Below, piece after piece: positions 1 through 32,515 of a stretch of DNA of 32,515 bases. Under the pieces are notes generated by a model. The model was not told the DNA's origin, did not search any database, and was given only the letters and a program-made list of their open reading frames with translations. The number at the start of each line of letters is the position of its first letter. Positions within the stretch are counted from its first letter, which is position 1. This DNA comes from a virus. The stretch covers positions 1 to 32,515 of the IMG/VR virus record IMGVR_UViG_3300023184_000352. The stretch is one strand, 5' to 3'. Position numbers and translations under genes: made by a program.

Positions 1-598
1 CAACGCCACTTATACTTTTAATTATAGTATTATTTGAATCTACATTAATATTTTGAATACTATTCACTTGTAAGCCAGATAATGAATTATCACTAGTTAT
101 AGTAGATGGAAGATTAATATTTGTTAAATTAGAGGTGAAAAAAGCACTTGGACCAATTGAGGTTGTATTATTTTGAATAGTATAATCTCCAGTTATGCCA
201 GGAGAAAATATTTTTAATATTGTCGGAGGTTTTGAAAAAACAACCCCACTTACGCTTAGTAAATTATTATTAAAGGGACTTATATTAATACCAGTTAAAT
301 TAGAGCAAGAAAAAAAAGCATTTGATGCTATTCCAGTTGTCGCTGCTGGAATATCAATATTAAATAAACCTGTACATGAATCAAATGCACCGTCACCAAT
401 ATATACTATAGACCCTGGCAAAGTGATACTTTTTAAAGATTGACATTCAAAAAATGCTTCTTCTCCAATTTGTGTCACAGGAAGAAGTCCATTTGTTCCA
501 TTCCAAGTCGAGGGTACAACTACATTTTCATCTCCACATGCGTTAACTAAAGTATAACCTGCCCCATTATATACGAAATTGCTATTATTGAATGGCAT
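1..598 (-). CDS. BspA-type leucine-rich-repeat protein, C-terminus cut by window edge
   Basis: An open frame runs from an ATG at 598 off the left edge, giving 199 visible residues and no stop. Residues about 43-165 contain repeats of the LRR_5/BspA pattern, IG..AF..C..L..I.LP, for example IGEEAFFECQSLKSITLP at 44-61, then IGDGAFDSCTGL, IASNAFFSCSNL and IGPSAFFTSNL. BspA-type repeats form a curved solenoid used for surface binding in bacteria and protists. The start follows the stop of the lipoprotein gene at 599 with no spacing, so it is probably the last or a late gene of the lysis-type operon. No signal peptide is visible. Inference: a virion or host-surface binding protein. The family call is firm; the role is open. 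Confidence 0.8.
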   Translation of the reverse strand, partial: MPFNNSNFVYNGAGYTLVNACGDENVVVPSTWNGTNGLLPVTQIGEEAFFECQSLKSITLPGSIVYIGDGAFDSCTGLFNIDIPAATTGIASNAFFSCSNLTGINISPFNNNLLSVSGVVFSKPPTILKIFSPGITGDYTIQNNTTSIGPSAFFTSNLTNINLPSTITSDNSLSGLQVNSIQNINVDSNNTIIKSISGV

Positions 599-1015
599 TT
601 AATTATTTATTTTATCTATTGTTTTATCTATGATATTATCTGCTGGGACTTTTTCTTTGAGCCAAGAGTTTAAAACTCCAAAATAAACAAGATGTTCGCT
701 ATCAATCAAAAATAGTTCGTTACCAAAATTATCTTTATAGGCCTTAATACCAGAATCTTCAACTAGATCAATTGCTTTTTCTTTTTTAAATTTGATTCTA
801 TACATTGATATTAAATTGTTATAGCGCTCTCTAGCTTGACTTGTAATTAAAGCATCATCACCAACAAAAGAAATTAATCCACCATTATCTTTGTCATATT
901 GTTTTGGGGTAGTTGCGTCGTAAGATGATTTTTCATCTTGTATTTTATTTGGCGTTACAGTCGCACAACCAACAAAAAAAAGATTAAGAACTAATACGCT
1001 TGCGAATTTCTTCAA
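599..1015 (-). CDS. Small lipoprotein, outer-membrane spanin candidate
   Basis: 138 residues. The N-terminus is a lipoprotein signal: two lysines, a hydrophobic stretch and a lipobox-like FVGC with Cys17 as the lipidation site. The mature part is hydrophilic with no recognised domain. The gene overlaps the preceding 66-codon gene by 32 bp in another frame. Overlapping genes in which the second encodes a lipoprotein are typical of Rz/Rz1 spanin pairs, where an inner-membrane coiled-coil protein meets an outer-membrane lipoprotein to fuse the membranes at lysis. This one is longer than a classical Rz1 and not proline-rich, so the spanin role is inference from layout. It could be another outer-membrane lipoprotein. 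Confidence 0.55.
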   Translation of the reverse strand: MKKFASVLVLNLFFVGCATVTPNKIQDEKSSYDATTPKQYDKDNGGLISFVGDDALITSQARERYNNLISMYRIKFKKEKAIDLVEDSGIKAYKDNFGNELFLIDSEHLVYFGVLNSWLKEKVPADNIIDKTIDKINN

Positions 1016-1184
1016 GATTTTTCTCCTGTACTTCTTTTTCTATATCACTTTGATGGTTGACTTCTTTTTGAGCTTCTTGACGCTCTTTCATTTCTTTTGT
1101 ATTCTTTGCGCCGAATACATTATTGATTGCTGAGAATATTCCAGATACTGCTGAAAGTAAAGCTTGGAGTATTCCAGTTGGCAT
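984..1184 (-). CDS. Small coiled-coil protein, possible inner-membrane spanin
   Basis: 66 residues. Residues 5-25 are moderately hydrophobic or amphipathic (ILQALLSAVSGIFSAINNVF). Residues 30-66 are highly charged with heptad-like spacing of Glu, Lys and Leu/Ile, suggesting a coiled coil. It lies between two lipoprotein genes and its 3' end overlaps the start of the downstream lipoprotein gene by 32 bp. This matches an i-spanin (Rz-like) followed by an overlapping o-spanin, but the hydrophobic segment is weak for a transmembrane helix. It starts 2 bp after the upstream stop, so translational coupling is likely. Confidence 0.5.
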   Translation of the reverse strand: MPTGILQALLSAVSGIFSAINNVFGAKNTKEMKERQEAQKEVNHQSDIEKEVQEKNLEEIRKRISS

Positions 1185-1186
1185 GA

Positions 1187-1636
1187 TTACTCTACGTAAC
1201 TTGCTGTCGCGTCTTTACATCCAGATGCAATAGCGTTAAGTACCTTAATTGCTAGAGCAGTATTTCCATCTAATCTTGCAAATTGTTGAGCATAAATATC
1301 TTTAATAACACTAACATAATTTACCCAATGAGTTTTTTCTGTTGGAAGATAATCATTTAAAGCTTTTTGAAGTTGATCTGGAGTTGGAGCATTTCCACTA
1401 GTTAATCCTTCTACAATAGCTGCTACATGATTAATCATTTTAGCTTTTTCAATCCTATCATTACCAGAAACGGCTTGATCAAGAACTACTGTACAAGCTA
1501 ATACTACTGCTGGTTTAACGTAAGGAAGAGCATTCGAAACACTTGTTTCAACATCGACTTTTCCAGTTTGTGTTGTAGCGCAAGCACCAAGAAATATGCT
1601 CAAAAGAGCAACTGCGGCTAATTGTAATTTATTCAT
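1187..1636 (-). CDS. Lipoprotein of the lysis-type cassette
   Basis: 149 residues with a clear lipoprotein signal ending in LGAC, Cys19 being the predicted lipidated residue. The mature part looks helical and has two further cysteines but no domain I recognise. Its ATG overlaps the stop of the upstream holin candidate by 4 bp (ATGA), so it is translationally coupled. A lipoprotein directly after a two-helix membrane protein suggests a lysis role, possibly as a second spanin component, but there is no sequence proof. With the gene at 599-1015, this small operon carries two lipoproteins. Confidence 0.6.
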   Translation of the reverse strand: MNKLQLAAVALLSIFLGACATTQTGKVDVETSVSNALPYVKPAVVLACTVVLDQAVSGNDRIEKAKMINHVAAIVEGLTSGNAPTPDQLQKALNDYLPTEKTHWVNYVSVIKDIYAQQFARLDGNTALAIKVLNAIASGCKDATASYVE

Positions 1637-1914
1637 ATATTTTCTCCAGTTCTTTTTTCTGCTTCGATTGTTTGAGCTACTGTTCCACCAGTAACTGCTG
1701 AGTCTTTTACTGTTAATGCGAAAATTATACCAGACACAACAGCAACCAATTTTGAAATTCCTATGATATAAACTTCTGCTACGTCTGGAAGAAAATAAAC
1801 CAATGAAGGATCAGAGTGAATTGCTATTGCAGTAGTAATTGCTATTACTGTGGTGACTCCAGAAGTGGAAGATCTCCAATTTGCGCCAAAGATTTTAGAT
1901 AGCATAGCTTTCAT
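1633..1914 (-). CDS. Two-helix membrane protein, holin candidate
   Basis: 93 residues. Hydrophobic segments lie near residues 20-36 (VTTVIAITTAIAIHS) and 50-69 (IIGISKLVAVVSGIIFALTV). The N-terminus is basic and the C-terminus charged. Size and topology suit a small phage holin, which forms the inner-membrane lesion that starts lysis. It is the first gene of a unit that continues with lipoproteins and a coiled-coil protein. GTGTAA lies 6 nt before its ATG with no Shine-Dalgarno sequence, suggesting late expression. No endolysin is recognisable in this window, so the lysis assignment rests on topology and context. Confidence 0.55.
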   Translation of the reverse strand: MKAMLSKIFGANWRSSTSGVTTVIAITTAIAIHSDPSLVYFLPDVAEVYIIGISKLVAVVSGIIFALTVKDSAVTGGTVAQTIEAEKRTGENI

Positions 1915-1920
1915 AAGATA

Positions 1921-1926
1921 TTACAC
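1921..1926 (-). promoter_or_regulatory. GTGTAA late-promoter-like element
   Basis: Minus-strand GTGTAATATCTT followed by the ATG at 1914, spacing 6 nt, with no Shine-Dalgarno sequence between. It sits 7 bp after the stop of the upstream gene and inside a weak inverted repeat with ATATT/AATAT arms. Confidence 0.6.
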
Positions 1927-1933
1927 TATAATA

Positions 1934-2248
1934 TTAAGCGAAATCTTTTATATATTTATTAATAAAGTTGGTAGCTACTTCTTTTACTGGTAATTTATCT
2001 ACTTTTAAAGAGTCGAATATATCCGACTCGATTTGAGTTTCTTCTTTTGTTTTATTTTCTTTGTTTACTCTATTAGAAAAAGCTTTTCCTTCAAGAGGAT
2101 TTTTCTTGTCATTATAAGCTTGCTCATCGAAATATCCAGCTAGTATGACTGTGATAGTTTTTGTTTTTGTATTAATGACCGTTTCTACTATTTCCCATAA
2201 TGAAGCTTCTACTCCAAAAGAAGTGCTTAATTTTTTATTAAATATCAT
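1934..2248 (-). CDS. Hypothetical protein, 104 residues
   Basis: I do not recognise this protein. The first half looks like beta strands (EIVETVINTKTKTITVILAGYF), the middle is charged and lysine/glutamate-rich, and the C-terminus looks helical. There is no signal peptide or membrane segment. It stands alone between the tail-spike gene and the holin candidate. Unlike its neighbours it lacks the GTGTAA element and is preceded by a near-consensus sigma70-type promoter, so it may be expressed earlier than the structural genes around it. Confidence 0.65.
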   Translation of the reverse strand: MIFNKKLSTSFGVEASLWEIVETVINTKTKTITVILAGYFDEQAYNDKKNPLEGKAFSNRVNKENKTKEETQIESDIFDSLKVDKLPVKEVATNFINKYIKDFA

Positions 2249-2254
2249 ATTTAT

Positions 2255-2283
2255 ATTATATAGAATAATGTATCAAATGTAAA
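2255..2283 (-). promoter_or_regulatory. sigma70-type promoter for the 104-residue protein gene
   Basis: Reading the minus strand, TTTACA (2283-2278), a 17-bp spacer and TATAAT (2260-2255) lie directly upstream of the ATG at 2248. Only 6 bp separate the -10 hexamer from the ATG, so transcription would begin at about the A of ATG. Five of six bases match the -35 consensus and all six the -10 consensus, at ideal spacing. Confidence 0.65.
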
Positions 2284-2289
2284 GTTTTT

Positions 2290-3399
2290 TTACTTATTTT
2301 TAAGAATATCTATCTCAACTTTTAGCTCTTGAACAGCTTTAACTAATACTGCAATTAATGATCTATCGTAAATACCCCATTGATCATTTAATCCTGGAGC
2401 AGCTTCTGGAACTTGCTCATTTACTTCTTGAGCGAAAAATCCTAATTGTCTTCCTTTTGATTCGTCTTTATTATTGTTTTCATCTTTCCAATAAAAATAT
2501 TTTGGTTTTAAATTTTGAATTTTATTTATTGCGTTTTCAATTTCTCCATCTGATATTTTCATTCTTGCATCTGAAGCTGCTGATAAAACTCCTGCAGTAG
2601 AGCTTACTGTACCAGTTCCTAAATTAGTGATAGTAACTATTCCAGCTTTATCGATTGTCATTTTTGTTGATGGAGCAGTTGCTGCTGCTGATGTTGTAAG
2701 AAATAGTAATTTTCCTGCTACACTTCCAGCAGCTGGAGCGCCATCTACAGAACCATTAACTGCTGCTGCTGGAACAAAATTAGTTCCATCGCTAAAATAG
2801 AATCTAATTCTAGAATCATCGCCGTTGACGGACACAGCTTGAGTTCCTAATGTAGCGGATCTTGAGCTTCGTAAATATATCGAAGAGCCTACTGTGGGAG
2901 CAGTTGGTTCACCATAATACGCATCTAAAAATAATCCTGCAATTGTATCGCTTGCTACTCCACCACTTCTAGCATATCTTATATGAGTTTTAACTAAAGG
3001 AGTAGTAATTCCAATCCCAACATTCCCACTCGAATCAATGCGGAGGCGTTCTGTTCCAGCCGTTTCAAAAGCAAAGCTACCGTCAGATTCTCTATTTTGA
3101 AAAATAAACCCACTGGAGGCGGCTAGCAATGCAAACTGAACGCCATCATTAGATGTATCGCCTGTATATGTATTCTTAAAGGCCAGTCTTGTTTGTGATG
3201 CACCACCATTCAAAACTAATCCAAGGCCGCTTGCAACGCTGGGGCTGTTAGTTCCCACACCAACATTCCCACTTGAATCGATAACAATAGTTTGTCCTGT
3301 AAATCTTTTAAGTTCGCCGCCTACTATAGCTAGAATAGAAGCTGTGCTTAAATCTAAACTATTTACCGTAAGAAAAGAATTTACATTTTTGCTAGGCAT
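2290..3399 (-). CDS. Tail spike/fibre protein with C-terminal S74 intramolecular chaperone
   Basis: 369 residues. The C-terminal domain from about 276 starts with SDARMK and continues with NLKPKYFYWKDE and GRQLGFFAQEVNEQVPEA. This is the Peptidase_S74 autochaperone of phage endosialidases and fibres, which drives trimer folding and then cuts itself off at the Ser-Asp at the domain start. The N-terminal part has short repeats (SSGNVGVGTNSPS, SSGNVGIGITTP) usual in S74 fibres; their DNA is similar near 3001-3060 and 3241-3300. It is a single-gene unit with GTGTAA 9 nt before the ATG. The receptor-binding specificity cannot be read from sequence. The domain call is firm. Confidence 0.88.
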   Translation of the reverse strand: MPSKNVNSFLTVNSLDLSTASILAIVGGELKRFTGQTIVIDSSGNVGVGTNSPSVASGLGLVLNGGASQTRLAFKNTYTGDTSNDGVQFALLAASSGFIFQNRESDGSFAFETAGTERLRIDSSGNVGIGITTPLVKTHIRYARSGGVASDTIAGLFLDAYYGEPTAPTVGSSIYLRSSRSATLGTQAVSVNGDDSRIRFYFSDGTNFVPAAAVNGSVDGAPAAGSVAGKLLFLTTSAAATAPSTKMTIDKAGIVTITNLGTGTVSSTAGVLSAASDARMKISDGEIENAINKIQNLKPKYFYWKDENNNKDESKGRQLGFFAQEVNEQVPEAAPGLNDQWGIYDRSLIAVLVKAVQELKVEIDILKNK

Positions 3400-3408
3400 A
3401 CTATTTAT

Positions 3409-3414
3409 TTACAC
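3409..3414 (-). promoter_or_regulatory. GTGTAA late-promoter-like element
   Basis: GTGTAAATAAATAGT precedes the ATG at 3399 with 9 nt of spacing. The element touches the TAA stop of the upstream tail gene (3417-3415) directly, so stop and promoter are fused. Confidence 0.6.
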
Positions 3415-3427
3415 TTAATAATTAAGT
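3413..3427 (-). terminator. Short inverted repeat at end of tail protein gene
   Basis: Perfect palindrome ACTTAAT-A-ATTAAGT covering the last codons and stop of the 3415-5178 gene and overlapping the next GTGTAA element. All but two pairs are A/T and no U-run follows, so terminator activity is doubtful. Confidence 0.25.
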
Positions 3428-5178
3428 ATAGTTTTCCCATTAGATAATAAATCATATTGAATTCCACCTTCTGTACCACTTAAAAGATAATTTATATTAG
3501 ATTCTAAGCCCAATAACCCCGTGGTTGATACGTATAAAGCGTTTCCACTAGCAAATATTCCTCTATTTCCAAAATCTGGATCAATATCAAAATTAAAACT
3601 TAAATTAGCAGTTTTATTAGTGCCTATAGAAGAATTGTAATTAATATTATTAAATCTTGCACCACTAAAAATAAATTTACTTGGGAAAACGCCATTTCTA
3701 CAATTATTAAAATCAACAACTATATTATAATCATCATCTCTATTCAATGTATCAAAAAATGAACCTTCAAAATTTTCTTCAGCAATAAAAGACATATTTA
3801 AATCACAATTTACTGGAAAATTAATATTTCTTCCTTGAGGGAATTTATAGTTTAATGATCTTAAATTTTGTCTATCAAATGATAAAGAGTAGTCTAAGCT
3901 TTGAATTGTATCGTTGTAGTATTGAATATTAGAAAGAGTTCCATAATTAGCATTTATTGATGAGCCTACGTCATAAAAGGCTGAATCAAAATAATACGTT
4001 GCGTTTGGGATTGGTACATTAACTGATCTAATAGAAACACCATCTTTAAAATAAGTAATAGTTTTTCCATCGTATTCTATTCTTAATTTCGTTGAATTTG
4101 TATAAGTTCCAAAATTGCCAATGAAATTTCCGTTTTCATAAATCATAAAACCCACATTGTCAAAAAACAAACCATAATCTAAACTATCGAAACTTGCATT
4201 TCCTGTTGGATCAGTATTTAATCCAAAAATACTTCTAGAAGTTATGTTGTTTGCCTCAGCATACATATTATTATTGTATCCTATACTAGAATAAGCTTGA
4301 GCGTCTCCCCAAGTAGCAGTTCCAGGCGGAATTTTAGTAAATACATTTCCAACCTTACTCATAGTTGTTGCGGTTATATTTTCAGGAATTAAATTAATAA
4401 TATTAGTTGAATCATGACTTGGATTTCTATAAAAAGTAACACTTGCGTCTCCTGGCAAAAGAATATTTTGTCCACTATATCCAGATGGATTAATACTTTT
4501 AGGAATTATTAATTTTGTATTTTCTATATTTTGATTTCCAGATTGAACATTTAATGTTGTATAATTTACTCCACTACCACTTATATAGAAATTTATATTG
4601 TCAGCAATATAAGCTTGCTCAACACTTGGAACTTCTCCTACATTAACAGAAAATGAATATTTTGTTAAATAAGAATTTTGAAAATACAACAAAGAATAAT
4701 TAGGAGAATTTGGATCTATAACATCATTAACTCCATTTGGATTTATAAAATAATCTGTTAATGGATAATTACCTAAAAGATCATTATCGTTATTATTTAT
4801 AACAAGATAAAAATCTTTTTTATCAACAATTGAATTGTCTTGGCATAAACCAGAAAACATTGGAGCTTGAATTGAAGATAGAAAATTTGCTGTATTAAAA
4901 TTTAATCTATTTTCGTTAGTAAAACCATCTGGGGTATAGCTAAAAGTAAAATTAACAGTTGGTTGAGAAGCTAGTCCTCTAAAAATATTTTTCTTGCTAG
5001 CAAAACCTTCTAGATTAATTCTATTATTATCTATACCATAATTAAAATTTTGAACTTTTTCTATTCTTTTTAATATTTGATAGCCGCTTAAATAATAGTC
5101 TGTGGTTGGATTTTGTTCGCCACTATATGGACCAACAAATAAACCTTGTACATTATAGATTATTCTATTTCTAGCCAT
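3415..5178 (-). CDS. Structural (tail-tube-like?) protein with an inserted lectin-like domain
   Basis: 587 residues, no signal peptide. The outer parts (about 1-250 and 430-587) have alternating beta patterns such as YSFSVNVGEVPSVEQAYIA and YKFPQGRNINFPVNCDLN. They remind me of tail-tube or baseplate beta sandwiches, but this is fold impression only. The middle (about 290-420) reads like a concanavalin/LamG/SPRY sandwich: LRIEYDGKTITYFKDGVSI followed by YYFDSAFYD, suggesting glycan binding. It is a single-gene unit. GTGTAA lies 22 nt upstream and an AAGG-containing Shine-Dalgarno-like stretch sits between, unlike most GTGTAA genes here. Its place among fibre and spike genes supports a tail role. 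Confidence 0.5.
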   Translation of the reverse strand: MARNRIIYNVQGLFVGPYSGEQNPTTDYYLSGYQILKRIEKVQNFNYGIDNNRINLEGFASKKNIFRGLASQPTVNFTFSYTPDGFTNENRLNFNTANFLSSIQAPMFSGLCQDNSIVDKKDFYLVINNNDNDLLGNYPLTDYFINPNGVNDVIDPNSPNYSLLYFQNSYLTKYSFSVNVGEVPSVEQAYIADNINFYISGSGVNYTTLNVQSGNQNIENTKLIIPKSINPSGYSGQNILLPGDASVTFYRNPSHDSTNIINLIPENITATTMSKVGNVFTKIPPGTATWGDAQAYSSIGYNNNMYAEANNITSRSIFGLNTDPTGNASFDSLDYGLFFDNVGFMIYENGNFIGNFGTYTNSTKLRIEYDGKTITYFKDGVSIRSVNVPIPNATYYFDSAFYDVGSSINANYGTLSNIQYYNDTIQSLDYSLSFDRQNLRSLNYKFPQGRNINFPVNCDLNMSFIAEENFEGSFFDTLNRDDDYNIVVDFNNCRNGVFPSKFIFSGARFNNINYNSSIGTNKTANLSFNFDIDPDFGNRGIFASGNALYVSTTGLLGLESNINYLLSGTEGGIQYDLLSNGKTILNY

Positions 5179-5184
5179 TTACCT

Positions 5185-5203
5185 TAATCCTTATATAGGA
5201 TTA
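5185..5203 (-). terminator. Inverted repeat between fibre and tail genes
   Basis: TAATCCT-TATAT-AGGATTA, 7-bp perfect arms and a 5-nt loop, lies just downstream of the stop of the fibre gene at 5212. It overlaps three bases of the GTGTAA element. It may weaken read-through or shape the leader of the next gene. Confidence 0.35.
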
Positions 5204-5206
5204 CAC
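5201..5206 (-). promoter_or_regulatory. GTGTAA late-promoter-like element, long spacing
   Basis: GTGTAATCCTATATAAGG begins 27 bases before the ATG at 5178 (22-nt gap). Here a leader of about 14 nt with AAGG motifs would be made, so this is one of three exceptions to the 6-11-nt spacing. Confidence 0.55.
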
Positions 5207-5211
5207 TATAT

Positions 5212-6642
5212 TTACCATTCAGAAAGAGCAGTTCTTACCCATTTATTAGGTCTTTTACAAAAATAAAAATAATCATCAGAAATAGCAAAAGAGCCACTTA
5301 CTCCAGCAGAATTTGAAGAAGTTGGAATTGTTGTGGTTTGAGTACTACTAGTAACAGTAATTGTTGCTTGAGCACCAGCTGTATTAACAGAAATTCCAGC
5401 TCCCGCAAAATTTAATGATGATGCATTACCTTGTGAAGATCCATTATTAAATATTGCTATTGGTGAAGGAATTCCTTCTCCACTGAGGAGGACTCCAGTT
5501 CCATTAACTTGTACTCTAGAAAAGAAGTTTTTGACTCCAGATACATTTTGATTTCCAGTTGTTCTTACTGTTGTATTAAGATCGCCACTTAATAATACTT
5601 CAACACCATTAACTGTTGGCGTGTAAAGGAAATTTTTAACTGCAGAAATAGTTTGATAGTTAACTAAATCAACAGCTTGACCCAACAGAAGGAAAGGTAT
5701 ACCACCAACATATTGTGGTACTGCTCCGAAAGTCTTTAGTCCAGAAATAGTTTGATTTCCAGTTGTTCTTACTGTTGTACTAATATCGACTTGAACAACT
5801 TCGCCACTTAAAAGAACTCCAGTACCATTTACGGTTGGGCGATTAGTGAATTGTCCACTAGATTTTGTAACATAATTACCTGTAAGTGTTCCACTTAAGG
5901 AGTTAATGCTATTAACTAAAGTTGATCCCGTGCTTGCAAGATTTATTGTTGTTGCATAAAGAGATAGGTTTCCAGTAATTAATGGATTACCACTAACAAT
6001 TGGAGGAACATTAAAAGTTTTAATACCACTTATTGTTTGATTACCATTTAAATTTACTGTATCAACATTTAGTCGTTGTGTGCCTAAATAAATATCATTA
6101 AAAAATCCTGTATTATCTACTCGTAAATTTCCGCCAGATACATGAATTTTTTCTTGCGGATCAAATGTACCAAAACCTATTTTTTGTCCATTTTGCAAAG
6201 CAAAAATTCCGCTTTGTTCTATGTGATTAAATCTTTCATCAATTGTATAACTTGTTAATACCGCTTGACTATAAAAACCAGGAGGATTTGGAACTGGAAA
6301 AGGTATTGTTACTCCAGTTTTATTTATTTGAATAGTATTATCACCTTGAATTCTTCCATTTATGGTTGATCCTGTTAATATATACCATTTTTGAGTATTT
6401 ATATGACGATTTAAATCAGCGTCACTTGAAAATCTAAAATTAAATTTAAATCCAGTAGCATAAACTCCACCAGGACCAAATGGAACTCCAGATTGTGCTC
6501 CGTTAGATAGTAGATATGTTTGCACTGGACTAGATGGTACGAATGCATTATTTGTATATCCAGAAGGTAAATATGCTGATCCACTTAGAGTTGTAGATCC
6601 AAGTATTGTTAAATTTCCTGTTATTAATGAGATATCTGCCAT
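5212..6642 (-). CDS. Tail fibre protein with GNQTISG-type repeats (paralogue block B, distal half)
   Basis: 476 residues. The N-terminal third is unique; residues from about 200 carry repeats of the form TTGNQTISGLKTF..P.VNG..VLLSGE, a rod repeat seen in aquatic phage fibres. The last 40 residues (NSAGVSGSFAISDDYFYFC then KWVRTALSEW) match the C-terminus of the 937-residue fibre at 8241-11054 and, more loosely, both small proteins at 7934 and 11061. It starts 4 bp after the previous stop and has AGGA about 7 nt before the ATG, so it is co-transcribed with the gene at 6647-7930. Together these two equal the single long fibre of block A. Confidence 0.75.
   Translation of the reverse strand: MADISLITGNLTILGSTTLSGSAYLPSGYTNNAFVPSSPVQTYLLSNGAQSGVPFGPGGVYATGFKFNFRFSSDADLNRHINTQKWYILTGSTINGRIQGDNTIQINKTGVTIPFPVPNPPGFYSQAVLTSYTIDERFNHIEQSGIFALQNGQKIGFGTFDPQEKIHVSGGNLRVDNTGFFNDIYLGTQRLNVDTVNLNGNQTISGIKTFNVPPIVSGNPLITGNLSLYATTINLASTGSTLVNSINSLSGTLTGNYVTKSSGQFTNRPTVNGTGVLLSGEVVQVDISTTVRTTGNQTISGLKTFGAVPQYVGGIPFLLLGQAVDLVNYQTISAVKNFLYTPTVNGVEVLLSGDLNTTVRTTGNQNVSGVKNFFSRVQVNGTGVLLSGEGIPSPIAIFNNGSSQGNASSLNFAGAGISVNTAGAQATITVTSSTQTTTIPTSSNSAGVSGSFAISDDYFYFCKRPNKWVRTALSEW
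5741..5810. repeat. 70-bp sequence identical to 9685-9754
   Basis: By eye, 70 consecutive bases here are identical to 9685-9754 in the other fibre gene. They encode the VVQVDISTTVRTTGNQTISG part of the rod repeat. Identity at DNA level, while flanks differ, suggests recent duplication or gene conversion between the two fibre blocks. Confidence 0.85.
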
Positions 6643-6646
6643 AAAA

Positions 6647-7930
6647 TTATCCTGCTGTTACTGTTGGAGAATAAACAGTTCCAAGTGCTGATATTAGCAA
6701 TTGTCTTCCATTTAAATAAAATCCTCCACTTACATAAACTCCACTAGCAAAATCTAAAGTTAAAGTATTTGGTCCAGATGAAAATTTATTACGATTTTGA
6801 GAATCGGCTAGAATCATTGCTCCTTCATGATCGATTATTGAAGCGTATGAACCTAATATAATTGCATTACTACTATTAGAAGTAATTGAGTTATAAGATC
6901 CCCCAGCTATAAAACTATCTGCTCCAGAAGTTGTATTGAACCTTCCATTGATTATAGATGCGTTTTGACATATATATCCTAATGGCATAGCAGTATTATA
7001 AGATCCTCCAGCTATAAATGCACCATTTGATCCAGTGTTATAAGTTCCACCTAATATAACGTTTGAACCACCAACTGTTGCATTGTTCGATCCGTAAATT
7101 AAATTTAATTGACTATTTGAACCAAATGCACCAAGGCAATTATCTGTTTTATTACAAATTCCACCCAAAACAACAGAATAATCTGTAGAAATTTTATTCT
7201 GATATCCACCTAATATTTGAGAATAAGAACCATCTCCAGTAATTTTATTATTTTGCCCACCTAAAATAGTAGATGCATTAATTGGTCCATTATTCTCCGT
7301 ATTAGTTGTGTCAACAATTGAATTTGCCCATCCACCTACGATAGTATTATAAAAAGCTTCGTTATTAGTTGATCCACATATGTTATTAGATCTTCCACCA
7401 ACAATTAATGACCATCCATTTTTATTTCTTAAGATATTGCCATATCCACCACCAATAAAATTAAAATCTTGATTAAGTCCGCCATTTTCACCGCTTATCA
7501 TATTATTCATTCCACCTGCCACAGTTGAACTACTTGATTTTATTATTTGATTAAGATATCCACCAGCTATTACCGCTGTACAACTTGATACAAGTATTCC
7601 ATTTCTCTGTCCACCGCCAATACTAGAGTTGTCTGTGTTTCCACTTACAATATTAAAACTTCCACCAGCTATAGTACCTGCATATGCAGAAACTTTATTA
7701 AAATAACCTTGAACAATACTAGAATAACCTCCCTGCGCAAAGTGTCCATAACCACCTAAAATTGATCCACCTGGTGCGCTCCAACCAAAAGCTGGGCCAA
7801 CAGTTGAAGCAGATCCAAAATTTACACTTCCAGAATTTCCAATTAAAAAATTAGCTGTTGTAGCTGGAACTTCTGCTTTCGTTCCATTCGAATTTTTTTG
7901 TATAAGATATAATGTATCTAAATCTGCCAT
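6647..7930 (-). CDS. Tail fibre protein with YadA-head-like GGxxNxI repeats (block B, proximal half)
   Basis: 427 residues made mostly of short repeats such as IIGGG..N.I.G, STVAGGMNNMISG and IVGGWANSI. They resemble the left-handed beta-roll repeats of YadA/Hep-Hag heads, expected to trimerise. The N-terminus (SGSVNFGSAST) and C-terminal GAMILADSQNRNKFSSG, then TLTLDF..GVY, are shared with the first about 420 residues of the 937-residue fibre in block A. There this module runs on into the rod repeats; here a stop follows and the rod repeats are in the next gene. GGAG lies upstream of the ATG; the previous stop is 3 bp away. Confidence 0.75.
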   Translation of the reverse strand: MADLDTLYLIQKNSNGTKAEVPATTANFLIGNSGSVNFGSASTVGPAFGWSAPGGSILGGYGHFAQGGYSSIVQGYFNKVSAYAGTIAGGSFNIVSGNTDNSSIGGGQRNGILVSSCTAVIAGGYLNQIIKSSSSTVAGGMNNMISGENGGLNQDFNFIGGGYGNILRNKNGWSLIVGGRSNNICGSTNNEAFYNTIVGGWANSIVDTTNTENNGPINASTILGGQNNKITGDGSYSQILGGYQNKISTDYSVVLGGICNKTDNCLGAFGSNSQLNLIYGSNNATVGGSNVILGGTYNTGSNGAFIAGGSYNTAMPLGYICQNASIINGRFNTTSGADSFIAGGSYNSITSNSSNAIILGSYASIIDHEGAMILADSQNRNKFSSGPNTLTLDFASGVYVSGGFYLNGRQLLISALGTVYSPTVTAG

Positions 7931-7933
7931 AAA

Positions 7934-8212
7934 TTATACTTTGCTCCAATCGGTTAAAATTGGTATAGCATACCAATTTCCTTGTGTTCCATTTCCGCTA
8001 GAACATATATAAAAATATTGATTATCCCATGCGACTTGACCACTATATCCCGCGCTATTGGCTGCTAATGGAGGATTGTTAGAACCAATTCTAACTCCTG
8101 CATTAAGATTTACTTCTGAAATATTTCCAGTAATTCTAGGATATCTAAGATCTAATTGTCCAGAATTAGTTAATTGTTCTGTAAAAATCTGTAAACCATT
8201 AAATGTGCGCAT
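7934..8212 (-). CDS. Small fibre-associated protein (block B)
   Basis: 92 residues. The first 24 (MRTFNGLQIFTEQLTNSGQL, then DLRY) match the 98-residue protein at 11061-11357 exactly. The second half has the module NSAGYSGQVAWDNQYFYIC followed by a Gly/Asn loop and W, which also ends both long fibres. Each copy stands directly before its fibre gene, so it is probably a fibre component, adaptor or assembly partner. It is the first gene of its unit, with GTGTAA 8 nt before the ATG inside a perfect hairpin. Function unknown. Confidence 0.7.
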   Translation of the reverse strand: MRTFNGLQIFTEQLTNSGQLDLRYPRITGNISEVNLNAGVRIGSNNPPLAANSAGYSGQVAWDNQYFYICSSGNGTQGNWYAIPILTDWSKV

Positions 8213-8213
8213 C

Positions 8214-8236
8214 TAGTGATTTACACTAAATCACTA
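8214..8236. terminator. Perfect 10-bp hairpin with the GTGTAA element at its loop
   Basis: TAGTGATTTA-CAC-TAAATCACTA: arms of 10 perfectly paired bases and a 3-nt loop, between the stop of the 937-residue fibre gene (8241) and the ATG at 8212. It could end transcripts from upstream, and the late-promoter-like hexamer spans its loop and one arm. No U-run is obvious. Confidence 0.5.
8221..8226 (-). promoter_or_regulatory. GTGTAA late-promoter-like element
   Basis: GTGTAAATCACTAG then ATG at 8212, spacing 8 nt, no Shine-Dalgarno sequence. It lies in the loop and 3' arm of the hairpin at 8214-8236. Confidence 0.65.
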
Positions 8237-8240
8237 ATAA

Positions 8241-11054
8241 TTACCAAGTTGATAATGCTGTTCTAATCCATTTATTGTTTTCTATACAATAGTAAAGATA
8301 ATTTTTATCAAAAGAAAATGCACCACTTACACCAGCAGAATTTGAAGATATTGGAACTGTTGTGGTTTGGGTACTGCTACTAACTGTGATTGTGGCTTGA
8401 GATCCAACTGTATTGACAGAGATTCCTCCTCCTGCGAAGTTAAGTGAAGCAGCATTTCCTTGACTTGATCCGTTACCAAATATCGCAATTGGTGATGGAT
8501 TAGCTTCGCCAAACAATAAGACTCCTGAATTATTAACAGTAGGTCTAGAGAAAAAGTTCTTGAGCCCAGATATAGCTTGGTCTCCTGTGGTTGATACAAG
8601 TCCACCACCTTGAATATCTCCTTCGATAAGTACAGATTTTCCACTTACGATTGGACGTTGATCAAATACTGCTTGGCCAGAAAGTAAGGCTCCTGCTCGT
8701 GGTCCTACTTCTTGTCTAGTATAACCAAAACCTCTATATCCAGGTTCATATCCTTGCTGTACTTCCCAACCTGTAAAACGAATTTTGTAATATCTGTCAG
8801 ATAAAACATCCTTCATGATAAAGTTTTTGCCTGTAACGTTATTGCCAATATGATTATTATTTACAGCTTTAAAACCGCTATAATTTCTAGAGTCTAAATT
8901 TGAAAGATCATTCCAACCATCTAGATTCCACAATGTTCCTTGAGGAGAAACTGAACTATTCCAATCTTCTTCAAATTTAGCATTATAAATTCCAAAAGCA
9001 GGTCCTCTTGTTATCCATAAATTATCATTAATATAATCGATTTGTTGTGTTAATGTACCACTTTGTTGAACAAAAGAAAAAGTTTTAAGTTGTCCTGAAG
9101 TTGATCGGAAAGCTAAGTTTGATATTGTCGTTGTAGAACCATGATCAAAAGTTTTATTTCCAGTAATAATTTGATCTCCTGTTGTATAAACTACATCTTG
9201 TCCTGCTCCACCTGCTTCACCAATTAGTAATACTCCAACGTTGTTAACTGTTGGTCTAGAAGAGAAATTTTTAGTTCCATTTACGTTTTGGTTACTCGAT
9301 AAATCAACTACGTCATTTGAGAGAGCGACGTAATTCCCGTTAACTATTGGAGTTGTTAAGAAATTTTTAGTTCCATTTACGTTTTGGTTACTCGATAAAT
9401 CAACTACATTATCTGAAAGAGCAACTGGCGTCAGGACAACTTTTGGAGTTGTTGAAAAAGTTTTAACTCCTTCAATATATTGATCAGTGAATAAATCAAC
9501 AATATTATATTCAAGCGCAAGATTGTCACCATTTACTGTCGGTATAGAAGTAAAGGTTTTAATTCCATCTATTTCTTGATTTCCTGTTGTATATACAATA
9601 TTTTCTACTGAAATATTACTTCCTTCTCCTATTAATAATACGCCAGTGCCATTTACATTTGGTCTAGTATTAAAAGTTTTAGAGCCAGAAATAGTTTGAT
9701 TTCCAGTTGTTCTTACTGTTGTACTAATATCGACTTGAACAACTTCGCCACTTAGTAAAATTCCAGTTCCATTAACCCGTGGTCTAGTAGAAAAATTAAT
9801 TAATCCAAATACTCCTGTTTTATTAAAATAAACTCCATTGTTAAAATCTAGTAATAAAGTATCTCTACCAGAAGAAAAAATATTAACTGTTGTATTGTCA
9901 GCTAATATCATTGCTCCAGTATGACCAGAACTAATTATAGCGTTAGATCCTCCTAAAATAGTAGCATAGTCCGCATAACAAATTCGAGAATCAGTACTAT
10001 TTAATATAGAAGACCTTCGAGATCCGAGGATACAAGACGAATAGCCATTTATTATAGAATTATAAGCTGCTATTCCAGAACTTTGCGCGCCATCTATTGT
10101 GTTAACTGCACCACCAATAATCGTGCTACTACCGCCTAAATTTTTATCTATTAAATTACTAAATCCACCACCCATTAAAGCATAAAGAGTATTTGTAATT
10201 CCATTGCCTTGGCCACCTAATACTGTAGAAAATGAAGAGTATCCGCGTATAGAATTAACAAAGCCTCCGAGTATAGAACTTTGATTGGAACGACTTGCTG
10301 AACTACCAGTTTCAGTAATTATTCTATTAACATATCCTCCTACGATTGAATTGTCGCAGCCTCTTGGCCCTATTCCTGAAATTATATTAAAACTTCCAGC
10401 TCCAATAAAAGAGTTTTCTCCAGAAACTAGATTGCATGTTCCATGAAAAACAGACGACATAAATCCTGCAGCATGATTATATGCTCCACCAACCACAACT
10501 GAATACCAACCTCCTCCAAGGCCACCACCAAGAGTATTATTATCTCCAGCGGTGTTTTGTCTTCCTCCACCAACCCAAGAAAGATAAGAACAAGCTCGAT
10601 TCTCTTCTCCACCTACTATAGCAGATTTCCATCCATAAATTCTCTGATTATCGCCACCAACTATCATTCCGTTTCCTACAAGACCATCTATTCTATTAAA
10701 TTGACCACCTCCAATGAAATTAGAGCCTCCAGACATTAAATGTCCAACTCCTCCTGCTATAACATTGTAATAACCTTGGACTCTATTGCATTGTCCGCCA
10801 ACTATAGTAGAAAGAGTTGCTCCACTTATTGCATTTCGATCTCCACCTAAAATACTAGATCCAAAAGGATCTGGACTAGGAAGTGATCCTGGAGAAGAGT
10901 ATCCAGAAAAGAATTGAGTAGAATTTCCAAAATTAACACTACCAGTTGCTCCTAAGAGTATTCCGAACCCACTTGCTCCAACCATTGATGTTCCACCTTG
11001 TGGGTTTCCTGCTTCATTTAAAATTAAAAAATATACATCTTTTAAACTTGCCAT
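8241..11054 (-). CDS. Long tail fibre protein: YadA-head-like repeats fused to rod repeats (block A)
   Basis: 937 residues. Residues about 1-420 are GGxxNxI beta-roll repeats (ILGGDRNAISG, IVGGQCNRVQG) ending in GAMILADNTTVNIFSSG. From about 425 come rod repeats TTGNQTISG.KTF..RP.VNG, including a near-exact 32-residue duplication (VVDLSSNQNVNGTKNF). A unique segment with many aromatic residues (about 670-790) may be a receptor-binding domain. It ends with the shared NSAGVSG...KWIRTALSTW module. It is the fused form of the two genes 6647-7930 and 5212-6642. AAGGAG lies 11 nt before the ATG, and the gene follows the small protein at 11061 by 6 bp, so it is co-transcribed. Confidence 0.8.
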   Translation of the reverse strand: MASLKDVYFLILNEAGNPQGGTSMVGASGFGILLGATGSVNFGNSTQFFSGYSSPGSLPSPDPFGSSILGGDRNAISGATLSTIVGGQCNRVQGYYNVIAGGVGHLMSGGSNFIGGGQFNRIDGLVGNGMIVGGDNQRIYGWKSAIVGGEENRACSYLSWVGGGRQNTAGDNNTLGGGLGGGWYSVVVGGAYNHAAGFMSSVFHGTCNLVSGENSFIGAGSFNIISGIGPRGCDNSIVGGYVNRIITETGSSASRSNQSSILGGFVNSIRGYSSFSTVLGGQGNGITNTLYALMGGGFSNLIDKNLGGSSTIIGGAVNTIDGAQSSGIAAYNSIINGYSSCILGSRRSSILNSTDSRICYADYATILGGSNAIISSGHTGAMILADNTTVNIFSSGRDTLLLDFNNGVYFNKTGVFGLINFSTRPRVNGTGILLSGEVVQVDISTTVRTTGNQTISGSKTFNTRPNVNGTGVLLIGEGSNISVENIVYTTGNQEIDGIKTFTSIPTVNGDNLALEYNIVDLFTDQYIEGVKTFSTTPKVVLTPVALSDNVVDLSSNQNVNGTKNFLTTPIVNGNYVALSNDVVDLSSNQNVNGTKNFSSRPTVNNVGVLLIGEAGGAGQDVVYTTGDQIITGNKTFDHGSTTTISNLAFRSTSGQLKTFSFVQQSGTLTQQIDYINDNLWITRGPAFGIYNAKFEEDWNSSVSPQGTLWNLDGWNDLSNLDSRNYSGFKAVNNNHIGNNVTGKNFIMKDVLSDRYYKIRFTGWEVQQGYEPGYRGFGYTRQEVGPRAGALLSGQAVFDQRPIVSGKSVLIEGDIQGGGLVSTTGDQAISGLKNFFSRPTVNNSGVLLFGEANPSPIAIFGNGSSQGNAASLNFAGGGISVNTVGSQATITVSSSTQTTTVPISSNSAGVSGAFSFDKNYLYYCIENNKWIRTALSTW
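9264..9407. repeat. Tandem 96-bp repeat within the fibre gene
   Basis: A 48-bp sequence is repeated exactly at 9264-9311 and 9360-9407, period 96 bp or 32 residues. The units encode DLSSNQNVNGTKNF rods. Such repeats can change fibre length by slippage or recombination. Confidence 0.8.
9685..9754. repeat. 70-bp sequence identical to 5741-5810
   Basis: Partner of the repeat in the block B fibre gene; see there. Confidence 0.85.
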
Positions 11055-11060
11055 AAATTA

Positions 11061-11357
11061 TTATACTCCTTGAGGATTAGGATTAAATGGAATATAATCA
11101 ATTAAAGATAAATATTTCCATTGTCCATTTGCTCCGTTTCCACTCGTACAAATATATAAATTATTTTGATCTATAGCTATTTGTCCACTATAACCTGGTG
11201 AAAATTTTCCAGTTGGTCTACCATATTGATTCATGATAAGTCCATTATTTATATTAATAACATTATTATTACCAGTTAGTCGAACATAGCGTAAATCTAA
11301 TTGACCACTATTAGTCAATTGTTCTGTAAATATCTGAAGACCATTAAATGTACGCAT
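11061..11357 (-). CDS. Small fibre-associated protein (block A)
   Basis: 98 residues, paralogue of the 92-residue protein at 7934-8212: the first 24 residues agree and both share the SPGYSGQIAIDQNNLYIC-type module followed by GNG.. and W. It heads the two-gene unit that makes the long fibre. GTGTAA is 8 nt before the ATG with no Shine-Dalgarno sequence. Its promoter region faces that of a plus-strand gene starting at 11407. Function unknown; fibre adaptor or assembly factor are options. Confidence 0.7.
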   Translation of the reverse strand: MRTFNGLQIFTEQLTNSGQLDLRYVRLTGNNNVININNGLIMNQYGRPTGKFSPGYSGQIAIDQNNLYICTSGNGANGQWKYLSLIDYIPFNPNPQGV

Positions 11358-11365
11358 GATCTAAT

Positions 11366-11371
11366 TTACAC
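11366..11371 (-). promoter_or_regulatory. GTGTAA late-promoter-like element (divergent pair, minus side)
   Basis: GTGTAAATTAGATC then ATG at 11357, spacing 8 nt. Its mirror element on the plus strand lies at 11390-11395, 18 bp away. Confidence 0.65.
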
Positions 11372-11389
11372 ATAAAATATATAAACTAC

Positions 11390-11395
11390 GTGTAA
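11390..11395 (+). promoter_or_regulatory. GTGTAA late-promoter-like element (divergent pair, plus side)
   Basis: GTGTAAATGATAGTATA then ATG at 11407, spacing 11 nt. A second hexamer, AGTATA, lies just before the ATG. The presence of the motif in the opposite direction supports the small plus-strand gene as real. Confidence 0.5.
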
Positions 11396-11406
11396 ATGAT
11401 AGTATA

Positions 11407-11565
11407 ATGGAAAAAGTAACATATTTAATATCAAGAAAAGAAGATAAATTTATTTTAATTAAAAAAGAATTAAAAGACGACAATTTAATATCTACAGAAA
11501 TAGAAGAATCTTCTAATTTGAATGAATTAAGGGATAAATACCCTAACGCCAGTTTAATTTTTTAA
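11407..11565 (+). CDS. Small plus-strand gene, 52 residues, unknown function
   Basis: ATG at 11407 to TAA at 11563-11565. The product starts MEKVTYLISRKEDKFILIKK and is charged, with predicted strand-helix character (KDDNLISTEIEESSNLNELRDKY). There is no signal peptide or membrane segment. It is one of only two convincing plus-strand genes in the window. It fills the gap between the small fibre gene and the portal gene, is preceded by GTGTAA 11 nt upstream, and ends 1 bp before the portal stop at a perfect hairpin, forming a convergent pair. I do not recognise the family. Its size and orientation could suit a regulator or anti-host protein, which is speculation. Confidence 0.6.
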   Translation: MEKVTYLISRKEDKFILIKKELKDDNLISTEIEESSNLNELRDKYPNASLIF

Positions 11566-11573
11566 ATTAAACT
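11551..11573. terminator. Bidirectional hairpin between convergent genes
   Basis: AGTTTAATTT-TTT-AAATTAAACT: perfect 10-bp arms with a 3-nt loop, spanning the stop codons of the plus-strand 52-residue gene (11565) and the portal gene (11567). The T/A ends of the arms give a U-rich side in both directions. Position and symmetry suit a shared terminator, although the stem is AT-rich and weak. Confidence 0.55.
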
Positions 11574-13453
11574 TTACTATGATATAAAAGGCTAGCTATA
11601 TAATTGGTAACTTGATGTTCTAGTGCAATTTTTTGAACATTATTTACTTGTTCTAGGTTTTGATCAAAAGGTTTTTCAATATAATCTTGAAGCTTATTAT
11701 TCCAATCTGCTGGAGTTTCATTAGCTATAATAATCTCAGAAATTTTTTCTGCATCTTCTTTTTGTTGGTTGCTTAATTTTTTAACATTTAGCTTTTTTCT
11801 AAAAGCAGATTTAATCTCTTCTTCTAGATTTTGTGCGGCTAATATATTTTCTTTAATTTTAGATACTGAGAAATTAGCGTTTGTTCCTACTGGTTTAACA
11901 TTTTTTGTTGATTGAGGAATTCCAGTTGATCCAGATGGCCTACCAGATTGTCCACTACCACCACCAATAATTGGTTGATAAAATCCTTGATCTTTAAAGT
12001 TTTTAAGTTTTTGTTGAGATTCAATTGACTCTTCTGAGGTTGGAAGTCTTCCAGTTTGAATAGCTTGCACTCCTTCTTCTGGCGTAAGAATTCCAAGTTC
12101 GATAAGGCGATTATATATTCTAGAATATTGAACGTCATCTTTCAAACTAATATCTTCAAATGATGGTTTGGGAAAGTTTTTAAATCCTAAATCTTTACTA
12201 ATTCTTCTAATTTCTGGTATTAAAAATTCATTAAGAAAAACTTCTCTACCTTGTTTTAATCTTTCGATAAACACTTGTACTTTAATACTTTGATTTGCAA
12301 ATTTTTCACTCCCAATAAGAATATTATTTAAACCAATTTGAATATCTCTATCTACAACTTCATATTTTTCTGGACCGATTAGACTTCCAATATCTGGAAT
12401 AACAAATTGGGCTTTTGTTGTATAGTCGGCAATAAGCACTCTTCCAACGCTTTGATTTTCAAAAAGAGTTTGCATAGCTTGTAAATTTTTTTGATTAACT
12501 CCACCTTTTTCTGGATCTGTTCCCATTGTTACTAGTAGGATAGCTTGCTGAGTTGTTCTTGTGACTGCCATATCCATTTTTTTCATTTCTAATTTCCAGT
12601 TAATATCATCAAGAACTGGGAATCCCATTGGAATAGATAATGGCTCGTAATCTTGTTTCTTATAAAAAACTGCTGCTAATTTTGTAGCATCAAGTGGAAC
12701 TAGAATATATCTATTACTTTTATTTTTTACTTTTTCTTGGATAGGTTGTGGTAAGGAATTTAACACTTCTATATCTTCATCTGTCTTTGGATCTCTTAGT
12801 CTTTCCAACTCATAATCACTTAGTAGTTTATAATAAATATTGAAATTATAATTTACAGATCCTCCAACGTAAATATCTGCTGGATTTAATATTGTATATC
12901 TAGCTGGAATTTTAATATTTTTTGCTGCTTTAATTCTTGATCCAAAAACTTGAACAATTTTTAAACTATCTTCTAATGATAACTCGGTGTCGAATCTATA
13001 AGTGAATACATTTCCACTTCTATAGTATTCTCTAAAAAATTGATCTTGAAAACTGGCTAAATTAATTTTTCTAAAATACGCTTCAAAGAATTCTCTTGAT
13101 TTTTGACTTCCACCAGTTAAGTATATTGGGCTTGTTGAGAATTCAGTCATTAAATCAATTGTATTTCTAAATATTCCAACATTATAATATGCTTTTTGAC
13201 ATAAAACAATTGCATCTCTAACGTCTAAAGTAGACAAATTTTGAATATTTGGGCTAAATCTAAATGGTATTAGTCCGCTATCAATATTTGTAAATCTATT
13301 AGTTCTTTCTATATCTGCTGCAGCATTTCTTCTTAAGCCAGTTGAGGCTCTTGATTCTGAAAAATTCAAGCTTTTCTTATTAGAGGCTTCTACCATTAAA
13401 GGTGTTATTTCTGAAGCATTTGAAACTTCCATTTTTTTAGATTTTTTACTCAT
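11567..13453 (-). CDS. Portal protein
   Basis: 628 residues. The portal forms the dodecameric ring at the head vertex through which DNA enters and leaves. The segment 77-160 (DVRDAIVLCQKAYYNVGIFR then FREYYRSGNVF) and the helical 395-480 region with LGILTPEEGVQAIQTGRLP are typical of phage portals. It is longer than T4 gp20; the first 50 residues and a Gly/Ser-rich stretch at 497-512 look disordered. It lies directly downstream of the large terminase gene. GTGTAA is 22 nt before the ATG, immediately after the terminase stop, and no Shine-Dalgarno sequence is evident. The call rests on pattern and position. Confidence 0.85.
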   Translation of the reverse strand: MSKKSKKMEVSNASEITPLMVEASNKKSLNFSESRASTGLRRNAAADIERTNRFTNIDSGLIPFRFSPNIQNLSTLDVRDAIVLCQKAYYNVGIFRNTIDLMTEFSTSPIYLTGGSQKSREFFEAYFRKINLASFQDQFFREYYRSGNVFTYRFDTELSLEDSLKIVQVFGSRIKAAKNIKIPARYTILNPADIYVGGSVNYNFNIYYKLLSDYELERLRDPKTDEDIEVLNSLPQPIQEKVKNKSNRYILVPLDATKLAAVFYKKQDYEPLSIPMGFPVLDDINWKLEMKKMDMAVTRTTQQAILLVTMGTDPEKGGVNQKNLQAMQTLFENQSVGRVLIADYTTKAQFVIPDIGSLIGPEKYEVVDRDIQIGLNNILIGSEKFANQSIKVQVFIERLKQGREVFLNEFLIPEIRRISKDLGFKNFPKPSFEDISLKDDVQYSRIYNRLIELGILTPEEGVQAIQTGRLPTSEESIESQQKLKNFKDQGFYQPIIGGGSGQSGRPSGSTGIPQSTKNVKPVGTNANFSVSKIKENILAAQNLEEEIKSAFRKKLNVKKLSNQQKEDAEKISEIIIANETPADWNNKLQDYIEKPFDQNLEQVNNVQKIALEHQVTNYIASLLYHSKV

Positions 13454-13475
13454 TTTTGATTTATATTTAAAATAT

Positions 13476-13481
13476 TTACAC
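13476..13481 (-). promoter_or_regulatory. GTGTAA late-promoter-like element, long spacing
   Basis: Directly abuts the terminase stop codon (13484-13482), 22 nt before the portal ATG at 13453. A second AT-rich hexamer, TATAAA, lies closer to the ATG, so the actual start point is uncertain. Confidence 0.5.
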
Positions 13482-15326
13482 TTATTTAATCATTATCGGA
13501 GAAAAAGTGTTGGATATTTGTTCTTTTTGCTGCGTCATTAAGTCATTATAAGACTTTAAACCCCAATTGGCTAACATAAATGCAGAATAATTATCTTTTC
13601 TAGCTTTATTAGCGGAGGCGCTTCTTTTTAAATGTTGAGGTAAATCAAACGATTGAGTACCTCTACTAGTAGCAGAATGTTCAATTAATACGCATTGTTT
13701 TTTAGTTTGATAAATGAAATCATCTTGATGTTCTATAAAATCAAGCATTTCCCAGTCTTTTTTATCTTCAGTTTTTAATAATTCCATTGGTAATCTTAAT
13801 GAAAATTGAGAATTAAAGAAATCATCTGAAGCTGAAGTTTTGCTTGCAAACCAAACTTTTTTATAATCTATACATGCTTGAAGATGTTCGTTTGCTCTTC
13901 TTATGAAATTACTAGTAAATACTTGATTAAAACATATTCTTTTATTTTCTAAATTATATTCATTTTTAGCTTTTCTTAGCATTTGATTATAATCTTCGCC
14001 TTCTAAATCTGAATCAAAGTTGAAACAATTTATTTCAAGTTTATTATTTTTGAATAGCTCTGATTGATTTGCTGAAGCTAAGAATACATCTGCTCCCGCA
14101 TTATCCATAACAATTAAATGAATATCAAAATTAGTCAATAAATAATAAAAATAATTAACATGATTTTTTAAATTTCCTAATCCAGCATAAGTGTGAACTA
14201 AAGTTCCTTGTCTAGTGGTTTCATCTATTTCTAAAACTGCCATAGCGAAATAATCTGCATTTGGACTATCACTCATATTAGGGTCGATTCCAAGAATATA
14301 TTTTTTATTTGGTTGACCTTTCATTAAAGTATGTGGACTTTCTCCATTTTTAATTGTGCAATCTTCCATTTTTTTAGCATTAAAATAACTATCACTACCA
14401 TCTGTAAATCTAGCGCAATATTCTCTTAAAAAACTACTATGACTTGATCCACCAGCCTGAGCTTCTTCAATGATTGTTTTATCTATCATTTCTTCTGGTA
14501 AAGCTTCGTAACTTAATTGACTAACGAAATACTTGGCTTCACTTTTATCTTTTTCTAAAATTTTATCACACCATTCATTATAAGTCTTATAAAGATTTTC
14601 GAATGTATAACTTGCCGATGATAGAGCTATCATTTTACTTGTATTCTCAAATACCATTCTTTCTTCTGGCTTCATGATTCCTTCTGAGATAAGTTTATCT
14701 TCGTATTCTCTTATTTCCATTCGCTCTTTCATATTTTGTGGAGCGACTAAGAATGGCATCAACACATTTTTAATAATCTCTTCTGGAAGAAGTAGAAACT
14801 CGTCAAGGACTAGAACATTAGCGCGAAATCCTCGGATTTTTTCACCATTCAATGGGATAGCTACAATACTTCCTCCATTAATCTGCCATTCAAATTGATC
14901 ATTTCTTTTAGCTTTTGCTCCAAAGCATTGGGCTAATAATTCTGCCCCTGGACTATCTACGATTTTTTCTAAATTATTAAATATAAATCTTGCAGTTCTA
15001 AATGTTGGTCCAGCTATAAGTATTTTAGTATTAGGTTCAAATACGCATTGAAGAAAACAAAATACGGCTGCCATGAAAGATTTTCCGCAACCACGACCAA
15101 ATACGCACATATTAAAATTTCTATTCATTAATGCTTTGAGATGAATTTCTTGATATGCAGCTAATTTAACTCCGCTAATCAATTCAGTTGTAAATCCAAG
15201 ATTAGCTCTAAGAAATTTAGCAAGAGATATTTTAGCTTCTTTGTCATTGAGATAGCCCTTTAATTCTGCTAATTCAGCATTTATGTCTTTCACTTCTCTT
15301 ATATATTTATCTGGACAATATATCAT
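13482..15326 (-). CDS. terL: Large terminase subunit (ATPase-nuclease)
   Basis: 614 residues, near the length of T4 gp17. It pumps DNA into the procapsid and cuts the concatemer. Walker A is GRGCGKS at 77-83 and Walker B VLVLDEF at 171-177 with Asp175-Glu176; a coupling motif SSAS is at 236-239. The RNase H-like nuclease half has acidic motifs GIDPN (Asp348), VMDNAGAD (Asp408) and RKDNYSA (Asp578). The start overlaps the stop of the ERCC4-type nuclease gene by 4 bp (ATGA). It is the last gene of the operon that begins at 18474, all read from a promoter without GTGTAA. Confidence 0.95.
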   Translation of the reverse strand: MIYCPDKYIREVKDINAELAELKGYLNDKEAKISLAKFLRANLGFTTELISGVKLAAYQEIHLKALMNRNFNMCVFGRGCGKSFMAAVFCFLQCVFEPNTKILIAGPTFRTARFIFNNLEKIVDSPGAELLAQCFGAKAKRNDQFEWQINGGSIVAIPLNGEKIRGFRANVLVLDEFLLLPEEIIKNVLMPFLVAPQNMKERMEIREYEDKLISEGIMKPEERMVFENTSKMIALSSASYTFENLYKTYNEWCDKILEKDKSEAKYFVSQLSYEALPEEMIDKTIIEEAQAGGSSHSSFLREYCARFTDGSDSYFNAKKMEDCTIKNGESPHTLMKGQPNKKYILGIDPNMSDSPNADYFAMAVLEIDETTRQGTLVHTYAGLGNLKNHVNYFYYLLTNFDIHLIVMDNAGADVFLASANQSELFKNNKLEINCFNFDSDLEGEDYNQMLRKAKNEYNLENKRICFNQVFTSNFIRRANEHLQACIDYKKVWFASKTSASDDFFNSQFSLRLPMELLKTEDKKDWEMLDFIEHQDDFIYQTKKQCVLIEHSATSRGTQSFDLPQHLKRSASANKARKDNYSAFMLANWGLKSYNDLMTQQKEQISNTFSPIMIK

Positions 15327-16258
15327 AAAAGTTTCATATCATAAGCTAATTGCAAATCTACTCTGCTATAAAAACATTTACTTGCAAATATAGATTCAAT
15401 TACTCTTTTCATTTCATTTCTGCCATCAACAAATAAAAATTGTAGATTACTATACTCTTGAATTAAAGATCTAACATTATGAAATATATACTCTGGCGTA
15501 GCTTTTATTTTTTTACTAATATGAGGTAGATATTGAAAGCTTAAAGCGCTGGCAAGTTTCTCTTCAACGATAACTATTAAATATGAATTATTCTTTTGAG
15601 CTTTTTCAATTTCATTTTTAAACCTATCAAAATTCTTAATACTCAACGTGCTTATGAAGTCGCTTAGACTTTTTCTTTCTATATAACAATTACAATTTTC
15701 ATTACTGCAAGAATAATCTCCAAATGAAAGCGTCTTAATTTCAAAAGGAATATCAAACTTTAACCAGCTCTGTTCTCTTGTATCTACGTATATGGTATCT
15801 TTAGTTGTTAATTTATTTTGAAATTGAGAGGTGATATTATTTGGGTGAATAAACTTATTTTCTAATCCTATGCTAGAACATATATCATAATAATCATTAA
15901 ATATTTTATTGTAAAAAATAATAGAAGGACTCATTATAGTTCTCAACTCTATTTGTGTTGGAGAATATATTAAGTTTTTATCTTTTTTTCTTTTAATTAA
16001 AAGATTCTTGCAATATTCTTGAGCCTTATCTAATGATTGTTCTTTCAACCATTTTTTCATATTATTCTTATCGTTAAAGTCGCTGTTTAGATATTGATCT
16101 TTTGTTTTGAAATTAATTGTTTCTCCTGTAAGAAGATCTTTCTTGGGATAATATGTATGATAGTATTTTTCTTTATTTAAACCATAACCTCTAAGCGCGA
16201 AATGAAGACTTTTTTCGTCTTTGAACTCTTTACCATCAACTTTACATATTACGCTCAT
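15323..16258 (-). CDS. ERCC4/XPF-type nuclease with an N-terminal phage domain
   Basis: 311 residues. Residues 157-235 fit the ERCC4 nuclease: VDTREQ (Asp159, Glu162), L.FGDYS (Asp181), ERKSLSDF (Glu194, Lys196) and then a helix with NFDRFKNEIEKA. These are the metal-binding GDx(n)ERKxxxD residues of the XPF/Mus81 fold. The first 150 residues (CKVDGKEFKDEKSLHFALR, YYHTYYPKKD) may be a separate DNA-binding part. It overlaps TerL and the upstream gene by 4 bp each, so it is coupled to packaging. Likely role: cutting branched DNA before or during packaging, as T4 endonuclease VII does. The role is inference; the nuclease motifs are visible. Confidence 0.75.
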   Translation of the reverse strand: MSVICKVDGKEFKDEKSLHFALRGYGLNKEKYYHTYYPKKDLLTGETINFKTKDQYLNSDFNDKNNMKKWLKEQSLDKAQEYCKNLLIKRKKDKNLIYSPTQIELRTIMSPSIIFYNKIFNDYYDICSSIGLENKFIHPNNITSQFQNKLTTKDTIYVDTREQSWLKFDIPFEIKTLSFGDYSCSNENCNCYIERKSLSDFISTLSIKNFDRFKNEIEKAQKNNSYLIVIVEEKLASALSFQYLPHISKKIKATPEYIFHNVRSLIQEYSNLQFLFVDGRNEMKRVIESIFASKCFYSRVDLQLAYDMKLL

Positions 16259-17349
16259 CCATTTAAAATCTCATCCTTTGAGATCCCCAAAATTTTACAT
16301 TTTATTTCATCCATTGTTGAGAGTCTATCTATTTCTTTTTCGATAGTCTTTTTTCTCATCTCTGCCATTTTTAATAATTTCGCCCTACTCTCTTCTTCTT
16401 TCCACATTTGTACAAGATTGATAATAGAAGCGGTTTCTTTAACTTGTTTACTTAATTTATCACTTCTTTTTACTTTAAGATCATTATTTAATTTTTGCTG
16501 ACGATTAACGCAATCATTATATTCCTTGCGAGCCGTGCTACTTGCTTCTACAAGAGCCATTGGGATTTTACCATCTTCTTGCATAGATAATTCTATTTGA
16601 TGTTGTAAAACATTAATTGTTTGTTGAATATTAGAAGATATAACAACCTCTGTGCAGAGTACAATATATTGATCTACTTCTTCTTGAGAAAGATCTCCTT
16701 TATCGTAAGTATATCTTACGAAACTACTTTCAAATAATTCTCTATCTGGCTCATTATCATAAATATTCATTTGATGAGTAAATCTATGAGTATTCATATA
16801 ACCAATTAATGCATTAATTTCTTTTTTATGTTTATGGGTAAGTTTATTTTTATCAATTCCATCTAAAACATATTTATTAATTTTTGCTATTGTTCTTTCT
16901 TCACTACGAGGAGGCTTATATCCTTCTGTAGAGGCGTTTTCATTTTCAGTATTATTGAATTTAATATTACTTGGTATATTTTTCATCTGCTCAAGAACAC
17001 TTCTTGTTTCTTGGCATAGATTCGTTAATGATTCGTTTTTAAATAAAATCTTTGCCATTTCTAAACCAGTCATAGTATGACAATTATTACTGATGTATTC
17101 TTTTTGTTCTATTGTTAATTCTATTAAACCTTTAGCTTCGTATTCATGGCTTTTTTTTGGTTTAATTTGTCTTGAAGCTAAAAATTGTTTAACAGCTTTT
17201 CCTTCTTTACTTCTTCCATCTAAATCATCTCTATCAAAAGCTAATTTTACTAGTTCTGCTAAAGATGGAGGATTACTTGGTCTATCATTCCACTCTTTTA
17301 AGAGTTTTAATTGTTGCTCTTCTGTTAGTATTAGTATATCGTCTGACAT
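16255..17349 (-). CDS. Conserved phage protein, possible small terminase or DNA-binding partner
   Basis: 364 residues. The N-terminal part has SLAELVKLAFDRDDLDGRSK then EGKAVKQFLASR, followed by a helix-turn-helix-like stretch at about 77-103 (LTIEQKEYISNNCHTMTGLE). The C-terminal 120 residues are charged helices and probably coiled coil. It sits between the sigma-factor and nuclease/terminase genes and is coupled to them (1-4 bp). A small terminase subunit typically has an N-terminal DNA-binding region plus coiled coil and lies before TerL, so that is my best guess. It is larger than usual for that family and other DNA-binding functions are possible. Confidence 0.5.
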   Translation of the reverse strand: MSDDILILTEEQQLKLLKEWNDRPSNPPSLAELVKLAFDRDDLDGRSKEGKAVKQFLASRQIKPKKSHEYEAKGLIELTIEQKEYISNNCHTMTGLEMAKILFKNESLTNLCQETRSVLEQMKNIPSNIKFNNTENENASTEGYKPPRSEERTIAKINKYVLDGIDKNKLTHKHKKEINALIGYMNTHRFTHQMNIYDNEPDRELFESSFVRYTYDKGDLSQEEVDQYIVLCTEVVISSNIQQTINVLQHQIELSMQEDGKIPMALVEASSTARKEYNDCVNRQQKLNNDLKVKRSDKLSKQVKETASIINLVQMWKEEESRAKLLKMAEMRKKTIEKEIDRLSTMDEIKCKILGISKDEILNG

Positions 17350-17350
17350 A

Positions 17351-18034
17351 TTAACGTATATCTATTTCGCCGCTATAAATATATTTCTTAACTTTTTGTA
17401 TAATTGATTTTTTTAGATTTTTAATTTGTTTGTATCCAGCAGATCTATTTTTTTCCGTAGTTCTATAACCCATTATTTTGGCAGCTTCTTCTTCTGTTTT
17501 ATGTTGAACATAAACTAATTCATAAAATTTCCATTCAGAAAGTTTAAGTATTTTAGACATTTTATTATGAATATTTTCTGCGCTTTTTTCAATATTGATA
17601 TTATCATGCACCATATTGTGAACTTCTTGAGTGTGATTTTCTAGGGCTACTGGAAGTTTTATATCGTAAGCTGATTTTTTTCTTTTTTCCCACTTTTTAT
17701 AAATAGAGCATGATCCGCATTGTTTACCATATATTTTGCATAGATCTTCACCTTCTGCTGCTGAACATTTTAAACAAGGTCTAGAATAATTTCCATAATT
17801 ATTGCGAATCAAATTTTTAATTTGATTGCTTATGATTCTATTGACCCAAGGAGCAAGTGGTTGCTTTTGGTCGTAAAGTGCCCATTTATTATTTATATGT
17901 ATTCTTAAAATTTGAGAAACATCATTAAAATCCATCCAAGCAAGCGCAGTTAGATTCCATTTATTTTTCCTCTTATAGATTTCTTGATCTATTTCAGAAA
18001 TTTTTTCCTCAAACTTAGCCTTCTTTTTGCTCAT
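17351..18034 (-). CDS. Divergent sigma factor (T4 gp55-like late sigma candidate)
   Basis: 227 residues. Residues about 27-80 resemble sigma region 2: ALAWMDFNDVSQILRIHINN then LAPWVNRIISNQIKNLIRNN, the helix set that binds core RNA polymerase and melts the -10. Residues 158-217 look like a region-4-type helix-turn-helix (LSEWKFYELVYVQHKTEEEA). Between them is a cysteine cluster (Cys87, 90, 99, 106, 109) that probably binds zinc. In T4-like phages a short sigma (gp55) directs late transcription from a -10-only motif. This gene is placed before the packaging genes and has no GTGTAA element of its own. Function is inferred from motif pattern and regulatory logic. Confidence 0.62.
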   Translation of the reverse strand: MSKKKAKFEEKISEIDQEIYKRKNKWNLTALAWMDFNDVSQILRIHINNKWALYDQKQPLAPWVNRIISNQIKNLIRNNYGNYSRPCLKCSAAEGEDLCKIYGKQCGSCSIYKKWEKRKKSAYDIKLPVALENHTQEVHNMVHDNINIEKSAENIHNKMSKILKLSEWKFYELVYVQHKTEEEAAKIMGYRTTEKNRSAGYKQIKNLKKSIIQKVKKYIYSGEIDIR

Positions 18035-18474
18035 TACTTTGATCTTCTGATAGATCCAGCTTCTTTTTTGAAATCTTCTAAGATTTTTTTATTTGAAATT
18101 TTTTGAGCTTTTGCCTTGCCACCATTTCTTTTGCTTGATTTTGATGGATTTTTTATTAAATCTCCTATTTTTTCTCCTCTAGGTTTTTCTGCAAAAGTTT
18201 CTACCTCTAAATGATCTATATTAGGAACATGATTAACTCCATTATCATAATCATCATTATCGTAATTTTCTTCATTATGATTTTCAATATTTTTGAAATT
18301 TCTTAATTTTTGATTTAGAGTAGGGCGACTACGATTAGTCGTATTATTAGCTATAACAGGTTTATCTTGAACAGTTTGATTACCATCAAATGATTTACCA
18401 CAATTACAGCAAAATTGGGGTTTTTTTAAAGAATAATCTGTTGGAGATCCACAAGAAGTACAATATCTTTTCAT
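18034..18474 (-). CDS. Zinc-ribbon protein, first gene of the sigma/terminase operon
   Basis: 146 residues. The N-terminus has a zinc ribbon: YCTSCG (Cys5, Cys8) and FCCNCG (Cys22, Cys25). The remainder is polar and low in complexity, with a basic C-terminus rich in Lys/Arg (KSSKRNGGKAKAQKISNKK). Nucleic-acid binding or contact with RNA polymerase is plausible; no family beyond the ribbon is recognised. Its stop shares one base with the ATG of the sigma-factor gene, so both are coupled. The upstream region has an AT-rich sigma70-like promoter rather than GTGTAA. Confidence 0.7.
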   Translation of the reverse strand: MKRYCTSCGSPTDYSLKKPQFCCNCGKSFDGNQTVQDKPVIANNTTNRSRPTLNQKLRNFKNIENHNEENYDNDDYDNGVNHVPNIDHLEVETFAEKPRGEKIGDLIKNPSKSSKRNGGKAKAQKISNKKILEDFKKEAGSIRRSK

Positions 18475-18482
18475 TTAATATA

Positions 18483-18512
18483 ATTATATATTAAATATTA
18501 ATTTAAATCCAA
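18483..18512 (-). promoter_or_regulatory. Possible sigma70-type promoter of the sigma/terminase operon
   Basis: Minus-strand TTGGAT (18512-18507), an 18-bp spacer and TATAAT (18488-18483) lie 8 bp before the ATG at 18474. The region is almost pure A/T, so chance matches are likely. No GTGTAA is present here. Confidence 0.4.
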
Positions 18513-18531
18513 TTAAAATAATTATTTAATA

Positions 18532-19302
18532 TTAAACTAGCGTTAATAGATATTTTAGTTGATTTAGCGAACCAAGAATTTCGTCTCTAATATTTAATAA
18601 ATCTGAATCTTTAGAGGCATCTAGTATACTACTTAAACTAATCATAAAATTAATATAAGAATCTGTTAGCGTTACGAAATCTGCATCTTTGTAATTTGCA
18701 AGAGTAATATTAAATGTACCAGCAGCAATTACTCTGCCATATTTACCCATATAAGTTTCAATAAATTCATCAATATTTTCCGTTAGACTACTTACGATTT
18801 CGTCAAATGATTTATGTTGTGAAAATGACATTGTTTGCCAATGTAAAATTTTATATTGATTTTGCATTTGCATTAAGGTTGTTTGAATAACTTCGCCTTT
18901 GCCATCAACTTCTGCCTTGACTTCAGTTTTAACTTCTTCTACTTCTTGTACTGATCCACAATTTGGTTTGCCACAAGAAGCTGTAGTTTCTTCGGTTTTA
19001 ATCTCTGCTTTAACTTCTGGGGCGGGAGCAGTTACTGCTGTATTATTTGCTTCCTCTACCTTGGCTTCGATTTTTGGGGCTTCCTCTACTTTAATTTCTT
19101 GTACTTTATTCATTTTTTTGATATCTTCTGAAAAATCTACTTCAATTTCATTTGCTTTGCTTTTTTTAGGTTTAAAACTATTTAAACAAATAGCGACTTG
19201 TTGTTTATTTTCCATTTCTGGATTGTCTTTATTGATTTTATGCATGCAACGACCCATATAATCGTTTTGTTTTTCACCTTTTTTTGGTTTTGGCATTGGC
19301 AT
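18532..19302 (-). CDS. Virion-associated protein with a C-terminal Dps/ferritin-like domain
   Basis: 256 residues in three parts. Residues 1-42 hold YMGRCMHKINKDNPEMENKQ and VAICLNSF, a short Cys-containing phage motif. Residues 50-137 are a Glu/Lys/Ala/Val-rich linker with a CGKPNC motif. Residues 143-256 are four-helix: LHWQT (His154), QHKSFDEI (His163) and NIDEFIE (Asp178, Glu182), matching the HW...H...D..AE ligand pattern of Dps and the phage DUF5856 family. Dps proteins bind iron and protect DNA; whether this copy does so is unknown. It is a single-gene unit after carbonic anhydrase, with GTGTAA 8 nt before the ATG. Confidence 0.6.
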   Translation of the reverse strand: MPMPKPKKGEKQNDYMGRCMHKINKDNPEMENKQQVAICLNSFKPKKSKANEIEVDFSEDIKKMNKVQEIKVEEAPKIEAKVEEANNTAVTAPAPEVKAEIKTEETTASCGKPNCGSVQEVEEVKTEVKAEVDGKGEVIQTTLMQMQNQYKILHWQTMSFSQHKSFDEIVSSLTENIDEFIETYMGKYGRVIAAGTFNITLANYKDADFVTLTDSYINFMISLSSILDASKDSDLLNIRDEILGSLNQLKYLLTLV

Positions 19303-19310
19303 ATATGTTA

Positions 19311-19316
19311 TTACAC
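19311..19316 (-). promoter_or_regulatory. GTGTAA late-promoter-like element
   Basis: GTGTAATAACATAT then ATG at 19302, spacing 8 nt, no Shine-Dalgarno sequence. It directly follows the TAA stop of the carbonic anhydrase gene (19319-19317). Confidence 0.65.
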
Positions 19317-19958
19317 TTAATTTAAAAATTTTACTTCGCCAGTTTCTACATCATAAACTCCACCAAGAATCTGTAATTTACCTTCTTTATTTAATGAATT
19401 TAATAATTCACTATTATCTAAAACTGCTTTCATTTGATATCTTACGTTTGCTTCAATTGCTTGATTTAATAAATCTTCATCTACTTTAGCTTTTGCCATT
19501 TCAACAAATGGTTTTAAAGCTTTCATAAGTATTTTAGCAAGTTTGCCAATATTTCCAGGAACTGGTTTTCCAGCAAGAGTCGCTTCAACTGCGCCACATT
19601 TTGTGTGACCTAATACAAGAATTGTATGAACTCCAAGAACTGCTGCTCCATATTCAAATGTTGCGCTACCTTCTTCACTATCAAAATTACCTGCATCACG
19701 AACAACGAATAAATCACCGACTCCCATATCAAAAATCATTTCAACTGGCACCCTGGAATCTGCACAACCTAAAACTCCAATTTGAGGAGCTTGACCATAT
19801 TCACCAGTTTTAACTACTTTTTCTCTTTGCCAAGTATGAGCGACTGCTCTTCCAGTAATAAAACGGGTATTTCCAGCTTTTAATTGTTCAAGAGCATTTT
19901 TTTGAGTAATAGATGCTTTTGTTATTTCAAATTCGAATATATTGCTCTTTTTATTCAT
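19317..19958 (-). CDS. Beta-class carbonic anhydrase
   Basis: 213 residues, normal length for the family. It interconverts CO2 and bicarbonate using zinc. The ligands and catalytic dyad are present: GCADSR with Cys65, Asp67 and Arg69, and GHTKCGAV with His118 and Cys121; DAGN at 88-91 is also conserved. There is no signal peptide, so it acts in the cytoplasm unless packaged in the virion. It is an intact, host-derived metabolic gene inside a phage structural region. GTGTAA 8 nt before the ATG places it with late genes rather than early takeover genes. On the other side of that promoter region is a 24-residue membrane peptide on the plus strand. The family call is firm; its benefit to the phage is unknown. 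Confidence 0.95.
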   Translation of the reverse strand: MNKKSNIFEFEITKASITQKNALEQLKAGNTRFITGRAVAHTWQREKVVKTGEYGQAPQIGVLGCADSRVPVEMIFDMGVGDLFVVRDAGNFDSEEGSATFEYGAAVLGVHTILVLGHTKCGAVEATLAGKPVPGNIGKLAKILMKALKPFVEMAKAKVDEDLLNQAIEANVRYQMKAVLDNSELLNSLNKEGKLQILGGVYDVETGEVKFLN

Positions 19959-19966
19959 CTATATGA

Positions 19967-19972
19967 TTACAC
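19967..19972 (-). promoter_or_regulatory. GTGTAA late-promoter-like element (divergent pair, minus side)
   Basis: GTGTAATCATATAG then ATG at 19958, spacing 8 nt. ATTACAC at 19966-19972 and GTGTAAT at 19987-19993 form an inverted pair separated by 14 bp. Confidence 0.65.
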
Positions 19973-19986
19973 CAATTACCTCTTCA

Positions 19987-19992
19987 GTGTAA
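19987..19992 (+). promoter_or_regulatory. GTGTAA late-promoter-like element (divergent pair, plus side)
   Basis: GTGTAATGCTTTTAT then ATG at 20002 on the plus strand, spacing 9 nt, no Shine-Dalgarno sequence. Confidence 0.55.
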
Positions 19993-20001
19993 TGCTTTTA
20001 T

Positions 20002-20076
20002 ATGACAATTGCAACTGGATTAATTTGCTTGGCAGTATTTGTTTATATGTTTTATCTTATTGAAAGATTAAAATAA
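20002..20076 (+). CDS. 24-residue single-helix membrane peptide
   Basis: ATG at 20002 to TAA at 20074-20076. The product starts MTIATGLICLAVFVYMFYLI and ends ERLK: one hydrophobic helix with a charged C-terminal end. Its form recalls tiny membrane subunits such as KdpF, or toxin-like and superinfection peptides, but such short helices look alike by chance. The gene fills a 142-bp gap that otherwise has no function. It is preceded by GTGTAA at 9 nt and faces the carbonic anhydrase gene, like the 52-residue gene at 11407 faces a fibre gene. These two agreeing layouts are the main evidence. Confidence 0.5.
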   Translation: MTIATGLICLAVFVYMFYLIERLK

Positions 20077-20100
20077 AATTTAATCAATCTATAATTTTAA

Positions 20101-20655
20101 CTAGTTTTGGACACCGATCTTTTCAAGAAGAACAAAGCTTCCAGAAACAAATGTAGTAGTTGCACCATTATGGCTTCCATATGTAAATATAATTTTTGCG
20201 TCTTGGGATGGTCTTAATATAGCTTTTCTTACGTGATTATTTGTTCCACTAAGTGGTCCCCAAAAACTACCATTACCATTATCAAATCCTGCTACAAGAG
20301 TTCCCGAAAGTGGACCACCGCCAACTGTTATTTGATTATTAAATGATTGTCTATATCCATCTGCATAAACAGAAAAAGCTGGTGTTTTGAGAACATCTGA
20401 GAATGAATTTGCTCCGCCAGGCGTAAATCTAAAAAAGTTTTCACATCTATAAATTTTTCCACCTTCTAAGAAAAATGAAACAACCGTAGAACTTGCTCCA
20501 GTTGTTTGAGTGTCTGTTGGAAACATATAATAACTATTTATTCCGCTTATTATCGCCCCAGAAGGAATAGATAAATTTATAAAATTTTTAGTTCCACCGA
20601 TAGTTTGATCTCTATTTGTATTTACTAAATTACCTTTACCTGGGTTATATATCAT
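20101..20655 (-). CDS. Fibre-like structural protein
   Basis: 184 residues. It starts with one copy of the rod motif of the long fibres (NRDQTIGGTKNFINLSIPSG, compare GNQTISGLKTF). A beta-rich domain follows with many Gly, Ser and Thr residues and ends FVSGSFVLLEKIGVQN. No signal peptide. It looks like a short fibre tip or decoration protein. It is a single-gene unit whose GTGTAA element lies in a hairpin loop 8 nt before the ATG. Its 3' end faces the 24-residue plus-strand gene with 24 bp between. The exact virion position is unknown. Confidence 0.6.
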   Translation of the reverse strand: MIYNPGKGNLVNTNRDQTIGGTKNFINLSIPSGAIISGINSYYMFPTDTQTTGASSTVVSFFLEGGKIYRCENFFRFTPGGANSFSDVLKTPAFSVYADGYRQSFNNQITVGGGPLSGTLVAGFDNGNGSFWGPLSGTNNHVRKAILRPSQDAKIIFTYGSHNGATTTFVSGSFVLLEKIGVQN

Positions 20656-20678
20656 AAATAGTATTACACTCTATTTAT
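20654..20678. terminator. Perfect 8-bp hairpin with GTGTAA in its loop
   Basis: ATAAATAG-TATTACACT-CTATTTAT: 8-bp arms and a 9-nt loop that contains the whole GTGTAA element. It covers the end of the upstream membrane-protein gene and the first base pairs of the fibre-like gene. Compare 8214-8236. Confidence 0.4.
20664..20669 (-). promoter_or_regulatory. GTGTAA late-promoter-like element
   Basis: GTGTAATACTATTT then ATG at 20655, spacing 8 nt, no Shine-Dalgarno sequence; within a hairpin loop. Confidence 0.65.
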
Positions 20679-20937
20679 TTAAGTAATCTTTAATATCTTT
20701 TATTAATTTTTGTCTTTTATTTCGTTCTAATACTGTTATTAAAGTGGCTATTGATACTGGAAAGAATATCCTAAGAAAGAATTGAAGGTGATCTTCTTTA
20801 CTTAATAAATCAAAGTAATTAATATAAAGGTCACTTAGCCCCCAAAGCGTAAAAAGTATCGCAGGAATGAAGGTGATAAAAAAGAACTTATCATAAGTTT
20901 TTAAATTAGCCCACCAATTCTTAATTTTAATTACCAT
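20671..20937 (-). CDS. Two-helix membrane protein, second holin-like candidate
   Basis: 88 residues with hydrophobic segments near 17-35 (KFFFITFIPAILFTLWGLSD) and 50-69 (FFLRIFFPVSIATLITVLE). Both ends are basic; the C-terminus is KRQKLIKDIKDYLNK. The size and two-helix layout with both ends inside match class II holins, yet a better placed holin candidate exists at 1633-1914. It may be an antiholin, a superinfection protein or part of the surface cassette. It forms its own unit with GTGTAA 8 nt before the ATG. Confidence 0.55.
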   Translation of the reverse strand: MVIKIKNWWANLKTYDKFFFITFIPAILFTLWGLSDLYINYFDLLSKEDHLQFFLRIFFPVSIATLITVLERNKRQKLIKDIKDYLNK

Positions 20938-20945
20938 ACATAGGC

Positions 20946-20951
20946 TTACAC
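20946..20951 (-). promoter_or_regulatory. GTGTAA late-promoter-like element
   Basis: GTGTAAGCCTATGT then ATG at 20937, spacing 8 nt, no Shine-Dalgarno sequence. It lies 3 bp after the stop of the FecR-domain gene. Confidence 0.6.
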
Positions 20952-20954
20952 ATC

Positions 20955-21878
20955 TTATCTGGTCATAGGTGGACCAAGATCGCTTCCTATTGGTGTGGCT
21001 AGTGATGGATTAGGCGACGAAGTTACAGGTGGCACAAGATTGGGATTTAGTAAAGGATTAAATTGAGGATTGAATTGTTGAGAACCAGAAATTGCTCCTG
21101 CTCCACTACCTACTGGCGCTTCAGAACCAGCAGCAGTATCAATATCTGGAACATCACCTCCATCAACTTTACCTAAAGCAGTTGCACTATCAATTCTACC
21201 AGATACTACATCATTTATTTCACTAGCGAAAGATATGCCTTGTGCTTTTGCAGTTTCTTGTGCGCTAGCAACACCTTTGATTAAAGCATCATTAGCAAGT
21301 GGTGCTAATCCTTTTTCAGTAAACAAAGGTGATGAAGATACTAGATCTTTTACATCAACACTCTTTGGACTTGAAGATGTCATTCCATTTGGTGTTGCAG
21401 AAATCCCTTCGCCAGATTGTAATGTCATTGATTTGCCGTTTTTATCTGTTACAACAACTCCAGTAGTTGTTTCAGCAACAGCAATATGAGTGGCATCACC
21501 TTTTACATCAAACATTACAGTACTACCACTTATCGCAGCAGTAACGCTTCCTGTTGTTACAGTTATAGTTTCTGTTTCTGGATCTTTTGAAACAAGAAAT
21601 GTCCCTTTATCACATTTTACTAATCTCTCTTGTTTAACGAATGAAAATAAAGCATTTGCACCTATGCGAGTTACTGATTTATCATCTAATGATAATTCGC
21701 ACATGCTCTGCTCGCCAGTTCCAACTTGAGCATCTGATTCTATTTTATCATTTAAAACTGCTGAGACTTTGTTTGTGTTTTGAACTGTATATACGTTATT
21801 TTTTAAAAATGATACAAATGATGCAGAAGCACTATGAGTTGATAATGCTAATATAGCTAGATAAATTAATGTTCTCAT
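20955..21878 (-). CDS. Secreted FecR-domain protein
   Basis: 307 residues. Signal peptide at 1-20 (MRTLIYLAILALSTHSASA, cut after ASA). Residues about 40-170 fit the FecR domain: VGTGEQSMCELSLDDKSVTR, IGANALFSF, KGTFLVSKD, ITVTTGSVTAAISGSTV, TTGVVVTDKNGKSM. Known FecR domains are periplasmic beta structures that sense signals for anti-sigma systems; stand-alone secreted forms are frequent in exosortase-bearing bacteria. The C-terminal 80 residues are Pro/Gly/Ser/Asn-rich and disordered. It lies after the PEP-CTERM genes and two small membrane proteins. The ATG is preceded by GTCTAATAGATT, a one-base variant of the late motif. Unusual in a phage; probably host-derived. Confidence 0.8.
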   Translation of the reverse strand: MRTLIYLAILALSTHSASASFVSFLKNNVYTVQNTNKVSAVLNDKIESDAQVGTGEQSMCELSLDDKSVTRIGANALFSFVKQERLVKCDKGTFLVSKDPETETITVTTGSVTAAISGSTVMFDVKGDATHIAVAETTTGVVVTDKNGKSMTLQSGEGISATPNGMTSSSPKSVDVKDLVSSSPLFTEKGLAPLANDALIKGVASAQETAKAQGISFASEINDVVSGRIDSATALGKVDGGDVPDIDTAAGSEAPVGSGAGAISGSQQFNPQFNPLLNPNLVPPVTSSPNPSLATPIGSDLGPPMTR

Positions 21879-21884
21879 AATCTA

Positions 21885-21890
21885 TTAGAC
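21885..21890 (-). promoter_or_regulatory. Variant late element GTCTAA
   Basis: GTCTAATAGATT then ATG at 21878, spacing 6 nt. It differs by one base from GTGTAATAGATT found before the gene at 31227. It might have been recruited for an acquired gene. Confidence 0.35.
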
Positions 21891-21914
21891 AGGTGAAGTT
21901 AAAATTCATTAGAT

Positions 21915-22229
21915 TTAATTTGTGCATAAATTTGTTTTTAATCTTATTCTTTTTCTCATATAACCTACGCATATATAATGCTCATTTGTGTCTATAACTG
22001 TTTTGGGTTTTGGTTGTAAGCTTAACATCCAAGGTTGACTATTTTCACCTATTGGTTCTGCTTTGCATATAAAAGATGAGCCTTCATCAACTGGCACATA
22101 TTCAAAATCAAGACCAAGATTATATTGCTTTATAGGTCCAACATTTTTTGTATAGAAAAACGCACAAACTGTACCTATTGGAAATAATAATAAATAAAGT
22201 AAGACCTCTGATCTTATGAATGACTTCAC
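21915..22229 (-). CDS. Small protein with N-terminal membrane anchor
   Basis: 104 residues. A hydrophobic anchor lies at about 8-26 (VLLYLLLFPIGTVCAFFY), followed by a domain of about 75 residues outside the cytoplasm with two cysteines that could pair (SFICKAEP and HYICVGYM), in short beta-type segments. I do not recognise the family. Its start overlaps the stop of the preceding gene by 4 bp (ATGA). It is the last gene of the operon that holds the PEP-CTERM proteins, so it may assist their export or anchoring; that is inference. Confidence 0.6.
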   Translation of the reverse strand: MKSFIRSEVLLYLLLFPIGTVCAFFYTKNVGPIKQYNLGLDFEYVPVDEGSSFICKAEPIGENSQPWMLSLQPKPKTVIDTNEHYICVGYMRKRIRLKTNLCTN

Positions 22230-22474
22230 TTTTTTTGGACTTGACCAGCTGCTGTTTGTATATCTAAATTATTTTTAGTTTGTTTAGCCACAATTGATCC
22301 TATCATAGTTAATACTAAAACGCAAGCAAAAACTAATCCATAATGTGTTTTTTCTTGGGCTTTCTTTTTGGCCCTATATTGGTGAAAATTACTTATAAAG
22401 TCTTCTGTATCCCTTTTGGATGGAAGGCTCTTTTCGTAATTATTTAATAACATATTTTTCAATTGATTATCCAT
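22226..22474 (-). CDS. Small single-pass membrane protein
   Basis: 82 residues. A charged cytoplasmic part (1-43, basic near FHQYRAKKKAQEK) precedes one membrane helix at about 45-64 (YGLVFACVLVLTMIGSIVAK) and a short outside tail. This layout is like a small anti-sigma or accessory membrane subunit, but there is no specific motif. It overlaps the C-terminus of the upstream PEP-CTERM gene by 8 bp and the downstream gene by 4 bp, so all three are translationally coupled. Confidence 0.6.
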   Translation of the reverse strand: MDNQLKNMLLNNYEKSLPSKRDTEDFISNFHQYRAKKKAQEKTHYGLVFACVLVLTMIGSIVAKQTKNNLDIQTAAGQVQKK

Positions 22475-24947
22475 TCTTTATATTATCTTGTTTTTGTATC
22501 AGATTCAATTTAGTTTTTGCATTTTTTCTCCTTATTACTCTAAGTGCTAATAAGGAAGTAATTGCAAATGTCATAAGAGAACCTGTTGAAGGTTCTGGTA
22601 TAACACCAATTGTACCATCTGTAGTGAAGTTACTAACATTCCACTTAAGATCTGTACTAGGAGTATTCAAATTAGGAAGAGCAGCTTCTAATACTGCTAC
22701 ATCAAATGTGCTCATGTCAGCTAAACCCCAATCAAATAAATCATATGTATTTCCATCTGCATATGTATAATTATCTAATGTCTCAAATGTAAATGCTGTA
22801 TTTGCTCCTAATGTTAACAAGCTAGTTACATTAATTGCATCATAGGTAGTACCTCTGGTAGTTGGTGCAGCTAATTGGAATTGGAATGTTCCGTTACTTC
22901 CATTTAACTCATAAGCAGTTAGCAGACCAGGACTATTGCCAGGGGCCACAGTACCACCATTTAGAGTTAAGCCCTGCACACTACCAGAGCCACCTAATGT
23001 ACCTCCTGTATTTACTAAAACATCTCCTGCACTTCCATTTACTGATAGTAAACTTCCATTGACAGTAGTGCTACCAATAACACCACCAGTATTAACTGTT
23101 GCTATGCCAGAATTAACTATAACAGTTCCAGCTGTTCCTTCTACTAATAAAGTACCACCACTAACAGTACTAGTACCTAAGAGACTACCGCCTGATTTTA
23201 CATTGAGTCTACCACCAGTATTAACTGTTGATATACCAGTTCTTCCATATATATCTAATGTACTACCATTAATAGTTGTAGCGCCAGAATTTCCTCCAAA
23301 ATTTACAGTAGCTGTACCAGAATTTATAACAGTCTGTCCTACAGAACCTGATACTAATAAAGTACCACCATCAACAGTAGCTTTGGAAGAAGTACCACCT
23401 GTTTTAACATCAAACGTACTTCCACTAGCAATAGTTGTCTCTCCTACTGTACCACTATTAAGTAAGCTTCCTCCTGTTAGAGTAGAGTTGCCAAGAAAAC
23501 CACCACTATAAACTGTAGCGGTTCCTGCGGACATAGAAAAAGCGCTAGCAGTTCCTCTTAAATCAAAAGTACCACCACCTTGCGTTACTGTTCCTGCTGT
23601 TCCATCTACTGATGCTATAGTAGTAACACCAATAGAAAAATTACCAATAGTTCCAGTACTATCAACTATCAATCTTCCGCTATTAGCAGCTACTGTACCA
23701 GCTGTACCTTTAACTCTCAAAGTACCTCCTGACACTACAGCAGCACTAGAAGCAATAGAGCCAGCAGTATCAACAACAAATGTGCCCTCTTGTATAGTAG
23801 TTTCTCCATTGTAAGCATTGATTGCTTGCAAGGTTGCTGTTCCAGTTCCTGACTTGGTTAAACCTCTGAGTGCAGCAGCTGTGTTAAACAGTGAACCTTT
23901 GAAAATAAAATCACCTACACCACCCACAAGACTATTATCTGCTGTGGTGCCTCCAATGTCCATGGTGCCATCAAACTGTAAAGTTAGATTGGCGCTGTTG
24001 TTGAACAATCTTCTGCCACCACTGGTACCTGCAGATGCAGTGAGTATGTTTGCAGCATTAGTAAATTGTAACAATGTTGCATATCCACCATGATTGGTGA
24101 AAGTCATATTGCCACCTTGATATTGATTCACAACATAAGTGGTAGCAGCAACAGAATTAGATCCTGCCAGATCCACAGTGCTCATGTTGGCGAGACTGCT
24201 AGACCCTTTGAAACTATTAAGAACAGATAACCCTACAACTGAATTGACTACTAGTTTTGAAGTGCCATTTGACATGGTCACTAAACCTTGACCCACCCCA
24301 GTGCCACCATTCACAATGACTGTGCCTCCACCTGTTATTTCAAAACCACCAGCCAGTGTGTTGGTGCCATTCATTGTGACAGTACCTGCTCCTATGTGTT
24401 TAACTATACCAGCAGTAGCTGTCCCTCCTTGTTTCAATTCATTGTTGAATGTGAATGCGCCATCTCCTGCCAGAGTTAATGTTCTGGATGTACTAGAAGA
24501 TGCAGTTGTAAGAGAAGCCACATTATTGAATACTAATGTACCACCTGTTGCTTGAAACCAAGTGTTACTGTTGTTAGCATTTTCCACTAATATGTTAAAT
24601 GTTTGAATGGCAGTAGAATTATTTGTAATTCCTGCTCTAGATGATAATGTTTGTGCACCATTGAAGCTATTAATTATATATGGATTTGCATTGGCTAAGA
24701 ATGTTATGTTCTGTGCAGCTCTGGTTGATGTTAGTACAACAGCATTATTATTGGCTCCAAAATTACCAAACTGAATTTCATCTGTCGTAGTACTTGAGCT
24801 TGTTGCAGAAGGTTGTATTCCATTTGTCCAGCTAGCTGGTGATGTCCAATTTGTGCCAGTATTATTCCACAAGAAAACTACTGCTTGGGAATTATTAGCT
24901 ATAGTTAATAGTGCTGTTGTTAGTATTGTTGTTATTAGTTTTTTCAT
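22467..24947 (-). CDS. PEP-CTERM surface protein with autotransporter-type beta-strand repeats, large copy
   Basis: 826 residues. Signal peptide 1-22 (MKKLITTILTTALLTIANNS, cut near SQA). The body is Gly/Thr/Ser/Asn-rich beta-helix with repeats such as GGTLLVSGSVGQTVINSG and TATVNSGG; LNGGTVAPGNSPGLLTA at about 670 is typical of autotransporter-associated repeat proteins. The C-terminus has the PEP-CTERM signal: PEPST at 784-788, a helix at about 790-805 and RRK at 806-808, then an unusually long polar tail of about 18 residues. In the known system exosortase cuts such proteins and fixes them at the surface. GC content is much higher than in the phage genes (30 of 60 bases in 24301-24360). 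GAGG lies before the ATG. It follows its paralogue by 5 bp. Confidence 0.9.
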   Translation of the reverse strand: MKKLITTILTTALLTIANNSQAVVFLWNNTGTNWTSPASWTNGIQPSATSSSTTTDEIQFGNFGANNNAVVLTSTRAAQNITFLANANPYIINSFNGAQTLSSRAGITNNSTAIQTFNILVENANNSNTWFQATGGTLVFNNVASLTTASSSTSRTLTLAGDGAFTFNNELKQGGTATAGIVKHIGAGTVTMNGTNTLAGGFEITGGGTVIVNGGTGVGQGLVTMSNGTSKLVVNSVVGLSVLNSFKGSSSLANMSTVDLAGSNSVAATTYVVNQYQGGNMTFTNHGGYATLLQFTNAANILTASAGTSGGRRLFNNSANLTLQFDGTMDIGGTTADNSLVGGVGDFIFKGSLFNTAAALRGLTKSGTGTATLQAINAYNGETTIQEGTFVVDTAGSIASSAAVVSGGTLRVKGTAGTVAANSGRLIVDSTGTIGNFSIGVTTIASVDGTAGTVTQGGGTFDLRGTASAFSMSAGTATVYSGGFLGNSTLTGGSLLNSGTVGETTIASGSTFDVKTGGTSSKATVDGGTLLVSGSVGQTVINSGTATVNFGGNSGATTINGSTLDIYGRTGISTVNTGGRLNVKSGGSLLGTSTVSGGTLLVEGTAGTVIVNSGIATVNTGGVIGSTTVNGSLLSVNGSAGDVLVNTGGTLGGSGSVQGLTLNGGTVAPGNSPGLLTAYELNGSNGTFQFQLAAPTTRGTTYDAINVTSLLTLGANTAFTFETLDNYTYADGNTYDLFDWGLADMSTFDVAVLEAALPNLNTPSTDLKWNVSNFTTDGTIGVIPEPSTGSLMTFAITSLLALRVIRRKNAKTKLNLIQKQDNIKNG

Positions 24948-24952
24948 AAATT

Positions 24953-26746
24953 TTATTTTTTCCTCTTTCTAAATGCAAGAAATAATGCAACTGAAGCTAG
25001 GGTACTTGTATGAGGTTCAGGAATGACACTTATTGTACCATCTGTGGTAAATTTGTTAACATCCCATGCAAGGTTTGTATTGGGTGTATCTAAATTAGGA
25101 AGTGCTGCTTGTAGAACAGAAACATCAAATCCAGTAGTATCAATTGACGACCAATTAAACAAATCATATGTATCGTTTTGCTGAAATGCATACCCTCCAT
25201 TAACTTGAAATATCCATGCAGTGTTGGTTCCTAGAGTTAATAAATTCGTTACATTAATAGCATCATATGTTACACCTCTAGTGGTGGGTGCACCTAATTC
25301 AAAAACAAAGCTACCATTGGATGCATTCAAGTTTGCAGCAGTTAGTAAGCCAGGACTATTACCAGGCGCTATGGTACCACCATTGAGCAATACATTACCA
25401 ACAGTCCCTGAACCGCTTAATGTACCACCTGCATTAACCAATACATTGCCAGCTGTACCATTTACAGATAACAAACTGCCATTAATAGTTGTTGTGCCAA
25501 TTATACCTCCACTGTTCACAGTGGCTGTTCCTGTGTTAACTATGGTCTCACCTCCATTACCAGATACTAATAAAGTTCCTCCTGACACAGTAGATTTTGT
25601 TACCGTACCTGCAATATTTACAGTACTGTTTGTACTTGCTACTACTGCGCTCAACAAACTGCCATTCACATTTAAAATAGCATTATTAACTATGGTGTCA
25701 CCTGTGTAGGTATTATTACCTGCAAGGGTTAATGATCTGGTAGTAGAAGATGAATTAACATTTAAGCCAGTACCATTAACTATGTTTCCATTAAAAGTTG
25801 CAGAGTTTGCTAATGTGATAGCTCTGGTTCCATTGTTAAGATCAATACCACCTGTTAATATAATGGCACTACCATATCCACCTAGAGTAAAGTCACCACC
25901 AAATATAAAATTGTTAGCCAATGTTCTGGTTATGGTAGCAGAAGCCATGGTACCTCCATTAAGAGTTACTGTACCCAAACCAAGAGCTGAATTGTTACCC
26001 ACAGAGAGTATACCAGCATTTAAAATGGTACCACCAGAATAATTGCCTGTAGCATTAATAGCTAGAGTAGCTAGTGCATTGTTCATGGTGATGCCCAATT
26101 GCACGTTGTTAGTATTTGAAGAAGCTTTGTTATCTGCTCCACTTGCCAACACATAACCACCTGTACCTGTGCCGCCAAACGTTACCATGGCAATATTACC
26201 ATTATTAACTGCTGTGCTACCTAAAGTGTTTTGTAGAGTCAACAAACTAGATGAATTGTTTGCAATGGTTGTGTTAACAGCAGTTCTTAAAGTAACACCA
26301 CCAAAATTAGTTGAAGAAGTCACTGTACCAATGGTCACAGGCCCAGCTCCTGCTGCTACTGTGAAACCTCCAGACCCTATTTCCAATGTATTGGATGAGT
26401 TGGTTAGGGTAGATGATCTGTAAAATGTGGTAGGGCCTGCATTTAGCATGGTAATAGAATTGAATATTCTGTTTGCAGATGCTAATGAATAATAAATAGT
26501 GGGGCTGTTAGTAGTATTATTAGCAGTAGCAACATTAAAGTACACATCATCTGCAGCGCCAGGTACTACAGCACCTCCAACAAATATGGATGCATTAGTT
26601 GTCCAATTACCTGCTGTACCAAGTGAGCCACCTGAATTACCTTGAAAGTAATAAGTTGCTGCTTGTGTGCTATTGAGCATTAAAAAAGCCGCAATTAATT
26701 TTGCGGCTGTGCTTTTTAGTAACCTTTTTGTTAGGTTTATTTTCAT
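24953..26746 (-). CDS. PEP-CTERM surface protein with autotransporter-type beta-strand repeats, small copy
   Basis: 597 residues. Signal peptide 1-30 (cut near STQA-ATY). Beta-helix repeats fill the body, with LAGNNTYTGDTIVNNAILNV, a textbook autotransporter-associated repeat, and GGTIAPGNSPGLLTA. The C-terminus is PEPHT (576-580), a short helix and RKRKK (593-597), a complete PEP-CTERM sorting signal. The last about 200 residues closely match those of the 22467-24947 protein, so the two are tandem paralogues. AAGGAG lies 12 nt before the ATG. GC content is raised (26 of 60 in 25381-25440, against 14 of 60 in 12301-12360). No exosortase gene is in the window, so sorting would use the host enzyme. 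Confidence 0.9.
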   Translation of the reverse strand: MKINLTKRLLKSTAAKLIAAFLMLNSTQAATYYFQGNSGGSLGTAGNWTTNASIFVGGAVVPGAADDVYFNVATANNTTNSPTIYYSLASANRIFNSITMLNAGPTTFYRSSTLTNSSNTLEIGSGGFTVAAGAGPVTIGTVTSSTNFGGVTLRTAVNTTIANNSSSLLTLQNTLGSTAVNNGNIAMVTFGGTGTGGYVLASGADNKASSNTNNVQLGITMNNALATLAINATGNYSGGTILNAGILSVGNNSALGLGTVTLNGGTMASATITRTLANNFIFGGDFTLGGYGSAIILTGGIDLNNGTRAITLANSATFNGNIVNGTGLNVNSSSTTRSLTLAGNNTYTGDTIVNNAILNVNGSLLSAVVASTNSTVNIAGTVTKSTVSGGTLLVSGNGGETIVNTGTATVNSGGIIGTTTINGSLLSVNGTAGNVLVNAGGTLSGSGTVGNVLLNGGTIAPGNSPGLLTAANLNASNGSFVFELGAPTTRGVTYDAINVTNLLTLGTNTAWIFQVNGGYAFQQNDTYDLFNWSSIDTTGFDVSVLQAALPNLDTPNTNLAWDVNKFTTDGTISVIPEPHTSTLASVALFLAFRKRKK

Positions 26747-26755
26747 GATATTAGT

Positions 26756-27286
26756 TTACTCCTTCTTGTCTTCATCTAAATGTATAGACACCTCTTGATA
26801 AGTTTTGTTCATTTTATTTTTCTTTGTTTTTTGAACATATGTCCAATCATTTAACATAAAATCCTCTATTACTATTATAGGGTAAGTTTTGTTTATATAC
26901 AACTTTATTTTTTCTTTGTATTGTTTTCTATCTCCAATTTTGCATACAGGAGATGTGCCCCAATTCGGATCGTACATCCATAAATTATTGTTATACTCGA
27001 AAACACAAACTGCATGACCAAGAATAGCTTCTTTGTCGTCTTTATAACCAAAGGTAAAACCATAAACACTATTCCAACAATCAGAACTACTTATTAAAAG
27101 AAGATTACATCTAGAAGCATAAATCATTGAATCAACAAAACAAGAATTTGGAAGATTTGTTATTGAGTTGTATTTTTTTAATTCAAAACCAATTTTTAAA
27201 CAAGCGATCCAAGATACGATTAATGCTAACCCAACAGATATTGTTTTCGATTTCCAATTCCAAAGGTTATTTAGTTTGTTTCTCAT
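26756..27286 (-). CDS. Membrane-anchored transglutaminase/papain-like cysteine peptidase
   Basis: 176 residues. A membrane anchor at about 15-33 (TISVGLALIVSWIACLKIGF) would put the rest outside the cytoplasm. The catalytic triad pattern of the transglutaminase-like fold is visible: NSCFVDS with Cys49, LGHAVCVFEY with His91 and WMYDPNWG with Asp106. The sequence GHAxxxxxxxxxWxxxDPxWG is a hallmark of that fold. The domain is small and lacks an obvious propeptide. It overlaps the upstream four-cysteine gene by 20 bp and lies 9 bp before the PEP-CTERM genes, so a job in processing or cross-linking those surface proteins is an attractive guess. It could also cut host envelope proteins. Confidence 0.68.
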   Translation of the reverse strand: MRNKLNNLWNWKSKTISVGLALIVSWIACLKIGFELKKYNSITNLPNSCFVDSMIYASRCNLLLISSSDCWNSVYGFTFGYKDDKEAILGHAVCVFEYNNNLWMYDPNWGTSPVCKIGDRKQYKEKIKLYINKTYPIIVIEDFMLNDWTYVQKTKKNKMNKTYQEVSIHLDEDKKE

Positions 27287-27647
27287 CCAATCTGTATGTT
27301 ACTTCAATAGTTTTATTTTTTTTATTTAAAACTTTAAAAGCTGCTTGAGATTCTTTCTTAATATCTTCGTCAGAAATTATCCAAAATTTGCACCATCCTT
27401 CATTATCTATATCGCCTTGAATTAATTCGCATCTTGGTTTATCGCCTTCTAAATAATAGAACACGCAATATTCACATTCAAGATTTTGTTCTTTAAAAGG
27501 ATTTTGTTCGGCACTTAAATATTGAATTCCATTAGAACCATTGCCTCTATCAAAATATCCATAAGTTTGTAGATTAGTAATTACTTTAAGATAAAGATCT
27601 TTTTGTCTTTCATTAAGCTTTGGAAAGATAAGACCTTCGTTTGCCAT
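27267..27647 (-). CDS. Four-cysteine (zinc or Fe-S) phage protein
   Basis: 126 residues. A compact cysteine region, LECEYCVFYYLEGDKPRCEL and then DIDNEGWCKFW, gives four cysteines (Cys-x2-Cys, Cys, Cys) as in small metal-binding or HiPIP-like domains that occur beside phage virion genes. The rest is charged. It starts 4 bp after the stop of the scaffold-like gene, with AAGAAG upstream of the ATG. It might be a virion assembly component. The metal is unknown. Confidence 0.6.
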   Translation of the reverse strand: MANEGLIFPKLNERQKDLYLKVITNLQTYGYFDRGNGSNGIQYLSAEQNPFKEQNLECEYCVFYYLEGDKPRCELIQGDIDNEGWCKFWIISDEDIKKESQAAFKVLNKKNKTIEVTYRLDEKQTK

Positions 27648-27651
27648 AAAA

Positions 27652-28677
27652 CTATATCTTCTTTAATTGAATCTCTGTTTTGCCTAAAAGATCACCTACG
27701 CTCCATGTAGGTCCACTATTTGTACAAGAATAAACTACTCCATAACCCATATCTTCTGGTAGAGTACGAATTTCTTTTACAACTCCTTCACTACCATAAT
27801 GCTTGCACATAGCATTAATATTTCTTACTTTATCTCCAACATTAAACATACAATGATGATCCATTGGTTGATGCATAATTTGTTGTGCTTGAGCTTCTTC
27901 TTTATTAAACATTACATAATTATGAATTGTAATCATATAATCTTCTGCAAGTGCTACCATTTGTTGTAAGAATGGTTCAGTAAGATTTTCTTTAACCATC
28001 GGATCATTTAATTTATTTAAAATATTTTGAGCATGAACTTGAATAGAATTAATAGAACCAACGATCATTCCATAAAAATCATCTTTATATTCTTGTAATT
28101 CTTCTTCTGGAGATTCTATTTCTTGTGCGTTGTTTAATTCTGCTGTCATTAATTCATTTTGATCAAATTCTGTTTCACCATCCCATTCGTATTCTTCATT
28201 AGTATAGTCTTGTGCTTGAGCTTTTTTAAATGCATCTTTAGTTGGGCGATCTGGAGATCCTGGTTTTGCTGGACGATAATTTTTCCCCATTCTTTTTTTC
28301 TTTTGTTGAATGTTGTACCAAAGTCCTTTATTTTTTCCTTGGACTTCTGCTTCTAAAGTTATTTCTTCGCCTTTTGTATAATCTGTTACAGATTTTTTAG
28401 CTTCCCACATTTTACAAGACCAATAATTAGCTTTCCACTTTGGTCCTAATTTTCCAGTATCACAACCATGTCTTGCTCTATAAGCTTTGCGTCTTTCTGG
28501 ATTATCTCTTTTAATTGTCATATTTGGATCACCAAATTTTACCATTACGATATTACCCTTATCGTTCTTAACGTAAACTCCAAATTTCTTTTTGCTTCCA
28601 GAAGGAAGGCGGAATGGTTTATTTAAAGGTGCTTTGCCTTTTTTTGCAACTATCTCTTTTGAAAAATCAATTTCCAT
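27652..28677 (-). CDS. Conserved phage head-assembly/scaffold-like protein
   Basis: 341 residues. The segment 29-90 (KKKFGVYVKNDKGNIVMVKF, GDPNMTIKRDNPERRKAYRA, RHGCDTGKLGPKWKANYWSC) is a block I know from T4-like marine phages, next to or fused to prohead core or protease proteins. The middle (about 140-215) is acidic and Gln-rich, and the C-terminal part (about 290-341) resembles a small SH3-like beta domain (NVGDKVRNIN, GSEGVVKEI). It sits in an operon between two virion genes. No protease motif is visible. Role in head assembly is inference from the conserved block. Confidence 0.55.
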   Translation of the reverse strand: MEIDFSKEIVAKKGKAPLNKPFRLPSGSKKKFGVYVKNDKGNIVMVKFGDPNMTIKRDNPERRKAYRARHGCDTGKLGPKWKANYWSCKMWEAKKSVTDYTKGEEITLEAEVQGKNKGLWYNIQQKKKRMGKNYRPAKPGSPDRPTKDAFKKAQAQDYTNEEYEWDGETEFDQNELMTAELNNAQEIESPEEELQEYKDDFYGMIVGSINSIQVHAQNILNKLNDPMVKENLTEPFLQQMVALAEDYMITIHNYVMFNKEEAQAQQIMHQPMDHHCMFNVGDKVRNINAMCKHYGSEGVVKEIRTLPEDMGYGVVYSCTNSGPTWSVGDLLGKTEIQLKKI

Positions 28678-28678
28678 A

Positions 28679-29284
28679 TTAAATCAATGGAGTTTTATCT
28701 ATATTTGTTCTTTCCCAACTAATATATCTTGGGTTAGATAATCCACTAACGCTAACTGGTCCAAAATAACCTTGATCATTCAAAGTTCCACCGTCACCAG
28801 CATTTATTGAACTATTTGCAGCAAGTATAAAATTAAAACTACTAGCATTTGCAGCTAAACCATATTTAACATAAAGTACCCCAGTATCTAAGTTTTGAAC
28901 ATATAATTCTCTACGAAAAGAATTTGCTGCTAATATTGCGCCATTACTTCCACTTGGAGCAAAATTACTAATTCCTGTGCTTTGTTCTGGAAAAGTAGTT
29001 ACTGCATCGAATTGTTGATTTAAATCTGCTTGGAATACTATTGTGCCCTGCACTCCAGCTGGAAATGGATCGCCAGTAACGAATAATTTGCTATTAATAG
29101 AAGTTGTATCATTTTTTATTCCACTTAAATAAGTATTTGGCCCAGTTCCACCAACTCCAGTTAATATATCTTCTATACTATCAAGTTTTGTCCAGTCTAA
29201 TCCTTTGTAACCTGTAAATCCAGGTTCTTCTGTGTAGACTTCAACTACATTTTTATTGAAATTTGGGTCATAAATATTTGCCAT
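28679..29284 (-). CDS. Virion protein sharing its N-terminus with the 535-residue protein
   Basis: 201 residues. Residues 1-100 (MANIYDPNFNKNVVEVYTEE, ILTGVGGTGPN, LFVTGDPFPAGVQGTIVFQADL) are almost identical to those of the protein at 29325-30932; the second halves differ. Here the C-terminal part is a compact Ser/Asn-rich beta domain (ELYVQNLDTGVLYVKYG). A shared N-terminus with different C-termini suggests a common anchoring domain with alternative heads. It is the first gene of the operon that runs on into the PEP-CTERM cassette. GTGTAA is 8 nt before the ATG and no Shine-Dalgarno sequence is present. Confidence 0.65.
   Translation of the reverse strand: MANIYDPNFNKNVVEVYTEEPGFTGYKGLDWTKLDSIEDILTGVGGTGPNTYLSGIKNDTTSINSKLFVTGDPFPAGVQGTIVFQADLNQQFDAVTTFPEQSTGISNFAPSGSNGAILAANSFRRELYVQNLDTGVLYVKYGLAANASSFNFILAANSSINAGDGGTLNDQGYFGPVSVSGLSNPRYISWERTNIDKTPLI
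28982..29284. repeat. Duplicated 5' module, copy 1 (partner 30630-30932)
   Basis: The first about 100 codons are duplicated in the gene at 29325-30932; the protein sequences differ at roughly ten positions by eye and stretches of the DNA are identical. Confidence 0.8.
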
Positions 29285-29292
29285 AAATATTA

Positions 29293-29298
29293 TTACAC
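29293..29298 (-). promoter_or_regulatory. GTGTAA late-promoter-like element
   Basis: GTGTAATAATATTT then ATG at 29284, spacing 8 nt, no Shine-Dalgarno sequence. This is the only late element seen before the operon 29284-21915, so it would also drive the PEP-CTERM genes. Confidence 0.65.
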
Positions 29299-29324
29299 CT
29301 TAAAATTAAAATATATATTATAAA

Positions 29325-30932
29325 TTATCTAGTTTCTCGCCATTGAATTGAGGCAAAAGTACTTGTAGGATATGTTGCAGTTGGATCAATTCCTGATGTA
29401 ACAATAAGGAAAATATTACTATCTATGCTATCTATATTTTGACTAATGTAACCTCGTTTTGCACTTCCGATAGCTGGATTAGATGATTGACTTGAAAATT
29501 TTCCTGCTCCTTGTCCACCAGCAATTACAAAACCATCGTTTATCATTATCCCACTTGTATAATTTACGCTACTAGGATTAGCATTATATTGCACGACACT
29601 TTCATCACCTGCACTAATCCAATTTCCACCAGTAATTGATCCTGTGCTTGGTAAACGCCAAAATTCATAAACTATAGGAGCGTCTAATGTAGTTGCATTT
29701 ACATTAAGTGGTCTAACAACGCTTCTATTTGGTTTTCCATAATAACCAGTTTTTAATGCAATGGCTAATACTGGTATTTTTGATGTTTTATTTACTGATA
29801 TTGGATTATTATTTCTTGCGCTAAAATCAATACCAGCTTCGTTGTACCCACCTTCACTAATAACTGTGGCACAAATTTGATCCATAGTATCTGTTCCAAC
29901 TGCTGTGGCGTAATTTCTAATTTCGCAACGAATAGGTAAATTTGGATTGCTCCAATAAACAGTTGATTTATTATTGCTATTATAGAATTCATGAGCAATT
30001 ACTGCTTCACCATCATGTACAAAACCAGCTCGTACTCTGCCTACTCCTAACCATTGAAAATCTGCAGTAAATAATTGTGTTTTTGTTATATCTATATTAA
30101 ATTGAGAAACTCCAGTTCCATTACATTTATCTAAATTCCAATTATTTTGAGTAACTCTTTGATCGTATACGTATCCAGAAACATTATTTCTTAAAACAAA
30201 AGATAAAGCGCCATCTCCACTTTGTTCAAAGAATATGCCATTATAATCATCAAAAAGACCAATTCTTTTATTTGTGCCAGCTCTATATCCTGTAAAATTA
30301 AAACTTTGAAAAGTTAATTGACTTTTTCCTGGCATGTAATGATGATACATTCTGCTTTGGTGAATAGTAAAATCATTAGCTCCAGTTCCAACTTGTAGTA
30401 CTGCTTTTGCTTGACCAATTACAAATGTTATATTAGAATTTGTACCACTAGTTTTAGTTAATAATTCTGTTTCTTCTCCATAAACATGAGAATAGTCAGC
30501 AAGAGTAAATGGATTAGAAATTCTTTGTCTACCAAATGCATCAACATAAGCTGATTGAGATGCAAAATTTGTTACATTAACATCTACCCCATCTGCTAAA
30601 TTATTTTTAATTTCATTAATATTAGTTCCTGCTGTTCCGCTAATATCAACATTATCAAATTGCGAACTTAAATCTGCTTGAAAAACTATTGTGCCTTGAA
30701 CACCAGCTGGAAATGGATCGCCAGTAACGAATAATTTACTATCCATGCTGGCTGTATCATGTTTGATTCCGCTTAGATAATAATTTGGTCCAGTTCCACC
30801 TACGCCAGTTAAAATATCCTCTATGCTATCTAACTTTGTCCAATCTAAACCTTTGTATCCAGTAAATCCAGGCTCTTCTGTGTAAACCTCTACAACGTTC
30901 TTATTAAAGTTAGGATCGTAAATATTTGCCAT
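29325..30932 (-). CDS. Large virion protein with shared anchor domain
   Basis: 535 residues. Residues 1-100 duplicate the N-terminus of the 28679-29284 protein. Residues about 125-535 contain DAFGRQRISNPFTLADYSHV, QSRMYHHYMPGKSQLTFQSF and NKRIGLFDDYNGIFFEQ, a block I recognise from structural proteins of marine and freshwater T4-like phages, of unproven location (tail or head decoration). No signal peptide. It starts 4 bp after the stop of the 96-residue gene and has no clear Shine-Dalgarno sequence, so it depends on read-through from the GTGTAA unit at 31241. Confidence 0.7.
   Translation of the reverse strand: MANIYDPNFNKNVVEVYTEEPGFTGYKGLDWTKLDSIEDILTGVGGTGPNYYLSGIKHDTASMDSKLFVTGDPFPAGVQGTIVFQADLSSQFDNVDISGTAGTNINEIKNNLADGVDVNVTNFASQSAYVDAFGRQRISNPFTLADYSHVYGEETELLTKTSGTNSNITFVIGQAKAVLQVGTGANDFTIHQSRMYHHYMPGKSQLTFQSFNFTGYRAGTNKRIGLFDDYNGIFFEQSGDGALSFVLRNNVSGYVYDQRVTQNNWNLDKCNGTGVSQFNIDITKTQLFTADFQWLGVGRVRAGFVHDGEAVIAHEFYNSNNKSTVYWSNPNLPIRCEIRNYATAVGTDTMDQICATVISEGGYNEAGIDFSARNNNPISVNKTSKIPVLAIALKTGYYGKPNRSVVRPLNVNATTLDAPIVYEFWRLPSTGSITGGNWISAGDESVVQYNANPSSVNYTSGIMINDGFVIAGGQGAGKFSSQSSNPAIGSAKRGYISQNIDSIDSNIFLIVTSGIDPTATYPTSTFASIQWRETR
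30630..30932. repeat. Duplicated 5' module, copy 2 (partner 28982-29284)
   Basis: Partner of the repeat at 28982-29284. Confidence 0.8.
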
Positions 30933-30936
30933 AAAA

Positions 30937-31227
30937 TTAATTTGTATGATATATTACTGAAACTGGACTAGAAGAGCTTACATATAAAGCTTTCCCATTT
31001 CCAACTCTTACTGTTGCTGGTAAATTATAATTTCCCGCCCCAACATTCATTACTATTTCTCCAGAATTATTATCTTGTTTTAAAATTGTATTACTATGAC
31101 AACTTATTCCTAAAATATATATGCTATTATTATTTGATGGAGCATTTAAGATTACTCCATTTCCAGTTATATTTGCAGATAAAGCTTCTGCTTCAAAACC
31201 ACTATCTCTGAAAAAATATTTAGACAT
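30937..31227 (-). CDS. Small beta-rich virion protein
   Basis: 96 residues, Asn/Ser/Gly-rich and beta-patterned (NSIYILGISCHSNTILKQ, NYNLPATVRVGNGKALYVSS), without signal peptide or membrane helix. It resembles small phage decoration or fibre-tip proteins in composition only; no family is recognised. It heads a two-gene unit with the 535-residue virion protein, 4 bp apart. GTGTAA is 8 nt before the ATG. Confidence 0.6.
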   Translation of the reverse strand: MSKYFFRDSGFEAEALSANITGNGVILNAPSNNNSIYILGISCHSNTILKQDNNSGEIVMNVGAGNYNLPATVRVGNGKALYVSSSSPVSVIYHTN

Positions 31228-31235
31228 ATAATCTA

Positions 31236-31241
31236 TTACAC
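31236..31241 (-). promoter_or_regulatory. GTGTAA late-promoter-like element
   Basis: GTGTAATAGATTAT then ATG at 31227, spacing 8 nt, no Shine-Dalgarno sequence. TCTATT/AATAGA arms (31232-31237 and 31245-31250) form a small hairpin around it. Confidence 0.65.
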
Positions 31242-31253
31242 AGCAATAGACTA

Positions 31254-31982
31254 TTATTTCTTGTTATCTAATTCCTCAAATCTCTCAATAATATAAGCTA
31301 ATATATCATTTCTCATGATATCTTCTCGTCCAAACTTAAAAGTGCATATTCCCTTATCTTTGCTTTTCTTATCGTCAAAAAGATTATATATCTTTTCAAA
31401 TCCACTATTTTTAATATCTGATTGACGTATATCTCCAATTAATATTAATTTACTAAATTTGCCCATTCTAGTAGTAATAAGTAATAAATCATGAACACTT
31501 AAATTTTGTGCTTCGTCGCAAATAATATAACTAGCATTTATGCTTAATCCTCTAAGAAATCCAACTGGCAAGCCTTTAACTCGTTCTTGCTTTAATAACA
31601 TTTCGACTTGTCCTTTTGGTAATAACTCATGAAGTTTATCCATTAAAGGTTGAAGATAAGGATCAAGTTTACTATGAAGATCTCCTTTAAGAAAGCCAAG
31701 GTTATGAGTTGAACTTTCTACAGGATTTCTAACATAAAATATTTCACCAATTTTTTTCTGATTTATAGCATTTAGAGCTGCATAGACGCTAAGTAAACTT
31801 TTTGCTGTTCCTGCTGGACCTTTACAAAATACCATCTTAGTATTTTTATCTTGCAGAAGTTGAATAAATTTCTTTTGATTTTCAGTCCATTGTAATTCGC
31901 GAATAGTTAAGAAGCCTTCAATTTTATCTCTTTGAGGAACAGGAACCGACTTGTCTTCTTTTTGTTTATGTTTTTTAGACAT
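31254..31982 (-). CDS. phoH: PhoH-like ATPase
   Basis: 242 residues. P-loop NTPase of the PhoH family, a helicase-like fold common in marine and freshwater phages. Walker A is GPAGTAKS at 55-62, Walker B YIICDEAQN at 152-160, followed by GDIRQSD at 183-189. Residues 1-20 are a basic, Lys-rich extension. The function in phage is unsettled (RNA metabolism or phosphate stress). It is a single-gene unit. GTGTAA lies 18 nt before the ATG and a purine-rich GTAGTAAG follows, so this transcript would have a short leader. Confidence 0.93.
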   Translation of the reverse strand: MSKKHKQKEDKSVPVPQRDKIEGFLTIRELQWTENQKKFIQLLQDKNTKMVFCKGPAGTAKSLLSVYAALNAINQKKIGEIFYVRNPVESSTHNLGFLKGDLHSKLDPYLQPLMDKLHELLPKGQVEMLLKQERVKGLPVGFLRGLSINASYIICDEAQNLSVHDLLLITTRMGKFSKLILIGDIRQSDIKNSGFEKIYNLFDDKKSKDKGICTFKFGREDIMRNDILAYIIERFEELDNKK

Positions 31983-32000
31983 TGTACTTACTACAAATAA

Positions 32001-32006
32001 TTACAC
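32001..32006 (-). promoter_or_regulatory. GTGTAA late-promoter-like element, long spacing
   Basis: GTGTAATTATTTGTAG begins 24 bases before the phoH ATG at 31982 (18-nt gap). One of three long-spaced cases. Confidence 0.5.
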
Positions 32007-32014
32007 CCCAATTG

Positions 32015-32032
32015 TATTAATTTGAATTAATA
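32015..32032. terminator. Weak A/T hairpin between phoH and upstream gene
   Basis: TATTAAT-TTGA-ATTAATA, 7-bp arms of A/T pairs only, in the 73-bp gap after the stop at 32056. Low stability and no following U-run. Confidence 0.25.
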
Positions 32033-32055
32033 TTCTTTTAAAAAAATAAAAAACT

Positions 32056-32337
32056 TTAAATTAGCGAATAGCCAGGTTTAAAATTTAATTCTAAAACAAA
32101 AGAATTTACAGCTTGACCACCATCAAATCTTTTAATAAAGCTCGCACCAATTTTTGGCATAGTTGCAGTATATTCTTTATTTTTGATTTTCATATTAACA
32201 TGAGAAGGAAGAACTGAAATGCTAGTGACTTTACCTTTCATGTTCTTTTTGATTGCTCTGGCGATTGCACAATTTTGAGGATTAGCTTTTTCTCCTTCAA
32301 AAATGTTTCTTTCTGTTATGTTTATTGTTTTATTCAC
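32056..32337 (-). CDS. Small conserved phage protein, GTG start
   Basis: 93 residues. The pattern NPQNCAIARAIKKNMKGKVT, then HVNMKIKNKEYTATMP and SFIKRFDGGQAVNSFVLELN, recalls a family of small phage proteins of unknown function with the core CPIA.A......FD.G..V.PF.F. The only suitable start is GTG at 32337-32335, supported by GAGGAA 7 nt upstream. It overlaps the end of the upstream gene by 8 bp, so translation is coupled. Confidence 0.65.
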   Translation of the reverse strand: MNKTINITERNIFEGEKANPQNCAIARAIKKNMKGKVTSISVLPSHVNMKIKNKEYTATMPKIGASFIKRFDGGQAVNSFVLELNFKPGYSLI

Positions 32338-32515
32338 TTTTTATTTCCTCTATTTTATATTCATAACTATCACTATCTTCTGCAACCCATTTGGGGCTGT
32401 TTTCTACAGTATAGATATGACTATTTACTTTTCTATGCAACAATACTTCATTTGGTTTTGTTGCGAAGCTTGGATCAAAAACTTTTATTCTATTATTTGG
32501 TTGTATTGCAAAATT
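32330..32515 (-). CDS. C-terminal end of an unidentified gene, cut by window edge
   Basis: An open frame of 61 codons enters from the right edge and ends with TAA at 32332-32330. Visible residues include NRIKVFDPSFATKPNEVLLH and VNSHIYTVENSPKWVAED, ending YEYKIEEIKSE. Too little remains for a family call. It overlaps the next gene by 8 bp and carries that gene's ribosome-binding site in its last codons. Confidence 0.6.
   Translation of the reverse strand, partial: NFAIQPNNRIKVFDPSFATKPNEVLLHRKVNSHIYTVENSPKWVAEDSDSYEYKIEEIKSE
32345..32350 (-). promoter_or_regulatory. Shine-Dalgarno sequence deciding the GTG start
   Basis: GAGGAA, 7 nt before the GTG at 32337, within the upstream coding sequence. 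It shows the phage uses Shine-Dalgarno starts inside operons, in contrast to the genes behind GTGTAA elements. Confidence 0.65.

Follow-up and report, generated by a model that had tools for sequence, protein, structure and literature searches.

A phage gene at 17351–18034 encodes a sigma-70-family factor with a four-cysteine insert between regions 2 and 4 (hereafter, the four-Cys sigma), and this factor is probably the reader of GTGTAA, a word placed just upstream of many gene starts in the same phages. The window analyzed here, 32,515 nucleotides (32.5 kb) in length, corresponds to one linear virus record of IMG/VR, and the phage group carrying the factor is large, aquatic, and apparently uncultured. 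One promoter word and a candidate reader together give this group a readable late-gene code, the early/late split becomes visible from sequence, and two features can be predicted: late mRNAs that are almost leaderless and a metal-binding linker in the sigma factor. No description of such a system was found in the open-licence papers that were searched.

The sigma gene and its product

The coordinates given in the earlier note hold, and the strand is minus: the ORF (227 aa, ATG start) lies there, and the plus strand is rich in stop codons. The minus-strand gene order is a 146-aa zinc-ribbon-like protein, the sigma factor, a 364-aa protein, an ERCC4 nuclease, the large terminase (TerL), and a putative portal; the three genes directly downstream of the sigma gene span 13482–17349 (minus strand). 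The 146-aa protein (18034–18474, minus strand), which opens the operon, was named from CxxC pairs seen by eye, and its Pfam matches are weak and under the curated cut-offs. It is a possible transcription partner of the sigma factor. The 364-aa protein (16255–17349), function unassigned, adjoins the sigma gene at 244 loci, and small terminase is our guess for it. TerL lies within 6 kb of the sigma gene at all 174 loci with enough room.

Related genes were found in at least 587 IMG/VR stretches and at three loci in genome bins. At two of the latter, a terminase relative adjoins the sigma gene, and the third locus resembles IMG/VR virus records. A tblastn search of 50,697 phage records gave no match. 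One apparent relative on a gut bacterial contig (L168) was a false match to a frame of another gene.

Against Pfam Sigma70_r2, the window protein alone scores weakly (E 0.0027, residues 34–79), and all 80 non-redundant relatives match this family (best E 1.5e-8). Sigma70_r4_2 is matched by 9 of the 80 and PHROG 1740, "RNA polymerase sigma factor," by 56. Region 2 was assigned to residues 34–80 (17795–17935, minus strand) and the region 4 helix-turn-helix to residues 148–221 (17372–17593, minus strand). An earlier AlphaFold model from 11 sequences was poor (pLDDT 65). The model from 80 sequences has a pLDDT of 82 and a pTM of 0.40, so that the domains can be trusted and their mutual placement cannot. 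Foldseek and VIA searches of the PDB with this model returned sigma factors as the leading matches, with none reaching E 0.001 in Foldseek. Because the whole-chain rmsd is large, the domain-level matches bear the weight; region 4 alone matches 3vfz with a Z score of 8.8 and an rmsd of 1.9 over 62 residues. Sequence searches of the PDB, single-sequence and profile, gave no sigma factor at a significant E-value. By fold and sequence, the product is a member of the sigma-70 family, and it is predicted to bind core RNA polymerase and open promoters. The region-2-like and region-4-like parts recognized in the earlier note are thus borne out by both the family matches and the structure model.

The insert occupies residues 87–109 (17708–17776, minus strand), with the pattern CxxC-x8-C-x9-C in the window protein and longer loops in some relatives. 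Cys87, Cys90, Cys99, and Cys109 are invariant in all 80 relatives. Five cysteines had been counted between the two regions, and all five are present in the window protein; the fifth, Cys106, is variable (Cys in 40 of the 80 and Asp in 26). The conserved four-cysteine ligand set agrees with the metal-binding insertion proposed earlier. The insert probably binds a metal; the metal itself is a prediction, and zinc would be the candidate.

Placement of GTGTAA and the late genes

As a word, GTGTAA is not over-represented in the window (20 copies versus 18.0 ± 4.1 expected), and what stands out is its position. Thirteen of the 16 minus-strand copies sit 5–25 nt upstream of gene starts, a position that held a mean of 0.36 and a maximum of 5 copies in 20,000 random placements. 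All 13 are on the minus strand. A gap of 8 nt separates the copies at 8221–8226, 11366–11371, 19311–19316, 19967–19972, 20664–20669, 20946–20951, 29293–29298, and 31236–31241 from ATGs at 8212, 11357, 19302 (DUF5856), 19958 (carbonic anhydrase), 20655, 20937, 29284, and 31227, respectively. The gap is 6 nt for 1921–1926 (ATG 1914), 9 nt for 3409–3414 (ATG 3399), and 18 nt for 32001–32006 (ATG 31982, phoH). It is 22 nt for both 5201–5206 (ATG 5178) and 13476–13481 (ATG 13453), the latter preceding the 628-aa gene after TerL, the putative portal.

Some further features of the window were recorded. The GTGTAA-led carbonic anhydrase gene (19317–19958; PF00484, E 1.6e-36) is present in just one other related locus. 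The stretch 20955–26746 holds cargo-like genes without GTGTAA, namely one for a FecR-like protein and two for repeat proteins whose ends are PEP-CTERM-like (named by eye). There are two duplicated gene pairs, 7934–8212/11061–11357 and 28679–29284/29325–30932, and the members of the first share similar GTGTAA leaders.

The first 97 loci, pooled with the window, gave 1157 unique upstream regions, of which 301 contain GTGTAA. The gap to the ATG is seldom below 6 nt, has its mode at 8–9 nt, is usually 6–13 nt, and extends up to 23 nt. When the sigma family is binned by identity, GTGTAA ranks first among positioned upstream words in each bin, including that below 45% identity (59 seen versus 1.1 expected). 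In the window and five large sigma-bearing genomes, 77 of 694 gene starts have the motif (5.9 expected), as against 2 of 829 (2.4 expected) in seven phages without the sigma gene: HTVC008M, P-SSM2, T4, two records with distant terminase matches, and two crAss-like phages. These counts are approximate, as genes were called with a simple ATG-only ORF finder. Gene starts were counted because raw GTGTAA-N6–13-ATG counts are a poor control, by which P-SSM2 and HTVC008M look enriched. A profile search for the four-Cys sigma was empty in the control phages, in a run that had no positive control; the single-protein version was positive in all ten sigma-bearing records. The motif is the TAA stop codon of the upstream gene in just 3 of the 77 cases, and this trivial origin was rejected. 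The co-occurrence of gene and motif anticipated in the earlier note therefore holds, both across the family and against the controls. TerL relatives carry the four-Cys sigma in 56 of 56 and 32 of 32 cases; gene and motif are co-inherited within one clade, so that their co-occurrence is partly a single event.

In five relatives of 112–133 kb (L326–L357), GTGTAA heads 14–25 genes each, in clusters, and long blocks are free of it. The genes led by the motif include minor tail, virion structural, and endolysin genes, and "late" is judged here by such gene content. phoH and the gene for the ribonucleotide reductase small subunit are each GTGTAA-led five times in these relatives, and both are apparently expressed late or continuously. 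The motif-free blocks, picked by position, encode DNA polymerase, clamp loader, primase/helicase, ligase, thymidylate synthase, and RIIA/RIIB. Operon heads lacking the motif are rich in TTGACA (42 versus 2 in the reversed control) and carry TATAAT-like −10 elements, which would suit the host sigma. No multisubunit RNA polymerase beta gene was found in eight contigs of 112–162 kb.

As the earlier note had stated, GTGTAA is absent from the sigma operon of the window (18474 to 17351 and beyond). The operon leader reads TTGGAT-N18-TATAAT, with the putative host-type −10 at 18483–18488 (minus strand), 8 nt before the ATG, and the putative −35 at 18507–18512 (minus strand), 18 nt further upstream. 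Expression of the sigma by the host polymerase, also claimed earlier, accords with TATAAT in 86 of 137 unique sigma-operon leaders from relatives, and 18 of the 137 have GTGTAA in place of, or besides, TATAAT.

Candidate readers of GTGTAA

The closeness of GTGTAA to the ATG in most cases could mean that it is a signal for translation start and not a promoter. Several observations make this very improbable. The gap ranges up to 23 nt, and the motif depends on the type of gene junction: it is found at 7% of starts less than 15 nt from the upstream gene, 49% of those at 15–60 nt, and 30% of those with an opposite-strand neighbour (p = 2e-12 for the contrast). Shine-Dalgarno sequences, present at 0–2% with gaps of 5–17 nt, are back at 27% with gaps of 18–25 nt (19% in motif-less genes); their scarcity at gaps of 8–9 nt arises partly because the motif fills that space. 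Moreover, the host-type TATAAT promoters of the same phages lie at an equal distance from the ATG and are likewise near-leaderless in spacing. Aligned on the host TATAAT, the late word reads G-TGTAAT, with the G at −11. As a promoter element, GTGTAA stands without a −35 box: TTG is found at the corresponding position in 7.3% of sites against a background of 7.0%, and in 35.8% of TATAAT promoters. ACTTT at −43 to −39 (17 versus 2.4 expected) was considered as a distant −35 box and discarded, since many cases read as coding sequence for the TerL C terminus, which lies upstream of the following gene. In related loci, the reverse word TTACAC often lies 27–34 nt upstream of GTGTAA promoters, which suggests back-to-back late promoters.

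Here, we propose that the four-Cys sigma reads GTGTAA at late promoters. The host sigma would transcribe the zinc-ribbon/sigma operon early from its TATAAT promoter, and the phage sigma would then bind the host core RNA polymerase. The resulting holoenzyme would open promoters in which GTGTAA is the sole specific element, without a −35. Transcription would start at the ATG or a few bases before it; the usual gap of 6–13 nt and the missing Shine-Dalgarno sequences imply near-leaderless late mRNAs. We favor the four-Cys sigma because its gene leads into the packaging genes and, in some lineages, has GTGTAA in its own leader; this choice is a matter of judgement and not proof. Counting against it, the protein has a region 4, yet the −35 is absent at GTGTAA sites.

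These phages have a second sigma-like protein of ~200 aa, whose operon lies close to the gene for the ribonucleotide reductase large subunit (e.g., L331:2820–3446 in G001). It is core to the phages with the four-Cys sigma and occurs in most large relatives (G001–G003, G005–G007, and G011–G014) and in 282 IMG/VR stretches. No phage shown to carry just one of the two sigmas was found among the related contigs; where the second sigma is missing from a contig, the ribonucleotide reductase region is missing too, and such contigs are thus probably fragments. With both sigmas core, presence or absence cannot tell which of them reads GTGTAA. The second sigma has a more conventional sequence and a stronger match to phage sigma families (PHROG 351, 8e-14) than the four-Cys sigma. 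TGTAAT is one base off TATAAT, and a sigma70-like region 2 could read it. The second sigma may accordingly be considered as the reader, with the four-Cys sigma serving otherwise, for example, for a middle class of genes or as a helper. We regard this arrangement as unlikely, but it is the chief reason for doubt about the four-Cys sigma as the reader. GTGTAA is found in none of 62 unique second-sigma operon leaders, and its presence in 18 of 137 four-Cys sigma operons would fit autoregulation. In addition, the neighbours of the second sigma are nucleotide-metabolism genes, whereas those of the four-Cys sigma are packaging genes. Both points argue weakly for the four-Cys sigma.

Less probable again is a joint mode of recognition, by the two phage sigmas together, by a sigma with the zinc-ribbon protein, or by a host sigma that the phage redirects. 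The zinc-ribbon gene is immediately upstream of the sigma gene at 198 loci, and late transcription by several factors has a precedent in gp55/gp33/gp45 of T4 (PMC7892883). Such a complex is conjectural, however, and is superfluous for explaining the data.

For the four-Cys sigma as the reader, the insert may offer a way to dispense with the −35. In other sigma factors, the linker between regions 2 and 4 threads the RNA exit channel. Our tentative suggestion, which we hold to be doubtful, is that the insert is a zinc module in this linker that replaces the −35 contact, with the −10 word alone opening the promoter. If so, a bacterial-type sigma would have a TFIIB-like layout of metal module and linker.

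Comparison with known sigma factors

T4 gp55 consists of a region-2 domain, a helix-loop-helix, and a clamp-binding tail, without region 4, and T4 late promoters have a −10-like element alone and no −35 (PMC7892883). If the four-Cys sigma is the reader, it resembles gp55 as a phage late-gene factor acting at promoters with only a −10-like element; it differs in having region 4, which gp55 lacks. gp55 matches PHROG 234 (2.9e-69), which is absent among all 14 families matched by the 80 relatives of the four-Cys sigma. Comparison with gp55 by hhalign, which has little power when run on one sequence, gave nothing for either phage sigma, and a search for the sliding clamp (PF02916) gave no match in the relatives nor in the controls. 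The PHROG comparison and the presence of region 4 led us to abandon the description of the protein as a variant of the gp55 group.

In phiEco32 and 7-11, the host sigma70 acts first, followed by a phage sigma with its own short promoter word (PMC4331800), and the order proposed here is alike. Their word is a different one (with a TGATGT core in 7-11) and they have few promoters per genome, whereas the GTGTAA phages have many. ECF and other sigma-70 factors (SigH, SigL, and SigD of Mycobacterium tuberculosis and sigma28) share the architecture of region 2 plus region 4 and are the leading structural matches; the insert between the regions sets the four-Cys sigma apart, as would the −35-less promoters if it is the reader. 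For linker cysteines, the nearest precedent is found in CorE and CorE2 (ECF238) of Myxococcus xanthus, whose cysteines are metal-related and include a CXC motif in the linker of regions 2 and 4, and CorE also requires a C-terminal Cys-rich domain (PMC8999054). The four-Cys sigma likewise has cysteines in this linker, but they form a CxxC...C...C motif, and the window protein has no cysteine past residue 109.
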